A DNA stretch of 64,000 nt from Alicyclobacillus kakegawensis NBRC 103104 (GCF_001552655.1 NZ_BCRP01000010.1:1-64000); one strand, 5' to 3'. Positions 1-64,000 are shown, counted from the stretch's first letter. Notes: generated by a model from the sequence alone, not told the origin. Program-made: numbers and translations.

Positions 1-166
1 GTATGTTCCCTGCCATAGACACAAAAAAGCCATTGAATTCTACGAAGGATACCCCATAGACTCCACCGTAGGTTGAACCACGCAGGGCAATGACGTTCCC
101 TTCCGTCGACACAGTTACACCTGTACGTGGCAGAGACAAACCAACCATTGCATAGGTGCTTGACAT
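1..166 (-). CDS. Possible partial ORF running off the window edge
   Basis: An open minus-strand frame starts at ATG 166 (or ATG 148) and stays open to base 1, giving about 55 residues that begin MSSTYAMVGLSLPRTG and are rich in Gly, Ser and Val. I do not recognise a family and see no Shine-Dalgarno site before either ATG. It would be divergent from the MarR gene and share its promoter region. It may be the start of a real gene continuing outside the window, or chance. Confidence 0.3.
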   Translation of the reverse strand, partial: MSSTYAMVGLSLPRTGVTVSTEGNVIALRGSTYGGVYGVSFVEFNGFFVSMAGNI

Positions 167-196
167 TAATATCTATAACGATGTATCTATATAGAT
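160..196 (+). promoter_or_regulatory. Candidate promoter with palindromic operator of the MarR gene
   Basis: A perfect TTGACA box lies at 160-165. TATCTA at 184-189 follows after an 18-base spacer as a possible -10. A perfect 12-base palindrome, ATCTATATAGAT, covers 185-196 and overlaps that -10, and a related ATCTATAA half lies at 171-178. This is where a MarR dimer could autorepress. The sequence is seen; the regulatory role is inference. Confidence 0.45.
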
Positions 197-215
197 GTTT
201 ATGAGGTGAGGAACC

Positions 216-659
216 TTGGATATGTCCGATGTATATTACGTCGCCCGCAAACTGCGGGCCTGGGTGGAAACGGATGTTTTGAACGGGACATCTGCTGCAA
301 AGTTACCGTTCTACCACTACATTGTCCTTCGTGACATCGTGGAGTCTCCAAACACAACCGTACAGGAGATATCTAGACGATTGTCGATGGCTCAAAGCAT
401 GGTTTCCAAAGCTGTGGCCGAGTTGCATAGGCAAGGGTTCGTAACCAGCTCGCCGGACAGAAGGGACAGCCGTCGCCGTCTTCTTTCCCCTGCCACCACA
501 GTACATGAATTTGTGACATCACGACTATCCAAACCCGTCGAAGGAGACTTGTATGGGCTTCTGAAAGGATTGACTCCGCAAGAACAACGTGAGGTGTTGC
601 ATGCCCTCGAGATCCTGCACTCCATCTTCAAAGACCGGGAGGACACCAGCGGTGAATAA
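216..659 (+). CDS. MarR-family transcriptional regulator
   Basis: A 147-residue protein with the size and layout of MarR regulators. The winged helix-turn-helix lies at about residues 45-95 (TVQEISRRLSMAQSMVSKAV as the HTH, then an Arg/Asp-rich wing DRRDSRRR), flanked by dimerisation helices. The TTG at 216 is chosen because GAGGTGAGG ends 4 bases upstream; the in-frame ATG at 222 would be too far. The stop overlaps the GTG of the next gene by 8 bases, so the two are probably translated together. A palindrome over the putative -10 suggests autorepression. The ligand cannot be read from sequence. Confidence 0.85.
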   Translation: MDMSDVYYVARKLRAWVETDVLNGTSAAKLPFYHYIVLRDIVESPNTTVQEISRRLSMAQSMVSKAVAELHRQGFVTSSPDRRDSRRRLLSPATTVHEFVTSRLSKPVEGDLYGLLKGLTPQEQREVLHALEILHSIFKDREDTSGE

Positions 660-1332
660 CAAACCGATCCGTTATGTTTTCATTGCAATATTCAGCTGGG
701 CACTCATTAGTGGACTTGCCGAAGCGGCCTCCATTCCCCTTGCTCCCCTGCATCACACTCGTTGGTACTTTGTTCCTGCGTACGTGTCGCATGCCGTCAT
801 CCTTGTCGGTACGTTGATACTCTTCAGGTGCATGAAAATCATACTGCCGACATTTACTCTTCGCCCCAACGGCGGAACCCTGTTTGTCAGGACAATATCG
901 TACTTTGTAGTGATGGGAATTCTCTTCGGCCTTTTCGGACCAAAAATCAATGTCCATGCGGCACTCTCCACCGGAGAATGGATATCGGCGTTGCTCTGGC
1001 TAGTATTTGAATTTGGGATTGTTGGTTGGACAGAGGAGTTGCTGTATCGAGGAGCGTTGCAGAGGCTCTTCAATCTCGGATTCTCAAACCGAACTGTATT
1101 GGGAACTCGGGCAGGAGTTGTGTGCGCAGCGATACTGTTTTCCATTGATCATTTGGGAAACGTGACCTATCAATCTCCCGGTGTCACCGCAACTCAAGCC
1201 ATTGGTGCCTTGATAATCGGGCTTTTGTTGGGACGCTATTATGATCGAACGGACGACCTTGCTGGCGTTGCCTGGATGCACAACATTCTTGATGGACTGA
1301 TGGTGGTCGTACCTTGGATCACGATGCATTAG
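652..1332 (+). CDS. CPBP-family intramembrane metalloprotease (CAAX protease-like)
   Basis: A 226-residue multi-spanning membrane protein. It carries the three CPBP motifs: EELLYRG (EExxxR), FSIDHLGN (FxxxH) and WMHNILDG (HxxxD), which supply the conserved Glu and His residues of the membrane-embedded active site. Family members are Rce1/CAAX proteases or bacteriocin-immunity proteins; which applies here is unknown. GTG 652 is chosen because GGGAGG sits 9 bases upstream; an upstream ATG lies deep inside the MarR gene. Overlap with that gene suggests regulation by it. Confidence 0.85.
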   Translation: MNNKPIRYVFIAIFSWALISGLAEAASIPLAPLHHTRWYFVPAYVSHAVILVGTLILFRCMKIILPTFTLRPNGGTLFVRTISYFVVMGILFGLFGPKINVHAALSTGEWISALLWLVFEFGIVGWTEELLYRGALQRLFNLGFSNRTVLGTRAGVVCAAILFSIDHLGNVTYQSPGVTATQAIGALIIGLLLGRYYDRTDDLAGVAWMHNILDGLMVVVPWITMH

Positions 1333-1362
1333 ACCGCATACGTGTCCGGGCCTTGCGGCTGC

Positions 1363-2597
1363 TCAACAAGATCCCGCTTGATTCGGCTTCTGGGCCGCAG
1401 TTCGCCATGCTCCTCGCATCGATGTAACAATGAGGCCGAGTAAAACCGTTGCAAGGCCTCCAGCGAGGATGGTCATTCCCGCCCCGATACCCTTCACGAT
1501 CACGCCGCCGGCAAGTTGCCCGACCGGCAGCCCGACACTGGTAATCGATTGCATCACCCCATATACCTTTCCGCGGTGCCTGTCGGGAATCAGTTGCTGC
1601 TGTAAGGTTGCCGACAAGATGTTATACGGAGCAAACGTAACGCCGCCAAGGAACATCAGGACCATGGCCTGCCATGGGTGTATGGACAACCCGATGCCGC
1701 CGCTGAACACCCCCCCAGCAAAATATGATCCCGGAGATGATTACCCGCAGCGACCAGTTCGGGCGCAACCAGGTCCACGCCAGTGTCCCAAGCAGTGACC
1801 CAACGGCGAAGCTGCTCCATATCACCCCCAATGTTGAGGCCCCGGCATGGAACACACGGGAGACCAACACCGGGAGCGCCCAATGGCCCGTAAGTCAGAT
1901 TGAAAAAGAGGGTAACAATGACAAGGAGCAACAATAGCGGAATCCGATAGAGATACTTCCATCCGTTCAACTGTGGCTCAGATCCAGTCGTATCATCCTG
2001 ATAATTGGAGGCAGCGTATCGAGGGGCCGGAATCAACAGGAGTGATAGCACATAGAGCGCATAACACGCCGATGTAATGGCCAATGTGATTTGTGCCCCG
2101 AGCAGGCCGACCAGAACGCCCCCGAGCGCAGGACCGAACAGTGTCACAAAGCTGATACAAAGTTGGGAAAACCCATTCGCCATCTCCAGGTCATCTGAAG
2201 ACACGATGTTTGGCAGGATGACACCTCTCCCAATCATCGAAAGAGGAGATAATGCTCCGGCCAGTGCCACGATGACCAGCAGCAGTGGAAATGATAGAAC
2301 ATGTAACCCGTAAAGCACCGGAATCAGTACGTACAGTACCCCTTGACACAGGTTGTCCAACATCATGAGTGCCCGCCTTGGAAGCTTATCGATAAAACAG
2401 CCAATGAATGGACTCGTCGCCATTCTTGAGATGGGAACCACGGCGAGCACGAGACCGATTTGAGCCGCTGAACCCGTGGTTTGCAAGACGAACCAGGTGA
2501 GGGCTATCGTGCTAAATTGAAGACCCAATTGAACAATCGTAGATCCCGTCCAGTAGATCAAGAAATAACGGTTCCTTAATAGTCTCAGATATAACAT
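1363..2597 (-). pseudogene. Frameshifted MFS transporter, paralogue of the gene at 4716-5918
   Basis: The N-terminal two thirds (from ATG 2597) read as an MFS exporter, with a TGSTIVQLG first helix and the segment FNLTYGPL. The frame is then lost near 1878-1886 and homology continues in a second frame (VFHAGASTLGVIWSS). It shifts again at a run of seven C at 1710-1716 into a third frame that carries the C-terminal helices to 1363. The intact paralogue downstream shows the same order (FLNITYG..., LGMMWTGYGFG..., WVAGFCFGPYAP). Two independent indels point to a pseudogene; sequencing error at the C run is an alternative for one of them. An in-frame start at 2672 would add an unlikely basic extension. 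Confidence 0.8.
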
Positions 2598-2747
2598 GAT
2601 ACTGGTCTTCCGCCCCCTCCTTCGTTTACAACAGAGTTCACGTTGCGGCAACTGCTCTCCCATACGCCGCATTGACCATTTGTATCAGCCCACTTATCTC
2701 TGAGTCCAAACTATTGGCGGCTGTCAAATCAGCACGTGAAACGGTGT

Positions 2748-3143
2748 TCACCTTTGTCGGTGTGCGTCACCTCGCTCGTTTTCATGAATTCCACAGCGTG
2801 AACCGCGTGAACCATATAATAGACGGGCACGCAAACGAGCGATGAGCACGTTTCTCAAATACACAATGAGAACACCAGGCACGAACGTAAACAGCAGATA
2901 CCAAAAGCACAGGTCTATCCCGATGCCGAAGTTGTCTATTTTACAAAACCAGACTGTGACGAGGCAGAAAACTGCATCAGACAGCACCAGATAACCGATA
3001 TTGCCCCATAAAACACAAAATACGTAGCCAAGAATATAGGCTCCAAGAAGAGAAAGTGTTGTAAATCGAAAGGCTATCAACATCAATACCTGAAATAAGA
3101 GCAGAATGACAATCTGGGTTGGAACGTGACGGTAGAACCTCAA
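2748..3143 (-). CDS. Small hydrophobic membrane protein, unknown function
   Basis: A 131-residue protein with about four predicted membrane segments (IVILLLFQVLMLIAF, LLGAYILGYVFCVLW, YLVLSDAVFCLVTVWF, WYLLFTFVPGVLIVYL) and a basic C-terminal tail. It starts at TTG 3143 behind a weak GGGGGTG. I recognise no family. It stands alone between the decayed MFS gene and the YbaK gene. Base composition looks somewhat AT-richer than the core region, consistent with acquired DNA. Confidence 0.5.
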   Translation of the reverse strand: MRFYRHVPTQIVILLLFQVLMLIAFRFTTLSLLGAYILGYVFCVLWGNIGYLVLSDAVFCLVTVWFCKIDNFGIGIDLCFWYLLFTFVPGVLIVYLRNVLIARLRARLLYGSRGSRCGIHENERGDAHRQR

Positions 3144-3331
3144 GGCAACACCCCCTTTCCCTTCAGTTAGTAGCAGTTTATTTTGAATATAATGAAAAAC
3201 CGGAACACAGCGCCCACAGGTATCAGTCTAAAAAAGATGTCATAACGGAACAGAAACTTGATCTACAGTTTCCAGCATCCTTCCGCAACGTCGAAGGCAG
3301 GATATGGCCTCATAGCAGATTCACGTATAAC

Positions 3332-3808
3332 CTATTTCACCGATAAGGTGTGTCCATTGGTCATTTTCACTAATGCCTGCGGTGTCAATTGAAACACAGC
3401 CTTGGGATGTCCAGCCGCTGCCCAGATCACGTCATACTGGAGCAGATTGTCATCAATCAGGGTTTCCAGCGGCTGCGCATGACCAATGGGCGGTACGCCC
3501 CCGATAACGAAACCTGTGTGCGCTCGTACGTAGTCGGCATCAGCCTTCTCCAAAGGTTCCTGTAGCCATTCACCAATACAGTTCTCATTCACACGATTGA
3601 TACCACTTGCTATCACCAGTAGCGGTAAGTTTGAATTCTTACGTCGAAATACAAGAGATTTTGCGATCTGTGCCACGTCGCAGCCTATGGCAGCGGCAGC
3701 CTCTGCGGCCGTACGTGCACTATCAGGGAGTTCCACAATGGTGTATGGGTATCCGAGTGCCTGAATGGCACCTTGTACTCTTTGAGCGCTAGGCTTTAAG
3801 GAATTCAT
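3332..3808 (-). CDS. YbaK/ProX-type aminoacyl-tRNA deacylase-like protein
   Basis: A 158-residue single-domain protein matching the YbaK/EbsC fold that clears mischarged tRNAs. The conserved Lys segment is at QIAKSLVFRRK, followed by GINRVNENCIGEWL, the loop GFVIGGVPPIGH and the DVIWAAAGHPKAVFQLTPQ ending that are typical of the family. ATG 3808 is preferred over an upstream start at 3871 because GGAAGGAG lies 9 bases before it. Substrate (Cys-tRNA-Pro, Ala-tRNA-Pro or other) cannot be assigned. Confidence 0.85.
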   Translation of the reverse strand: MNSLKPSAQRVQGAIQALGYPYTIVELPDSARTAAEAAAAIGCDVAQIAKSLVFRRKNSNLPLLVIASGINRVNENCIGEWLQEPLEKADADYVRAHTGFVIGGVPPIGHAQPLETLIDDNLLQYDVIWAAAGHPKAVFQLTPQALVKMTNGHTLSVK

Positions 3809-3937
3809 GCCTATCAACTCCTTCCCAGGAATTTTGCTCTTATTTTGAGCCAACGAAGGCCGACAGTTCAAAACACCTGAATCAATAGACGTAGATAAAT
3901 TAATATATTTGAGTTATACCAATATTGTCCTTCGGGA

Positions 3938-4504
3938 TCATATTATTTTCTTTCGAAAAACATATCCGTCGAAATAACCACGAGCATCCTCGTATGATAC
4001 ATACTCAACCAATTCGAGCGCTTTATTCAAATTTACAAACTCTCTTTCCCCATAGCAATATTCCTCTGGAAAGTTCCTTTCAGCATGTTGCCGAGCGTTG
4101 AACGAAGTCATGAGCAGTATGCCGTTCGGGCGCAAAACCTGAAACATCTCTTGAAAGGTATACAACGGAGGCTTGAAATGAATGACGATGATGTTGTCAA
4201 ACGGCCCCAGGTCAGAGAGCGAGCCTTCTTCTCTCAAATCTCGCTGGTAAGTGTTTACGAACAACTCTTGTTGTGCAGCAAAATGTGTCAGGCGCCTGAG
4301 ACCCTCGGCAGAGAAATCAACGCCCGTCACAGCGAATCCCTTCCGAGCCAGATAAAGTGCGTGTCTGCCGTCTCCACATGCAATGTCGAGTACCGTTCCT
4401 GGACGAAGAAGATGTCGGCGGTTCACCAGAAAGTCCTCCGGTTGAGACAGGTTTGGACCTCGACGACTGTATTTTTCGTTCCAGCGCTCCTGTTCTGGCG
4501 TCAC
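3938..4504 (-). CDS. Class I SAM-dependent methyltransferase (TehB-like)
   Basis: A 188-residue protein with a Rossmann methyltransferase core. Motif I is VLDIACGDGRHALYLA at about residues 38-53, with acidic motif II GVDFS and the post-II segment NIIVIHFKPP. The short N-terminus (WNEKYSRRGPNLSQP) resembles TehB/tellurite-resistance-type and small-molecule methyltransferases. GTG 4504 follows GGAGTGA by 7 bases. It lies between YbaK and an MFS exporter on the same strand; gaps of about 130-210 bases make one operon uncertain. Substrate unknown. Confidence 0.8.
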   Translation of the reverse strand: MTPEQERWNEKYSRRGPNLSQPEDFLVNRRHLLRPGTVLDIACGDGRHALYLARKGFAVTGVDFSAEGLRRLTHFAAQQELFVNTYQRDLREEGSLSDLGPFDNIIVIHFKPPLYTFQEMFQVLRPNGILLMTSFNARQHAERNFPEEYCYGEREFVNLNKALELVEYVSYEDARGYFDGYVFRKKII

Positions 4505-4715
4505 TTTTTATTCACTCCAAATCCTATAGTTGGAAATTTACAGTTCGTGAGACAGACCCGAGCCACCGTTGCACAACTCAGTTTTTCGAGTTTACTCCTC
4601 TGCTTGGTGTTTCGTAAGCACGCCGAATCAATGAACTCTCCCCAAAGGATATTGGCCAGATGGGACAGAAGCCCTTTTGAGCCCCCTGCCCATCTCGTTT
4701 GTTCACGAATTCACC

Positions 4716-5918
4716 TTAGACTGCCCGCAGGCCTCGACACGCCAACATGCCCATTCCGAGCGTTAAAATTGTTATACCCGTCGCACCAATCCAAACCGAT
4801 GGGTGTATCGTCTGTAACACGACTCCACAGAGTGCCGATCCGACTGGAACACCGATACCAATAATGGATGTTCGAATTCCGAACACCCGGCCACGCAGGT
4901 CATCCGGCACCAGCTTCTGCACTATCGTTCGTGCAAGTGGTGCATAAGGTCCAAAGCAGAAACCCGCAACCCACATGAGTATTATCGGTAGCCATAGGCC
5001 ACGTGCCCAAACCATCGGGATGAGGCTCATACCCATCCCAGCCACCATCACACTCATCCAGAAACCGTGACGCCCATTCATACGCACGAATCCCACCAAC
5101 GCAGTCCCCACGATTGCTCCGAAACCATATCCGGTCCACATCATCCCGAGCATAGGGCCAGTCTGATGAAGTTCCTCATGCACGAACAGTGGAATGGATA
5201 CATCCAACATTCCATACGTGATATTGAGGAACAATGCGATCAGCGTGATCGCCAATACAACACGCATGGAAAATAAAGCCTTGGCGCCGTTTTGCAAAGC
5301 AGTCGTAAAACCGCCTTTTCCGCTGCTGATTTCCGCCCCACCAGTACGCCGAATGAAGGCTAGGCAAAGAGCACAGACCCAACAAGACAGGCCATCCGCC
5401 AGAATGGAGAAAGGAGCCCCCACAGAACTGATGAGGATACCGCCAAGGAGCGGGCCGGCGAGATATGCCGCTTGCCACAGTGTTTCGTCCCAAGCATTGG
5501 CTTCGGACAACATGTCGACCGGCACGATTTCTGGTACAAACGCCATCGCTCCGACCGTAGTAAAAGGAGCTAACATGCCGGCGCACACCAACATCCCGCA
5601 TAGCAGCCAAAACGGAAGAATGTGTGCCCAGTGCAGCATGGGAATGGATACAAAACATAATCCCCGAAGGATATTGTCCATCACCATGAGCCGCTTGCGG
5701 AAAAGCTGATCCATCAAGACGCCGATGAAAATGCCGACGCCAACACTCGGTAATTCATAGCACAACCCGGCCAGCCCCATCTGAACTGGGGACTTTGTAA
5801 GCAACATCACGAACCAGAGGAGTGCCAACCATCCAATCTGGTCACCCAATGTGGAAATGCCCGTGCCAGCCGTTAAGAACAGGAAATCCCTCTGCCGCAA
5901 AATCCGACTATATCTCAT
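4716..5918 (-). CDS. MFS transporter, drug-exporter type (intact)
   Basis: A 400-residue, 12-helix MFS protein. The helix 2-3 loop carries a reduced motif A (GVLMDQLFRKRLMVMDN), which is typical of the macrolide-efflux-like MFS_3 group. Start ATG 5918 is set 6 bases after GAGGTG; GTG 5927 and ATG 5921 are alternatives. It is clearly paralogous to the frameshifted gene at 1363-2597. Substrate unknown; export of a toxic compound is inferred from the family. Confidence 0.85.
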   Translation of the reverse strand: MRYSRILRQRDFLFLTAGTGISTLGDQIGWLALLWFVMLLTKSPVQMGLAGLCYELPSVGVGIFIGVLMDQLFRKRLMVMDNILRGLCFVSIPMLHWAHILPFWLLCGMLVCAGMLAPFTTVGAMAFVPEIVPVDMLSEANAWDETLWQAAYLAGPLLGGILISSVGAPFSILADGLSCWVCALCLAFIRRTGGAEISSGKGGFTTALQNGAKALFSMRVVLAITLIALFLNITYGMLDVSIPLFVHEELHQTGPMLGMMWTGYGFGAIVGTALVGFVRMNGRHGFWMSVMVAGMGMSLIPMVWARGLWLPIILMWVAGFCFGPYAPLARTIVQKLVPDDLRGRVFGIRTSIIGIGVPVGSALCGVVLQTIHPSVWIGATGITILTLGMGMLACRGLRAV

Positions 5919-6059
5919 CATTATCACCTCAAAGGCCCCGTATGGGAGGCCAGATTTTTCTCCACTTACGGGGCTGTGCCCCTGAGGCGATCAAATGGGA
6001 CGTATGCGTGTATTGATCATGACCGTGCCTCCTATCCGAAGATATATCTCCCCCCATCA

Positions 6060-7031
6060 TCACCCTATTCCGAGTACGAGTGCTCGTTGATATACATGCC
6101 ACGCCCCCACCAAATCTTGAAACGGTAATCCAACACCGCCAAATATGGTGATATCGTTGTCTGATTGTCGTCCGTCCGCATTTATCAAAATCTCGCCCAC
6201 TGTACTTATCTTGAACTCACCCCGGTCTGAAAACGTATTGAGCGCTCCCGCTCGCACGGCCTTTTCTCTATCATCACAGAAAAATCGCCCGTCACGAATC
6301 AGCTCCTCCGCCAGTTCCACCTTACCCGGTTCGTCAGCACCGAGCGTGGTGATGTGGGTGCCTGGTCGTACCATGTCTGAGAACAGTATCGGACTTCGAG
6401 ACCACGTGGCAGTAATGACAATATCCGCATCTTCGACCGCCTCTCTAACAGATGAAGCGACGCCGCAATCCATACCTTCCCGGCGTCGCCGATAGGCATA
6501 TTGTTCCGCCCGGTTGGTGTCGACGTCATAAACGGAAACCGATTGGATCTCACGAACATGTCGAAGATAATGAAATTGAGTTTCCCCCTATACACCCGCC
6601 CCGATTACAGCTACTTTGCGACTATCCTTCCGAGCAAGCACGTCCGTTGCCACCACTGCGGCCGCCGCGGTTCGATGGGCTGTAACAATGGGGGAATCCA
6701 AGACAGCGAGTAGTTGCCCGTTCCTTGCATCGAACAACTGAATGACGCCTTGAATCGCCGGCAGCCCCTGCCTGGGATTCTCAGGGTACTTGGCATGTAC
6801 TTTCACTGTGTAAGCCGAAATCCCAGGCACGACACCCGGGACTAAAATCATCGCCGACGCATTGCTTGGCGCTCCATCAACGGATGAAAGATCTGCTCTG
6901 ATTCGCTGCGGTTTCGGTGCGGCACAGCGGTTTTGCTGTGATATCGCTTCAAATGCCTCTCTCATCTCTCGGATAAGTTGCCTTTCATCGATACAGGTTT
7001 TTACATCTCCCTGGCTTAACCACAGTGTCAT
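6060..7031 (-). pseudogene. Ornithine cyclodeaminase / mu-crystallin family gene with one in-frame amber stop
   Basis: Read through, 7031-6060 encodes 323 residues, the normal length for the family, in a single frame. The only defect is TAG at 6588-6590. It falls in the Rossmann motif VIGAGV-stop-GE, where relatives have Gln (GAGVQG), so one C-to-T change of CAG explains it. Downstream regions are intact (SVYDVDTNRAEQY, DIVITATWSRSPI, ITTLGADEPGKVEL, ITIFGGVGLPFQDL). Start ATG 7031 follows AGAGGTGG. Family members make proline from ornithine, reduce imines, or act on other amino acids. This copy is a very young pseudogene, is suppressed, or contains a sequence error. Confidence 0.8.
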
Positions 7032-7037
7032 TCTTCT

Positions 7038-7151
7038 CTACCACCTCTTGGTTGCCTGTGTAGACAGCGGCGTAATCCTTTCCATGCGCCAATCCGGTTC
7101 TTCGACAACCCGGACCCCAAATTGTGTCCAGTTCCTCTCAAGGCGTTTCAT
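7038..7151 (-). CDS. Short ORF translationally coupled to paiB, unknown
   Basis: A 37-residue frame begins MKRLERNWTQFGVRV and ends STQATKRW. Its ATG (7151-7149) overlaps the paiB stop in an ATGA arrangement, and its stop lies 6 bases before the ornithine-cyclodeaminase start, whose Shine-Dalgarno site it contains. It may be a true small gene, a coupling leader, or the tail of a lost gene. No family recognised. Confidence 0.35.
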   Translation of the reverse strand: MKRLERNWTQFGVRVVEEPDWRMERITPLSTQATKRW

Positions 7152-7744
7152 CGTTCCTGCATCAACTGAGCTATACCTTGAGCGCCGGTCTCCACAGATT
7201 GGCGCAGCTTGGCAATGACTCGCTGCTTGACCTCGACTGGCTTATTCTGGCTGAGTTTTGCCGCACCTTCCACACTCGTGACGTCGATCCGAAAGCCAAC
7301 GATGGCTTTCATCATGTTCCGATAGAATGGTTCGTCGACTTGGGATGGTACATCTGAGTCCGGTTCGTAAAATCGCACCATTCTCTCGAGCAGGTCGCTC
7401 AGTTCCTCATCACGGTCCATCACAGTGCACTTACCATGCACATGTACGGCCACATAGTTCCACGTCGGCACGGACGCAGGCACTTCGTACCAAGCAGGAG
7501 AAATGTAAGCATGCGGTCCTGGAAATATCACCAACACTGACTGCCCATTCAGGTTCCGCCACTGCGGGTTCGCCTTGGCCATATGGGCAAGCAGGACGTT
7601 TTGCTCAGCATCGTAAAGAAATGGTAGATGGGTAGCCAGCGGTCGCCCGTCACAGGTGCTGATCAGGATGCCAAAACTATGGGCATGAATGAAGTTCGTG
7701 ATTTCCGTCGGATCGTTCATCTCAAACGGCTTCGGTATGTACAT
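7148..7744 (-). CDS. PaiB-family FMN-binding protein
   Basis: A 198-residue protein matching the PaiB group (FMN-binding split-barrel). Typical segments are MYIPKPFEMND at the start, GRPLATHLPFL, LLAHMAKANPQW, YISPAWYE, VPTWNYVAVHVHGK and FRIDVTSVEGAAKLSQNK. In Bacillus, PaiB with PaiA influences sporulation and degradative-enzyme genes; here no paiA-like gene adjoins it. The gene is followed without a gap by a 37-codon ORF and the ornithine-cyclodeaminase gene, so the three probably form one transcript. Confidence 0.85.
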   Translation of the reverse strand: MYIPKPFEMNDPTEITNFIHAHSFGILISTCDGRPLATHLPFLYDAEQNVLLAHMAKANPQWRNLNGQSVLVIFPGPHAYISPAWYEVPASVPTWNYVAVHVHGKCTVMDRDEELSDLLERMVRFYEPDSDVPSQVDEPFYRNMMKAIVGFRIDVTSVEGAAKLSQNKPVEVKQRVIAKLRQSVETGAQGIAQLMQER

Positions 7745-7848
7745 GCGCTCACCTTCTCCGTAAATATGCAGTCATCGTACTTCAATCCACTTCCGATGTC
7801 TCCAACCAATTTGTGTAGTGTGAGATTTCGCAGGAATGAACTTCTCCA

Positions 7849-8055
7849 AAATATCAGCGACTCAAACTCGCCTCCGTCGTGGAAGACACAAATCTTCTCA
7901 AAACCTGCATCCGCCATGGCATGATGGTCATGCCGGGAGGCGCATATGGAGCGGGGCGTGGATGGGTGCAATTGACATACGCTCGTGCTACTGAAGTGGA
8001 CCTTGTGGAAGACATCGCCCGACTACGGCCGACGCTTGAACACCTTATGGTTTGA
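7849..8055 (+). pseudogene. C-terminal remnant of a PLP-dependent aminotransferase
   Basis: On the plus strand the frame 7849-8055 reads DTNLLKTCIRHGMMVMPGG, then AYGAGRGWVQLTYARATEVD and a final helix ending in TGA. This is the small-domain C-terminus of a class I/II (fold type I) aminotransferase. A stop lies just upstream, and the PLP-binding lysine and large domain are absent. It is an orphan fragment between paiB and another remnant. Confidence 0.55.
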
Positions 8056-8115
8056 AACAAACAACGGACAAGATCTCCCAATGAAGCAATCTGGCTCATT
8101 TCGAAGAGCGCCTAT

Positions 8116-8463
8116 TCACCCAAGAGCACGAATGGATCGATCCGCCGACCTCATTACGGCCTCCTTGGCACTGTTTTGAACAACTCGCTCGAACCGGAAA
8201 CCATAGAGACGTTCAAATCCGAATGGCTCCAATATCGATTTGATACGCTCGATTTCTCTCGCGGGCGAAAGGATCACGTTCGGGTAACTGTACATGAAAC
8301 TGACCCACTGGACGCATCACCCATTCACGGTCTTTCTCATGTAAATAGATGGGGCATCATGTCCAATATATTGCCGCTCGTCCGCACATATGGTACAAAC
8401 CGCTGGCGGCGCGTCACTCGGAGCATACTGCGTACCGCACGTCACGCAAATCTATTTCGTCAT
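8116..8463 (-). pseudogene. Internally deleted MBL-fold metallohydrolase remnant
   Basis: Read on the minus strand, 8463 downward begins MTK-stop-ICVTCGTQYAPSD, then PPAVCTICADERQYIG: the paired CxxC N-terminus of a family of MBL-fold proteins. After about 44 codons (stop TGA in GKTVNG region) the frame continues as VQWVSFMYSYPNVI, then REIERIKSILEPFGFERLYG, then the Arg-rich family C-terminus to TGA 8116-8118. The metal-binding HxHxDH core is missing. One internal deletion plus an early TAG make it a pseudogene. Confidence 0.6.
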
Positions 8464-8691
8464 GGCAATCACCATCTACTAGAAACGATGATATTCTTAT
8501 ACTATCATTCGCCTGTCAGTGAATGTTGTCATTCGGATTGAAGACAATAAAATTTGGGGTGCATATGATTTTTTCCCCATGCGTGACATTTCACTTCTAC
8601 CGCCTTCATTATAGAGGCTGGGAACAGACACAGGAACAGGGAATGGGAATTTGCGACATCCAGTCAGGAATCCATATAGGGAGGATATTAC

Positions 8692-9222
8692 TTGGAGGCC
8701 CGTATGAATACATCATCCCCCTTTGCACTCGTGCGAACGGACAGGCTCATCCTTCGCACCCCACGTCATGGTGACGAAAGTGCGGTCTTCGCCATACATG
8801 CCAATCCAGAAACCAATCAACACAATCCTGCCGGCCCGATGAGGGACCTGACGGAAGCACAGGAGTGCATCTCTCAGTGGATAGACGATTGGTCCGTGCA
8901 TGGAATCGGTTATTGGTGCGTTTCCACGCTGGATGATCCGCAAATCATCGGCGTCAGTGGTGTCCGAGTCATGGAATGGTCGGGACGCCAAGTTTTGAAC
9001 CTGTACTACCGATTTGCACCCGATGCTTGGGGTAAGGGCTATGCGACCGAGGTGGCTAGGGAAGACGTTAAAGTGGCCAATAGCTACCTGCCGGGGCTGC
9101 CAGTAATTGCTCGGACACGCTCAACCAACCTTTCGTCCATGCGGGTAGCGGAGCGAGTCGGACTCGTCCGCCGACCTGACTTGGATACGTCCGAGCACGT
9201 TATGTACGCCACCTGGTGGTGA
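8692..9222 (+). CDS. GNAT-family N-acetyltransferase (RimJ/RimL type)
   Basis: A 176-residue protein of the Acetyltransf_3 group. It starts with the typical strand LVRTDRLILRTPRHGDE; YRFAPDAWGKGYATEV at about 113-128 forms the acetyl-CoA pyrophosphate loop (Q/RxxGxG/A-like), followed by ARTRSTNLSSMRVAERVGLV. TTG 8692 follows GGGAGG by 7 bases; ATG at 8704 is a weaker alternative. These enzymes acetylate ribosomal proteins or small amines. It stands alone. Confidence 0.85.
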   Translation: MEARMNTSSPFALVRTDRLILRTPRHGDESAVFAIHANPETNQHNPAGPMRDLTEAQECISQWIDDWSVHGIGYWCVSTLDDPQIIGVSGVRVMEWSGRQVLNLYYRFAPDAWGKGYATEVAREDVKVANSYLPGLPVIARTRSTNLSSMRVAERVGLVRRPDLDTSEHVMYATWW

Positions 9223-9339
9223 AGGTCGACTGACTTGGATGGAGTTTTCATCCCTACATATCCCAGAAAATTCCAGCCTAGATGAAGAATCATGAACATA
9301 GCAACGAGTAACACGGCAGTAGAAATGAGCCCCTTTAGT

Positions 9340-10215
9340 TTAAACCTCCCATTCACCTCTAGCAATCATCTCAACTTCTCCGCCAACCAATACATTGTAA
9401 TCAGTTCCCGTCTTACTGGCCTTCAAATAGAGCAAAGAAGGTCTTTGTATTTCATATCCCTGCTCGGAGCGAAGATCAATCGTGTCACTCCCAAAATACT
9501 TGTGATGGACTAAGCAAGCCGCCAAACAACCATTTGAACTTCCTGTCGCTGCATCTTCAGGGATGCCATAATACTCAGTGAAGGCACGCACATTTAGATC
9601 GTTCTCAGTATGATAGGTTTCTTGAGAAAAGACCAACATTTCCTTAGCTTCTGTCCCACTAATCAGATCAAAGTATCTGTCCTTGTTGATCTTTACGGAT
9701 TGAACTGCACATAAATTTCTGAGGGGAACCACGATGACTGGCAATCCAGTTGACACTTCCTGGATGGGAAATTTGTCGTCAATAGCATCTGTTGGAAGAC
9801 TCAAAACGTCAGCAATTTGAGTTACATTGAGCACTTGCCCAAACGTAGGAGAATTTTGTCTCATCCAAAATACATCATCAATGTAGGTAACTGGAATCTG
9901 ACCTGCTTTGAGATTTAGTTTTAGCAGGTTGGTTTTTCTTTTCAAAACTTCTTCTCTTAGTACAAAAGCCGCTCCTAAAGTGGGGTGACCAGCAAAAGGA
10001 ATCTCTTCAGTTGGCGTAAAGATGCGCACATCATACCCGCCATTGTTCTCCTGACTTGACAATATAAATGCCGTTTCCGAGTAGTTTATTTCTGCGGCGA
10101 TTTGTTGCATATCCAAATCGGACATACTTGATGCATTCACAAAAACGGCAAGTTGATTCCCCGTATATTTGCCCTGTGAGAATACATCGACAATGTAAAA
10201 TAGATGATTAGCCAC
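9340..10215 (-). CDS. PhzF-family isomerase/epimerase-like protein
   Basis: A 291-residue protein with the two-lobed PhzF fold (diaminopimelate-epimerase-like). It has FSQGKYTGNQLAVF near the N-terminus, INYSETAFIL with the conserved Glu, IFTPTEEIPFAGHPTLGAAF, and FTEYYGIPEDAATGSSNGCL in lobe two. GTG 10215 fits the family start; an in-frame GTG at 10233 adds six residues. Codon use is visibly AT-richer than most genes here, which suggests recent transfer. Most PhzF homologues outside phenazine clusters have no known substrate, and no phenazine genes are present. Confidence 0.85.
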   Translation of the reverse strand: MANHLFYIVDVFSQGKYTGNQLAVFVNASSMSDLDMQQIAAEINYSETAFILSSQENNGGYDVRIFTPTEEIPFAGHPTLGAAFVLREEVLKRKTNLLKLNLKAGQIPVTYIDDVFWMRQNSPTFGQVLNVTQIADVLSLPTDAIDDKFPIQEVSTGLPVIVVPLRNLCAVQSVKINKDRYFDLISGTEAKEMLVFSQETYHTENDLNVRAFTEYYGIPEDAATGSSNGCLAACLVHHKYFGSDTIDLRSEQGYEIQRPSLLYLKASKTGTDYNVLVGGEVEMIARGEWEV

Positions 10216-10392
10216 AATAATACCCCATTTCACCTAAAGGATACCTGCTACACCCCTTCTCGCAAAGAACGCATCACACCGATGGTACTTGACTATGCAC
10301 GGACCATTCAAGCCGACGTAGGTAGATATGCGATGAGCGAAGATCCATGGCCGACCACCCCCCGTCCTAGTTTCATCATGCTTCTTGTCTCA

Positions 10393-11247
10393 TCACCCGA
10401 ACATTCCAAGCAAGATCACTCCGAGTGTAATCATCCCCGCCGCCATGATCCGGCGACGACCTTGACCTTCTTTCAGCACCAAGATGCCGAGGACCGTTCC
10501 GAAGACGGTCCCGATCTCCCGCATGGGCGCCATTTGTGCCACTGAAAGAATGCGAAGCGCCAGCAGAAACAACAGATATCCACCGGGTGAGATGATGCCG
10601 CCAAAAATGATGGTTCGCCAATTGGCCTGCCACTCGGCACCGATGGCACCGGACTTGACCGCCAGCCACGAAAGCGCCATCAGGTTCCCTAGATTGCTCG
10701 CATCGTTCAGTGTCACAGCCGGAATGTAATGTAGCGTGATTTTATCGAGCGTGGTGTACGAGGTGATGGACAATCCGACCCCCAGCGCAAGCCATGTGGT
10801 CTTTGGAGCAATCGATGACCCGTGGGTACGGCGGACCAATCGCCAGTTGCCCAGAATCCATATGCCGGCCACAACGCATCCCACACCCAGCCATCCTAAA
10901 CCCGTCAGTCCCTCGCCCAGGACGAACACCCCGATAAGCGGCACGAGCAGTGGACTGATCCCACGCATCAAGGGATACACCTGAGAAAGGTCTCCGACAC
11001 TGTAGGTTTGCGACAGCAAGATCACGTACAAGCCGTGCAGTGCGGACGTGATCGTAAGAAACAGCCAACCTTTAGGGGGCACCACGTGATGCTGAACAGC
11101 GATGGCAGCCCACGGCAGATACACGATCACGGCCACCCATTGCAGGCACCAGAGGAACACAGCCTTGTTCAGACTCTGTTTGGCAAAAAGGTTCCAGATG
11201 GAATGAAGCAGCCCAGACATGGTAACAAAAAACACCGCAACGGCCAA
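10393..11247 (-). CDS. DMT (EamA) transporter under FMN riboswitch; candidate riboflavin importer
   Basis: A 284-residue, ten-helix permease made of two EamA repeats (about 1-140 and 150-284; LMRGISPLLVPLIGVFVLGE closes the first, TVFGTVLGILVLKEGQ the second). TTG 11247 (or 11250) is chosen because AAGGAGG at 11257-11263 is the only good ribosome site; a longer frame from 11292 has none. An FMN riboswitch lies about 105 bases upstream on the same strand with no gene between. RFN-controlled DMT-type permeases are known as predicted flavin transporters (ImpX, and the unrelated RibU/RibM do the same job). Riboflavin uptake is inferred from this; the protein alone would only be called EamA family. 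Confidence 0.8.
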   Translation of the reverse strand: MAVAVFFVTMSGLLHSIWNLFAKQSLNKAVFLWCLQWVAVIVYLPWAAIAVQHHVVPPKGWLFLTITSALHGLYVILLSQTYSVGDLSQVYPLMRGISPLLVPLIGVFVLGEGLTGLGWLGVGCVVAGIWILGNWRLVRRTHGSSIAPKTTWLALGVGLSITSYTTLDKITLHYIPAVTLNDASNLGNLMALSWLAVKSGAIGAEWQANWRTIIFGGIISPGGYLLFLLALRILSVAQMAPMREIGTVFGTVLGILVLKEGQGRRRIMAAGMITLGVILLGMFG

Positions 11248-11352
11248 CAAAATGAGCCTCCTTTCTGGAGACTCTTCAGGGTACATGTGCAATGCTGAAC
11301 AGGCGTTTTATGGCGACGCAAAATTAGGATCAAGACGCTTGCTCTGCTTGCT

Positions 11353-11535
11353 AACCTTCTTCCATCCGGACTATACCGTCGGCACGGGATTCTCACCCGT
11401 TCGTGCCTGCGGTTATCAACGACAAGGAAAGGTGAGTGTTGATAACCTCGGGCTCGTGGGCTTAGCAGACCATCTGCATCACCACCGGTCGGGAATTGGC
11501 CAAAGAGATACCGGCCTCACCCTGCCCTGAAGGTC
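11353..11535 (-). promoter_or_regulatory. FMN riboswitch (RFN element)
   Basis: Read on the minus strand, the conserved RFN blocks appear in order: CTTCAGGGCAGGGTG (5' end), AATTCCCGACCGGTGGTGAT, AAGCCCACGAGC, GAATCCCGTGCCGAC, then GGTATAGTCCGGATGGAAGA with AGG closing the basal stem against CCTT. The long P3-type arm is formed by GGTTATCAAC and GTTGATAACC. Downstream, CTCC-agaaa-GGAG directly covers the Shine-Dalgarno of the DMT gene, so translational control is plausible; I see no strong terminator with a T run. Confidence 0.93.
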
Positions 11536-11654
11536 TATAGAATTATTCTAAAACGATCATAGAGAATTTTTAACACAGATTCCACGCCTGATTTAGGGTG
11601 GTTCAGTAATTTTCCAAACGGTTAACGGAGGGACGCAGCGAAATTTTTTCATCA

Positions 11655-12422
11655 CTAACAATTCAATCCCCCATCAATAACGGTGACCGTACCGGTCACA
11701 TAGCTCGCCTCTGGGCTCAGCAGCCAGCAGACCGCAGCCGCTACATCTTCTGGACTACCCAACCGCTTCATTGGAACCTGGCGGATCATGTTCTGTGTGG
11801 TGTCCAAGCTGGCTTCTGCACGAGGCAACTGCGAATTGATTGAATGCAGCATACGAGAGTCAATATAGCCGGGGGCCACCGCATTTACTCGAATCCCCCA
11901 TTCGGCGCCTTCGAGAGCGGCATTACGAGTGAGACCAATCACTGCGTGTTTCGACGCGACGTACGGAGCGAGCCCAGGTCCACCGCGAAACCCCGCCATG
12001 GAGGCGGAGTTCACGATGGCTCCGCCTGTCCCCTGTTTCTGAAATGCCTTCATGACCTCCCGCAAACCTAAGAACACGCCGCGTGTATTCACAGCCATCA
12101 CAGAATCGAAATCAGCCAGGGACGTTTCTGTCAGAGGACAGACTTTACCTTCCACACCCGCGTTGTTAAAGAACAGGTCGATCCGGCCGAACGCAGACAG
12201 GGCTTGCTCAACGTACCCTTGTACTTGATGTTCGTCCGTTACATCCGCCCCCACCAACAAGGCGTTTGGGAACTCGTTTGGGTTCGTCGACTGAACGACT
12301 TCCATCTTATCCACCAACACCAATTGAGCGCCGGACTGATACAACCTTGCGGCCACCGCACTGCCAATCGCGCCAAAGGCACCCGTGATGATGGCAACTT
12401 GATTGCGAAAATCATCGGACAT
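11655..12422 (-). CDS. SDR-family oxidoreductase (last gene of catabolic operon)
   Basis: A 255-residue classical short-chain dehydrogenase. Cofactor motif TGAFGAIGSAVA at about 13-24; acidic residue VDK after beta-2 favours NAD; NNAGVEG at about 88; catalytic Ser in NSASMAG and YVASK (Tyr/Lys); C-terminal VTGTVTVIDGGLNC is standard. ATG 12422 follows AGGAGG by 8 bases. It starts 19 bases after the previous SDR and is the last of eight same-strand genes. It probably oxidises a secondary alcohol or diol made in the pathway; the substrate is unknown. Confidence 0.88.
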   Translation of the reverse strand: MSDDFRNQVAIITGAFGAIGSAVAARLYQSGAQLVLVDKMEVVQSTNPNEFPNALLVGADVTDEHQVQGYVEQALSAFGRIDLFFNNAGVEGKVCPLTETSLADFDSVMAVNTRGVFLGLREVMKAFQKQGTGGAIVNSASMAGFRGGPGLAPYVASKHAVIGLTRNAALEGAEWGIRVNAVAPGYIDSRMLHSINSQLPRAEASLDTTQNMIRQVPMKRLGSPEDVAAAVCWLLSPEASYVTGTVTVIDGGLNC

Positions 12423-12441
12423 CCGTTCATCCTCCTGTCAT

Positions 12442-13284
12442 TCATGAACCTGGATTGAGATTGGGGACTCCGGCGAAAATTTCCGTGACGCGACTTTCAA
12501 TCTGTGGGTTCCATTCATCGTCTGTGAGGATGTAAAACTGGTTGTTGCGAATTCCTTGGACTAAGATGTCAGCGACCTGTGGGGGCGCCATACCGGACGC
12601 TAGTCTTTGATGCATCTCCATTCGAATTTTCCGCCCCTGCTCCAACTCTTCTACTTTTGCCGGCCGTTGTAGTCGAGGCGGCCGATTCCGGCTGCCTAAG
12701 AATAGGTTGGTGGCAATAATTCCCGGACAGAGAACCGATACATGTACATGTGACCCTCTGCGATCCAAATCATTGCGTATCGTCTCCGTATAGGCCAAGA
12801 CAGCATGTTTGGATATCCCATACATATTCGCACCGCGAACTAATGCTGTCATCGAGGCCGTGTTGACGAGGTGACCTTCATCCTTATCGAGAAGAATGGG
12901 TAAAAACGATTGTACACCGTGAACGACGCCCCAAAAGTTTACCCCCATGGTCCATTCCCAGTCGCTCGCATCGGCTTCCCAAATGTAGCCGTCCAGGTAA
13001 CCTTCCACACCGGCATTGTTAATCACCAAGTCAACAGTGCCGAATCGGTCCAACGTCATGTTGGCGGCCTGTTGAACTTGGTCGGGGTCTGACACATCGA
13101 CCGTCATGGCGATTACATCCGTCCCCACCCGCTCGAGTGCTTGGACAAATTCATGCAGAGGTTCCTGCTCAACGTCGGCCAAGACAAGTTTCATGCCCTC
13201 TTGGGCAAACCGTTCGGCAAACGCCCGGCCCATGCCACTTGCAGCACCCGTAATAAATGCAACTTTGTCTTCGAAACGATGCAT
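12442..13284 (-). CDS. SDR-family oxidoreductase
   Basis: A 280-residue SDR: TGAASGMGRAFAERFA cofactor loop, DVSDPDQV, INNAGVEGYLDG, NTASMTALVRG and YGISK catalytic residues, then a longer C-terminal part (to about 280) that lacks the usual short DGG ending, as in the larger SDRs that act on hydrophobic or bulky alcohols. ATG 13284 follows GGGAGGAG; an upstream in-frame start at 13371 has no ribosome site. It sits 89 bases after the alcohol dehydrogenase in the same operon. Confidence 0.87.
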   Translation of the reverse strand: MHRFEDKVAFITGAASGMGRAFAERFAQEGMKLVLADVEQEPLHEFVQALERVGTDVIAMTVDVSDPDQVQQAANMTLDRFGTVDLVINNAGVEGYLDGYIWEADASDWEWTMGVNFWGVVHGVQSFLPILLDKDEGHLVNTASMTALVRGANMYGISKHAVLAYTETIRNDLDRRGSHVHVSVLCPGIIATNLFLGSRNRPPRLQRPAKVEELEQGRKIRMEMHQRLASGMAPPQVADILVQGIRNNQFYILTDDEWNPQIESRVTEIFAGVPNLNPGS

Positions 13285-13373
13285 CCTTGTCTCCTCCCAT
13301 TCCGCTAAACACCTGAATCGTCTAGAGGTTGTTCGGATCTTGGGTCTTACGTAATCCCTCCGGAAATGCATGC

Positions 13374-14387
13374 CTAGGTGAGCCGAGGGTTAATCCGGAT
13401 TTTGACCGGCGGGTTTGCGCCCAGCAATTTCTCAAAAGCGCTCGGTACCTGATTGAGGGAGATTTGTTCGCCCACCAATGACCCTGGGTCAATGAGGCCA
13501 GTGCAAATCAATTCGTGCGCCTTTTGAAACGTGTCCGCATCGAAGGCACAGCTGCCAATCCAATGTAGCCCTTTTGCCACAACCTGCGATACCGCCATAG
13601 AAAACGGCAGTGAACTCAAACCCACCTGAACCAGGCGACCACCGAACTGCAACGCGGATAAACATGCCTGTACGCCCGCAGGTGCACCTGAGCACTCAAA
13701 AGCTACATCGAAATCCTCAAAGAAGTTGCCTATATGAGATGGGACGTCGATAGCAGTCGCGTCAATCACTTCATCGGCACCAAACGCCTTGGCAGCTTCT
13801 CGGCGAGTTACGGACCGCCCGACCGCGACAACCGTACGCGCTCCCTGCTGCCGTAAGGCAAGAATCAGGTGCAGCCCAATTGGCCCCACCCCGTATACAA
13901 GCACTTCTTTGTTCGCAACGCCGCCGGACAACTCAACGGCCCTAAGAGCCACAGCCAATGGCTCCACGCAGGATGCGTGCTCTGGATTTGCATAGGCTGG
14001 GATTCGGCACAACTGGTCTTCAGGAACCACAACATACTCCGCGAACGCTCCAGGAGCATTGATGCCCAAGTTCGGACGGTGACGACAGGCAAATGGCATC
14101 CGCCGTCGGCAAGCTGGGCAGAAACCGCAGCCCCCGATTGGATTGACCGCAACCAAGTCGCCACATTTCCACTGTGTAACCTGTGGTCCGACTTCAGCAA
14201 TTTCTCCCCAAAACTCATGCCCTAAAATCATCCCACGCGGCCCAGAACGAGATGCGACCCAATGAACATCTGACCCACAGACCCCACAGCCCCTTACGGC
14301 CACCACCACCTCATGTGGGCCCGGCATCGGATCAGGAATTATGCAGACTGCCAAATCTCCGCCATCGGACAACACCACCGCCCTCAT
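13374..14387 (-). CDS. Zinc-dependent medium-chain alcohol/polyol dehydrogenase
   Basis: A 337-residue MDR enzyme. Catalytic zinc ligands are at GCGVCGSDVHW and GHEFWGE; the structural-zinc lobe GCGFCPACRRRMPFAC keeps four cysteines; VYGVGPIGLHLILAL is the NAD(P) loop. The sequence resembles sorbitol, threonine and 2,3-butanediol dehydrogenases. It begins 27 bases after the transketolase C-half gene. In this operon it could oxidise a polyol or diol to a ketone for the TPP enzyme; that role is inferred. Confidence 0.88.
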   Translation of the reverse strand: MRAVVLSDGGDLAVCIIPDPMPGPHEVVVAVRGCGVCGSDVHWVASRSGPRGMILGHEFWGEIAEVGPQVTQWKCGDLVAVNPIGGCGFCPACRRRMPFACRHRPNLGINAPGAFAEYVVVPEDQLCRIPAYANPEHASCVEPLAVALRAVELSGGVANKEVLVYGVGPIGLHLILALRQQGARTVVAVGRSVTRREAAKAFGADEVIDATAIDVPSHIGNFFEDFDVAFECSGAPAGVQACLSALQFGGRLVQVGLSSLPFSMAVSQVVAKGLHWIGSCAFDADTFQKAHELICTGLIDPGSLVGEQISLNQVPSAFEKLLGANPPVKIRINPRLT

Positions 14388-14414
14388 GCCACCACATCCT
14401 CAGCAAGAAAGGGT

Positions 14415-15404
14415 CTACCGCAGTACCTCGTTGACCTTAGCCACAATCCCGTCCACGGACACACCGTACCTCTCCAATAAATAAGAAGGAACCCCGACCT
14501 CCAGGTCCTCATCCGGTAGGCCCACGCTCGCCAAAGGTACGGAAATCCCGTGACGGGCCAACGTCTCCGCGACGACCGTCGCCAGCCCCCCGTTGACGCT
14601 GTGCTCATCCACCGTGATAATGGCCCGAGCGGTCCGGGCAGCTTGTGCCACGGTCGTGTGGTCAAACGGTTTCAAGAACACTGCATCCATGACACATACC
14701 GAAATCCCTTGCTGTTCAAGCACGTTCGCCGCTTCCAGGGACTTTCGTACCCCAATTCCGGTGGCCACGATGGTCACATCAACCCCGCGTCGAATATTTA
14801 AAATTTTTCCCCAAGAAACCTCCGGAGGCTTTGGATACACCAAATCGTCAACCCCTTCACTCAGTCGAAAGAAAACCGGACCTGGATGTTCCGCGGATGC
14901 TCGCAACAAGGCAATCGCCGAGTTCGGATCACTAGGGGCAATCAAGGTCAGATTGGGAATGGTTCGCAGAATTGCGATGTCCTCAATGGCATGGTGACTC
15001 GCACCAAAAAAGCCCATGGCTAATCCAGAGAGAAAGGCCAGAATGCGCACTGGTAAGTGGTTGTACGCCACATCCGTCCGAATCTGCTCAGCACATTTAA
15101 TCGCTCCAAACGGAGCCATGGAAATGACGTACGGGATTAGGTCACATGCTGCCATGCCTGCAGCCGCGGATATTGCGTTCGCTTCGGCGATGCCAAAGTC
15201 AAAGTATCGGTTTGGAAAGTGTCTGCGAAATTCAGCGACAGCGGCTCCCATATCTGCGGATGTCACTACCACTCTTGTGTCCCGTGAAGCCAATCCGATA
15301 AGTTCTTGGATGACGGCCGTCCTTTGCGATGAAGGCACAGCCGCCTCGTGCTCTGTAAACACATTCGCCATCCGCTGCGTCGTCATCTGCGTACTTTCTT
15401 TCAA
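14415..15404 (-). CDS. Transketolase-like protein, C-terminal half (pyrimidine-binding and C domains)
   Basis: A 329-residue protein covering the transketolase Pyr domain and C-domain. FDFGIAEANAISAAAGMA holds the catalytic Glu of the GIAE motif; FGASHHAIEDIAILRT is the conserved His-rich loop; the last 120 residues (VTIVATGIGVRKSLEAANVL, ITVDEHSVNGGLATVVAETL) are the transketolase_C domain. Its ATG overlaps the stop of the N-half gene (ATGA), so both halves should be made in equal amounts. Split transketolases are usual in catabolic or archaeal pathways, whereas the housekeeping Tkt is fused. Confidence 0.9.
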   Translation of the reverse strand: MKESTQMTTQRMANVFTEHEAAVPSSQRTAVIQELIGLASRDTRVVVTSADMGAAVAEFRRHFPNRYFDFGIAEANAISAAAGMAACDLIPYVISMAPFGAIKCAEQIRTDVAYNHLPVRILAFLSGLAMGFFGASHHAIEDIAILRTIPNLTLIAPSDPNSAIALLRASAEHPGPVFFRLSEGVDDLVYPKPPEVSWGKILNIRRGVDVTIVATGIGVRKSLEAANVLEQQGISVCVMDAVFLKPFDHTTVAQAARTARAIITVDEHSVNGGLATVVAETLARHGISVPLASVGLPDEDLEVGVPSYLLERYGVSVDGIVAKVNEVLR

Positions 15405-16294
15405 GCCAATCCCCCCGACATACCGATGCCAGTTTGCAGTTCTCGCAAAACCCGCCTCTTTTCATCCTCCGAGAGCACGCCGAGATGCCACTGTTGTGGC
15501 GCCGTTTCCATGGCGACGACCCCTTTTCCTTTTTTTGTACGAGCAATGAGGCATACCGGCTTCTCGGTTTTAGAGTCTCGAACCTCATCGAACGTATGGA
15601 GGAGTGTTGGAAAGTCATGACCATCGACTTCACGGCAGGTCCATCCGAAAGACTCAAACCGGGTGACAATAGGTTCTATGTTCATAGCGGAATTCGTCGG
15701 TCCGCCGCCTGAGAATGCGTTGGCGTCGACAATCGCGATGAGGTTCCCTAGCCTGTAGTGACTTGCCGCCATCGCAGCTTCCCAAACCTGACCCTCCTGA
15801 ACCTCTCCGTCACCCAGAAGCACGTAAGTACGATAATCTTCTTCCTTTAGCTTGGCTGCTAGGCACATCCCAACCGCAACAGATAGATTGTGCCCCAGTG
15901 AACCAGAACTAAAGTCCACGCCAGGAACCACCTTCATATCCGGGTGATCCGTCAGTGGACATCCCGGGTGGCCGTAATGATCTAACCAATCTTGCTCGAA
16001 GTATCCAAGGTCCTTAAGAATTGGCCATAAAGCTACCGCTACATGCCCTTTCCCCAATAAAAACCGATCCCGGTGCGGCCAGGCTGGTTCTGACGGCTTG
16101 AGTCGCAATGTGTGGTAATACAAGACACAGAGGATTTCAACACAGGAGAAACTGCTGGAGTAATGCCCAAGACCGGCCTCGTCTATCAATTCAACGATGC
16201 GCATTCTCAACCAACGAGCCCGCTCCTTGAGATCCTGGACGGATACGTTGCGGCCACGTTCGAGAATTTTGGAGCCAGGTTGCACGACTCCCAT
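15401..16294 (-). CDS. Transketolase-like protein, N-terminal half (TPP pyrophosphate domain)
   Basis: A 297-residue protein with the TPP/Mg domain. GHYSSSFSCVEILCVLY opens it; GKGHVAVALWPIL and GSLGHNLSVAVGM follow; LGDGEVQEGQVWEAAM to IVDANAF is the GDG...N thiamine-diphosphate motif. ATG 16294 follows AAAGAGGTGA by 5 bases; a longer frame from 16348 overlaps the upstream SDR. With the coupled C-half it should form a heterotetramer that cleaves or makes a C-C bond next to a hydroxyketone. Phosphorylated-sugar specificity cannot be assumed. Confidence 0.9.
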   Translation of the reverse strand: MGVVQPGSKILERGRNVSVQDLKERARWLRMRIVELIDEAGLGHYSSSFSCVEILCVLYYHTLRLKPSEPAWPHRDRFLLGKGHVAVALWPILKDLGYFEQDWLDHYGHPGCPLTDHPDMKVVPGVDFSSGSLGHNLSVAVGMCLAAKLKEEDYRTYVLLGDGEVQEGQVWEAAMAASHYRLGNLIAIVDANAFSGGGPTNSAMNIEPIVTRFESFGWTCREVDGHDFPTLLHTFDEVRDSKTEKPVCLIARTKKGKGVVAMETAPQQWHLGVLSEDEKRRVLRELQTGIGMSGGLA

Positions 16295-16307
16295 CCGGTT
16301 CACCTCT

Positions 16308-17171
16308 TTATTCTGACCATTGGTCCTGCTCGAGGTCCTGGGCATCACATTGACTGAGGGCTAAAGCTCCACCATCTATCGCATATACACCGCCAGTTAC
16401 AAAACTGGCAGCCGGCGAAGCGAGAAACAATGCAAGCCCCTGGATCTCGTGCGGCTCTGCCCAACGCCCCAATGGAACCGTTCGATGAAAAGCTTCGACC
16501 ACGTGCGCAGGCCTGGGCCCAGGGCCGCCAATGTTCGTGTTAAACGGGCCCGGTGCAATCGCATTGACCCGGACCCCAAATGGTGCCAGGTCCAGAGCGG
16601 CTTGGCGTACAAGATTGACAACAGCAGCCTTCGCGGCAATGTAGGCGTACCCGACAATCGGCTCTGCCCGCAATCCAGCCGTAGAAGCCGTCACGATAAT
16701 GCTGCCAGCTCTGCGCGGTCGCATCGCGCGTGCGGCGGCCTGCATCGTCCAAAACACGCCCTCTAGGTTAATGGCGATGACTTTTTTCCAGTCATCGCGC
16801 GAAAATGACTCTAACTTCCCTTCTTTCGACCACAGATTTCCTCCCGTCCCAATCCCGGCGTTCGCAAACACTGTGTTGATAGCCCCGTGTTCCCGTTCAA
16901 TCCTTTCGAACACCCGGTCAACCTGCTCGGCGCTCGCGACGTCGAGTTCCATGGAGAACGCCTGCAAACCTGCGTTCCGCAAACGGTTGGCTGCACCTTC
17001 GAGGGCGGCTGGATTGACGTCTGTCAGGACGACCCGAGCACCACACTCTGCCATGATCTCCGCCATCGCTAGACCAAGGCCGCTGGCTGCCCCCGTGACA
17101 ACGACTACCTGATCTCGAACATCGAACATTCGTTGAACTGCGGCGTGAAACGTTGATGGAAAGTCATTCAT
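16308..17171 (-). CDS. SDR-family oxidoreductase
   Basis: A 287-residue SDR with VVTGAASGLGLAMAEIMAEC, DVNPAALEGA (Asp for NAD), VFANAGIGTGG, VTASTAGLRAE and YAYIAAK (Tyr/Lys), and the ending FVTGGVYAIDGGAL. ATG 17171 is chosen for a GGAGATG site 8 bases upstream; ATG 17219 would add 16 residues. It lies directly after the Rieske oxygenase gene and 13 bases before the transketolase N-half. By position it could be the cis-diol or hemiaminal/alcohol dehydrogenase acting on the oxygenase product (inference). Confidence 0.87.
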   Translation of the reverse strand: MNDFPSTFHAAVQRMFDVRDQVVVVTGAASGLGLAMAEIMAECGARVVLTDVNPAALEGAANRLRNAGLQAFSMELDVASAEQVDRVFERIEREHGAINTVFANAGIGTGGNLWSKEGKLESFSRDDWKKVIAINLEGVFWTMQAAARAMRPRRAGSIIVTASTAGLRAEPIVGYAYIAAKAAVVNLVRQAALDLAPFGVRVNAIAPGPFNTNIGGPGPRPAHVVEAFHRTVPLGRWAEPHEIQGLALFLASPAASFVTGGVYAIDGGALALSQCDAQDLEQDQWSE

Positions 17172-17225
17172 GGAGGGCACATCTCCTTCACAACGGTATC
17201 CCATCGTGCTCATATTCAATGCAAT

Positions 17226-18452
17226 TTATCTCAACACCACTTCCCTGAACTTATCTCGCCAATCTGCATTTCCCGGCATATAAAAGGTCTTCGTTCTGAT
17301 CTGGGTGTAGTCAATCTTTTTATCCTGTGCAAAAGGCGGCTTCCCCTCCCGGAAATCATCGAGTGATTTTAAGAACATCCGCCGCATACGAGTTATCGCG
17401 ACATCCGTGGATCCTAAGTACTCCTTCGTCCGATCGACAATCGGACCCATGCTCTCTTCTACGATAAAATCTTCAATAGGAATACCATGCACACCAGACC
17501 AATGTCCGTGCTTCATCAACTCTCGGTTCTGGAGCCAACGATTATCGAACGTTCCTTTCGGATTGTAAAAATTGTTTGGATCCGATCCGATCATCGATTC
17601 AAAGGATTTGACGGCCTGGTCGGTCACCGGCTCGTATGGGTTGTAAGAGATATACCATTGGGCGACGTTATAATCATCAACAGGTGCGGACATTACACAA
17701 ACCTGTGCCGGCCCTGGTTGTGGAATATAGGCGTGCCAAGGTACGATATATTCGGTTACACGCACATATTCCAAACCTCCCTTCGTCTTTCGCAGCGCGG
17801 CCGCACGGAAGCCATAAGGCTGGGGATCGATATCGTAGCGCGGCGCTATGTCCTCAAATTCATCTCCCTCGGCCACGATTGGGATATGCGATTTATGCAG
17901 GACTCCCACATGAGCGGTATCAATTAATGCTTCCAGACCCTGCAGCCAGTTTACTTGAACATAGGCCACCCATGACCTTACATGGCTGTTAGGAAGCGTG
18001 GTGAATTCAAGTGCCGGGAATTCAGGGACTTCACCTTCCCCAAGCCACACCCAAACGATGGTTCCTGCCTCCTTGACCGGATAACTCTTTAGCGGAACTT
18101 TTTTGGCAAAAGCCTCCCGGTGGTCTGCAGGCTCAGTTGGGACGTCTATCGTCTGCCCATTGTTGCCAAACTTCCAGCCATGGAATATGCACGTTAAAGC
18201 GCAATCTTCATTACGGGCAAGCAACAAGGAGGCACCGCGGTGAGGACACCTTTCGTCAAAGATGGCAACCTTCCCATCCGTACCGCGAAAGGCAACAAAA
18301 TTTTCACCAAATAAACGCACCCGAACGGGATCGCCATCCGCTACCAGAGCTTCAGAACGAATTGCGGGCACCCAGTACTGGCGAAGCATCTTGCCCATCG
18401 GGGCATCTCCTTCCACCCTGGTCAACAACTCATTTTCCTCTTTAGTAAGCAT
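17226..18452 (-). CDS. Rieske non-heme iron oxygenase, alpha subunit (phthalate-dioxygenase-like)
   Basis: A 408-residue oxygenase. The Rieske cluster ligands are Cys69, His71, Cys88 and His91 (CPHRGAS ... CIFHGWKF). The mononuclear iron site is in DTAHVGVLHKSH with His181 and His186. The rest is the SRPBCC-type catalytic domain. Family members dihydroxylate or demethylate aromatics and other organics. No reductase or ferredoxin gene lies in the operon, so electrons must come from elsewhere. ATG 18452 follows GGAGGG. It is the second gene of the operon, 44 bases after the permease. Confidence 0.92.
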   Translation of the reverse strand: MLTKEENELLTRVEGDAPMGKMLRQYWVPAIRSEALVADGDPVRVRLFGENFVAFRGTDGKVAIFDERCPHRGASLLLARNEDCALTCIFHGWKFGNNGQTIDVPTEPADHREAFAKKVPLKSYPVKEAGTIVWVWLGEGEVPEFPALEFTTLPNSHVRSWVAYVQVNWLQGLEALIDTAHVGVLHKSHIPIVAEGDEFEDIAPRYDIDPQPYGFRAAALRKTKGGLEYVRVTEYIVPWHAYIPQPGPAQVCVMSAPVDDYNVAQWYISYNPYEPVTDQAVKSFESMIGSDPNNFYNPKGTFDNRWLQNRELMKHGHWSGVHGIPIEDFIVEESMGPIVDRTKEYLGSTDVAITRMRRMFLKSLDDFREGKPPFAQDKKIDYTQIRTKTFYMPGNADWRDKFREVVLR

Positions 18453-18496
18453 TCAACAATCCCTCCATTACTTATCATACTTATTTATAGTAAAAA

Positions 18497-19738
18497 TTAG
18501 CTGCTTACGAATTCAGTGTCTGCTGCATCCGTTCTCTGTGCCCTTCTGGTGTTTGTTTCAATGACGAAAATGGCGATAAGTGCCGAGAGGATAAATACGA
18601 CCGCAGAGATCATCTCTACGATTGGCAATCCGTAATGATCGGCCAAGGAACCGGAAATTGCCGTTACAAACGCGCCGATCAAGGAACCGATGCCCAAAAT
18701 AATCGCACTGCCCGTGGCCGTGAGACTAGAAGGCATGGATTCGACGGGAATGATACTCGCATGAAACACAGTCATCGAGGTGATTGTGCCACCAACTGCT
18801 ATGAGAACAACCAAAGTGATAGTACTTGTCGGGAAAAAATACATGAACAATGGTGCCACGGCGCATACAAGGTAAAATATCACAACCGCAGGTTTTCTCC
18901 CTGTGTAGTCCGAAATTATCGGAATCGTAAATTGCCATAGTATACCAACCAATCCCCACAACGACCAAATGTAACCCATTCTTTGTGGGGAAAGGTGTGC
19001 AACTGTGGTTAAATAGAGTGGACCAAATGCGGCAAATATCACCAAGCCGCCCATGAACGCAATGCATATCAACACACACAAGATAAAGTTCCGATATTTA
19101 AACAGTTCGACGAGGTTCCCGCGACTTAAATCAAGGCTTCTGATTTTCACATCCCGCGGAGATTCCCGTGCGACAATCCATATGATGAATGTCAAAACGA
19201 AACTTGGGATACTGATCAGGAGAAACGCCATGTTCCAACTCGTAATAGCAACCAATTGTGTGACCATGGTTGGACCAAGAGTCGCCGCAATGACGGAGGC
19301 TCCTGCATAGACAATCCGCACGTTTCGTCCAAATCGATGTGGACTTGATGATAACCGAATCATGGTGATCGCAATCGGCATGATTCCGCCTTCAGCCACG
19401 CCAACCAAAAAGCGCATAATGGACAGGGAGGTGGAGGAGTGCGCGAATGTTGTTAAACCGGAAAATATCGAGGTCAAAAGGACAGCTACGACAACCAAAG
19501 CCTTTCGGTAACCAATTCGGTCCGACCAAATCGCTACCAATGGACCAGCGATGGCACTGCCAATGGCTTGCCACATGTTTATCAGCCCGACTTGACCGTT
19601 GGATAGAGACAGCGCTTTGACCATATACGGGGTGATAATGGATAGAGCTAGTTGATCCAAGAAGATAAATCCCCACATAAAGAAAAACAGGATGGATAAA
19701 CCTAACGCGTAAGAATCGAGATTCTTGCAATTTTCCAT
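18497..19738 (-). CDS. MFS permease (sugar acid / aromatic acid symporter type), first gene of the catabolic operon
   Basis: A 413-residue, 12-helix MFS protein. It has motif A in IWSDRIGYRKALVVV and GISDYTGRKPAVVI-type loops, and FLVGVAEGGIMPIAITMI in helix 4, typical of the ACS and AAHS groups that import organic acids. ATG 19738 follows AAGGAAGGGG. It leads the eight-gene minus-strand operon and probably imports the Rieske oxygenase substrate. The substrate cannot be named from sequence. Confidence 0.87.
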   Translation of the reverse strand: MENCKNLDSYALGLSILFFFMWGFIFLDQLALSIITPYMVKALSLSNGQVGLINMWQAIGSAIAGPLVAIWSDRIGYRKALVVVAVLLTSIFSGLTTFAHSSTSLSIMRFLVGVAEGGIMPIAITMIRLSSSPHRFGRNVRIVYAGASVIAATLGPTMVTQLVAITSWNMAFLLISIPSFVLTFIIWIVARESPRDVKIRSLDLSRGNLVELFKYRNFILCVLICIAFMGGLVIFAAFGPLYLTTVAHLSPQRMGYIWSLWGLVGILWQFTIPIISDYTGRKPAVVIFYLVCAVAPLFMYFFPTSTITLVVLIAVGGTITSMTVFHASIIPVESMPSSLTATGSAIILGIGSLIGAFVTAISGSLADHYGLPIVEMISAVVFILSALIAIFVIETNTRRAQRTDAADTEFVSS

Positions 19739-19953
19739 TCAGGGCCCCTTCCTTTCGCTCCAGGAACCGCTTTCATGCTTCGCCACGTTTCAATTGGTAT
19801 AAGGAACAGATACGAAGACCTCCCCCTGTCTCTTTACACTTCTGGTTACGAACACGAACATTTTCGATGTTTTCTCATCCTCGGGTGTCACCTCCCCCTA
19901 TACATAGGTTCAACATCCATACTCAATCCGCATCCATGGCCCGCAGTATGCTT

Positions 19954-20003
19954 CACAATATTGTATACAATAATATTGTGAATATTATTCGATTTATTGT
20001 CAA
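19954..20003 (-). promoter_or_regulatory. Candidate promoter and inverted-repeat operator of the catabolic operon
   Basis: On the minus strand TTGACA occupies 20003-19998. With a 17-base spacer the -10 position (19980-19975) is CACAAT, which is the first arm of an inverted repeat: AATATTGTG at 19972-19980 pairs with CACAATATT at 19954-19962. A second perfect palindrome, ATTGTATACAAT, covers 19960-19971; this TTGTATACAA-type core is common for GntR-family regulators. A repressor here would block initiation. No regulator gene adjoins the operon. Confidence 0.5.
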
Positions 20004-20053
20004 CACATAATTTAATTCGTTAATTATGAATTTTATTTATAGCACATTAAATC

Positions 20054-20067
20054 GAAAACGCGTTTTC
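20054..20067. promoter_or_regulatory. Perfect 14-base palindrome
   Basis: GAAAACGCGTTTTC at 20054-20067 is a perfect palindrome about 50 bases upstream of the TTGACA of the catabolic operon and about 300 bases before the divergent membrane-protein gene. It is related to but not a good match for a CcpA site. It may bind an activator of either gene. Confidence 0.3.
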
Positions 20068-20369
20068 CGGGAAACGGAGTCATATATGGCCGGCACCGTC
20101 TCTGACGACGGCACCAGTGCCGAAATGGCACCATGTCGTCCGTGTCCAGGTTCGGCAACTGCTAGAACAGGTACTTCGTCTGCTTCAAACGCAACAGTAG
20201 GATGATAGAGCATACAATTTGCCTACTGTAAGTGCTGTTCTCTTTTGGGAGTCCGTCAGACCCCCGGTTGTCTAGAGATTTTTTTGAGGTTACCTAGCTA
20301 TAGTCCGTTGAGTCGGCTCCTCGCAGCTATGGAGGTTGATTCCGGAGAATTGGGGGAAAGAGTTAGCCT
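20068..20369 (+). other. Long leader / intergenic region before the COG4705-type gene
   Basis: About 300 bases with no convincing ORF. Several hairpins can be drawn: CCGTC-tctgac-GACGG near 20097, the GGCACCAGTGCC palindrome near 20119, and CTCC/GGAG around the repeated words AGCTATAG and AGCTATGG near 20300-20330. The G-rich GGGGGAAAGAG before ATG 20370 is the ribosome site. The length and hairpins could be a structured 5' leader, but I cannot match it to a known riboswitch class. Confidence 0.3.
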
Positions 20370-21155
20370 ATGACTAAGTCCTTATCGGTCAAGGTTCCGG
20401 AAATTACGGTTTACTTCTGGATTATCAAGCTCCTGACCACTGCAATGGGCGAAGTGACCTCTGATTATCTCGTCTACCATATAAATCCGTTCATTGCAAT
20501 CGCGCTCGGCGGAATCGGTCTTGTGGCCTCGTTGATACTGCAGTTCTCTGTGCACCGATATGTGGCATGGATCTACTGGTTAGTGGTCATCATGGTCAGT
20601 ATATTTGGCACAATGACGGCGGACGCGGTACACGTTGGATTCGGTGTCCCTTACTTTGCATCAACCGCATTCTTCGTGGTCGTGCTGACACTTATTTTCT
20701 TAACTTGGTATAAGGTTGAAAAGACACTGTCTGTCCATAGTATCTACACTCGTCGTCGTGAGGCTTTTTACTGGGCCACCGTCATGGCAACGTTCGCACT
20801 CGGCACCGCTGCGGGAGATTTGACCGCCACGACCATGCACTTGGGTTATTTCTCCTCAGGGATACTGTTTGCCGTCTTGCTTGCTGTCCCAGCTCTAGGT
20901 TCCTTGTGGGGCTTGAACAAGATTTTCGCTTTCTGGTTCGCCTACATCATGACACGTCCGGTAGGCGCCTCGTTTGCCGACTGGATCTCGGTATCTCATA
21001 GTAGCGGCGGTCTTGGACTGGGAAAAGGTCCGGTTAGCCTTGGCTTGACGATTCTTATCATGGTGCTTGTCGGTTACCTGACGGTTACTCGGAAAGATGT
21101 TCAGACCGAATCCACGACGCCTTATCCCGCCTTTCACCGGGCAGCACGACAGTAA
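20370..21155 (+). CDS. COG4705-type membrane protein with four internal repeats
   Basis: A 261-residue membrane protein with about eight helices arranged as four two-helix units. Each unit begins with a Gly/Asp motif: TTAMGEVTSDYLV, FGTMTADAVHVGF, LGTAAGDLTATTMH and TRPVGASFADWIS. The acidic residues repeated in the membrane suggest cation handling, but no function is established to my knowledge. It is divergent from the catabolic operon and faces the DHA2 gene, with a strong hairpin between them. Confidence 0.75.
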   Translation: MTKSLSVKVPEITVYFWIIKLLTTAMGEVTSDYLVYHINPFIAIALGGIGLVASLILQFSVHRYVAWIYWLVVIMVSIFGTMTADAVHVGFGVPYFASTAFFVVVLTLIFLTWYKVEKTLSVHSIYTRRREAFYWATVMATFALGTAAGDLTATTMHLGYFSSGILFAVLLAVPALGSLWGLNKIFAFWFAYIMTRPVGASFADWISVSHSSGGLGLGKGPVSLGLTILIMVLVGYLTVTRKDVQTESTTPYPAFHRAARQ

Positions 21156-21304
21156 TCCGCCAACTTCCTTGATCCGGGTGTCCTGTGTAAATGTCGTCAT
21201 GCTCGAGCATCCGGATAGCGACGCTGACGGCGACCACCAGATCCCGCATCACCGGGAAAAGAGGCGCAAGAATTTCCCCCAAGTGCATCAGAGCTTTTAA
21301 GGAC

Positions 21305-21334
21305 GACTGGCGCCAGCGAGTCGCGGCGCCAGTC
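21305..21334. terminator. Hairpin between convergent genes
   Basis: GACTGGCGCC at 21305-21314 pairs perfectly with GGCGCCAGTC at 21325-21334 around a 10-base loop. It sits between the convergent COG4705-type and DHA2 genes. Neither side has a long T run (minus side has CCTTAAAA), so it is a candidate bidirectional terminator or mRNA-end barrier. Confidence 0.5.
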
Positions 21335-21380
21335 CCTTACGTGACCGCATAGGGTCCCGCGGCGACATTCCCCCACGGCT

Positions 21381-22994
21381 TCAGTGCTTCAAATCCTGCC
21401 GGCGCACGAGAATGACGACCGCGACGAAGCCAACACAGAGGGTGACGGCAGCTGCCCACAGGATGTCCGCCGTGGCGGTCGCAAAGGACGTCTGAGCCAA
21501 CGTGGACAGCTTTGGGAACAACGGGTTGTGGGTGTACGGGTTCGGTTCTCCTCGGAGGCCCGTACTGCCCGCAATGGTTCCGGCGGATTGAATCCCCTTG
21601 ACGATGCTTCCCTTGGCCGAGTCCGACAGACCCGGCGTTCGCAGCGCCGCGACACCGCTCTGCACCAAGGTGTCGTAGCGCTTGGACAAGAGTGCACTGA
21701 GGAACGCGATACCAAACGCCAAGCCGACCTGACGGCAGACGTTGTTTGCACCCGAAGCCATACCCGCCCGGTAAGGCTCCACAGTACCGACCGCGATGGC
21801 AGAGATTGGCGGATTGACGACACCATTGCCGACACCTGCGACAATGAATGCGGGAAGCAGCCAGACCCACTCTGACGGAGTCGATACACTGCCGATACGC
21901 GTCATAAGTAGGACGCCTACTGTAAGCAGGCCCATGCCGGTTGCCAATACCCACTTCGGTCCAATCTTGTCCGTAAGCCGTCCCGCCAGCGGAGCACCGA
22001 CAAAGACCAACCCACTCATCGGCAAGAAACGAAGCCCTGTGTCCAACGCGCTAAAACTTAAACGGTTTTGGAAGAACATCGTAAGGAAGAAAAACAGTGC
22101 GTAAAATCCAGCCGACAGGGTGAAACCGGCAATCGCTGCACCCGTGAAGCTCGGATTCTTGAACAGGCGAGGATCCAACATTGGATGCTTGAGCAAAAGC
22201 TCGCCTACGACAAACGCCACCAATGCGACCAACGCGATACCGAAGAGCGTAAGGATGTAAGGCGACGTCCATCCTTTGTCCGGATGGTTGACCAGGATGA
22301 ACGCAAGCACGAGACAGAACAAGAACACCGTCACGGTGACAAGACCATACAAATCAATGCTCCTCGGGGCACGTTCGTCCCGTGACTCCGAAATCGCCCA
22401 AAGCGACAATGCGATACCCACGACGCCGATGGGCACGTTGATCCAAAAGATGGACTGCCAGTTCACCTTCTCCACCAGGACACCGCCGACGAGCGGACCA
22501 ATGGCGGTTGCAAGACCACTCACGCCCCCCCAGATGCCAATGGCCGTACCACGCTCACGCCCATGGAACGTCGCCGAGATGATGGCGAGCGAAAGTGGCG
22601 CCATCGCCGAACCGCCGAGGCCCTGAACGGCACGTGCGGCAATCAGCATTGCAGAGTGGGACAGGCCGAACAGGTGAATGTCTCCAGACAAAGCGCAAAG
22701 GAGTGATCCAAGCGAAAACACGGCAAGGCCGCACATGAACACCCGTTTGCGCCCAAAGATGTCACCGAGGCGTCCACAGGTGACAAGCGCAACTGCGAAG
22801 ACCAGCGTATAAGCGTTAACCACCCATTCCAGATCGTCAAACGGTGCAGTGAGATCGCGTTGGATGGTCGGAAGTGCGACATTGACAATCGTCACGTCAA
22901 GGAGGGCCATGAAAAGACCGAAGCATACGGCGGCCAGCGCCCACCATTTGTGTCCGGCTTGAACCCGTAGATCATTTCCTGATGCGTGTGACAT
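21381..22994 (-). CDS. DHA2-family (14-helix) MFS drug efflux transporter
   Basis: A 537-residue MFS transporter of the EmrB/QacA group. It has LMALLDVTIVNVALPTI in helix 1, motif A GRLGDIFGRKRVFM, motif C-like GPLVGGVLVEKVNWQSIFWI in helix 5, and 14 predicted helices. ATG 22994 follows AAGGAGG. It lies about 100 bases downstream of the padR gene on the same strand and is probably under its control. Confidence 0.92.
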   Translation of the reverse strand: MSHASGNDLRVQAGHKWWALAAVCFGLFMALLDVTIVNVALPTIQRDLTAPFDDLEWVVNAYTLVFAVALVTCGRLGDIFGRKRVFMCGLAVFSLGSLLCALSGDIHLFGLSHSAMLIAARAVQGLGGSAMAPLSLAIISATFHGRERGTAIGIWGGVSGLATAIGPLVGGVLVEKVNWQSIFWINVPIGVVGIALSLWAISESRDERAPRSIDLYGLVTVTVFLFCLVLAFILVNHPDKGWTSPYILTLFGIALVALVAFVVGELLLKHPMLDPRLFKNPSFTGAAIAGFTLSAGFYALFFFLTMFFQNRLSFSALDTGLRFLPMSGLVFVGAPLAGRLTDKIGPKWVLATGMGLLTVGVLLMTRIGSVSTPSEWVWLLPAFIVAGVGNGVVNPPISAIAVGTVEPYRAGMASGANNVCRQVGLAFGIAFLSALLSKRYDTLVQSGVAALRTPGLSDSAKGSIVKGIQSAGTIAGSTGLRGEPNPYTHNPLFPKLSTLAQTSFATATADILWAAAVTLCVGFVAVVILVRRQDLKH

Positions 22995-23092
22995 TTATCT
23001 GCGGTCCTCCTTATGCGGAGTTTACAGGGGATGATTAGATTTTCTATATTTTCCAGGTTGTAGAGTTTGAGCATCCCCGAGACGACGAAATG

Positions 23093-23647
23093 CTAGTCTC
23101 TGGCTCTGGCGGCGTCCGACTCGGTATGCACAATCTCGTCCTCCACCCATGCGAGATCCGCGCGGACGATGTGGATCTGGTGTGCGATAGCCCGCAAGAC
23201 GTACGGTCGTTCTCGGTCGCTGATGTCTGGGTGCGATTCAATAAACCGCTGGCAGTACGTGACCCGATCCAACTCCTGCTCCAGACAATCGTGATAGTTG
23301 CGGAGCACCTTGAGCCGAACGTCGGCCTCGACGTAACCGAACTTCGATAACTTGATGCGGAAGACAATCTCGGCGTCCGGCCCCGGCTCAATCGGTTCAT
23401 CCATAAGCTCAGCGAAGCGTTGCCGGCCCCGGTCTGTGATGGAGTATACCTTACGTGGCCGACCTGTCTCTGCGCGGTGTTCCTCCGTGTGCTCGCGAAT
23501 GAATCCATCCGACGCCAGCTTGCGCAGCGCCGGATAAAGGACACCGAAGCTAACTTGGCGCCCGAGTTGGTTGGAAAGAATATTTTTCAGGAGGTAGCCG
23601 TGCAACGGCTTATCCCAGAGCTCGCCGAGAACGAACAGTTCGTACAC
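23093..23647 (-). CDS. PadR-family transcriptional regulator
   Basis: A 184-residue protein: PadR winged helix in the first 90 residues (VYELFVLGELWDKPLHGYLL, then a wing EEHRAETGRPRKVYSITDRG) and a Vir-type C-terminal helical dimerisation domain. GTG 23647 fits the family start and follows GGAGGTGG; an open frame back to TTG 23713 passes through the operator-like repeats and is unlikely. It probably represses itself and the efflux gene that follows. Confidence 0.88.
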   Translation of the reverse strand: MYELFVLGELWDKPLHGYLLKNILSNQLGRQVSFGVLYPALRKLASDGFIREHTEEHRAETGRPRKVYSITDRGRQRFAELMDEPIEPGPDAEIVFRIKLSKFGYVEADVRLKVLRNYHDCLEQELDRVTYCQRFIESHPDISDRERPYVLRAIAHQIHIVRADLAWVEDEIVHTESDAARARD

Positions 23648-23689
23648 ATCCCCCACCTCCACACCGTCGCCCAGATCTGATTTGTTCCC

Positions 23690-23737
23690 TGATATATCCC
23701 CCTGATATAACAATATGATATATCAATCCGATATAAC
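23690..23737. promoter_or_regulatory. Array of four GATATA repeats upstream of padR (candidate PadR operator)
   Basis: TGATATATC (23690-23698), TGATATAAC (23703-23711), the perfect palindrome TGATATATCA (23716-23725) and CGATATAAC (23729-23737) follow each other at 13-14-base steps, slightly more than one helical turn. They lie 43-90 bases upstream of the padR start, where the promoter should be. Binding by PadR is inferred from position and regular spacing. Confidence 0.6.
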
Positions 23738-23883
23738 AGCGCAAGAAAGAAGACGCTGGGCGTCTGTTCACTATCAAGCGAATTCAGGTCAAATTCCCCA
23801 AGGCATATACCCTTCGACAGGACAATCCCTCAAACATTCTATGGACATCGAGAGGTGAAGACCGATGAGAGGGGGGAGTTCTG

Positions 23884-24012
23884 ATGTACGGGGTCTTTGG
23901 TGGATATACCCGTTGGGCCGTGGTATTCCTGATCATCTTCGTTCTTTTCTTCTTGTTGGTTCCTGGATACGGATACGGCGGAGCAGGCACAACAACTCCG
24001 ACTGTGTGTTAG
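23884..24012 (+). CDS. YjcZ-like short sporulation-type membrane protein
   Basis: A 42-residue protein: MYGVFGGYTRWAVV opens it, a single hydrophobic helix (VVFLIIFVLFFLLV) follows, then a Gly/Tyr-rich tail ending TPTVC. This layout matches the YjcZ/SscA family of very small sporulation proteins of Bacillaceae (Gly/Tyr head and one helix), although the tail is longer. GAGGGGGGAG lies 5 bases before ATG 23884. Plus strand, upstream of another sporulation-like small gene. Confidence 0.65.
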   Translation: MYGVFGGYTRWAVVFLIIFVLFFLLVPGYGYGGAGTTTPTVC

Positions 24013-24141
24013 CATGTGCGAGAACAAGGTGTCCACTTAAGGGCATCTTTTTCTCTTATAGGAACACGATTCCTTATTGGACACCGACATGATCTTGAAA
24101 ATGGATGAAACGACCCAATTGCAAATGAGGAGGAAAAGAAA

Positions 24142-24444
24142 ATGTATCACCCACTTTATCCTGTCGCGAGGCGTCTGGTCGGCCGACCAGTCAATGCCCA
24201 CCATGTCAACGGCAGAATTTACTGTGGTTATCTCCATTCTGTGACAACGAGCGGGATTTATATGATTCCCTACAGCACGACTGGAATGAACATGACGGGT
24301 TCAAACTTAGGGATCAACCACGCCATTCGAACGTGTGATTCAAGCGAAAGGGATGAATTGGTCTATTCACCGTTGGCGTATTTCGGATTCGGGGCCTTGA
24401 CTGGGCTCACATTGGGAGCACTGGCAAGTCCGTTCTATTGGTGA
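24142..24444 (+). CDS. Small protein with LSM-like N-terminal half, unknown
   Basis: A 100-residue protein starting at ATG 24142 behind GAGGAGGAAAAG. Residues 13-45 (LVGRPVNAHHVNGRIYCGYL, then HSVTTSGIYMIPY) have the alternation of an Sm/LSM-like strand-turn-strand seen in several spore-coat-associated small proteins. Residues 78-100 form a Gly-rich hydrophobic end (FGFGALTGLTLGALASPFYW). It follows the YjcZ-like gene by 129 bases. A sporulation role is inferred from these features only. Confidence 0.6.
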   Translation: MYHPLYPVARRLVGRPVNAHHVNGRIYCGYLHSVTTSGIYMIPYSTTGMNMTGSNLGINHAIRTCDSSERDELVYSPLAYFGFGALTGLTLGALASPFYW

Positions 24445-24940
24445 CAAATTGGTATCCCATGGGGGGCGACTCATGGCCGTGATGCCCGCCACGATGCTGC
24501 CGCGACTGCGAGGCGCGTGCACCGCACCGTTTCGACGTCCGGATCATACACGGCAGGGGCGATGGTTCCCGCATTCAGGCATTCACGATAAAAGGCTCCG
24601 TGAAAACGCGGGAGAAACGCGCGAAACACCTTGCCTGTCACGGTATGGAGCGGCATGTCTCGCGAGGTCCATGCATTCACACGCTGCACCGGCGAGCGCA
24701 ATCAACTCCCGTCCTATCGACCAGCGCGGCACCCCGTCTTCATGGCGAATCAACACGCCGTCAGAAACGGCTCGTTGTCCGCGCCCCCGTTGTCGGGCGC
24801 AGACATGACCGCAGCCATCCGCGATGGGCGACAGCAGATGGAAACCCCGGAGCCGGAGCCGGAGCCGCCTCCGCCTCCACCTTCCGCCCCGATGCAGGAC
24901 CGTTCCAAATAGGTCACAAGTGCAAACATCGCCGCCCTGG
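24445..24940. other. Gap without a supported gene; possible decayed ORF and Pro/Glu repeat
   Basis: No frame here is convincing on its own. On the minus strand two overlapping frames look like parts of one broken gene (one with IGRELIALAGAACECMDLAR, the other with GKVFRAFLPRFHGAFYRECL), which would need a shift near 24660. On the plus strand 24846-24882 is a CCGGAG/CCGCCT hexamer tract that would read as Pro-Glu and Pro runs. I recognise no family. Confidence 0.3.
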
Positions 24941-25270
24941 CTATGCAATGGGGGTGCCGTTTTCAACTGCCGCATCTGGTGCAAGCAGCACCACATCTCC
25001 CTTTTCGGGTATAGCGCCCAGCACCAAGACCTCCGAGACAAACCCCGCGATGCGTTTGGGCGGGAAATGGACCACCGCGACCACCTGACGCCCTTTCAGA
25101 TTGTCCGGCGCATACCGTTTGGTGATCTGAGCGCTGGAACGTTTGACGCCCAGCGGGCCAAAATCAATGGTCAATTTAATGGCCGGTACACGCGCTTCCG
25201 GAAACGCCTCTGCTTCGATGATGGTACCCACGCGTAAATCCAACTTCGTAAAATCCTCAATCGTTGCCAT
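24941..25270 (-). CDS. csaA: CsaA-type tRNA-binding / secretion chaperone-like protein
   Basis: A 109-residue single tRNA-binding (OB-fold) domain. It has [20 protein letters not shown], the conserved [20 protein letters not shown] and [17 protein letters not shown], the CsaA signature. In Bacillus CsaA binds presecretory proteins as a homodimer; the fold also binds tRNA. ATG 25270 follows GGGAGG by 9 bases; a start at 25315 would add 15 unrelated residues. It stands alone downstream of the sugar-isomerase operon. Confidence 0.9.
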
Positions 25271-25381
25271 TGTCCGCAGCCTCCCGTGCAGATGTGTGTC
25301 TACCACGTCGGACACGTTCGTGCAAAGGCTTCGGCCCTTTGCACGAGCGTGTGTTCGTGGAAAGCGGTGGAGAGTAACAGC

Positions 25382-26230
25382 CTAGAGACGCGTTTCACTC
25401 ACCGGGATCCCCAGGCGTTTCTCGACAAAGTCGCGGCACACGGTCAAACTTTGCCGTGGTGTGCTGGTGGACTGGTCGATTTCAACTGTGAGCCAGCCGT
25501 CGTAGCCGATGTCCTGCAAGCACTGGATGATGGGCGTGAAGTTCAATGTGCCCAGACCGAGCTCGCAGAAGATGGGCAACGCTTCGTTCCCGGACAAGAT
25601 GGGAAACGACTCGACATCCACTTCATCGGGCGTCACATCTTTCAGATGGACGTACGCGATGCGGTCCTGATAGCGCCGGAAAATGGCTTCCGGATTCATA
25701 CCGGCTTTGGCCAAGTGCGCTGTGTCCGGGCAAAAATACACATATTTTGGATCTGTGAGTTCCATAATCACATCCAGTTCCCGCTCGTCCTGAATCTCCG
25801 TGCCCAAGTGGGGGTGCACACATGCCTGGACGCCCAGTTCCGCGCAGCGCTTCGCCGCTTCATTGATCGTCTGTGCCGCTGTCTTCAGGTCTTCCAACGG
25901 CGTACCGCCGGCCGCACGCGGGCCCTTGGGGCCAAACACAATGCGGTCGCTCCCGTTTTTCGCGAGGAATTCGGCGACACGGGTGTTGTACTCGATGACC
26001 TCCAATTGCTTAGTTTTGTCGCTGAATCGGCCGCCTCCATACAGGGCGGAGAGGACAAATCCGTACCGGTGCAGGAGTTCCTGAAACTCTTCCACTCGCT
26101 CTTCATACTGAAGCGCAATGTGGGTAAAGGTTTCGCAAGCGCGAAAGCCGAGCGAGGACGCCTCCTCTAAGCCGGTGATGAAATCTGCCCCCCAGGTGAT
26201 AAGGTGACATGAAACCTTAGGACTGGACAT
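25382..26230 (-). CDS. Sugar phosphate isomerase/epimerase family (AP endonuclease 2-like TIM barrel)
   Basis: A 282-residue xylose-isomerase-like TIM barrel. Metal and substrate residues lie in VHPHLGTEIQ, YFCPDTAHLAKAG, YVHLKDVTPDEVD and GWLTVEIDQS, as in IolE/IolI-like proteins. ATG 26230 follows GGAGGG by 7 bases. It is the third gene of an operon with two Gfo/Idh/MocA dehydrogenases, a combination used for inositol or unusual keto-sugar breakdown. Substrate unknown. Confidence 0.87.
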   Translation of the reverse strand: MSSPKVSCHLITWGADFITGLEEASSLGFRACETFTHIALQYEERVEEFQELLHRYGFVLSALYGGGRFSDKTKQLEVIEYNTRVAEFLAKNGSDRIVFGPKGPRAAGGTPLEDLKTAAQTINEAAKRCAELGVQACVHPHLGTEIQDERELDVIMELTDPKYVYFCPDTAHLAKAGMNPEAIFRRYQDRIAYVHLKDVTPDEVDVESFPILSGNEALPIFCELGLGTLNFTPIIQCLQDIGYDGWLTVEIDQSTSTPRQSLTVCRDFVEKRLGIPVSETRL

Positions 26231-26301
26231 GGCCGTTCCCTCCTGTGTCCTCACGGCGAGTCGGGAGTTGCCCGACTCGCCTCCGGTTGAATGCCCGGGG
26301 C

Positions 26302-27423
26302 CTACAGGACTCCCAGCACATCCTGGGCAATAAATGGTTCTGGACGTTCACAAGTGCTTTGCAACTCGTAGTGCTTCCCCTCATCGGATGCGATGTGAAA
26401 CCCATGCATGGCTTCGAGCACATGGTAGCCGAGGTCGCCATGCGCGCGATGCTGCTGTCCCCTTTGCAGAGACGCGGCCATTTCCGCGACGCCCAGCCCG
26501 CGGCTGTTTTCGACGAAGTCAAACAGGACCGGGATGTCGCTCCACTGGTCAGCGCCGCGTCGGCGAATCCGCACCGGACCCGCGAAATGGTTTGGATCTG
26601 GTACGCTCAAGGACCCTTCACTGCCATAAATCTCGATGCGCGGCACCTCACCGTACCACACGTCGAAACTGGTCACGAGCGTGGCGATGGCACCGCATTC
26701 AAAATCGATGACGCCAGCAATGTGCGTCGGCGTAGAGACCGGGATCCTCTCTCCGCGCCGCACCGGACTGGTGACAATCCGCTCCGGAAAGGTGATCCTC
26801 GCGGACCCGGTGACCCTGCGCATGGGCCCCAGCAGGTGAACCAACGCGGTCAGATAGTAGGGGCCCATGTCGAACATGGGGCCGCCCCCCATTTGATAAT
26901 AAAAGGCGGGATCCGGATGCCAATGCTCGTGCCCGTGGCTCAACATGAACGCCGTCGCCGCCACCGGCTCGCCAATCCATCCCTCGTCGATCAACTTGCG
27001 GCAAGTCTGCAGCCCGCCCCCGAGGAACGTGTCCGGCGCGCAACCTACGCGAAGGCCACGCGTGCGCGCGGTTTCCAGCACACTCCGAGCGGCCGCTAGA
27101 TCCACGGCCAGCGGCTTCTCCACATACACATGTTTCCCGTGTTCCAGGGCCGCCAGCGAAACCTCAGCGTGCGCTTTGGGCACTGTCAGATTGAGAACGC
27201 AATCAATCTCCTCCCGGGCCAACAGATCTGGCACCGTAAAGACGTGGGGAATGGAGAATTCCCGTGCTTTTTCTTGGGCGCGCGCCATGTCCAGGTCGGC
27301 GACCGCCACGACCTCAACCGTGGGCAACGCCTGAAGATTGGTCAGGTATACGCGGCTGATGTTCCCACAGCCGACCACGCCCACTTTCATCGGACGCAAT
27401 CCCTGAGCTACCTCTGGCATCAT
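26302..27423 (-). CDS. Gfo/Idh/MocA-family sugar oxidoreductase
   Basis: A 373-residue protein: Rossmann start [15 protein letters not shown], the family EKP motif in [15 protein letters not shown], and a C-terminal alpha/beta domain with [20 protein letters not shown], in which the conserved GG..DMG.H motif has Tyr in place of the usual His. ATG 27423 overlaps the stop of the preceding paralogue (ATGA), so translation is coupled. It probably oxidises or reduces a sugar or inositol with NAD(P). Confidence 0.88.
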
Positions 27424-28589
27424 TCACCCACCTTTTCCCACTGGCCGCTGGCAACGGACCGTTCCACTGCCTCCAACACCTGCTGATTGCGCAGCCCGTC
27501 GACAAAATCAGGCTTTGCACCTGTGCCGCGCGCCACGCTTTGCAAGGCTTCGTAGAACAGATTGAGGAATGTGTGCTCATAGCCAATGATGTGTCCAGCC
27601 GGCCAATAGGCGCCAGCGTACGGATGGACATCCTCGGTGCAGTTAATGGTGCGAAAGCCCTGCAGCCCAGGTTCGTCGTCCGTGAGATACACCTGGAGAT
27701 TGTTCATGTTCTCCAAGTCCCAACGAATGGAGCCCTTTTCCCCATTGATTTCGAACCGGTTTCCGTTGCGGTTGCCAGCCGCAAACCGTGTCGCTTCAAA
27801 GACCCCGATGGCTCCGCTTTCGAAACGGGCGAGAAAAGCGGAGGCATCGTCAACATCGACCTCTCCCATGGCTCCCTGAGTGGTTTGGGCGTGCAGACCG
27901 CCCGTCATCTCACCCAAGGGACGCTGCTTGATGAACGTTTCCATCATACCCACAACCTCGCGGAATTCTCCGACCAAAAAGCGAGCCAAGTCGATGATGT
28001 GGGCCGCGATGTCCCCGTGCGCACCGGATCCGGTCACTTCCTTGCGCAAGCGCCAAACAAGGGGAAACTGCGGATCCATAATCCAATCCTGCAGGTAGGT
28101 GGCGCGGATATGATAAATGCGGCCAAGTCGCCCCTCGTCAATCAGCTTCTTGGCAAGTTGAACGGCCGGGGAAAATCGGTAGTTGTGGCAAATGACATTG
28201 ACCACGCCGGTTTCTTGGACCGCCTGAAGCATCCGCTGCGCCTCGTCGACACTCATGCCGAGAGGCTTTTCACATATCACGTGTTTGCCGGCTCTGGCGG
28301 CCGCGATGGCCATTTCCGCGTGCGTGTTATTGGGAGTGACAATGTCGATGACATCAATGTCGTCACGCTCTATCAGGCGGCGCCAATCGGTTTCATAGGA
28401 TTGCCACCCCAGCTGCTGGGCTGCCGCCTGCACCGCGGCCTCGTCGCGACCCGCGATCGCCTGCATCACGGGCAGGGCCTCCATATCGAAGAAAAACGGG
28501 AGGTCCCGATACGCGTGACTGTGGGCCTTGCCCATAAATTTATAACCAATCATGCCAATACGAATCTGTCGTTTTGCGGTGCTGTGCAC
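27420..28589 (-). CDS. Gfo/Idh/MocA-family sugar oxidoreductase (first gene of operon)
   Basis: A 389-residue protein with [35 protein letters not shown] and the C-domain segment [20 protein letters not shown], in which the conserved Asp and His are present. It is the first of three coupled genes (two dehydrogenases then a TIM-barrel isomerase). The divergent DUF45 gene lies 240 bases upstream. No regulator or transporter is linked. Confidence 0.88.
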
Positions 28590-28829
28590 AAAACACCCCG
28601 TCCTTTCAGGAAAGAAAATCGACGCCCTCTTTCTTAATTGGCAATCGACTACGCAAATTCCTGCAAGCGCATTCGCGTTTTTCGGTCAGGTGAAGCAGAC
28701 CGTCACTTCAGCCGGCTGCAGCCCGTCATTCTCATCAGAACAACGATGGGGCCCGGGGCGTGGTGAGAACTTGCCGGACTTCCTTGGGGGCGTGTAACCT
28801 GAAGACAGTCCCTAGAAAGGAGCCACAGA

Positions 28830-29576
28830 ATGCCCGAATTTCGGTTTGACGACCGGATCGTCCAGTATGTCATTGAGCACCGGCCACGCAAGACGAAGGT
28901 AACCCTGCATGTGGATGGTGAACGCGGGGTGTACATCCGTGCTCCGCTGTCCGTTCCGGACGCTCAAGATGAATCGATGGTTGCGCGCAAGGCGGAGTGG
29001 ATTGTCCGAAAAATGGACGAGATTGAAAACAAGCTTAAATCCGTGGAGCCACACCGTTTCGAACCAGGAGAGATGTTTTGGTATCTGGGCGAGAAGTATC
29101 CTTTACATGTCATTCACGTTAGCGAGGGGAAACCGCCGGAGCTTCACTGGAACGCCCAGAGCTTCTCGTTGTATACGCCGCTCCCCGCTCGGACAGGCGT
29201 GCGTGATTTAGAGCCGGTGGCGGATACTGCTGCACTGCGGCGCCTGTTTCGCGACTGGTACATGAAAGCGGGCAGGCCTGTGATTGAAGAACGTGTAGAA
29301 ACCTTCGCCCCGGTTTACGGATGGCCGAAACGAATCATCTTGAAGGAGCAAAAATCGCGCTGGGGCAGTTGTTCGTCAGATGGAACCATACGACTTAATT
29401 GGCACATATTGATGGCGCCCATGGCCATCATAGATTACCTTATCGTGCACGAACTGGCACACCTTCGACACCGCAATCACGCGCGGCCATTTTGGGATGC
29501 TGTCGCCCGCACCATCCCAGATTACCCAGAGCGGCGCAGATGGCTGAGAGACAACGGTCACAGATTCAAACTGTGA
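28830..29576 (+). CDS. YgjP-like (DUF45) M48-type metallopeptidase domain protein
   Basis: A 248-residue protein. LIVHELAHLRHRNHARPFWD carries the HExxH zinc motif with a nearby third His, preceded by the DUF45 signature KSRWGSCSSDGTIRLNWHIL. The ATG at 28830 follows AAAGGAG (about 8 bases). Such proteins are found in restriction and housekeeping contexts; the substrate is unknown. It converges with the DMT gene, with only 9 bases between. Confidence 0.88.
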   Translation: MPEFRFDDRIVQYVIEHRPRKTKVTLHVDGERGVYIRAPLSVPDAQDESMVARKAEWIVRKMDEIENKLKSVEPHRFEPGEMFWYLGEKYPLHVIHVSEGKPPELHWNAQSFSLYTPLPARTGVRDLEPVADTAALRRLFRDWYMKAGRPVIEERVETFAPVYGWPKRIILKEQKSRWGSCSSDGTIRLNWHILMAPMAIIDYLIVHELAHLRHRNHARPFWDAVARTIPDYPERRRWLRDNGHRFKL

Positions 29577-29585
29577 CAGCGTGCA

Positions 29586-30485
29586 TCATCCGCCGCGGAC
29601 GACCATCCAAACTCCCAGTACAGTCAAAGGCGTATACACAAACGTCAACCACGTTTTGTCTTCCAAGCTGCGAAACCACAGCGACGACAGGATGACCAGC
29701 ACCACCGGCTGAATACCGACAATCGTGGCCACCACGCTCACCGGCGCGAAATCCACAGCTGCGTAAAAGGTCAGGACCGCGGCGGCCGAGGTGATGGAAG
29801 ACGCCAAGGTGTAGGGACTGCGCACAGATACGTAAAAGCGCGTGTACGCCCTGAGCCTTCCTTTCCCCGCCAGGTAGGCCACATAGGCCGCCGCAGCTAC
29901 AGTCAGATCGATGGCGGCCGCCCATAGGGCGTCTCCCGCATCCATACCGAGCTTGCGCCAGGTATGACCCACCCCTTCAAACACAGCGGCAGCCAATCCG
30001 AGGACGACACCCTCCAGCACACGGGTCCGAAAGACCGCCCGAGTGTCCCGCCGGCTCCGCTCCACCAGCAGCAAGCCGACACCGGACAACATCATGAAGA
30101 TGCCCAACCATTCCTCAATTTTGAGCGGTTCATGCAAAAAGACCACCGCAGTCATGATGGTGACGATGGGAGAGAGAGATTTCACCACCACGCTGCGCGT
30201 GGCCCCTAAGCGCACCATCGACGCAAACAGAGCTGTCCGGCCCAAAAATGTTCCACACAACCCAGACAGAGCCATGAAACCGATGTGCGGCCAAGGCCAT
30301 ACCCAAGCAGAAGGCTCAAGCGATATACGGACACCAGAGGCTGCGAGCAGCACAAGCGAGGAAAGGCAGAGAACGGGCAAAACCCCGTTGTCACAGGTTT
30401 CGCCGCGGCGCTGAGCGACATGCAGCAACAGATAAGACAGAGAATACAACACGCTCGACAGCAGAGCGGTCCATTGGCCGACCAC
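29586..30485 (-). CDS. EamA-family DMT transporter
   Basis: A 299-residue, ten-helix permease of two EamA repeats (VVKSLSPIVTIMTAVVFLHEPLKIEE ends the first, VATIVGIQPVVLVILSSLWF lies in the second). GTG 30485 is chosen because GGAGGGGAGGGGG lies just upstream; a frame from 30605 adds a non-hydrophobic leader through the next intergenic region. It has no riboswitch, unlike the DMT gene at 10393. Substrate unknown. Confidence 0.8.
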   Translation of the reverse strand: MVGQWTALLSSVLYSLSYLLLHVAQRRGETCDNGVLPVLCLSSLVLLAASGVRISLEPSAWVWPWPHIGFMALSGLCGTFLGRTALFASMVRLGATRSVVVKSLSPIVTIMTAVVFLHEPLKIEEWLGIFMMLSGVGLLLVERSRRDTRAVFRTRVLEGVVLGLAAAVFEGVGHTWRKLGMDAGDALWAAAIDLTVAAAAYVAYLAGKGRLRAYTRFYVSVRSPYTLASSITSAAAVLTFYAAVDFAPVSVVATIVGIQPVVLVILSSLWFRSLEDKTWLTFVYTPLTVLGVWMVVRGG

Positions 30486-30635
30486 AGTGCCCCCTCCCCT
30501 CCTCGCAGCCACCCAGTGTCCTGGGACAACTACGAACAACCCTATGGGAGGCAGCGCAAAAATATGACTCCTACACCAGAGGCATCGGCTTGGTGTCGGT
30601 CTCACCCGGTACCGGGGAGAAGCCCGCAGATGCTC

Positions 30636-30725
30636 TCATCGGCGGCCGGCGTTCATCCAAAATCCCCAGAGCACAAACACCACAAGCAGAACCACTGTGG
30701 GCAGCCAGACGTAGATCGGAGCCAC
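30636..30725 (-). CDS. 29-residue single-helix membrane protein, unknown
   Basis: GTG 30725 follows GAGGAGG by 9 bases and opens MAPIYVWLPTVVLLVVFVLW, ending GFWMNAGRR and TGA. One strong hydrophobic helix has a basic C-terminal end, as in the tiny accessory subunits of respiratory or transport complexes. No neighbour reveals a partner. A good ribosome site and perfect size for a membrane helix support it being real. Confidence 0.5.
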   Translation of the reverse strand: MAPIYVWLPTVVLLVVFVLWGFWMNAGRR

Positions 30726-30909
30726 GGTATGTATCCTCCTCAAACGGGATTGAACACCGTTAAATTAGGAACTCAAACGCAGGCGGACAGAACGGACAAA
30801 ATTCCTTGAAACTTCTATTTTCAAGACTATACTAACGCGCCCCTCCACGAAACTCAATCCCGTTGCGTGGCAAACGCAAAAACACTCCCCTGGATGGAGG
30901 CGTTGTCAC

Positions 30910-31680
30910 CTAGCGGGACGACTTCTGGTACAGAAATGGGGCGACGTTGACGAGACCGTATCGATGGCTCTGTAGGAACTGCTCGGTCGACCCGACAAAC
31001 AGAATGCCTCCGGGCGCCAGCGCGTCCGCGAGCTTTGTGATAACCCGGTCCTTTCCTTCCTCGGTAAAATAAATCAACACGTTTCGACATACGATGAGAT
31101 GAAAAGGCGCCCCCGGCGGAAGCGCATCGCTGAACAGGTCGTGCTGCAGAAACCCGATGTGTCTCTGCAGGCGCGGCTGGATGCGCCAACTGCCTCCAGG
31201 TTGAGGCACAAAATATCGATTCCGCTCGGAGTCCGGCAACGACCGCAGTTGATGCAGGCGATAGACGCCGTCCTGGGCAGCGGCGAGAGCAGACTCATCA
31301 ATATCGGTGGCAAGAATGCGGTAGGAGACCCCATGCTGCTCAAACAGGATAGCCAGTGTATACGGCTCTTCACCAGTCGCACACGCGGAGCTCCAGACGC
31401 GCACAGGTGCCACTTGCAGCCTCTCAATCCATGGCCACAGCGCCCGCCAGCGCTCTGGATTGCGAAAAAACTCGGATACGTTGATCGTGATCTTGTCCAA
31501 AAATGCCTGACGCAGTTTTGCATCTTGTGTTACGGCCTCGGCCAACGCGTTCAAATTGGGATAGTGATGACGGATTTGGAAAGAGCGAATCCGCCGCTCC
31601 AGTTGAGGTCGTTTATAGAAGGTTAAATCGAGGCCAAGCCGTTTGCGAAACGCATGCATGAATGCGTCGAAGTCGTCCAT
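30910..31680 (-). CDS. cheR: Chemotaxis protein methyltransferase CheR
   Basis: A 256-residue CheR. Helical N-domain (DFDAFMHAFRKRLGLDLTFYK, RRIRSFQIRHH), then the SAM domain with VWSSACATGEEPYTLAI (motif I), ILATDIDESALAAAQ and FHLIVCRNVLIYFTEE, the CheR signature. It methylates glutamates on chemoreceptors. In Bacillus cheR is also near ndk and the menaquinone genes. No other chemotaxis gene is in the window. Its start is 33 bases from the divergent patatin gene. Confidence 0.95.
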   Translation of the reverse strand: MDDFDAFMHAFRKRLGLDLTFYKRPQLERRIRSFQIRHHYPNLNALAEAVTQDAKLRQAFLDKITINVSEFFRNPERWRALWPWIERLQVAPVRVWSSACATGEEPYTLAILFEQHGVSYRILATDIDESALAAAQDGVYRLHQLRSLPDSERNRYFVPQPGGSWRIQPRLQRHIGFLQHDLFSDALPPGAPFHLIVCRNVLIYFTEEGKDRVITKLADALAPGGILFVGSTEQFLQSHRYGLVNVAPFLYQKSSR

Positions 31681-31713
31681 AGGTGTCCCCTTGCTCCTGG
31701 AGGTGAGCCCCTC

Positions 31714-32709
31714 GTGATCCCCACATCGGAACTACCCTTCCGAATTGGTGTAGCCCTAAGCGGAGGAACCCTCAAAGCTGCCGCTCATGCTGGCGCCTTG
31801 GAGGCTCTTCGCGACCTGGGCGTGTCTCCCGCCATGGTAGCAGGAACCAGCGCCGGGGCCGTGGTGGCCGCCTTGTTCGCCCATGGCTACACTCGCACAG
31901 ATTACCTGGACCTTATTCGACACTTTCCGGGAATTTCCCTGCTTGATTATGGGCTGCCATGGTCCCTGCGCGTCTCTCGGTTTTTCCGCCTGCCCATCCA
32001 TCTATCGTATCGGCTGCGCTGGATGAGATGGCCCGGAGGGCTGGTCCGCGGTCAGACCCTGCAGCGTTATTTCCGCAAGACCCTATCTGGACGCAAGCCC
32101 GGCACCCCCTTTTTCGCCCTTGCCACCGATTTGGTCAGCGGCGATCCGGTCGTGTTCTCCAACTATCCGCCCGCCCTGGCCTCAGGACGGGCCCTGCCCG
32201 CGTCGCCGATTGACCAGTGCCTGCTCGCCAGCTGTGCATTGCCTGGCATATTTCGCCCCGTCTACCGAGACAACCGGGTGCTGGTCGACGGGGCGATGCG
32301 CCACTATGTACCTGTGTATGTGCTGCGAGAAATGGGGTGCCAAAAAATCATCGTGGTTAACCTGCATACGTTGGACAGAGACTGGCAGCCCCGCCACCTG
32401 GTGGACGTCCTTTGCCGCTCGTTCGATGTGCTTTTGCGGGAGACCATAGAGGATGACGTGGGCGGAGACGATGTCTATGTCGTGGAGCCATGCCTACAGG
32501 GCATGAATTGGACCTCGCTGCGACGACTGGAGGACAGTTTTTACGCCGGATACGAAGCCGTCATATCAAACAAGCAGCGTCTACTCGCCTGGATTCACGA
32601 CGGTCCCCCCATCCACCGACGACCGCCGCTGCAGGTGCGCAGGCCTTCGGAAACCCCGCCGGGAATGACGAGAAAGAAGCCAACCAATCGAAAGACCTCT
32701 GCCCCATGA
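31714..32709 (+). CDS. Patatin-like phospholipase family protein (RssA-like)
   Basis: A 331-residue serine acyl hydrolase. Oxyanion loop GVALSGGTLKAAAHAGAL, nucleophile elbow GTSAG at about 48, and catalytic Asp in VDGAMRHYVP. GTG 31714 is used because GGAGGTGAG is 7 bases upstream; the frame runs back to 31654 inside cheR without a ribosome site. Basic, Pro-rich C-terminus. It opposes the surrounding minus-strand core, so it is probably a later insertion between cheR and ndk. Confidence 0.87.
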   Translation: MIPTSELPFRIGVALSGGTLKAAAHAGALEALRDLGVSPAMVAGTSAGAVVAALFAHGYTRTDYLDLIRHFPGISLLDYGLPWSLRVSRFFRLPIHLSYRLRWMRWPGGLVRGQTLQRYFRKTLSGRKPGTPFFALATDLVSGDPVVFSNYPPALASGRALPASPIDQCLLASCALPGIFRPVYRDNRVLVDGAMRHYVPVYVLREMGCQKIIVVNLHTLDRDWQPRHLVDVLCRSFDVLLRETIEDDVGGDDVYVVEPCLQGMNWTSLRRLEDSFYAGYEAVISNKQRLLAWIHDGPPIHRRPPLQVRRPSETPPGMTRKKPTNRKTSAP

Positions 32710-32776
32710 GGGGACAGAGGCCATTCCCGAGGCAGCGCCTCGATTGGCGATGCGCGCAGTCAAACTCAACCGCCGC

Positions 32777-33226
32777 CTAGGCCAACCAAACGTCCACGGC
32801 GCGCTCGTACGCCAGCGTGCCCTCTGGGAACCACAGCCTGATCTCTCGGTCTGCACTCTCCGGAGAATCGGAACCGTGAATCACGTTCATGGCGATGGTG
32901 AGTCCATAGTCGCCACGAATCGTTCCAGGTGCCGCCTCCGCGGGATTGGTTTTTCCCATCATGCCGCGAACGATATGGATGGCTCCTTCTCCTTCCCAGA
33001 CCATCGCGAACACGGGCGAGGAGGTGATGAATGTTACCAAGTCCTGAAAGAACGGGCGTTCACGGTGCTCCGCGTAATGCTGTTCAGCCAGTTCGCGGCT
33101 CACGGACAACAACTTTGCCGCCCGCAGTTTGAGCCCTTTACGCTCAAAACGAGCGACAATCTCGCCCACCAAGCCCCGCTGCACGCCATCTGGTTTTACC
33201 ATCACAAACGTCAATTCTGTTGCCAT
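32777..33226 (-). CDS. ndk: Nucleoside-diphosphate kinase
   Basis: A 149-residue Ndk. [12 protein letters not shown] opens it, [13 protein letters not shown] follows, and the phosphohistidine is in [18 protein letters not shown]. It transfers the gamma-phosphate of NTPs to NDPs in the cytoplasm. ATG 33226 follows AAGGGAG; the open frame back to 33331 overlaps hepT and is not used. Gene order hepT-ndk-cheR is as in Bacillus. Confidence 0.97.
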
Positions 33227-33299
33227 GTCCGTACTCCCTTCCGTGTTGTACGCGCCCCATTTTACGGGAAGGCGGACGATGTCTGCAAGCTTCCGACAC

Positions 33300-34268
33300 C
33301 TAATAAACGCGCTGGTTGACAAACTCGGCAATGATGCGCAGTTGCCCCACCACCTTATCGGCTGGCAGCAAATCCAATTCGGCCACCGCCTTGTCCAAAT
33401 ACCTCTCTGCCAGCGACCTGGCGTAGTCCAGTGAATTCGAAGAACGAATCAGGTGAACAGCTCTCTCCACGTCACTCGCGTCCATTTCGGTATGTACCAA
33501 GCTGCGCAATTCCTGCGCATAAGGACCGGCCGCCAGTGCATGCAAAGTGGGCAGCGTCAGGTTTCCCTGCCGCAAATCGCCACCCACCGGTTTGCCCACC
33601 ACCTCGGCATCGCCAATAAAATCCAGCAAATCATCTATGATCTGAAATGACATGCCTGTGTAATGACCAAACCTGCGTGCCGCGCGGACGGTCGTCTCAT
33701 CGCACCCGCCTACGCGGGCTCCGACCGCGCAGCTCACCGAGATCAACAGCGCTGTTTTCCGTTCCACGCGGCGCAAATACGACCGCAACGATTGATGCCA
33801 ATTATAAAAATCTCGGATTTGGTCAATTTCTCCCTCACACATACGAACCATAGCCAGAGACATCTCTTCATGAACCGCGGGAATGTCAATGGTGGTCAGC
33901 AGTTGAATCGCACGGGCGAACAAAAAATCGCCCGTGTACATGGCTGGACGGTTCCCAAACCGAGCTCGCACAGTCGGCCTTCCCCTGCGCACGTCCGATT
34001 CATCGACCACATCGTCGTGCACCAGAGAGGCCATATGTACCAATTCGAGAGCGGCCGCCGCGCGGTATACCTTCTCGTCCGGACGTCGGCCGCCAAGTCG
34101 GCTGCACATCAGGGCAAACAGCGGCCGGATTCGCTTTCCGCCGGCCTCCAGGAGTTGCCTTGCCGATTGAGTCATCGCTGGATTGGCGGACGCCACGGCT
34201 TCGATGAGGCAACGTTCAACGCAACGCAAATCGTTCTCGTACACCCGATAGACCGAGTGAAACTCCAT
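33300..34268 (-). CDS. hepT: Heptaprenyl diphosphate synthase component II
   Basis: A 322-residue polyprenyl synthase. First Asp-rich motif in [18 protein letters not shown], second in [28 protein letters not shown] near the N-terminus. With HepS it makes the C35 side chain of menaquinone. It starts 2 bases after menG. Identity as HepT is by position between menG and ndk and by the adjacent component I gene. Confidence 0.95.
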
Positions 34269-34270
34269 GC

Positions 34271-34996
34271 TTAGCCTCCTGCCTTACGGCCGAGATGGAG
34301 GGCCGCTACGCCGCCTGTCAACGGATAACTTCGCACTTGTTCAAGCCCGACTTCGCGAAATATCTGTTCCAACTGGCGGCGATCCGGAAAATCAACCAAG
34401 GACTCGGGCAGCCACGCGTATGGCGCCCTTTTCCCCACTGCCAGCGCACCAATCCAGGGTAGAATCCGGTTAAAATAAAAGTAATACAGCGATCGCCACA
34501 CCGGCCACTCCGGCTTGGACAACTCCAGGCTTACAACCCAGCCCCCCGGCCGCACGACGCGCGTCATTTCCGCCAGGACCTGGCGGACATCCGGCACATT
34601 GCGTAAAGCGAAGCCAATCGTCGCCGCATCAAACGTATCTTGCGCAAACGGCAACGCCATCGCATCCCCTTGCACAAGCCGTGTCCGACGGGCCAGGTCA
34701 GAGTGGCGGCGCAGCTTGTCCTCAGCGACATCCAACATTTCCTGACAAAAGTCGATGCCGACCACTTCACCCTGCTCCCCGACCGCCCGCGCCAAGGACA
34801 GCGTCCAATCGCCGGTTCCGCATGCGACGTCCAAAGCGCGGCTGCCAGGCTCAAGCTTCAGGTGCTTCATGGCGAAGCGCCGCCACCCCTTGTGCTGCGA
34901 AAAGCTGAGCACCGTATTCATCATGTCGTATCTGCGCGCGATCTGGGCAAATACATCGTGCACGTACCGCGCTTTATCCGTCCGCACAGCCATCAT
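34271..34996 (-). CDS. menG: Demethylmenaquinone methyltransferase
   Basis: A 241-residue UbiE/MenG enzyme. The family start YVHDVFAQIARRYDMMNTVL, ALDVACGTGDWTLSLA (motif I), FDAATIGFALRNVPD and GGWVVSLELSKPEWP are present. It methylates demethylmenaquinone, the last step of menaquinone synthesis. ATG 34996 (or 34993) overlaps the hepS stop as ATGA. Confidence 0.96.
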   Translation of the reverse strand: MMAVRTDKARYVHDVFAQIARRYDMMNTVLSFSQHKGWRRFAMKHLKLEPGSRALDVACGTGDWTLSLARAVGEQGEVVGIDFCQEMLDVAEDKLRRHSDLARRTRLVQGDAMALPFAQDTFDAATIGFALRNVPDVRQVLAEMTRVVRPGGWVVSLELSKPEWPVWRSLYYFYFNRILPWIGALAVGKRAPYAWLPESLVDFPDRRQLEQIFREVGLEQVRSYPLTGGVAALHLGRKAGG

Positions 34997-35757
34997 CGGT
35001 TCCCCTCGGCCAACAATCGTTGTTCTAAGTTTCGCTGTACCGGCAACAGGCACTCCAGCAGAAAATTGGTGGTCTGCTGCAATCGCACATTGATAGGACC
35101 CCGTAGAATATTCTCAATCAGATCGGACAACCACTGATTGAGCTGTCGCACTGAGAACATGTTCGGCAAATCATCGACCGATTGACGGTCACTCAAAACG
35201 TACGCCTTGACCAAGGACTTGACTTGATTGAGCCAAGCCGCATCACCAGGAAACAGCCACTCGCAGACCGCGTACAGCAGTTCTCCGTGTACCGTAGAGC
35301 AGAGCTCCAATTTTTCTTGTAGGCGCTCTTGGGAAGGCTCTCGCTCAGCACCTTGTTGCAGACTCCACAGCGCCATTTTGGCCTCGTTGACTTTCACGAC
35401 CGCTTCACAAAGACCCGCCAACAGACGCAGATCGCCCAGACGAGCCAGTATCCAGTAATACCGCCCGCTGCTGTAGTCCCCAGTGAGAACCATCAACTGG
35501 CGAACCTGTCCGGTGTGAGCATCCACTTCATCGTGAATGGACAGACCCAACTGCAGTAACAGAACCGCTTCCAGAATTGGACGAGTTCGCACGGAAGGCA
35601 GATTGGCGCCGCGAAGGATGGCTGACAGCACGTCGAAATGAAACCGGCTGGCTGCAGGCTCTATGCGGTGTTTCCGCAACAGTGGGTGATCAATGTAGCG
35701 GCGGACTCGTTGGTCCAGCTCTTGAAACCGAATGTCGTTCACCTCGGCAAGTGCCAC
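34993..35757 (-). CDS. hepS: Heptaprenyl diphosphate synthase component I
   Basis: About 254 residues of the HEPPP_synt_1 family, which has no Asp-rich catalytic motif and acts as the regulatory partner of HepT. RYIDHPLLRKHRIEPAAS and VLTGDYSSGRYYWILARLGD are recognisable. The start is uncertain: GTG 35757 behind AAGGGGATG is preferred; TTG 35811 would add 18 residues. Part of the mtrB-hepS-menG-hepT group. Confidence 0.9.
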   Translation of the reverse strand: MALAEVNDIRFQELDQRVRRYIDHPLLRKHRIEPAASRFHFDVLSAILRGANLPSVRTRPILEAVLLLQLGLSIHDEVDAHTGQVRQLMVLTGDYSSGRYYWILARLGDLRLLAGLCEAVVKVNEAKMALWSLQQGAEREPSQERLQEKLELCSTVHGELLYAVCEWLFPGDAAWLNQVKSLVKAYVLSDRQSVDDLPNMFSVRQLNQWLSDLIENILRGPINVRLQQTTNFLLECLLPVQRNLEQRLLAEGNR

Positions 35758-35906
35758 GCAAGTTTCATCCCCTTGCTGTCGTCCAGAATCCTTCGTGGGA
35801 CGCCCGCCCAAGCCATCTGCAGCCTTCGCCCATGCATAGTATATAGTATATCACAGCCGCAAAATCCCGCCTGCATCATCAGTCCCTGAACGGCGAGATT
35901 CTCGCT

Positions 35907-36146
35907 TCACCTTCCGTCTTCACCGCCCACCGCCACCTTGCCGTGCTTGGTGTACACCAACGCTTTCCCACGGATCTTCATGGCTGAGGTGTGTTCTGTA
36001 AACTGAACCACCATCACCTCCCCGCGGTCCAGCTTCTCGGTATGATGAAACTTGGTTTCTGGGCCGCGGGTCAGGCCCATCACCTGGACCCCGTTTTCCA
36101 ACGCTTGAATCACAAAGTAGTCACCAAGAACAGGAGATTCCGACAT
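35907..36146 (-). CDS. mtrB: TRAP, trp RNA-binding attenuation protein
   Basis: A 79-residue [43 protein letters not shown] and [20 protein letters not shown] match the family through the Trp- and RNA-binding residues. The 11-mer binds GAG/UAG repeats in trp leader RNA when Trp is present. ATG 36146 follows GGGGGGAG. In Bacillus it follows folE (mtrA); no folE is here. Confidence 0.96.
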
Positions 36147-36230
36147 TCCGCTCCCCCCTTCAATCACGCCCGGATGGCGATGCCCGAAGCGTTCCCGCCA
36201 TCAGGCCCAGAGTACGCCAGAACAATGAAA

Positions 36231-36254
36231 AACCAGCGTACAACGACGCTGGTT
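36231..36254 (-). terminator. Intrinsic terminator after tRNA-Pro
   Basis: AACCAGCGT (36231-36239) pairs with ACGCTGGTT (36246-36254) around a 6-base loop, with A and T runs on both flanks. On the minus strand it directly follows the tRNA CCA end and closes its transcript; it could also act on the plus strand. Confidence 0.8.
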
Positions 36255-36257
36255 TTT

Positions 36258-36334
36258 TGGTCGGAATGCCGGGATTTGAACCCGGGACCTCTACCTCCCC
36301 AAGGTAGCGCGCTACCAGGCTGCGCCACATCCCG
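36258..36334 (-). tRNA. tRNA-Pro(GGG)
   Basis: A 77-base cloverleaf with encoded CCA. Acceptor CGGGATG pairs with CATTCCG; D-stem GCGC/GCGC; anticodon stem CTACC/GGTAG with loop TTGGGGA (anticodon GGG); T-arm CCGGG-TTCAAAT-CCCGG. It lies between hup and mtrB and has its own terminator. Confidence 0.95.
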
Positions 36335-36451
36335 TGGATTCATTGCCGCGCACAAGTCATTATAGCCGATGTTCACCGACATTGCAATCATCCACGTGAA
36401 ATCGCGATCAGCCTGCTGCACACAGCACACCGCGGGGGCGAGGGCAACGGC

Positions 36452-36724
36452 CTATTGAACCTCGGCACGCAGCCCTTTGCCGGCTTTGAACGACGGCACA
36501 CGACTCGCCGCGATGTCTATGACCTCCCCGGTCTGCGGGTTGCGCCCTTTGCGCGCCGCCCGTTCGCGGATGTCAAAGTGCCCAAACCCGACCAGTTGAA
36601 CCTTCTCTCCTTGCGCCAACGCTTGGGTGATGACATCGAAGACAGTGTCCACCACCAACGCGCAATCCTTTTTTGTGAAGCGAGTGCGCTCAGCGACCAG
36701 TTGGACCAATTCCGCCTTGTTCAT
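36452..36724 (-). CDS. hup: DNA-binding protein HU
   Basis: A 90-residue HU/IHF protein. [13 protein letters not shown] opens it, [20 protein letters not shown] and [19 protein letters not shown] form the DNA-binding beta arm. ATG 36724 follows GAGGTG. It compacts the nucleoid. It lies downstream of spoIVA as in Bacillus (hbs). Confidence 0.96.
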
Positions 36725-36833
36725 TCTCAACACCTCGCACAACACCGTGATTTTACAGGTGTTGCCGGGTTTTTTCGAATTTATACCCTTCGCCTCCGCC
36801 ACGGCTCCTGTCATTTTTGATTGACACACCGAT

Positions 36834-38312
36834 TCAGAGGATGATGGCGATGAGCCCGCCGCTGCCCTCGTTGATGATGCGCTGAAGGGTCTCCCGCAGT
36901 TTGTACTGCGCGTTTTCCGGCATCAGCGAGAGTTTCCCAGATATCCCTTCTCGCACAATCGCGGCCAGGGACTTTCCAAAAATGTCGCTGTCCCAGATTT
37001 TCAAAGGATCTTGCTCAAAATCCTGCATGAGGTATCGGACCAGTTCCTCAGACTGTTTCTCCGTACCGACTATCGGGGCGAATTCGGATTCCACATCAAC
37101 CCGAATCATGTGAATCGACGGCGCTGTGGCCTTGAGCCGAACGCCAAACCGCGACCCTTGCTTGATTAGTTCCGGTTCATCCAACGTCATCTCTTCCAGG
37201 GCTGGCGGTGCAATACCGTAACCGGTCATCTTGACCATCTTCAGTGCGTCCGCCACCTTGTCGTATTCGCGCTTGGCGAAGACAAACTCTTTCATCATCC
37301 GCAGCAGTTGATCCCGTCCTGTAATCCGCTCGCCGACGACTTCCGTCAGCACTTGGTCATACAGTTCATCGGGGGCGGATAACTCTATCACGGCAATGCC
37401 CTTGCCCATGTCCATATGCGACAATCCGGCATGCGACACAAACTCGTACGTCCCGAATTGGCTGACCACCCGGTCTATGTCGCGAATTCGCCGGATGTCC
37501 TGGATGGTCTCATGCACACAGGTCTGAAAGCGCTGGCGCAGCCAATGGTCCTCATCCAGCACCATCACCCAGTTGGGCAGGTTCACGTTGACCTCTTTAA
37601 CAGGAAACTCGTACAGCGCCTCGCGCAGAACGATGTTGATCTCATGTGTTGTGAGTGTGGCACAGGACAGGGCAATGATGGGGACATCATACTTTTCAGC
37701 CAATTCCTGTCGCAAGTCCTGGGCCTGCTGAGAGGCCGGATTCGCTGAATTCACGATGACCACGAACGGCTTGCCCAGTTCCTTCAATTCCTCCACGACA
37801 CGCTCTTCCGCCTCGACATAGGCGTATCGCGGGATCTCGGCAACGGTGCCGTCTGTGGTGACGACGACGCCCAGCGTGGAGTGGTCACTGATGACCTTGC
37901 GGGTGCCGATTTCCGCCGCTTCCTGGAACGGAATCGGGTCATCAAACCAGGGCGTTGAAACCATTCGCGGCCCGTTGTCGTCTTCATAGCCGCGGGCGCC
38001 GGCCACCGCGTAACCCACGCAGTCCACTACCCGTACGTTTACGTCCAGGCCTTCCGCCACCGAAACCTCCACCGATTGATTGGGGATAAACTTCGGCTCG
38101 GTGGTCATGATGGTGCGACCGGCAGCGCTCTGAGGCAGTTCGTCGGTCGCACGTGTCTTATCGGCTTCATCCTTGATATTCGGCAGCACGATGAGTTCCA
38201 TGAATTTTTTGATGAAAGTAGACTTGCCTGTGCGTACGGGGCCAACCACGCCGAGGTAGATATCGCCCCCTGTCCGCTCGGCAATGTCTTTGAATACGTC
38301 GAATTTCTCCAC
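36834..38312 (-). CDS. spoIVA: Stage IV sporulation protein A (coat morphogenetic ATPase)
   Basis: A 492-residue SpoIVA. Walker [18 protein letters not shown] at about 22-38, Walker-B region VRVVDCVGY, then the middle domain and the conserved C-terminus (GLIAIIL). It polymerises on the forespore outer membrane as the base of the spore coat. Marks the organism as an endospore former. Downstream gene hup is separately promoted. Confidence 0.97.
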
Positions 38313-38377
38313 GCTTTCCTCCTCCTCGCGCAGCGGGCCAGAGCCCCAAGACTGTCCAACTCTATGAGGACATTACA

Positions 38378-38407
38378 TGTATATGCGGTTCGGCGCGGGC
38401 TATGCCC
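38378..38407 (-). promoter_or_regulatory. Candidate SigE promoter of spoIVA
   Basis: On the minus strand, GGCATAG (38407-38401) is followed after 14 bases by CATATACAT (38386-38378), near the SigE -10 CATAcaNT. It lies about 65 bases before the spoIVA start. In Bacillus spoIVA is SigE-controlled. The match is partial. Confidence 0.4.
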
Positions 38408-38498
38408 AGGAGGCTCGCCGTTCCTGACACTGATCTATGGATACGTGCCAGACTCGTGCGTAGAACAAACCGGGCACCTGGACGGCGACGGAAGGTGA

Positions 38499-38545
38499 AA
38501 AGAAAACAGCGGGCAAACCAGCGTGACATTCGCTGGATTGCCCGC
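38499..38545 (-). terminator. Intrinsic terminator after gcvH
   Basis: GCGGGCAA (38509-38516) and CCAGCG pair with CGCTGG and TTGCCCGC (38538-38545), one mismatch pair between the two helices. On the minus strand it ends in TGTTTTCTTTTC. It separates the gcvH transcript from spoIVA. The rest of the 309-base gap (38313-38621) holds the spoIVA promoter region and no ORF I support. Confidence 0.8.
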
Positions 38546-38621
38546 CATAAGATCAGCGCGGAATGCCAACCCGCGGTCTCATACAGCCGCCCGGATACAC
38601 AGGTGCATTGCCAAAACAAAA

Positions 38622-39008
38622 TTACGATTCGGACACAAACGATTCATAGTCTCCCGCATCCAGGAGGTCGTCCAATTCTCCGGGGTTCTCCATCTCGATG
38701 ACAATCATCCATCCCTCTCCGTATGGGCTGCTGTTCACGAGTTCCGGATGGTCGGTCAATTTGTCGTTCACCGCGACCACCCGTCCTGAGACCGGCGCGT
38801 ACAAATCAGAGACGGTTTTTACCGACTCCACGGTGCCGAAGGTTTCGTTGGCATGCACCGTGGCACCGACGTCCGGCAATTCGACGAACACGATGTCACC
38901 GAGTTCGTCTTGGGCAAAGTGCGTGATCCCCACATGGGCCCGGCCGCCTTGCGCGCGAACCCATTCATGTTCCTTGGAATACTTGAGATCAGGGGGGATA
39001 TGGCTCAT
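38622..39008 (-). CDS. gcvH: Glycine cleavage system H protein
   Basis: A 128-residue GcvH. The lipoylated lysine is in FGTVESVKTVSDLYAPVSG; KYSKEHEWVRA opens the domain and GWMIVIEME closes it. ATG 39008 follows GGGAGGT by 6 bases. It carries the aminomethyl group between the P, T and L proteins; the other gcv genes are not in the window. It also serves as lipoyl relay in Bacillus. Confidence 0.95.
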   Translation of the reverse strand: MSHIPPDLKYSKEHEWVRAQGGRAHVGITHFAQDELGDIVFVELPDVGATVHANETFGTVESVKTVSDLYAPVSGRVVAVNDKLTDHPELVNSSPYGEGWMIVIEMENPGELDDLLDAGDYESFVSES

Positions 39009-39113
39009 ACAACGACCTCCCGGAGCTATGTTTTCACCTTTTCGGAAAGCATAGATGCACGTCCAGTGTATCAAAATGATCCTGCAGAAACACGCGGGTG
39101 AGCGGAAAAGCGG

Positions 39114-40151
39114 TTAGTAGAGCCACTGCGGGACGGCCCCCTCAATGGCCACTTCCTCCATCTCATGGCTGCGAGCCCGGCCCATCAACTCTTCTACCGC
39201 ATGCGAAGGGTTTTTACCTTCAAACAGGACGGCATGCAAGGCGGACGTGATGGGCATCTCCACTTCGCACTGCGCAGCCAGGGCCATCGCTACGCGGGTT
39301 GTCGAGATACCCTCGACCACCATGCCCACATGGCGCAGCGATTCATCGAGTGTCATGCCACGGCCGATCATCCGCCCGGCCCGGAAATTCCGACTGTGTT
39401 GGCTGGTGCAGGTCACAATCAAATCACCGATCCCGGAAAGGCCCGCAAACGTCATGGCGGCCGCTCCCAGCCGCACCCCAAGACGGATGATCTCCGCCAT
39501 TCCCCGGGTCATCAACGCGGCGCGCGCGTTGTCGCCAAACCCGAGCCCATCGGCCACCCCCACCGCCAGGGCGATGATGTTTTTCAGTGATCCCCCGATT
39601 TCCGCACCTACAATGTCTGGATTTGTGTAGACACGCAGGCTGCCGTTCATCAGCGCATCCTGCAGCTGTTCCGCAGTCGAACGGCACGTGGACGCCGCGA
39701 CGATGGTGGTGGGCAGACAGGCAATCACTTCTTCAGCGTGGCTGGGCCCTGTGATGGCACAGATCCGCTCCGGCGGCCAGCCCGTGAGGTCTTGCATCAA
39801 GGTGCTCATGCGGCGGTGACTGGCCGGATCGAACCCTTTGACAGCGTGGGCCAACATGCATTCAGGCGGCAGCAAGGAACGCGTCGCCGCCAATACCTCG
39901 GCCATCGCCGCCGACGGCACCACATACAGCACGATCTCGGCGCCTGCCAAGACCGACTCCAGGTCCACCGAGGCATGGAGTCCCGTCGGCAACTCGGCCT
40001 CCCCGAGGTAGCGGCGATTGCGGTGATGCTGATTGATCTCCTCGACCATGCGGGTACTGCGTGCCCAAATGCGCGTCTCATGCCCGTTGCGCACGCACAC
40101 CGCTGCCAGCGCTGTGCCCCAACTGCCTGCGCCCAGCACCGCGATTTTCAA
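39114..40151 (-). CDS. gpsA: Glycerol-3-phosphate dehydrogenase [NAD(P)+]
   Basis: A 345-residue GpsA. AVLGAGSWGTALAAVCVRNG at the N-terminus, AHAVKGFDPASHRRMS with the catalytic Lys, and GAEIGGSLKNIIALAVGVAD with the second catalytic Lys are present. It makes sn-glycerol-3-phosphate for phospholipid synthesis and is adjacent to plsY, the next enzyme. Confidence 0.97.
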   Translation of the reverse strand: MKIAVLGAGSWGTALAAVCVRNGHETRIWARSTRMVEEINQHHRNRRYLGEAELPTGLHASVDLESVLAGAEIVLYVVPSAAMAEVLAATRSLLPPECMLAHAVKGFDPASHRRMSTLMQDLTGWPPERICAITGPSHAEEVIACLPTTIVAASTCRSTAEQLQDALMNGSLRVYTNPDIVGAEIGGSLKNIIALAVGVADGLGFGDNARAALMTRGMAEIIRLGVRLGAAAMTFAGLSGIGDLIVTCTSQHSRNFRAGRMIGRGMTLDESLRHVGMVVEGISTTRVAMALAAQCEVEMPITSALHAVLFEGKNPSHAVEELMGRARSHEMEEVAIEGAVPQWLY

Positions 40152-40202
40152 CGGCCATACCCCCTATCCCTTGCACGCCCGCGCTCGTGACGTCGGCCCC
40201 AA

Positions 40203-40796
40203 TCAGCCGTGCCCGCCAAAAATTCGATTTTCCTCCCGGCGCCACAACCGTCCGATGTTGGCGCGGTGACGATAAATGGACAAGACTGCAGCGGCACACG
40301 TGAAGAGAAAGACACCGATTTGCGGATGGATAAGAACCACAAAGACGGGGGCCAATACCACGAATGTCAGCGCGCCCAGGGACACGAATCGAGTCAAAAC
40401 GATGAGAGCCAGTGCGATCACGCCCGCGCAGACTGTGGGCAGCGGCAATAACAGAAGATAGACGCCAATCGTCGTCGCCACCCCTTTACCGCCGCGGAGC
40501 CCAAAAAACACTGGCCAATTGTGCCCCACGATGACCGCGAGACCGGATAGATACAAAAACCATGGATTTCCGTGTCCCCATGCCTGAGCGATGAGTACAG
40601 CTACGATTCCCTTCAGAACATCAAGAACGAGAACGGTCACGCCCCACTTCAAGCCGAGGACGCGCAGTGTGTTCGTCGCTCCCGCATTGCCGCTTCCGTG
40701 CTGGCGGATGTCGATTCGAGCCAACCAGCGGGCAATTAGCGTACTGGTTGAGATGGACCCGAGCAAGTACGCCACTAGAATGCTCAACACCAGCAC
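40203..40796 (-). CDS. plsY: Glycerol-3-phosphate acyltransferase PlsY
   Basis: A 197-residue integral membrane PlsY. The three motifs are seen: GSGNAGATNTLRVLG, VIVGHNWPVFFGLRGGKGVA and a later loop before the last helix. It moves acyl groups from acyl-phosphate to glycerol-3-phosphate. It lies 51 bases before gpsA on the same strand; product and substrate genes are thus together. Confidence 0.96.
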   Translation of the reverse strand: MLVLSILVAYLLGSISTSTLIARWLARIDIRQHGSGNAGATNTLRVLGLKWGVTVLVLDVLKGIVAVLIAQAWGHGNPWFLYLSGLAVIVGHNWPVFFGLRGGKGVATTIGVYLLLLPLPTVCAGVIALALIVLTRFVSLGALTFVVLAPVFVVLIHPQIGVFLFTCAAAVLSIYRHRANIGRLWRREENRIFGGHG

Positions 40797-40910
40797 GGTA
40801 ATTCCTCCCCCATATCCCCTGCACTGAGCTTTGCGCAGACGGCCCTGTTTTCCGAGGCCACCTTTCTCAACCCAGACAAGCCGTTTCCCTACCTGTAGGA
40901 TAGCACAGGT

Positions 40911-42224
40911 TCAACCACGTTCGCGTACACGCAGGCGAATGGGCGTCCCCTCGAAACCAAACGCCTCCCGCAACCGATTCTCAAGGTAGCGTTCATACGA
41001 AAAATGCATGATCTCCGCATTGTTGACGAAGATCACAAATGTCGGAGGTTTGACCGCCACCTGCGTGGCGTAAAGGATTTTCAGCTTCCGCCCTTTGTCG
41101 GTCGGAGGCGGCACAGCCGCCACCGCATCCTGAATCACGCTGTTCAGCGTCGAGGTCGCAACGCGCATCGCGTGCATCTCCGCCATTTCTTTGGCCAGCG
41201 GCAAAATCCGATGCACCCGCTGTCCTGTACGCGCAGACACATACAGCACCGGAGCCCACTTCATGAACGGGAACGCCTCGCGGACTTGGGCCGTGAATCG
41301 CTGAGCCGTCTTATCGTCCTTGTCGACAATGTCCCATTTGTTCACGATAAACCCAATGGCGCACCCCGCGTCGAGCGCGTAGCCAGCAATTCGTTTGTCC
41401 TGCTCCGCCAGCCCCTGCTTGCCATCGAGGACCACAAACGCCACTTCCGCCCTCTCAATGGCCCTAAGCGCCCGCAAGACGCTGTACTTTTCCACATCCT
41501 CATAGACCTTCCCGCGCCGCCGTATACCGGCCGTGTCCACAAGGATAAACGCATCCTCACCAGCATCGACGCGTGTATCGACCGCGTCGCGCGTGGTCCC
41601 CGCCTTGTCACTGACCATGACCCGCTCCTCGCCGACGAGCGCGTTGAGAAGGGACGACTTGCCGACGTTGGGCCGGCCAATGAATGCCACACGAATGGCA
41701 TCGTCGTCCTCCTCCGGTGGCGACGCGGTTGGCAGCTTGGTCAATACCTCATCCAACAGGTCTCCGGTACCGCTGCCGTGTTCGGCAGAAATCGGAATGG
41801 GATGGCCAAAACCAAGTTCGTAGAAATCATAGGCGTGAGCATGGTGGTTGGGATGGTCCAGCTTGTTAACCGCCAGAACAACCGGTTTTCCGGACCTGCG
41901 CAGCAACTTGGCCACGTCCATGTCCGCGTAGGTGACGCCCTCACGGCCGTCGACCACAAACACGATGACATCCGCCTCGTCGATGGCCAGCTCGGCTTGC
42001 ACGCGGATCAGATTGACCATTTCGTCCGCTTCGCCCAACTCGATCCCGCCCGTATCCATGAGGGCCAGCGAAATCCCATTCCACTCCATGCGCGCGTATA
42101 ATCGGTCTCGTGTCACACCAGGTCTGTCTTCCACAATCGCGATGCGCTCGCCAAGCAGACGGTTGAACAAGGTGGACTTGCCCACGTTCGACCGTCCCAC
42201 AATGGCGACAACCGGCACAGCCAT
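40911..42224 (-). CDS. der: Ribosome-assembly GTPase Der (EngA)
   Basis: A 437-residue protein with two GTPase domains: [17 protein letters not shown] with DTGGIE and NKLDH, then [18 protein letters not shown] with DTAGIRRRG and NKWDI, and a KH-like C-terminus. It matures the 50S subunit. ATG 42224 is in the family start [16 protein letters not shown] just upstream are alternatives. Confidence 0.97.
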
Positions 42225-42261
42225 AACCATACTCCTTTTCTTGAGACGTAGCGGATGAACA

Positions 42262-43662
42262 TCAGGAGGACGCGGGCAACGGCGACGGCGTGCTCAGGCC
42301 GACATCCATGCTTCTGAGGGTGGCTTCATACCGCCGACGCGGCGGCAACGCCTGGGTGAAGCCGAGCGTGCCAAACAGCAGTCCCCTGCCCGTCGCCGGA
42401 ACCACTGTTACCGGCTTCCCCAACTCTCGCGCCAGCCGTTCGACCGTCCAATCGTCCAAAAAGACGTCCTCTTCGTCCTTGAGCATGATGTCCGGCAACA
42501 AGACGGTGTCGAACCTGTCAATCTGTCCGGACAATTGCTGCGCAATGTCTTGACCGGTTAACAGCCCCGTGACAGTCACATGGGGACCGTAAAAGTAATT
42601 GGCAATCGGAAACACCTCGACGGTCAAACCGTTAATGCCGTCCAGCCGGGCCAAGGACTGACGAATCGTCTTCGCAGCGGAAACCGCTGTGACAACAGCC
42701 ACTTTGCGCGACCGACCGTTCACTCGCTTGGGCACATGCGGCCAGGCCTCTTCCAATTCATCGAGGAACGTGCGGATGATGCCGACACCGTTCTCCGTCT
42801 GGCCGAAGTCGTCATAGTACTCCGATGGAGGGACATCCATATCGGCCAGCACGTAAAATTCGTCCGCGGCGTGCACGAACGACGCATGCAGTCGAGGCCG
42901 CAACTTCTCCTGCCACGCCTGGATTTGCTTGATCACCTGCCGGGCTTCTTCTGGGGTGCAGGGACGAAGCTTGTGCAGTCCCCGACGGTGCTTGGTTAAG
43001 CCAACCGGGACCACCGACAGCGTGCGCACAGCCGGATAGAACGGATGCAGGTCGGCAATGGTGCGATCCAGCTCAGGGCCGTCGTTCCATTCGGGACACA
43101 GGACGATCTGCGTGTTCATCTCAATCCCGTGTTCGGCCAGGAACGAGATCTGGCGCAGAATCTCGCCCGACCGCTTGTTCGCCAGCATGCGCACACGGAG
43201 TTCGGGGTTGGTGGTGTGCACCGATATATTCAGCGGCGACATTTTCATATTGACGATGCGTTGAAGTTCCTCATCCTTGACGTTGGTCAGAGTGACAAAG
43301 TTACCATGTAAAAACGACAGCCGGTAATCGTCATCGCGGACGTTGAGGGTCTCCCGCATGTTCTTCGGAATCTGGTCCACAAAGCAAAACACGCACTTAT
43401 TGTGGCACAGCCGCACGCGGTCCACCGTGGGATGTTCGAAATCCACGCCCAGACCCTCGTCATAGTCCTTTTCCACTTCTAAAATCCACTCTTCACCATT
43501 CGCCCGCTTGATTTCCAACTCCATGTCCTCAGTAGCGAGCGCGTAGGACAAGTCGATAATATCTTGAATGGGTTGCCCATTGATTTTCACGATTTCATCG
43601 CCGGGAGCCAATTCCAACTCCTCGGCCAACGAATTTGGCCGCACTCTCGCGATGCGAGGCAT
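42262..43662 (-). CDS. DUF512 / PDZ radical-SAM-like protein
   Basis: A 466-residue protein. Residues 1-50 are a PDZ-like domain ([19 protein letters not shown]). [15 protein letters not shown] carries a CxxxCxxC cluster motif, followed by a TIM-barrel-like part and the DUF512 C-terminus ([19 protein letters not shown]). The family is found next to der in Clostridia and Alicyclobacillaceae. A radical-SAM reaction is predicted; the substrate is unknown to me. Confidence 0.88.
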
Positions 43663-43723
43663 CGTACCACTCCTGACTCGGAAGTTGTCATTATATCATT
43701 ATGCTTGATGTTGTCCAATGCGG

Positions 43724-44317
43724 TCAACTTAACGACACGGGCAAACCGGATCGGCCGCGGCGCCGCATGGCCAACACGCAGCGGGTCAACACGTGAATCA
43801 CGCTGAGCACAGCGATCACGGTCCACCACTGCCCGACGAGAGTGACCCAGGATGCGTACGATTGCCAGGGTGGCCGGCTTGGAAGCTGTAAGAGCAGGGC
43901 CAATCCAGATCCCATGATCTGTTCCTGGATGTCTCGTGTCATCGCGCTCAACACACAAGCGCACACCAGCCCCGACCACACACACATGGGCACCCCATGC
44001 CAGGAGTTGAATGGGTAATGTTCCCACATCCAGCGGCCGGCCCAGGCGGACAACAGGGAGCCACATGCCAATACGGGGAGCCTTCGATGGGCGAGCAACA
44101 GAACGCGACAGGTTCCATACAAAAACAGGGCTCCCGGCATGAGAAGCAGCCACGGACCTGGCGGGGTCAACAGCTGGACAAACACGGCGGACAAGTTTAC
44201 AAGATATACCACCCAGGTGCATTGGCCGCGCTGCCGGCTGGAACTGAGCGCCGGGTACACAAGCTCCAACGCTAAAACCAACGCGCTCACAATCATCACC
44301 ACATGCACGTCATTCAT
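43724..44317 (-). CDS. YphA-like membrane protein
   Basis: A 197-residue membrane protein with about six helices (IVSALVLALELVYPAL, WVVYLVNLSAVFVQLL, LLLMPGALFLYGTCRVLLL and others). Length and position between der and the rpsA-like gene match Bacillus YphA, whose function is unknown. Sequence similarity itself I cannot confirm. Confidence 0.65.
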   Translation of the reverse strand: MNDVHVVMIVSALVLALELVYPALSSSRQRGQCTWVVYLVNLSAVFVQLLTPPGPWLLLMPGALFLYGTCRVLLLAHRRLPVLACGSLLSAWAGRWMWEHYPFNSWHGVPMCVWSGLVCACVLSAMTRDIQEQIMGSGLALLLQLPSRPPWQSYASWVTLVGQWWTVIAVLSVIHVLTRCVLAMRRRGRSGLPVSLS

Positions 44318-44416
44318 TCTCTCATCCTCCGCACCCGCCGCCAGACACTAGGTGAAACGGGCTCCAGGGCCCGCCTTGTAGAGGGGCACTATCACACGGT
44401 AGTCTTCCCCTGGCAG

Positions 44417-44448
44417 TAAAAAAAGACGCACGGCCATTGGCCATGCGC
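44417..44448 (-). terminator. Intrinsic terminator after rpsA-like gene
   Basis: On the minus strand GCGCATGGCC-AAT-GGCCGTGCGTC is followed by a run of seven T. It lies 31 bases after the stop of the rpsA-like gene and closes the cmk-plsC-rpsA transcript, separating it from yphA-der. Confidence 0.88.
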
Positions 44449-44478
44449 CTGTATAGGGATACGAGACAAGCGGCCTGT

Positions 44479-45639
44479 TTAGCGTTTGAACAAGTCGCCA
44501 AACAGATCTCCAAGCGTCGCTCCTGTCCCGGAATGGGTATCGTTGTGCCGGTCAAACAGGCGGTCTGATTGACGGGAGCCGCCACCGAGCGGATCGTTGC
44601 CCGCCTCCTTGATGGACAGCGAAATGCGCTGACGATCCGGATCGAATGACAGGATTTTTACCTGAACCTCCTGTCCCGGGCTGAGCACATCGGCCGGATG
44701 GGCAACGTGCTGACGAGAGATCTGGGAGACATGGACCAGCCCTTCCAAGCCCGGACGAAGCTCCACAAAAGCTCCGAAATCCACAAGCCGTTTCACCGTG
44801 CCGGTCACCACGTCGCCCTCGCGGAACTCGTCGATGTAGCGCTCCCACGGGCTTGGCTCGGCTTCCTTTATGGACAACGAAATGCGTCCAGCCTCCGGGT
44901 CCACCCGCAGGATCTTGACCCGGACCTTGTCCCCCTTCTTGACGACCTCCGCAGGGTCATCCACATGGTGCCATGCCAATTCGGAGATGTGCACCAAGCC
45001 GTCCACACCTCCGACATCCACGAACACACCGAAGCTGGTCAACCGCTGGACGGTGCCCTCAACCACCGCGCCCGTTTCGAGAGAGCGCATGATGTTTTGC
45101 ACCTGCGCCTGGTGCTCATCGTCCAGGACAGCCTTCCGCGACAGCACCAACTTGTTGTTTTCGGGATCGATTTCGATGACACGGACCCGGATGGTCTTGT
45201 CCTTAAACTCGCTCAAATCTTCGACAAAGTGCCGGTCAACCAATGAGGCCGGAATGAATGCGCGCACGCCGACGTCGGCGACCAGTCCACCCTTCACCAC
45301 GTCCTTGACCACAACGTCGAACGCTTCGTTGTTTTCATACTTGCGCAGAAGGTCGTCCCAGGCATCGGCGGCATCCGCGTCCCGCTTGGACAGGACGACG
45401 ACTTCCGAGTCCTCGTCAATTTTCAGCACCTTCGTCCGGACCGTGTCTCCCACAGCAACGACTTCACTCGGGTGATCAATACGCAACGCGGACAATTCAC
45501 GGATGGGGATGATGCCTTCAAATTTATATCCGATATCTACAGACACCTTTTTGTCGTCAACGGCGGTTACGGTCCCATTGACGACGTCCCCCGGCTGCAG
45601 AGCAGCAGTATTCAACATTTCCTGAAGATCCTCAGACAT
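44479..45639 (-). CDS. rpsA: 30S ribosomal protein S1-like (YpfD), four S1 domains
   Basis: A 386-residue protein with four S1 OB-folds (around 14-85, 100-170, 185-260 and 270-345; each shows a G-V-G-V pattern such as TSFGVFVDVGGVDGLVHIS and VDFGAFVELRPGLEGLVHVS). This is the short Firmicutes S1 (YpfD), which has four domains instead of six. It follows cmk and plsC as in Bacillus. Confidence 0.94.
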   Translation of the reverse strand: MSEDLQEMLNTAALQPGDVVNGTVTAVDDKKVSVDIGYKFEGIIPIRELSALRIDHPSEVVAVGDTVRTKVLKIDEDSEVVVLSKRDADAADAWDDLLRKYENNEAFDVVVKDVVKGGLVADVGVRAFIPASLVDRHFVEDLSEFKDKTIRVRVIEIDPENNKLVLSRKAVLDDEHQAQVQNIMRSLETGAVVEGTVQRLTSFGVFVDVGGVDGLVHISELAWHHVDDPAEVVKKGDKVRVKILRVDPEAGRISLSIKEAEPSPWERYIDEFREGDVVTGTVKRLVDFGAFVELRPGLEGLVHVSQISRQHVAHPADVLSPGQEVQVKILSFDPDRQRISLSIKEAGNDPLGGGSRQSDRLFDRHNDTHSGTGATLGDLFGDLFKR

Positions 45640-45793
45640 CCGAAGCCCTCCTCATGTGACCACAGAACTTTGTATAGTACTCTCGATTCCCGACCGCAGC
45701 GGCGAAAACCGAGCCATACGCGACGAATGGATGATCCATAGTATGCGGCTTACGTTCCAGGTCAATGCCCTATGCCCAACCCGTCGCGGAACC

Positions 45794-46393
45794 TCAAGCA
45801 TGCCCCTCGTTCAGCAGCTCCTGGATACTGGACATCAGCTTCTCCAACAAGGTCTCATTGCTATCATCGGCCTCTGGCAACAGTGGTCGACCAAACCGGA
45901 CAGTCAGCGGTTGTCGGAAGCGATAGGGCCCCACGATAGCCACCGGAACAATCGGGCACCCGGCTCGCCGTGCGATAAACGCAACCCCCGTCAATCCCTT
46001 GCCCAAACGTCCATCCTTGGACCGGTGCCCCTCCGGAAAGATGACCAGGCATCCACCCCGTTTGGGCACCGAAACAGCGTACTTGATGGCGGTGGTGTCA
46101 CGAAGACCGCGACGAACGGGAAAACCTCCGAGCCATCGCAGAAAAGCGCCGATAGGACGGATTCTAAACAGTTCTGCCTTGGCCATGAATTGCACGTGGC
46201 GGTGCGTGCATATCCCAATCACGGGCGGATCCAAATTGCTGATGTGATTGGACGCCAAGATCAGCGGTCCTGTACTCGGTATGTTGTCCGCGCCCACGAT
46301 GCGAAACCGGTACGTCACACGGAAGAAGCTCGTCACTATCACGCGTGCGACGCGAAACCAGAATGTGCGCGTCGGGTCGTCCGTTCTATTCAT
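45794..46393 (-). CDS. plsC: 1-acyl-sn-glycerol-3-phosphate acyltransferase
   Basis: A 199-residue PlsC. Catalytic motif ASNHISNLDPPV (HxxxxD, here NHISNLD), then VFPEGHRSKDGRL (motif III) and PIVPVAIVGP (motif IV). It acylates lysophosphatidate. ATG 46393 overlaps the end of cmk by 8 bases; the frame back to 46612 lies inside cmk and is not used. Confidence 0.94.
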   Translation of the reverse strand: MNRTDDPTRTFWFRVARVIVTSFFRVTYRFRIVGADNIPSTGPLILASNHISNLDPPVIGICTHRHVQFMAKAELFRIRPIGAFLRWLGGFPVRRGLRDTTAIKYAVSVPKRGGCLVIFPEGHRSKDGRLGKGLTGVAFIARRAGCPIVPVAIVGPYRFRQPLTVRFGRPLLPEADDSNETLLEKLMSSIQELLNEGHA

Positions 46394-47063
46394 GCACGAC
46401 TTGCTCCACAATCGCGAGAATCTCCGCCACAACTTCCTCCACCGAACGCCCTGTCGAATCCACGTGTCGGGCATCCTGGGCGGGACAAAGTGGCGCAACA
46501 GCCCGCGACGCGTCCAGACGGTCACGCTCCTCAATTGAGCGCGCCAAATCCTCGTGCGATACAGTGAACCCCTGGTCTTCCAGTTCTTGACGACGCCTGC
46601 GCACTCTCTCATCCAGGCTCGCTGTTAGAAAGATTTTGACGTCGGCGTCTGGGAGGACAACTGTGCCAATGTCCCGCCCATCCATGACGACGGCGTGCTC
46701 TTTACTGAATTCTTGCTGCAACTGTGTGAGCAGTTGACGCACTCGCGGCTTGGCCGCCACCCGCGAGACCTTGGCCGACACCTCGGGAGAACGCAGATAA
46801 GGAGTGACGTCCTCTCCATCCACAAACACGGCAAGTGCTCCCGATGACGACTCGCCGATGGACAATGAGTGGGTCCGCAGTAGCTGCACCAATCCTGCCT
46901 CATCGTCGACATTCACACCGTGTTGATCCGCCAGCCACGCAACGGCGCGATACATCGCCCCTGTATCCAGGTAGAGGATGCCAAGCTGCTGCGCGACTGC
47001 CTTGGCCACTGTGCTCTTTCCGGCGCCTGCAGGTCCATCAATGGCAATAGCCATACGACTCAT
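46386..47063 (-). CDS. cmk: Cytidylate kinase
   Basis: A 225-residue CMP/dCMP kinase: AIDGPAGAGKSTVAKAVAQQ (P-loop), YLDTGAMYRAVAW, MDGRDIGTVVLPDADVKIFL and the insert DERVRRRRQEL. ATG 47063 or 47054 starts the family core. First gene of the cmk-plsC-rpsA group. Confidence 0.96.
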   Translation of the reverse strand: MSRMAIAIDGPAGAGKSTVAKAVAQQLGILYLDTGAMYRAVAWLADQHGVNVDDEAGLVQLLRTHSLSIGESSSGALAVFVDGEDVTPYLRSPEVSAKVSRVAAKPRVRQLLTQLQQEFSKEHAVVMDGRDIGTVVLPDADVKIFLTASLDERVRRRRQELEDQGFTVSHEDLARSIEERDRLDASRAVAPLCPAQDARHVDSTGRSVEEVVAEILAIVEQVVHE

Positions 47064-47133
47064 ACGCAAATAAACCCCTATGATTCCGTCTTGACCTTGG
47101 TGCTGATACGTCTTTTTCCAGCGTCCGAGAACA

Positions 47134-47160
47134 AGAAAAGCAGGCCAACGCCCGCTTTTC
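47134..47160. terminator. Hairpin terminator between the unknown gene at 47296 and cmk
   Basis: GAAAAGC with GGGC and GCCTGCTTTTC (minus reading) form a 6-pair core with A/T flanks and a GTTG loop. It follows the gene at 47296-47796 on the minus strand and precedes the cmk promoter. The surrounding 225-base gap holds no ORF I support. Confidence 0.65.
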
Positions 47161-47295
47161 GTAAGCCCTCACCGAGCCATTCTCTATGCCTCGTTTGACA
47201 CTATAGGTTAAGACGCACGACAGCGCGAGCGGGTAACTGTAGCGCTATACCAGTAACCATATAGTAGCATAGGGAATCGACGGTACGCAACGCAC

Positions 47296-47796
47296 CTACA
47301 CCGTGAACTTTGCGGTCGGCAGATGCACGCGTGGTTGGTCTGGCCCCAACGTCGCGGTCCAGCCGGGAGCCGGCGTCAACAGCCGGGGATTGTTCTGGTC
47401 CACTTCGACGGTCAAGCTGTGCTTCAATGTCGGCGCATACAGCGTGATTTGGTCTCCTTCGTGCAGTTGGAGCGACAAAGAGGCCCGTTCAAACACCCCC
47501 ACCAACCGGCCGTTGCAAAAGACATGGATGGGCGCATCGAGGGAAGTCTCAGGCGACAAGTACAGCGTGATGGTTGCCTGCTCCGCCTCTACACTGGCCG
47601 GGACCACCTCGCTCGGCATCTGGACGAATCGATCCGCCGCCGCATCCAGATGCTCGCGCACGAAAGGCAACCGGCCCGCTGCCTGGACCGCCAGCAGAAA
47701 GGTCAGGCAACCTGCACACACAGGCAACAACACGCCATCCGTGCGCGCCACCAGGTCATGTAACCGCCGGGTCCATGTCTCGCCAGCCATCGGCAT
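47296..47796 (-). CDS. Membrane-anchored protein of unknown function in the ypfB position
   Basis: A 166-residue protein with a cytoplasmic N-terminus, one helix at about 20-40 (VLLPVCAGCLTFLLAVQAAG) and an extracytoplasmic domain of beta character (ITLYLSPETSLDAPIHVFCN, LQLHEGDQITLYAP). No family recognised. It occupies the place of Bacillus ypfB, between the PilZ protein and cmk, but shows no evident relation. Confidence 0.65.
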   Translation of the reverse strand: MPMAGETWTRRLHDLVARTDGVLLPVCAGCLTFLLAVQAAGRLPFVREHLDAAADRFVQMPSEVVPASVEAEQATITLYLSPETSLDAPIHVFCNGRLVGVFERASLSLQLHEGDQITLYAPTLKHSLTVEVDQNNPRLLTPAPGWTATLGPDQPRVHLPTAKFTV

Positions 47797-47861
47797 CCCT
47801 CCACTCCTAGGATATGCCTCTCACCGGCGGGACATGCCGAGACTCACAGGCACGCCACCCC

Positions 47862-48500
47862 CTACATCAATGCCCTTTGCCGTTGAAATGTGTATTGAAT
47901 GATGCGTTGGCGAACCGCCTCTTTGATGCTGGTGAACGCCATGGAAGCCACCGCATATCCCGCTTCGTTGCGGTCTGAAACCCGGACTACGTGGCATTGA
48001 GCATCTACTGCGAACTGATTGGTTGGCAAGGAAAAGAAGACTCGGACTATCATTCCAGGCTGGAGACGGACTTGCCTTGGGATCAGCAGCGCCAGTCCAC
48101 CGCCGCTGATGTCGCGGGTAAATACATCGTCGATTCGCTTATGCTGTCCATCCGTCCATTCCAGCCGGACCGGGATATCGGCCGGTACACGAAGGAACTC
48201 TCGTCGTTGCTGACGAATGATCTCGTCCCGCCTCGGCGCCCGAATCTCCCAGGATGGCAACACGCCCTCCTGCCTTCCTATGACCTCTCCGGTAAAGGCA
48301 CACAACGCGCCATCCTTCGCCTGGTACTCCACCCATATGTTTCTGTGCAAAGCCAGTTGCAGCGGCGGTTGACCCGCGTCTGGTACCGGATTGTCCACCA
48401 GCCAATAAGCGTCTGTTATGTCGAGCAATTTGCATAGATAGTGTGGTTGATCAGGCTGTTCGCGTATCCGTAGCCACTGCCCCACCACAGGCAGCCTCAT
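47862..48500 (-). CDS. PilZ-domain flagellar brake protein (YpfA/MotI-like)
   Basis: A 212-residue protein. N-terminal YcgR-like domain (GQWLRIREQPDQPHYLCKLL), then a C-terminal PilZ domain with QRREFLRVPADIPV (RxxxR) and DISGGGLAL (D/NxSxxG), the cyclic-di-GMP-binding motifs. In Bacillus YpfA/MotI inhibits flagellar rotation when c-di-GMP is high. ATG 48500 follows GGGGGTGGGG. Confidence 0.88.
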   Translation of the reverse strand: MRLPVVGQWLRIREQPDQPHYLCKLLDITDAYWLVDNPVPDAGQPPLQLALHRNIWVEYQAKDGALCAFTGEVIGRQEGVLPSWEIRAPRRDEIIRQQRREFLRVPADIPVRLEWTDGQHKRIDDVFTRDISGGGLALLIPRQVRLQPGMIVRVFFSLPTNQFAVDAQCHVVRVSDRNEAGYAVASMAFTSIKEAVRQRIIQYTFQRQRALM

Positions 48501-48548
48501 TCGCCCCACCCCCGCTTCCATATTTATTATTATAAGACAACTGACACA

Positions 48549-48612
48549 GGCGGGGCCGCCGCAACCACAATAAAAAACGGCGGCCCCGCCGGATATGCGA
48601 GACCGCCGTGGG
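48549..48612 (-). terminator. Terminator complex after ypeB
   Basis: On the minus strand ACGGCGG (48612-48606) can pair with CCGCCGT before a run of six T; the same GGCGGGGCCGCCG (48578-48590 complement) also pairs perfectly (13 bases) with CGGCGGCCCCGCC at 48549-48561. So two alternative hairpins share one strand, with the T run as the loop of the second. Confidence 0.75.
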
Positions 48613-48627
48613 TTCAATAGCCCTCGG

Positions 48628-49947
48628 TCATGAGTGATGAGTCAATTGTTCGATAGCCATCTCGCGGCCGTTATGTGCATTCATGTACACGCGGTAGGTT
48701 TCTCCGTTTTCCACCCCGTAGAACGCCACGGCGGGCTGGTAGTCCCCGTTTTTGTCCCGCACGATACACTCGCGCTCCATGCGCACCTGAAACGCCGGAT
48801 GGAGACGCTTTTGCAATTGGGAAGCCGTATAAACGCGGGAGGGTACATGAGTCACCGGGTAATAAAAGTAGTTGCTGCCGTCATATCCGATAATGCCCCC
48901 TTTGTCGAGCGCCACCTTGACGGATAAGGTCTGCGACATTACGGCGGCGCCTTGATACACGGGAGCAAACATGAAATAGGCAACGTGATCGTATTGATAC
49001 GAATTCAACGGTTCAACCGTGCCAAAACCATTCCGTTGCAACCAAACTTGTGCCGCCCGAGCTGCGCTGCCAAAGTCGTACGTCCCTTTCCCCGGCCGAT
49101 AATCCAGCTGATAGGACAACACGTGGCCTCCTGGCTGGCTGACGAACGCACGCAGATGTCCCCATTTGGTGGAACCCGTGACGATGTACTCTGGTACGTG
49201 CGCCCCCTTATCCGTCAACGTCACTTTCCAATCGGAACCCACTGCGACCCCTAGCATTCGCGCGACCGCCGCGCGTGCCGCGCTGCCGGTGATCTTTGCC
49301 TGGCCCGACAGTGCCTTCGTGCTGGGTCGGTGCGGTGTAGAAGGAGTATTCTGGGTTTCGACAAACGCGCCCGCCGCTCCGTCCATTTTTTGGAATCCAT
49401 CGATAATTTGGTTATCGGTCTTTTGCTGCCTCTGCTGCAAGGCTTGCGTTACCGTCATCCAATTCAGGTTCCGATCTAAGACCGTCCCCTGCATCTGCAT
49501 CAGGGAGTTTGAAAGCTTATGGGCATTCATGTACATCGTCTGCAACTGCCGATGCACGTTAGCCTGGGTGGGAGCCACCCCTTCGGTCAGCCAATTGTCC
49601 ATCGTCTTGCTCACGTTCGACAAGAACTGTTGGGTGTTATGCATCGGCATCAATTGTAGAGGAAGATTGCCCACGTCCTCCTGTGCGATGCTGGTCATGC
49701 GCCAGATGTTGCGTAGGTGCTCTTGAAACGATGCCACGTCCGCCGTGATCAGGGCCTTGCCCATTTCTTCCTCCAGGTGGCTCACATCACTCGTCAGGTT
49801 GTGGAAGGTTCCCGCATAGCGGCTCTGCACTTCCGCCGCGAGAGCCTGTTTCTGCTGGTGCTCACTGTAACCCCACCAGCCCAGGCTCCCTCCTACCACC
49901 GCCAAGGCGGCCACAGGTATGGCGACCCATGTGGTGCGCTGCAGCAT
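48628..49947 (-). CDS. ypeB: Spore germination protein YpeB
   Basis: A 439-residue YpeB: one N-terminal membrane anchor (VAIPVAALAVVGGSLGWWGY), a helical region, and PepSY-type repeats in the C-terminal half (SDWKVTLTDKGAHVPEYIV, MSQTLSVKVALDKGGIIGYD). It stabilises SleB in the spore. It follows sleB directly. Confidence 0.95.
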   Translation of the reverse strand: MLQRTTWVAIPVAALAVVGGSLGWWGYSEHQQKQALAAEVQSRYAGTFHNLTSDVSHLEEEMGKALITADVASFQEHLRNIWRMTSIAQEDVGNLPLQLMPMHNTQQFLSNVSKTMDNWLTEGVAPTQANVHRQLQTMYMNAHKLSNSLMQMQGTVLDRNLNWMTVTQALQQRQQKTDNQIIDGFQKMDGAAGAFVETQNTPSTPHRPSTKALSGQAKITGSAARAAVARMLGVAVGSDWKVTLTDKGAHVPEYIVTGSTKWGHLRAFVSQPGGHVLSYQLDYRPGKGTYDFGSAARAAQVWLQRNGFGTVEPLNSYQYDHVAYFMFAPVYQGAAVMSQTLSVKVALDKGGIIGYDGSNYFYYPVTHVPSRVYTASQLQKRLHPAFQVRMERECIVRDKNGDYQPAVAFYGVENGETYRVYMNAHNGREMAIEQLTHHS

Positions 49948-49990
49948 AGAGACAACTCTCCTTTCACTCGAACAGAGTTCCGCTCATTCT

Positions 49991-50737
49991 TCAACGCGTG
50001 AAGATATGATCCCCAATGGTGACGATTTTCGGCCGTCGAATCATGAAGCCGTTTTGGGACTTCTTCGGATTGTAGTAATACAACGCGCCGTGTGACGGGT
50101 CCCAGCCGTGAGCCGCATCCAAGGCCGCTTGGTAAGCCTGCTTGTTCGGCTGCAGGTTAAATTGCCCGTCCGAAACACACGTGAAGGCTCCCGGATGGTA
50201 AATCACTCCCGCGACTGTGTTGGGAAACTTGTCACTCTTCACCCGGTTCAACACCACGGCGGCCACCGCCACCTGACCGACAAACGGCTCCCCCCGGGCT
50301 TCTCCATATACGAGATGCGCAAGCAGGTTGATGTCAGATTGGGATATCCCGCCTACGGTTGGCGGGAGCTGCTCGCCGGCTGCCCCGGTCGCCCTGGGCT
50401 TGGCCGGCAACGGACCGCGATAGTGCCAGTTCTTCGTCGCCTTGACCAACATCATCTTTGTATGCATGTCCACAAGCCCCGTCGGCTTCATGCCGAAGCG
50501 ATACTGAAAGTCGCGCACAGCCCAATAGGTGTCCCAGCCAAAGATGCCGTCGACCTTGCCGTGATAGTATCCGAGAAATTTAAGCCGGTTCTGCAGCTCA
50601 TCGACGTCGTATCCTTGGCTGCCGTACTGCAGGTTGCGGGCGGTGAACGCCTCAACCCGCGATGCATTCATTGCCGGCTGCCACAGGGTGAGCAGTGCAG
50701 CCCCAAGCAGCCCCATCCATTTGAGCTTTTTTAACAC
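49991..50737 (-). CDS. sleB: Spore cortex-lytic enzyme SleB
   Basis: A 248-residue enzyme: signal peptide (LKKLKWMGLLGAALLTLWQP), a peptidoglycan-binding domain (GSQGYDVDELQNRLKFLGYY, repeat ending VDGIFGWDTYWAVRDFQ) at about 38-100, and a SleB/CwlJ hydrolase domain with LLAHLVYGEARGEPFVGQVA holding the catalytic Glu. Lytic transglycosylase that degrades spore cortex at germination. Coexpressed with ypeB, 43 bases apart. Confidence 0.96.
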   Translation of the reverse strand: MLKKLKWMGLLGAALLTLWQPAMNASRVEAFTARNLQYGSQGYDVDELQNRLKFLGYYHGKVDGIFGWDTYWAVRDFQYRFGMKPTGLVDMHTKMMLVKATKNWHYRGPLPAKPRATGAAGEQLPPTVGGISQSDINLLAHLVYGEARGEPFVGQVAVAAVVLNRVKSDKFPNTVAGVIYHPGAFTCVSDGQFNLQPNKQAYQAALDAAHGWDPSHGALYYYNPKKSQNGFMIRRPKIVTIGDHIFTR

Positions 50738-50802
50738 CGCCGCTTATCCCCCTGTCTCCTTTTGTTCGATTCGGGGATATTGTGTCAAAAGGACAAAATA
50801 AA

Positions 50803-50827
50803 TATGCCTGCCGTTTCGGCAGGCATA
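50803..50827 (-). terminator. Intrinsic terminator after the zinc-ribbon gene
   Basis: TATGCCTGCC (50803-50812) pairs with GGCAGGCATA (50818-50827), a perfect 10-base stem with loop GTTTC. On the minus strand it is followed by TTTATTTTG. It separates the gene at 50869-51075 from sleB. Confidence 0.85.
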
Positions 50828-50868
50828 CCGGCAAAACAACCCGAAGGTTGGACAGGTGAGCAGGCACC

Positions 50869-51075
50869 TCAGTTCAAAGGTTCGATGTCGAAATCGTCCT
50901 CGTTGTCGCACAAACAGCGTTTAAAGCCGGTTTCGATTCGCCCCTTCGCGTCGCGAACTCCGCGCAAAATGAACGTCTCTCCGCACTTTCGGCAACGAAT
51001 GTGCACTTTGACCCGCTGATTTGTCAGCGCCACGTCATCCTGCACTCCTTCGGAGACGAGTGTTTCCGACCGCAT
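50869..51075 (-). CDS. Small zinc-ribbon-like protein, unknown
   Basis: A 68-residue protein with HIRCRKCGETFILRG and FKRCLCDNEDD: a CxxC and CxC pair 24 residues apart that could hold one zinc. The C-terminus is acidic. It lies between gdhA and sleB with its own terminator. No family recognised. Confidence 0.6.
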   Translation of the reverse strand: MRSETLVSEGVQDDVALTNQRVKVHIRCRKCGETFILRGVRDAKGRIETGFKRCLCDNEDDFDIEPLN

Positions 51076-51201
51076 ATTTTGTACCCCCTATCGTACGCGG
51101 GCGAATACATCCATTATGGTCGGCGCCGTCTTGTGATAAACTTTCCAGCGCTCGCTATTTCATTCGTCGCTCAAGCCAAATTTCCTTCTCCATGCATAGG
51201 C

Positions 51202-52491
51202 TCACACCCAACCTCGCCAACGGGCGGCTTCCGCCAACTTCTTCACGCCTACAATATAAGCCGCCAACCGCATGTCGATTCCATAACGCCGAGCGGTCCC
51301 ATAAACGGTGTCAAAGCTTGTCCGCATAAGCCTCTCCAGCTTCGTCTCCACCTCTTCTTCGGTCCAGTACATGCCCTGGTTGTTCTGTACCCATTCGAAG
51401 TAGGAGACGATGACGCCGCCGGAGTTGGCCAACACGTCGGGAACAACCAAAACCCCGCGGTCCGTCAAAAGCTGCGTGGCCCGCGGCGTGGTTGGACCGT
51501 TGGCTGCCTCTACGACGATGGCAGCTTGTACGCGGGATGCGTTCTCAGCGGTAATTTGATTTTCTACAGCAGCTGGGACCAAAATGTCACATTCTTTCTC
51601 CAACAACTCACGGTTCGTGATGGTATCGTGAAAAGCCTTCGTGACGGTTCCAAATGAGTCCCGTCGTTCCAGCAAATCAGCGATATCCAGCCCATCAGGA
51701 TTGTACAATGCGCCGTAGGCGTCCGATATGCCAACAACCTTAGCACCGTGATCGTGCATGAATTTGGCCAAGTAGCTGCCTGCGTTGCCAAACCCCTGCA
51801 CAATGATGCGGGCGCCTGACAACGACATGCCTTTGACGCGCGCAGCTTCCTCAATGCATATGGCCACCCCGCGCGCAGTGGCACGCTCCCGTCCCCTGCT
51901 GCCGCCCAACACCAAAGGCTTACCGGTGATGAATCCGGGTGAATCGAATTCCCGTATACTGGCATACTCATCGAGCATCCAGGCCATGTTCTGAGAATTA
52001 CTGAACACATCCGGTGCCGGGATGTCTTTCGTAGGTCCCACGATTTGACTAATGGCTCGGACATACGCTCGGCTCAAGCGTTCGATTTCCGAGAAGGACA
52101 TCTCCCGCGGGTCACATGCGATGCCGCCTTTGCCGCCCCCGTATGGAAGTCCCGCAATGCCACACTTGACAGACATCCAGATGGAGAGAGCTTTCACTTC
52201 GTCTTCGTTGACATCCGGATGCAGACGAATTCCGCCCTTGGTTGGCCCGATGGCATCGTTATGCTGGGCTCGGTAACCGGTGAAAACACGCACACTGCCA
52301 TCGTCCATGCGGACGGGAAAGCGCACGGTCAGAACCCGAATGGGCTCTTTCAGGAGGTCAAACATCTGTCGATTGTAGCCCAGATATTTCAAAGCCTCCT
52401 CAATCACGCCCTGCGTGTTGGCATAGACATCGAGAACTTCCATGTCCACCCCGGGCGAGGAGGTTGGATCGGTTTGCGCTTGCATGGTCAT
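51202..52491 (-). CDS. Glutamate dehydrogenase (GudB/RocG type)
   Basis: A 429-residue Glu/Leu/Phe/Val dehydrogenase. GPTKGGIRLHPDVNEDEVKA, catalytic Lys in LPYGGGKGGIACDP, VQGFGNAGSYLAKFMHDHGA (Rossmann) and the C-terminal NSGGVIVSYFEWVQNNQG are present. NAD-dependent glutamate breakdown is expected. It follows mecA as gudB does in Bacillus. Confidence 0.95.
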   Translation of the reverse strand: MTMQAQTDPTSSPGVDMEVLDVYANTQGVIEEALKYLGYNRQMFDLLKEPIRVLTVRFPVRMDDGSVRVFTGYRAQHNDAIGPTKGGIRLHPDVNEDEVKALSIWMSVKCGIAGLPYGGGKGGIACDPREMSFSEIERLSRAYVRAISQIVGPTKDIPAPDVFSNSQNMAWMLDEYASIREFDSPGFITGKPLVLGGSRGRERATARGVAICIEEAARVKGMSLSGARIIVQGFGNAGSYLAKFMHDHGAKVVGISDAYGALYNPDGLDIADLLERRDSFGTVTKAFHDTITNRELLEKECDILVPAAVENQITAENASRVQAAIVVEAANGPTTPRATQLLTDRGVLVVPDVLANSGGVIVSYFEWVQNNQGMYWTEEEVETKLERLMRTSFDTVYGTARRYGIDMRLAAYIVGVKKLAEAARWRGWV

Positions 52492-52638
52492 ACTCCTTTA
52501 AAGGTCGAGTCGTAATAAGATCTATCGGCTTGCATCAAGGAGGCCGCCAACAGTATACAATGGAATGTGGTGCAGGCAAAAGGTCTGCCGCTGGCATAGA
52601 CTGAATTGCGGCAGGAGGCAGCCCCCTTATACACGAAA

Positions 52639-52661
52639 GCGGGCCCTGCGGCCCGCCTTTT
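52639..52661 (-). terminator. Intrinsic terminator after mecA
   Basis: GCGGGCC (52639-52645) pairs with GGCCCGC (52650-52656) around a 4-base loop; on the minus strand TTTCG follows and on the plus strand CTTTT follows. It lies just after the mecA stop and before the glutamate dehydrogenase gene. Confidence 0.75.
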
Positions 52662-52674
52662 AGGAACAGAGTCG

Positions 52675-53271
52675 TCAAATATAGAGCGGAAACAGGCGCA
52701 CCAGGTCCGCGATGGCGTTGTCACGGAGAATGCAGTTCCCGTATTCCTCCAACACAGCGTAGGTTGTATCCGAAAATTCACCAAACTCATGCAGCAACGC
52801 CCACAGTGGGTCATAATCCTCTTCTGCCAACCTGTCCTCGTCGAAGTACAAATGATATTTTCCCTTATATTCGTACAACGTGCCACCCACATCGTAATTC
52901 GGCCAGATGGCGTGAGCTGCACGAACCACATCTTCAAAATCCTCGAACGCGAAGGCGAAGGACGAGAACACATCGGGCGTCAGCTCGACATCCATCTCCT
53001 CCTCCTCGTCCTCATCCGGCGCTGGAAGGCTCGGTACCCGGGTGACAATGACGACGACACCCTCGGTCGGCATGGTGAACGCCTCCACCGCGATGGGACC
53101 CGCAATTTCAAATCCAACTTCCGTGTAGGCGGTCTCCATAATATCCCAAAACAACTCTTGGACCTTGCGTCCATTTTTCCAAATTTCATCGCGATCGATC
53201 CCGCGTTCCTCAAGGTCGTCGTAGCTGACAAAGATGCGCACTTTGTCTTTGGCAATCCGCTCCACTCGCAT
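52675..53271 (-). CDS. mecA: Adaptor protein MecA
   Basis: A 198-residue MecA. N-terminal substrate-binding domain (MRVERIAKDKVRIFVSYDDLEERGI), an acidic linker of nine Asp/Glu (DEDEEEEMD), then the ClpC-binding C-domain (YKGKYHLYFDEDRL). It hands ComK and other proteins to ClpCP. ATG 53271 follows AAGGAGGGAG; the frame back to 53565 is not used. Confidence 0.93.
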   Translation of the reverse strand: MRVERIAKDKVRIFVSYDDLEERGIDRDEIWKNGRKVQELFWDIMETAYTEVGFEIAGPIAVEAFTMPTEGVVVIVTRVPSLPAPDEDEEEEMDVELTPDVFSSFAFAFEDFEDVVRAAHAIWPNYDVGGTLYEYKGKYHLYFDEDRLAEEDYDPLWALLHEFGEFSDTTYAVLEEYGNCILRDNAIADLVRLFPLYI

Positions 53272-53353
53272 CGAGTTCTCCCTCCTTTGTCTACCCAGGC
53301 AGCCAGCGCCATGATCCGTGCAACCAAGCGCCTCGATCTGGCGACCGGAGTTG

Positions 53354-54733
53354 TTACAGCGTATTCGCCAATTCATGAATGGCATGCGCATATATCTCGA
53401 CGCAGCGTAGAAAATCGTGGATACCCCAGTATTCATCCCGGCGATGGGCAAGGTCTGGTTGCCCCGGAAACAAGGGACCGAAAGCAACCGCGTTGGGAAT
53501 GGCCCTTGCGTAGGTAGCGCCTCCGATGGCCAGAGGTTGGGCTGGGGCACCCGTATGCTGCTCATACACCCGTTGTAACACCTGTACCACAGGACTGTCT
53601 AATGGCACATAATGGGGAGGCATGTCGTTCTCCAGACTCACAGACCATCTATCCGATACATATTCCTGGCACTTCTCGATCAATTCCCCCACCCGGGCGC
53701 CGATGGGGTAACGAATGTTGAACCAAAAGCGAAACCGCCCATCTATCAATTCGGCACAACCTAGGTTACTGGTCAAAGGGCCTGTGATGTCGTCCTCGGT
53801 GTCCAACCCAAGTGCTTTGCCCCATGTATCCTGGGAGGCAATCATGCGCCACATCGACGCGTTCGCAACATTTCGATTGGTCAACAGAGTGGCCAACTGA
53901 ACAATGGCGTTGACCCCTTTTTCCGGGGTGCTCCCGTGCGCGGATACCCCCCGGACAGACACCTGAAGTTGTGAACTCTCCCGCTTGATCACCAATTCCA
54001 TGTGGCGCTGTCGGGCCTCTTTATGCAATTGCTGCTCCCACTCCCGCGCGGCGGTTTCCGAGTGGCAGTCAATTTCAATTTCGGCCGCATCCGGCACCAT
54101 GTTCGGCCTGTCGCCCCCATGAAAGCGAGTCACGCACGGTGCCATGGAGTCCTTGTCGGCCGGCATTTCCAAACACAGCGTCGCGACGCCCTTCTCAGCA
54201 AAAATCAAGGGAAAATCCGCGTCCGGTGTGAACCCGGCGAGCGGGGCAGGTTGCTTCGAGAAGTAATGGCGCACGCATTGCCAGTCGCTCTCTTCATCGA
54301 GGCCAAAGATCAATCGGACCTTGCGCTTTGTGGTCCAGCCCAATTCCTTCAAGGCAATCAACGCCCACAATGCGCTCCATGCTGGCCCTTTATCGTCAAT
54401 CGCCCCCCGGGCATAGACCCGCTCATCGTGAATCTCCGCCGCAAACGGAGGATAGGTCCACCCGGGTCCCACAGGCACCACGTCCAAGTGGGACAAGACC
54501 GCGACATAGCCTTCGGCGTCCCCAAGCTCCACATGCCCAGCGTAGCCATCGATATCAGCAACCCGAAACCCATGCTTGGCAGCGTACTGGAGTGCATAGG
54601 ACAATGCCTCGGCCGGGCCGTCCCCAAACGGGCGCCCCGGTTGGGCAGGTCCTTTGACGCTGGGGATGCGCAGCAACCCTTGCAACGACTCAATCATCTC
54701 TTGGCGGTGCCGTTCGATAAACTCACGGATCAT
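53354..54733 (-). CDS. M20 dipeptidase PepV-like
   Basis: A 459-residue M20 metallopeptidase: VLSHLDVVPVGPGW (first zinc His and Asp), YARGAIDDKGPAW (bridging Asp), FGLDEESDWQC (catalytic Glu) and a late His in the dimer/lid domain. Length and lid match PepV. ATG 54733 follows GGAGG by 8 bases; the frame to 54781 is not used. Confidence 0.9.
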   Translation of the reverse strand: MIREFIERHRQEMIESLQGLLRIPSVKGPAQPGRPFGDGPAEALSYALQYAAKHGFRVADIDGYAGHVELGDAEGYVAVLSHLDVVPVGPGWTYPPFAAEIHDERVYARGAIDDKGPAWSALWALIALKELGWTTKRKVRLIFGLDEESDWQCVRHYFSKQPAPLAGFTPDADFPLIFAEKGVATLCLEMPADKDSMAPCVTRFHGGDRPNMVPDAAEIEIDCHSETAAREWEQQLHKEARQRHMELVIKRESSQLQVSVRGVSAHGSTPEKGVNAIVQLATLLTNRNVANASMWRMIASQDTWGKALGLDTEDDITGPLTSNLGCAELIDGRFRFWFNIRYPIGARVGELIEKCQEYVSDRWSVSLENDMPPHYVPLDSPVVQVLQRVYEQHTGAPAQPLAIGGATYARAIPNAVAFGPLFPGQPDLAHRRDEYWGIHDFLRCVEIYAHAIHELANTL

Positions 54734-54802
54734 TCTTAGTGCCTCCTCCAAAGCTGTCGGAGCGACCACAATCCGTGCCATACGCGCGCCACGCGAACCG
54801 AA

Positions 54803-55783
54803 TCAGGTGGACAGCCGTTCCACAATATCATGTTGCAGGATTACGGTGTAATTGTCCACCGGTTCATCACGCAAAAACTTCGTGAGCAAGCGCATGGAAA
54901 CAGCCCCGAAGTCGTACATCGGCTGAGCAATCACCGACATTTTGGGACGCACCATTTCCGCCAAGCGAGTGTTGTCAAATGCGATGACCTTGATGTCCTC
55001 TGGAACCGAGCGGCCCAGGTCTTGGGCAGCATGAATCGAAGCCAGTCCAAGTTCGTCGGAAGCAGCCACGATACCGTCGATCTCGTGTTCCTTGAGCGCC
55101 TGCTGAATCCTTGGCAGGGCGCTTTCGTACCGACCATCACGCGTTTCGATGCGAATTAGCGGCTGACCCTGGAGGCTCGCCTGCAGCCCCCTCCCGCGCC
55201 GATCCGACAGGACGGAGCGCCCTTCCTCCACGGTGACAAACGCAATGCGCTGACATCCGCGCTCCATCAGATACTGCCCGGCATCGGCGCCCGCCTGCCG
55301 GTTGTTTATGTTCACAGAAGGAATCCGGCGCTCTGGGTCTTCCGTAGCGCACAGAACCACCGGAATTTGCGCCTGTTCAAAAGCGCTGATGTGTTCCTTC
55401 CGCAGCTTGTCTGTCATGTAAATAATCCCATCGACCTGTTTTTCCCACATCGTTCCCACCAAATCGATTTCGCGTTCCAACTGCGAATCGGAATTGGTCA
55501 GGATAATCTGGTATGCATACATGGCCGCGATGTCTTCAATGCCGCGGACAACTTCCGCCACAAAGGCCGCAGACACATCAGGAACAATGACGCCGATAGT
55601 CTGCGTCTTCTTGCTGGCCAAACCACGTGCAACCGCGTTGGGACGGTAGCCCAATGCGGCGATGGCGTCCAGTACACGCTTCTTCGTTTCTTCCTTGACA
55701 ACGGCGGTGCCATTGAGCACCCGCGACACCGTGGCCATGGAAACTTTCGCTTCGCGTGCAACATCATATATCGTGACGGGCAT
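54803..55783 (-). CDS. ccpA: Catabolite control protein A
   Basis: A 326-residue LacI-family regulator very close to CcpA: TIYDVAREAKVSMATVSRVL (HTH), GYRPNAVARGLASKKTQTIG (hinge), and DIAAMYAYQIILTNSDSQLE. It binds cre sites with HPr-Ser-P. ATG 55783 follows GGGGGTGA. It probably governs carbon-use operons including those in this window, but I found no perfect cre. Confidence 0.93.
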   Translation of the reverse strand: MPVTIYDVAREAKVSMATVSRVLNGTAVVKEETKKRVLDAIAALGYRPNAVARGLASKKTQTIGVIVPDVSAAFVAEVVRGIEDIAAMYAYQIILTNSDSQLEREIDLVGTMWEKQVDGIIYMTDKLRKEHISAFEQAQIPVVLCATEDPERRIPSVNINNRQAGADAGQYLMERGCQRIAFVTVEEGRSVLSDRRGRGLQASLQGQPLIRIETRDGRYESALPRIQQALKEHEIDGIVAASDELGLASIHAAQDLGRSVPEDIKVIAFDNTRLAEMVRPKMSVIAQPMYDFGAVSMRLLTKFLRDEPVDNYTVILQHDIVERLST

Positions 55784-55871
55784 GCTGATCACCCCCTGAG
55801 ACAACTCTTGTCATTATGATACCATGAGGATTCGGCTTCCATATACGGGATGATGGCGACAATACGACAAA

Positions 55872-55894
55872 AGGACGGCAAATTGGGCCGTCCT
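55872..55894 (-). terminator. Intrinsic terminator after tRNA-Leu
   Basis: AGGACGGC (55872-55879) pairs with GCCGTCCT (55887-55894); on the minus strand TTTTG follows. It closes the tRNA-Leu transcript 10 bases after its CCA end. Confidence 0.82.
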
Positions 55895-55903
55895 GTCCCA
55901 AAT

Positions 55904-55988
55904 TGGTGCGGGTGAAGGGACTCGAACCCCCACGGTTTCCCGCCAGAACCTAAATCTGGTGCGTCTGCCAATTCCGCCACACCCGCTT
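55904..55988 (-). tRNA. tRNA-Leu(UAG)
   Basis: An 85-base class II tRNA with encoded CCA: acceptor GCGGGTG/CACCCGC, D-arm with GGAATTGGCAGAC, anticodon stem CCAGA/TCTGG and loop TTTAGGT (anticodon TAG), a variable arm (CGGGAAACCGT) and T-arm GGGGGTTCGAGTCCC. It lies between ccpA and the helicase gene. Confidence 0.95.
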
Positions 55989-56044
55989 GTACACTGTTGT
56001 TCATTCTCTGGCCGATTCCATTTTCACATAGTATATCACAGGGC

Positions 56045-57379
56045 TTACGAAAGGGATAGTCCACATTCTTCGACATACTCAATCGGCAGGCAATGCCTCC
56101 CCCGGCACTGGTTCGGCACATGAATAAACAGCCGCAAGCGCGCGCGAGTCATGCCAACATAGAAAAGACGCCGCTCCTCTTCGCTTTGCGCCGTGTCGGC
56201 CGGATGATTTCTGTCCCAGACCTGCCAGGAAAGGTACGGGTTGTCACCCACCGCTCCAATGATATGCACGACATCCCATTCCCGTCCCTTCGCCTCATGG
56301 AGCGTGTGAAAACCAATCCCGCGTCGGATGCTGATGGGAAGGGCTTGATACACAAACATCAATTGACGCCGTGTGCGGGCGAGGATGGCCACAGACGAGG
56401 TCGTCTCCGCACGCACAAGCCGTGCGACCCCCTCGGCTTCATCCGCCTCGGTGGCCCATGGCAGCGCCCGGCAAAGACCGGCCTGTTCGCGGACGGCGAC
56501 AATCGGCTTGCCAACGCGCGCACGGTTGTGTTCAATCAATCGGCGGCTGTACGCAACGATGCGGGAACAGGAGCGAAAATTGCGCGACAGTATCACCTCT
56601 TCCGCTTCGGGCATGGCTTTTGAAAATCCCAACAGCCAACGAGGGCTGGCGCCCCGAAACCCATAGATCGCTTGGTCATCGTCACCCACCACACATAAAC
56701 TGGCTCCGCTAAGCCGACAGAGTCGCTGGAGAATATACCACTGCACCGCATTGGTATCCTGAAACTCATCGACGAGAATGTAACGGAGAGAATGCAGCCA
56801 GGATACGCGCTTCCATCGTGCCTCATCCTCCACCAAGTCGCACATAGCCAACAGCAAATCGTCCAGGTCGCAGCGATTCTGCTGGCGCTTCAACCGTTCG
56901 TATGCTGCGAATGTGCGCCGCAGCGAACGTGGCACCTTGGACTGCGGCCAGACGGATTTTTGTTTCGTCAACTCACCCATCACCTTGCGCACGTTCACCG
57001 GCGATGGATTCTTCCCGGACATCTCCATCGCGGTCCGCATCATCTCCATCTGTTCCGATGCGTGCAATGGAACCGGCACCCGAACCCGGGATTCCAGCAA
57101 GGCGCGAAATACCTGGGAATGAAAGGTGCCCACCCGCAGTGCCTCAACCTCTTCCTCAGGAAGACCATTGTCCGCCCGCAATCGATGTTTCAATTCAGAA
57201 GCCGCCTGACGGGTAAAGGTGAGCACGGCGATTTCCCGTCCCCGCATGAGGCCAGTAGCCAAAAGTTGGTGAACGTGAGCCGTGAGCACGGCCGTCTTCC
57301 CGCTACCCGGCGCGGCGAAGATCACGCGGTTCGCACAGGCTCCCGTCACAACCCGCGCTTGTTCGTCTGTCCACATCAT
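56045..57379 (-). CDS. Short UvrD/Rep-type SF1 helicase
   Basis: A 444-residue SF1A helicase. Q/Walker A in FAAPGSGKTAVLTAHV, AVLTFTRQAASELKHRL (Ia), YILVDEFQDTNAVQWY (II), VGDDDQAIYGFRGASPRW (III), NFRS (IV), TLHEAKGREWDVVHI (V) and FYVGMTRARLRLFI (VI) are all present. Subdomain 2B is much reduced compared with PcrA/UvrD (about 720 residues). Probably a specialised repair or recombination helicase. Confidence 0.9.
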   Translation of the reverse strand: MMWTDEQARVVTGACANRVIFAAPGSGKTAVLTAHVHQLLATGLMRGREIAVLTFTRQAASELKHRLRADNGLPEEEVEALRVGTFHSQVFRALLESRVRVPVPLHASEQMEMMRTAMEMSGKNPSPVNVRKVMGELTKQKSVWPQSKVPRSLRRTFAAYERLKRQQNRCDLDDLLLAMCDLVEDEARWKRVSWLHSLRYILVDEFQDTNAVQWYILQRLCRLSGASLCVVGDDDQAIYGFRGASPRWLLGFSKAMPEAEEVILSRNFRSCSRIVAYSRRLIEHNRARVGKPIVAVREQAGLCRALPWATEADEAEGVARLVRAETTSSVAILARTRRQLMFVYQALPISIRRGIGFHTLHEAKGREWDVVHIIGAVGDNPYLSWQVWDRNHPADTAQSEEERRLFYVGMTRARLRLFIHVPNQCRGRHCLPIEYVEECGLSLS

Positions 57380-57558
57380 CCCAATCGGACACCCTCCCGA
57401 GTCTGTGTCTTAACCATGCCATGTATGGAGCCGACTGGGCCATACCGTCCGGTGATTTTGCCGATTGCTTTGTGAAGATGAGATGAAGTATGGGATCATG
57501 AGGTTTGCGTCTGCAAATGACAGATTGCTATGATGAGCGGAGAAGGGATTGGACTGGC

Positions 57559-58251
57559 ATGAATTTTTTTGCTCTGGCGGATCTCCATTTATCAAATGCT
57601 GTAAACAAGCCCATGGATGTATTCGGGGATCTGTGGAAAGATCACCAACAACGCATCCACGATGCTTGGACCGATGCGGTGTCGCCAGACGACATCGTTC
57701 TCCTGCCTGGTGACATCTCCTGGGCGCTGACGCTCGCCGAAGCTGTGCCGGACCTCCAGTGGATAGCCCGCCTCCCCGGCAAGAAATTGATGATTCGAGG
57801 CAATCACGATTACTGGTGGAACGGAATCGGGCGCGTACGTAAGCACCTGGATGCAGGGATGTTTGCCATTCAAAACGACGCGCTCTCAATCGGTGGTTAT
57901 GCGGTATGTGGCACAAGGGGCTGGTTGCTGCCATCGCACCCCCAGTTTGACGCCCAACGCGACGATCCGCTGTACCGCCGGGAACAAGAACGCCTGCGCT
58001 TGTCCTTGCGCGCGGCCGCTAAGTTCAACCTCCCGATTGTCTGCATGCTGCATTATCCGCCGCTGAGTCACCTCGGAGAGGACACGCTCTTCACGGCGCT
58101 GCTATCTGAGTTTGGCGTGCGCCTGTGCGTATACGGTCATCTTCATCAAGCGGCTCACCGGTACCGTTTCGAGGGCGAGAAAGACGGGGTTGAGTACCTA
58201 CTGGTCAGCTCCGATTATTTAGGATTTCGACCACTCCAGCTGCCATTGTGA
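57559..58251 (+). CDS. Metallophosphoesterase
   Basis: A 230-residue calcineurin-like phosphoesterase: ALADLHLS (D-x-H), GDISWALTL (GD), RGNHDYWW (GNHD), MLHYPPLS (H) and YGHLHQAA (GHxH), the full dinuclear-metal set. ATG 57559 is chosen over 57505 because the longer frame has no ribosome site. Substrate unknown; divergent from the helicase gene. Confidence 0.9.
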   Translation: MNFFALADLHLSNAVNKPMDVFGDLWKDHQQRIHDAWTDAVSPDDIVLLPGDISWALTLAEAVPDLQWIARLPGKKLMIRGNHDYWWNGIGRVRKHLDAGMFAIQNDALSIGGYAVCGTRGWLLPSHPQFDAQRDDPLYRREQERLRLSLRAAAKFNLPIVCMLHYPPLSHLGEDTLFTALLSEFGVRLCVYGHLHQAAHRYRFEGEKDGVEYLLVSSDYLGFRPLQLPL

Positions 58252-58308
58252 TGAGCGCCTTGACCGATTCCGCGGCTATACGGCACCAGCCTACGGCAGA
58301 AGAGCACG

Positions 58309-58578
58309 CTAGTGGGGGACACGTCCACTGTGCCGCTGATGAATCTGCGCCTGATAGGAACGAGCGTGCCGCGCCAGTTCGGAGACTTGACGCAACGCGT
58401 CAACTGCCTTGCCTGCCTGCTCCTGGATGCGTTGCAGATCCGCCGCCTGCTGAGATGAATCATGGTCCACGGATTGAAGCCCTGTGTGCAAAGCGTGCTC
58501 CATCTTTGTCAGCGCTTCGCTGGCAGCTGACCACAACGCCCGCATTGTCGAAAATCTCTCCTGTTGCTCCTGGTCCAT
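58309..58578 (-). CDS. Small helical (coiled-coil) protein, unknown
   Basis: An 89-residue protein, largely Gln/Ala-rich amphipathic helix (SQQAADLQRIQEQAGKAVDA). No family recognised. ATG 58578 follows GAGGAGG by 6 bases, the best reason to accept it. It stands alone between the phosphoesterase and the methyltransferase. Confidence 0.6.
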   Translation of the reverse strand: MDQEQQERFSTMRALWSAASEALTKMEHALHTGLQSVDHDSSQQAADLQRIQEQAGKAVDALRQVSELARHARSYQAQIHQRHSGRVPH

Positions 58579-58681
58579 AAGCGACCTCCTCTGCTAGCTT
58601 TTTTGCTACCATACCCGGTCGGTGACCAGTGTATCCTGGAACAATATGGAACGCTTCCGCACCCTCGCTTCCATGGCCAAA

Positions 58682-59437
58682 TCAACCGCTGGTCTCCATG
58701 CTCCCTTTGGATTTCTCACCCACCAAGACAACGTAGGCCAGCCAACGGTGGTTGGCTTCCATCCACTGAGCATTCTCCGCGAGGACGCGTACCACCTCAG
58801 GTCTTTGATAGGCTCCCGGATCAATAAGGGCGCCACTCTCGTCCATCGGTTCGCCTACCAGCGCGTCCTCGGGTCGCACAGGCCGGGACCACAGCGCCCG
58901 CACGTTGGAGAATCCACTGTCTTGAAACATATGTCGCCAACCGGCCAAGTCCGGGACTCGCCGAGCCCCGTAAACGCGCTTTGCAGACTCACGCCAGGCC
59001 GGCGCCACGGGCCCCATGATCATCATCTCGACATCCAGCAAGCGACCACCTGGAACGAGCACGCGGTGGTACTCCGCCAGCGCTTGCTGAAGATGGTCGA
59101 CAAACACATTCACGGACTCCATGTAGACCAAATCAAAGCTGTCTGCTGGAAACGGCAGGCGTTCGGCCGACGCTTGCACGAACTTCACCTTCGCCCCGAC
59201 CTGCCCAGCGCGCCGTTGTGCCTTGGCCACCATTTCCCGGCGGACATCAACCCCGACCACAGTACAGCCGTATTTCTGTTGTACATATACTGATGTTCGC
59301 CCGGTCCCGCAACCAACCTCCAAGATACGCGTCGAAGCCTGTATGGGAACATGCTCCAACCATTCCAAGGTGGTCCGGAAACCTCCCGGGTGCGCACTGC
59401 CAGCCCCCAGCACGGCTAATACGTCCTGATAATCCAC
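58682..59437 (-). CDS. Class I SAM-dependent methyltransferase
   Basis: A 251-residue methyltransferase: ILEVGCGTGRTSVYVQ (motif I), GVDVRREMVAKAQ (II), FDLVYMESVNVFVDH and LVPGGRLLDVEM. The extended C-terminal part resembles the small-molecule UbiE-like group. GTG 59437 behind GGGAGGT is preferred to ATG 59455. Substrate unknown. Confidence 0.82.
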   Translation of the reverse strand: MDYQDVLAVLGAGSAHPGGFRTTLEWLEHVPIQASTRILEVGCGTGRTSVYVQQKYGCTVVGVDVRREMVAKAQRRAGQVGAKVKFVQASAERLPFPADSFDLVYMESVNVFVDHLQQALAEYHRVLVPGGRLLDVEMMIMGPVAPAWRESAKRVYGARRVPDLAGWRHMFQDSGFSNVRALWSRPVRPEDALVGEPMDESGALIDPGAYQRPEVVRVLAENAQWMEANHRWLAYVVLVGEKSKGSMETSG

Positions 59438-59583
59438 GTTTTGCCTACCTCCCATCGCCCCGCTTTATGAATATGGAGGACCCGTCGTTCCTGACTGGGC
59501 GCGGAAGGCAAGCTCAAACACAGTGACGGCTTGCCCGTACGAACACGGACTGGTAAGGTGAAGTGGACAGGGGGATGACGTTC

Positions 59584-59949
59584 ATGGAAACCCGGATTGA
59601 CAAGGTGTACGTTCTATCCATAGAGGAACCTGGGGATTTTGTGTTTCAGCCCGCGGGTGTCGTCATCGTGTTCGAAAACCGACATTTTCAAGTGTATTCG
59701 ACCAGCGCCGACCACAACCGCCTTCGTGCGACACTGCACCGTTACGCATGGGGCGATTTGGAACTTGGCGTCTCTCACCAGGGAACCGATTACCGACTGG
59801 AGGATGTGACAGAAGATACGGCGCGCCACGGCTGGGTGCATGCCGGCAGCACGCCACAAATCTTACGCTGGTTGTATGAAAACAACCCACGACAACTGTT
59901 CTTTCTGGCTCGCTTTGTCCAATCCATCACAGGTCTGAACCGGAAATGA
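59584..59949 (+). CDS. Small conserved-looking protein, unknown
   Basis: A 121-residue acidic-to-neutral protein (ETRIDKVYVLSIEEPGDFVF, VVIVFENRHFQVYS, DYRLEDVTEDTARHGWVHAG). No family recognised. ATG 59584 is placed by AGGGGG 9 bases upstream; GTG 59563 is an alternative. Its 3' end overlaps the convergent rhodanese gene by 23 bases. Confidence 0.6.
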   Translation: METRIDKVYVLSIEEPGDFVFQPAGVVIVFENRHFQVYSTSADHNRLRATLHRYAWGDLELGVSHQGTDYRLEDVTEDTARHGWVHAGSTPQILRWLYENNPRQLFFLARFVQSITGLNRK

Positions 59950-60259
59950 CCTCTCCATCCCATTGGAGCATTCCACCGGCCAGGTTCCCCACCCGCGAGA
60001 AGCCGTTCGCTTTTAGAAACTCGGCCACGCGTTGCGAACGGTTGCCGCTGCGGCAAACAAAAATGTATTCGTCCGCCGGATCCAGTTGCTCCATCCAATC
60101 GGTAACCTCCTGCATGGGATGCAGGGGCACACCCGGGATATGGCCCGATTCATACTCTTCTGGGGTGCGCACATCAATGACCTGAACCGTCCGCTGTGAC
60201 AAGATGGTCCTCACTTCTTGCGGCGAATATTGCGGTATACCATTGTGATCGAAGGCCAT
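59927..60259 (-). CDS. Rhodanese-like domain protein
   Basis: A 110-residue single rhodanese domain: VQVIDVRTPEEYESGHIPGV, active-site Cys in FVCRSGNRSQRVAEFL (CRSGNRS loop) and GFSRVGNLAGGMLQWDG. Sulfur transfer via a persulfide is expected. ATG 60259 follows GGGGAGG. It lies between the small gene at 59584 and the NlpC/P60 gene. Confidence 0.9.
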   Translation of the reverse strand: MAFDHNGIPQYSPQEVRTILSQRTVQVIDVRTPEEYESGHIPGVPLHPMQEVTDWMEQLDPADEYIFVCRSGNRSQRVAEFLKANGFSRVGNLAGGMLQWDGEVISGSDL

Positions 60260-60334
60260 TTTGTTTCTACCTCCCCAACATACAAAACCTATTGGGTATG
60301 TTGGCACGCCGCTCGCGTGAAGTCAAATCTCCCT

Positions 60335-61186
60335 CTAGCCATGCCATGGACGGCGCGCTCCTAGATAACGTTGGACGTAATAGGGAGCGTTGATATGGCT
60401 GACGATGACGCCGGTGCGAGGATTGAGCGCCTGAACTATCAGTCCATTGCCCACATAGATGGCGACGTGCGTGGGTCCGCTCCCGGTGGTGGCGAAGAAC
60501 ACGAGGTCGCCAGGTTGCAACTGGGACCATGCAACCGGTTCCCCACACGCGTATTGCTGAAAAGAGGTGCGGGGGATGACGATGCCGCACTTGGCATACA
60601 CGTATTCGGCCAGGCCCGAGCAGTCGAAGCCGGCCGGGTCCTCCCCGCCGTACACGTACGGACTGCCGACCAGGGAGAGCGCCACACGGGCGATGGCCGT
60701 CCCTGTGGAGCTACGGATGGATGATGGTACCGTGGCGGGCGCGGATTGATATTGACTTGGTTGGGCAACCTGGGGTCGCCGCTGGATAGGTGGGATGCTC
60801 CCGCGACTGGCCAGGACCGGGACCGACTGGCGTGGGGGAGACACGCGGGACGTGACGCTGGTACGTCGAATGTTCGCCAGGCTCCGCATGCAGTCGGGAT
60901 GGCCCGCACCCAGCACCTGCAGATTAACGGTTCGCTGCGCTTGCCAGGAGGAAGCAAACCGCTGCTTGGAGGTCGAAAAATGAATCTCACGCAAGCGCAT
61001 CCGTTCACGCAGGTATTCCACAGGAATTTTCATCTTGCTGGCAAGCGTTGGGTTGCGAAAGTTGGTCTTGCTTGGAGCGGCAAGCGCTTCCCGCTGCAGA
61101 CCTGGACGGGTGTCCAGCGCAGCCGTGAAAGACGTGACCGCCACAGCCAATGAGGACCCGGCGGCCAGTGCAGCCCGTATCGACAC
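60335..61186 (-). CDS. Secreted NlpC/P60 endopeptidase
   Basis: A 283-residue exported protein: signal peptide to about residue 36, a Ser/Pro/Gln-rich linker without LysM repeats, and a C-terminal NlpC/P60 domain from about 160 with PAGFDCSGLAEYV (Cys) and GPTHVAIYVGNGLIV (His). It cuts the stem peptide of peptidoglycan. GTG 61186 follows GGAGGAGGG. Confidence 0.9.
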   Translation of the reverse strand: MSIRAALAAGSSLAVAVTSFTAALDTRPGLQREALAAPSKTNFRNPTLASKMKIPVEYLRERMRLREIHFSTSKQRFASSWQAQRTVNLQVLGAGHPDCMRSLANIRRTSVTSRVSPPRQSVPVLASRGSIPPIQRRPQVAQPSQYQSAPATVPSSIRSSTGTAIARVALSLVGSPYVYGGEDPAGFDCSGLAEYVYAKCGIVIPRTSFQQYACGEPVAWSQLQPGDLVFFATTGSGPTHVAIYVGNGLIVQALNPRTGVIVSHINAPYYVQRYLGARRPWHG

Positions 61187-61283
61187 AAGAATCCCTCCTC
61201 CGGAGTCACCCCATTTCTTCTGATGCTTACGCGCAGGATAGAGGGATTATGTACCAGGCAACCTGTCTCCATAAGGCGGCTGT

Positions 61284-61982
61284 TCATAAAATTTTGGCAA
61301 TGGATTCCCGCAGAACCTCCGCGGAAATGGCAAAGCCAATGCCTTGGGAACTCTGACTGACCGCTGTATTCATGCCAATGACCTGGCCCCGCATGTTGAT
61401 CAGGGGCCCACCGCTGTTGCCTCGATTAATTGCCGCGTCGGTTTGAATTAGTTTCGGATATTCCCGGTCGCCAATCTTGAGCGGACGGTCTTTAGAACTG
61501 ATGATTCCAGCCGTGACGGAATGATCAAGACCGAGCGGCGAACCTATCGCCACCACCCACTCGCCGACGCAAATGTCCTCGGGCTTGGCGATGCGGAGAA
61601 TCAGTTTTGGTGCAGCCAAATGGGTTTTCAAGATGGCAATATCGTGAACGTAATCCGTACCGACAATCGTGGCACGGACAGGACGCTTGCGTCCGTAAAA
61701 ACGCAGCAATACCTGGCTGGCACTGTGAATCACGTGCTCGTTGGTGAGAATGTGACCCTGGGGATCAAAAATGAATCCAGTTCCAATATTGACGCTGCGG
61801 TAGCTCGGTGACCCGTCATGCCACAAGGGACCTATGGGAAACAAACGGGTTTGGGCCGGTTCATGCACGACTTCTATGCCCACAACCGCCTGTTTGTAGC
61901 GCTCGACAATCGGCACAAAATTGGGAAGACCAACGGTCGTCCCCCTTTTTTTCTTCACCGTGCGTTTGCTTCGTTCAGACAT
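61284..61982 (-). CDS. Trypsin-like HtrA-type serine protease without signal or PDZ domain
   Basis: A 232-residue protein: His in TNEHVIHSAS, Asp in YVHDIAILKTH and Ser in RGNSGGPLINMRG form an intact triad, with GSPLGLDHSVTAGIIS. No signal peptide or membrane helix precedes it (the N-terminus is KRTVKKKRG) and no PDZ domain follows. ATG 61982 follows AGAGGTGA. Soluble cytoplasmic or unconventional location. Confidence 0.88.
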   Translation of the reverse strand: MSERSKRTVKKKRGTTVGLPNFVPIVERYKQAVVGIEVVHEPAQTRLFPIGPLWHDGSPSYRSVNIGTGFIFDPQGHILTNEHVIHSASQVLLRFYGRKRPVRATIVGTDYVHDIAILKTHLAAPKLILRIAKPEDICVGEWVVAIGSPLGLDHSVTAGIISSKDRPLKIGDREYPKLIQTDAAINRGNSGGPLINMRGQVIGMNTAVSQSSQGIGFAISAEVLRESIAKIL

Positions 61983-62082
61983 CGGATTCACCTCTGATGC
62001 CGAGGGTTGGGACCAAATGTTGATTGATCTTATTCCCCTCGTTGGCAATCAGTGAGGTGACACGAAGGTAATCCACGCACGC

Positions 62083-62385
62083 CTATGCCTGGTCTTCGGG
62101 ACGGGATGCCGCCATGACCGCCCGGTACGTCCCCGGTAATGGCGGTGTGGTCAAGACGGTGGTGCCGCGTTTGAGTTTATGGTAAAGTCCGCGTGCATCG
62201 CGGGCAGCCACCACTCCCGTATTGCGCATCGCAAACGGGACGTCAATGCACAAACCACAGGCATTCAGACAATCGTCGCAGGACATGTTCAATTCAGGGT
62301 GTTCCTCGCGGAGCACGTCAAATACAGGTTGACTGAACCGCTCCAGGTTTTTTCTGCACCATTTGAGGTTGACCTTCGGCTCCAT
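62083..62385 (-). CDS. DUF1450-family protein (YuzB-like)
   Basis: A 100-residue protein with WCRKNLERFSQP and the cysteine cluster CDDCLNACGLCIDVPFAM. The family in Bacillus (YuzB) has no assigned function; the cysteines suggest a metal or Fe-S site. ATG 62385 starts the family core. A paralogue lies at 62831. Confidence 0.75.
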   Translation of the reverse strand: MEPKVNLKWCRKNLERFSQPVFDVLREEHPELNMSCDDCLNACGLCIDVPFAMRNTGVVAARDARGLYHKLKRGTTVLTTPPLPGTYRAVMAASRPEDQA

Positions 62386-62536
62386 GCCTAATCCCCTTCC
62401 CAAACTGCGTGTGTTGCAGATTCAGCAATCGCGCGAATCCCGCCGCCCTGAGGATACACGTTGTTCTATTAACATTGTATCGCAAGTTGTTGCGGATCGT
62501 TAAGAAAAAACACCATCGTCTGACAAGCGCAGTAGG

Positions 62537-62710
62537 CTATGGGCAGGCCTGCGGACGGTAGCGAATCCCGTAATTCCCTTTTCGGGTACGAAACACCTGC
62601 ACTTTGGCCGGTTCCAGACCCTGCAGCAAACGGTGATCACGGACGCACATGGCTACATACGAAGCGACGGCTTTCGAGTCGTAAAGACGGGCTTCGTAAA
62701 TCCAGGACAT
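62537..62710 (-). CDS. 57-residue small protein, unknown
   Basis: MSWIYEARLYDSKAVASYVA opens a 57-residue, mostly soluble protein ending YRPQACP. ATG 62710 follows AAAGGAGG by 8 bases, good evidence that it is translated. No family recognised. Between the two DUF1450 genes. Confidence 0.55.
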   Translation of the reverse strand: MSWIYEARLYDSKAVASYVAMCVRDHRLLQGLEPAKVQVFRTRKGNYGIRYRPQACP

Positions 62711-62830
62711 GTGATTTGCCTCCTTTTCCGACCCTAGATTGCCCGCCGACGCCCCAGCCAATGCCCTGGCTGACAGTGGGGTTTATGGTGCCATCCGTGT
62801 TACACTAGACGCGTGTGTCGGAGGTGAACA

Positions 62831-63091
62831 GTGAATATGGGAGGATTCGTCCTCATTGAAGTTTGCGATGCCAACCCAGCATGCGTCCCGGACCTGTTTG
62901 CACTGGAGACGGAATACCCGGCGGTCTCGGTGCTGGAAACCTCGTGTCTGAGCGAATGCGAGTTGTGCGCCCTGCAGGCGTATGTATTTGTCAATGGGGA
63001 CATCGTCACCGCTGACGATGTCCCCAGCCTCCTTGCGCGAGTGCGAGCGTCCGCGGAAGAAGCCATACGGCTCTACGATACGGAAATCTGA
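62831..63091 (+). CDS. DUF1450-family protein (YuzB-like)
   Basis: An 86-residue protein close to YuzB: LIEVCDANPACVP, LETSCLSECELCALQAYVFV and NGDIVTADDVPSLLARV match the family CLS-CxxC and NGDxVT blocks. GTG 62831 follows GGAGGTGA. Its end overlaps the convergent DUF2797 gene by 19 bases. Confidence 0.82.
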   Translation: MNMGGFVLIEVCDANPACVPDLFALETEYPAVSVLETSCLSECELCALQAYVFVNGDIVTADDVPSLLARVRASAEEAIRLYDTEI

Positions 63092-63870
63092 ACCCTGTAT
63101 CCGACATGTTTTTTGACATGAAAGACTCCGTTGGAAAGCAACAGATACTGCCCTTTGACCCCTATCAGCCGTCCTTCGACAGTCTGCGTCCGGTCAAGAG
63201 AGAGAGATTGAAGCGCAAGCTGACCTTCGGCACGTGGATAGGAAAAGCGGTGGACTGTGACGGAATCGAGAACGTAAGACCGCCAATGACTTGGCAACTT
63301 GTCTATCAATTGTTTCCGAAGCGCTAACAGATCCGTTTGTTCTACCTCGTCGGCCAGCATTTTTCGCCAGTTGGTCTTGTCCGCAATGTGCTGGGCCAGT
63401 TCCATTTCCAGCTCGCCTGCCTGCCGCCTTGTGGGCACTTCGGCAAAAAGCACAGCCGCCACGGCCCCTTGGTCCACCCACCGGGTCAATTCGCGGCCCT
63501 TGCGCGTCAGTCCCACCTTCGGATCGCTGCTGACAGCCAGATACACGTAGTGAGGGATCATGCAATGCGCATCCCCCCACGCCGCATCCCGGCACGTGCC
63601 CTGATGATAATGGCACTCTTGCGGCTTCACGACACACAGGTCGCATTCTGCCAGAGTGCGGACACACGGAAAACAGTACCCGTTTTGATATAACTTTTTC
63701 ACCTTGCGACCGCAATGGATGCAAGCCTTGTCTCCCAGAAAGCGAATCCGAATCGACCGCCCGAGCGCCGCGTTCACTACCAGCGAGTCGTCGTCAGTGT
63801 GCAGACGGTAATAGATAGGTTGTGTCGCCTGGTGCGTCAACTCGCGCAAGTACCCGCCTATCTCGAACAC
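63073..63870 (-). CDS. DUF2797 zinc-ribbon protein
   Basis: A 265-residue protein: two cysteine clusters (CIHCGRKVKKLYQNGYCFPC and CDLCVVKPQECHYH, CRDAAWGDAHC) and a central segment VYLAVSSDPKVGLTRKGREL followed by RWVDQGA, recalling the GIY-YIG fold. DUF2797 proteins have no known role. It is the last gene; 63871-64000 shows no ORF I support. Confidence 0.85.
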   Translation of the reverse strand: MFEIGGYLRELTHQATQPIYYRLHTDDDSLVVNAALGRSIRIRFLGDKACIHCGRKVKKLYQNGYCFPCVRTLAECDLCVVKPQECHYHQGTCRDAAWGDAHCMIPHYVYLAVSSDPKVGLTRKGRELTRWVDQGAVAAVLFAEVPTRRQAGELEMELAQHIADKTNWRKMLADEVEQTDLLALRKQLIDKLPSHWRSYVLDSVTVHRFSYPRAEGQLALQSLSLDRTQTVEGRLIGVKGQYLLLSNGVFHVKKHVGYRVQISVS

Positions 63871-64000
63871 GCAACCACCTCGTAATTCTAGCCTTGCATC
63901 ACTCTACCACGGATGAATGGCCAGAACCAGATGCAGCACGCTCCCCCTGTTTCCTCCGTCATTCCTGTTCATGACCGTGGCGTCATGTGGGCAGCTTAGA

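Follow-up and report, generated by a model that had tools for sequence, protein, structure and literature searches.

A minus-strand operon that joins a Rieske oxygenase to a divergent split transketolase: a possible catabolic unit for a hydrophobic substrate

Eight adjoining genes in a Bacilli genome bring together a Rieske oxygenase, a split transketolase, four dehydrogenases and a transporter. This operon is ordinary in its parts and unusual in their combination and in its transketolase pocket. In our preferred reading, to which we assign a probability of roughly 40%, the eight genes form one catabolic unit, the substrate of which is hydrophobic, most likely aromatic, and carries oxygen on a side chain: the dehydrogenases would generate a ketol, the transketolase would remove a two-carbon unit and the Rieske oxygenase would act on an aromatic acid.

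Organization and putative control of the operon

The operon covers positions 11655-19738 on the minus strand of the window, the 64,000-nucleotide stretch of DNA analysed here, which lies on contig 10 of a 3.42-Mb genome. Coordinates and Pfam and NCBIfam profile searches confirm the eight tightly packed genes of the earlier note and the families named there. From 19738 down to 11655 the order is MFS transporter, Rieske oxygenase, SDR1, TktN, TktC, Zn-dependent alcohol dehydrogenase (Zn-ADH), SDR2 and SDR3. Calculated from the longest ORFs, the successive intergenic gaps are 44, 6, 13, -4, 27, 2 and 19 bp, the negative value being a 4-bp overlap of tktN and tktC. Better starts with good ribosome sites place the beginning of SDR1 at 17171 and that of SDR2 at 13284. 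A ferredoxin or reductase for the Rieske oxygenase is not encoded among the eight genes, and neither is an aldehyde dehydrogenase.

Upstream of the operon, on the minus strand at 19952-20003, a promoter-like site overlaps a dyad. The site is the best sigma-70 match, TTGACA-17-CACAAT at 20003-19975, and the dyad at 19952-19982 spans 31 bp with perfect 11-bp arms, TTCACAATATT-N9-AATATTGTGAA. Its 12-bp core, ATTGTATACAAT, occurs once in the entire 3.42-Mb genome. The sigma-70 scan is not above chance (8 sites found, 8.2 expected from shuffles), and the dyad, which is likely an operator, is therefore the better evidence. Because its core is unique in the genome, the dyad likely has a regulator of its own; none is obvious among the genes that adjoin it. 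The eight genes are presumably carried on one transcript. Elsewhere in the window (25382-28589, minus strand), ORFs read by eye comprise a TIM-barrel isomerase-like gene and two Gfo/Idh-type oxidoreductases, which look like a polyol/inositol-type cluster.

The split transketolase and its substrate pocket

TktN (15401-16294; Transketolase_N, the TPP domain) and TktC (14415-15404; Transket_pyr and Transketolase_C) were both assigned by Pfam and structure matches, TktN in addition by motifs and a tree and TktC by a residue tally. Among solved structures, the Carboxydothermus hydrogenoformans split transketolase (6yaj/6yak) is closest to both subunits; it shares the TPP site with the window enzyme, in which the canonical phosphate and polyol contacts are lost. 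By motif, split transketolases fall into two kinds. The canonical kind is recognized by GHPGGSLS, LQGHPD and GEDGASHQ, and the second kind by GHYxSxFS, GDHPDM...DFSSGSxGH and GFYGxSHHATED. The window enzyme belongs to the second, GHY/SHH clade by its motifs (GHYxSxFS, HPDMxxxxGxDFSSGSxGH, FxGxSHH and Tyr/Phe in place of Asp469) and by a quick tree (SH-aLRT 100), in which its terminal branch measures 2.2 changes per site and its exact place is unsure. The clade appears to be uncharacterised, as does the pathway in which it acts.

The TPP site is preserved. TktN keeps the histidines, the GDG motif and the Asn, and a test set consisting of the His of GHP, GDG...N, Glu and His473 is complete in TktN and TktC. 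Around the substrate, canonical split transketolases have almost invariant R358, S385, F434, H461, D469, H473 and R520 (E. coli numbering). The tally shows that TktC retains R28, H137 and R180, and that the positions occupied by S, F, H and D in 31-32 of 33 canonical enzymes are A55, M96, L125 and F133, all non-polar (S385A, F434M, H461L and D469F). In transketolase, R-S-F-H-R is the phosphate-orienting motif, which reads RAFDR in sulfo-transketolase (PMC11659671); TktC reads R28-A55-M96-L125-R180, plus F133 at the position of Asp469. Within the GHY/SHH clade, Asp469 is replaced by Tyr in 9/9 rows and H461 is kept in 9/9, some rows being the same genome twice, so that the window enzyme alone has lost H461.

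With the TPP site kept and four contacts changed to Ala, Met, Leu and Phe, the donor or the product of the transketolase is predicted to be a non-phosphorylated, hydrophobic ketol, a reading of the pocket that is limited by its basis in an alignment and by the long branch of the window enzyme. The earlier proposal of a TPP enzyme that cleaves a dehydrogenase-made ketol is supported by this pocket, which no longer offers phosphate and polyol contacts of the canonical enzymes at these four positions. A precedent for such substrates is E. coli transketolase mutated or evolved at S385, D469 and R520, which accepts benzaldehydes (PMC5073344). The SqwGH sulfoquinovose sulfo-transketolase is likewise a split catabolic transketolase with an altered phosphate motif (RAFDR for RSFHR; PMC11659671). 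This identity was dropped for the window enzyme, because its motif is R-A-M-L-R, and the operon holds no sulfosugar isomerase or sulfonate genes.

A housekeeping role was also dropped. The host has a separate full-length transketolase on contig 4, and the pair in the window is therefore dispensable for the pentose phosphate route. Another N subunit, of the GHLGGPLS type, lies near the end of contig 18 (L168 13020-13889; about 61079-61819), and a Rieske paralog is found on the same contig about 40 kb away.

The Rieske oxygenase

The Rieske non-heme iron oxygenase (17226-18452; Pfam Rieske and LigXa_C) is related to phthalate 4,5-dioxygenase, its best PDB matches being 7fjl and 7fhr. All the residues named earlier are present, C69/H71/C88/H91 as cluster ligands and H181/H186 as iron ligands, together with the bridging D178. 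R231, kept in 8/8 aligned sequences, aligns with R244 of phthalate dioxygenase (PDO-KF1) and R234 of isophthalate dioxygenase, both of which bind the substrate carboxylate (PMC12445078). The enzyme thus has the domains, the 2-His iron site, the bridging Asp and the carboxylate Arg in common with phthalate 4,5-dioxygenase and LigXa, and differs from them in having no adjacent reductase gene and in lacking the stretch in which R207 of phthalate dioxygenase falls, so that this residue has no counterpart in the alignment. The presence of R231 together with the missing counterpart of R207 favours an aromatic mono-acid as the Rieske substrate.

LigXa-type Rieske enzymes include O-demethylases. The operon could accordingly be read as a C1 assimilation route, in which the Rieske enzyme O-demethylates a methoxyaromatic and the transketolase acts as a dihydroxyacetone synthase that fixes formaldehyde on xylulose-5-phosphate. 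The LigXa_C domain would allow this, and the formaldehyde could serve a transketolase of the same operon. We nonetheless regard this route as very improbable: it needs a sugar-phosphate donor, yet the equivalents of S385 and H461 are Ala and Leu; the operon has no kinase or formaldehyde dehydrogenase gene; and the four dehydrogenases would be left unexplained.

A scan of 84,980 species for close relatives recovered 70 Rieske loci, some of which end early at contig ends. The best relatives are from Paenibacillus tyrfis (62%) and a Clostridia MAG (55%), and all others, one short fragment excepted, reach about 50% at most. In P. tyrfis (L053 2658-3902), ORFs read by eye place the gene inside a homoprotocatechuate meta-cleavage type operon with aldehyde dehydrogenases, an extradiol dioxygenase and two FAH-family proteins. 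No flavin hydroxylase is in view in that operon, and the Rieske relative may supply its step. FAH-family hydrolases adjoin Rieske relatives in 19/65 loci, and plasmid-borne relatives have ferredoxins and reductases among their neighbours.

Dehydrogenases, transporter and the neighbourhoods of related transketolases

Profile searches describe SDR1 (16308-17171) as FabG/butanediol-dehydrogenase-like, and structure matches in addition place levodione reductase nearest to SDR3 (11655-12422). SDR2 (12442-13284) is related by profile and structure matches to LigD, LigO and LigL, the lignin C-alpha dehydrogenases (PMC4858972); the match (4yae, E 6.9e-39) is full-length and ranks after the SDR structure 5ig2. 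This end-to-end likeness is at family level, and the operon differs from the lignin beta-aryl ether pathway in having no beta-etherase glutathione transferases. The Zn-ADH (13374-14387; ADH_N and ADH_zinc_N) is a medium-chain enzyme of the threonine/idonate/polyol dehydrogenase family; threonine, inosose and idonate dehydrogenase models score best, all below their cut-offs, with L-threonine 3-dehydrogenase first in NCBIfam. Neither the SDR nor the ADH family is narrow enough to pin down a substrate. The transporter (18497-19738; MFS_1) is weakly like anion/aromatic-acid symporters in profile searches.

An SDR gene lies close by in 9/9 of the GHY/SHH clade loci that were read, and a Rieske gene in none of the nine. 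In two Bacilli of different families (G526 and G583), genes named by eye run LacI - TktN - TktC - SDR - TRAP transporter. Plasmid-borne members occur in Shinella, Agrobacterium, Phaeobacter, Mesorhizobium, Variovorax, Paraburkholderia and Rhodococcus (L051, L135-L140), next to SDRs, class III aminotransferases, succinate-semialdehyde-type dehydrogenases (SSADH) and sugar or polyamine-type ABC transporters; the Rhodococcus locus has an idonate-type Zn-ADH. Given an SDR near every clade locus read, an SDR-made ketose followed by transketolase cleavage is thus a recurring module. At 5 kb downstream of its clade member, and after TRAP genes and a D-2-hydroxyacid-dehydrogenase-like gene, G526 carries another split transketolase pair, divergent and unlike the first (L156 13562-15347; TktC motif GLNVGKNGVTHHALED).

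The TRAP, ABC and SSADH genes beside clade transketolases suggest small polar substrates and speak against the single-pathway reading. The operon might accordingly serve ordinary polyol or sugar-acid catabolism, in which an SDR or the ADH makes a small (or sulfonated, acidic) ketose, the transketolase cleaves it, and the Rieske oxygenase modifies the ketose or is incidental. In addition to these neighbourhoods, the relatives of the Zn-ADH, which are idonate, threonine and sorbitol dehydrogenases, point in this direction. We consider it unlikely, because the window transketolase, alone among the clade rows tallied, has exchanged His461 and gained Leu, Met and Ala, and SDR2 resembles enzymes of aromatic alcohols.

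Comparison with steroid-17,20-desmolase operons

The core of the operon, a split transketolase with a Zn-ADH, an SDR and a transporter, has a precedent. The desABCD operon of Clostridium scindens combines a split transketolase with a threonine-dehydrogenase-type Zn-ADH and a transporter (PMC3735941), and in desEAB of Butyricicoccus/Agathobaculum desmolans an SDR takes the place of the Zn-ADH (PMC5408610). In the proposed chemistry, a TPP-dependent step takes a two-carbon ketol off a hydrophobic skeleton (PMC3735941, PMC5408610); the authors put this forward as transketolation of the cortisol side chain and found the gene order again in a few anaerobes that lack the function (PMC3735941). In the window, the transketolase genes are adjacent like desA and desB, and the ADH lies directly downstream, like desC; the three SDRs offer a match to desE. 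The melibiose-type transporter desD has no equivalent in the operon, the transporter of which is MFS_1, and the window adds the Rieske oxygenase and more SDRs. The likeness described here is one of gene content; the DesA/DesB clade has an intra-family sequence identity of about 78%. The claim of the earlier note that no described pathway has this gene set therefore holds for the unusual combination but not for its core.

The transketolase might therefore be desmolase-like and cleave C17-C20 of a 17,21-dihydroxy-20-keto steroid, with the dehydrogenases as 20-hydroxysteroid dehydrogenases. The shared gene content and the sub-threshold scores of the ADH to L-threonine 3-dehydrogenase models agree with this, and a steroid would fit the hydrophobic pocket. 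On the other hand, the transporter is of another type, the LigXa/phthalate-type Rieske enzyme with its carboxylate-binding Arg is unlike what steroid hydroxylation needs, and desAB operons are rare, with 44 known from 2.23 million genomes (PMC12876203). A steroid substrate is hence quite improbable.

Distribution and genomic context

The gene set was not found a second time, either by TktN/TktC searches of 398 phylum and 399 class genomes and of plasmids, or by searches of plasmids with the ADH, SDR2 and the MFS transporter. The ADH and MFS relatives of Novosphingobium humi lie 10 kb apart, with no transketolase among the matches listed for this unannotated record. In the family and order of the host, the Rieske oxygenase is represented by 35-39% paralogs alone. 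Two genus mates lack the operon: TktC gave no match at threshold in the genus mates, and in one of them (G001) a contig carries the EamA gene that the host has downstream of the operon but none of the operon proteins. The GC content of the operon stretch is about 46-56%, compared with 54-61% to its right. Since there is no second copy, no counterpart in the genus mates and a lower GC content, the operon is probably a private, horizontally assembled acquisition. Literature searches on a transketolase/Rieske pathway, on split transketolases and on transketolase with guaiacylglycerol found nothing fitting.

TktN/TktC are near none of the 70 Rieske loci. Conservation therefore breaks exactly between the Rieske and the transketolase genes, which the earlier note had itself named as evidence against its proposal, and a pathway shared by the two rests on this one operon, because no other genome shows both together. 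The operon may hence consist of two unrelated pieces, an aromatic-acid Rieske oxygenase with its transporter and a transketolase/SDR/ADH module for a polyol or sugar acid, which share a promoter and serve separate pathways. The nine Rieske-free clade loci with an SDR and the genus mates without the operon are in line with such a fusion. However, the spacing between the Rieske gene and SDR1 is only 6-54 bp and the transketolase genes follow within 13 bp, a junction that, if random, would need to persist; furthermore, the transketolase pocket is more hydrophobic than in the rest of the clade, as might be expected after a change of substrate. We therefore hold a two-piece origin to be doubtful, though worth taking seriously.

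That no ring-cleavage dioxygenase is encoded is correct for the operon but not for the genome. Contig 21 (L149) has a 4-hydroxyphenylacetate/homoprotocatechuate-like extradiol cluster beside a P450, and contig 8 (L150) has LigB, ring-hydroxylating dioxygenase alpha and beta subunits, an extradiol enzyme and another LigXa_C Rieske protein.

Proposed pathway and significance

In the single-pathway reading that we prefer, the SDRs and the Zn-dehydrogenase would act on the imported substrate and oxidise it to a 1-hydroxy-2-ketone (R-CHOH-CO-CH2OH or R2C(OH)-CO-CH2OH). TktN and TktC would attack the ketone with TPP, the hydrophobic part would leave as an aldehyde or ketone, and the two-carbon unit would be passed to a sugar-phosphate acceptor or freed. 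The Rieske oxygenase, with a reductase coded elsewhere, would carry out ring hydroxylation or O-demethylation of an aromatic acid that belongs to this route, and the products may enter the ring cleavage encoded elsewhere in the genome. We infer the order of these steps and the class of substrate. Our most specific guess is an arylglycerol-type, lignin-derived substrate, cleaved as Ar-CHOH-CO-CH2OH -> Ar-CHO + C2, which would fit the transketolase chemistry, SDR2 and the Rieske oxygenase. A bolder proposal, which we hold to be rather unlikely, is that a natural transketolase has turned into a lyase for aryl or other hydrophobic ketols and works beside a Rieske oxygenase in an aerobic pathway for aromatics; it might, for instance, split a ketol derived from an arylglycerol into an aromatic aldehyde and C2 for sugar-phosphate metabolism.

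If the preferred reading is right, TPP-dependent ketol cleavage would reach beyond sugars, sulfosugars and cortisol to a further class of hydrophobic substrates, and nature would offer a parallel to the transketolases that were evolved in the laboratory at Ser385 and Asp469 to handle aromatic aldehydes. The operon further draws attention to a transketolase clade, so far uncharacterised, that recurs beside SDRs on rhizobial, roseobacter and actinobacterial plasmids and the substrates of which are directly testable.
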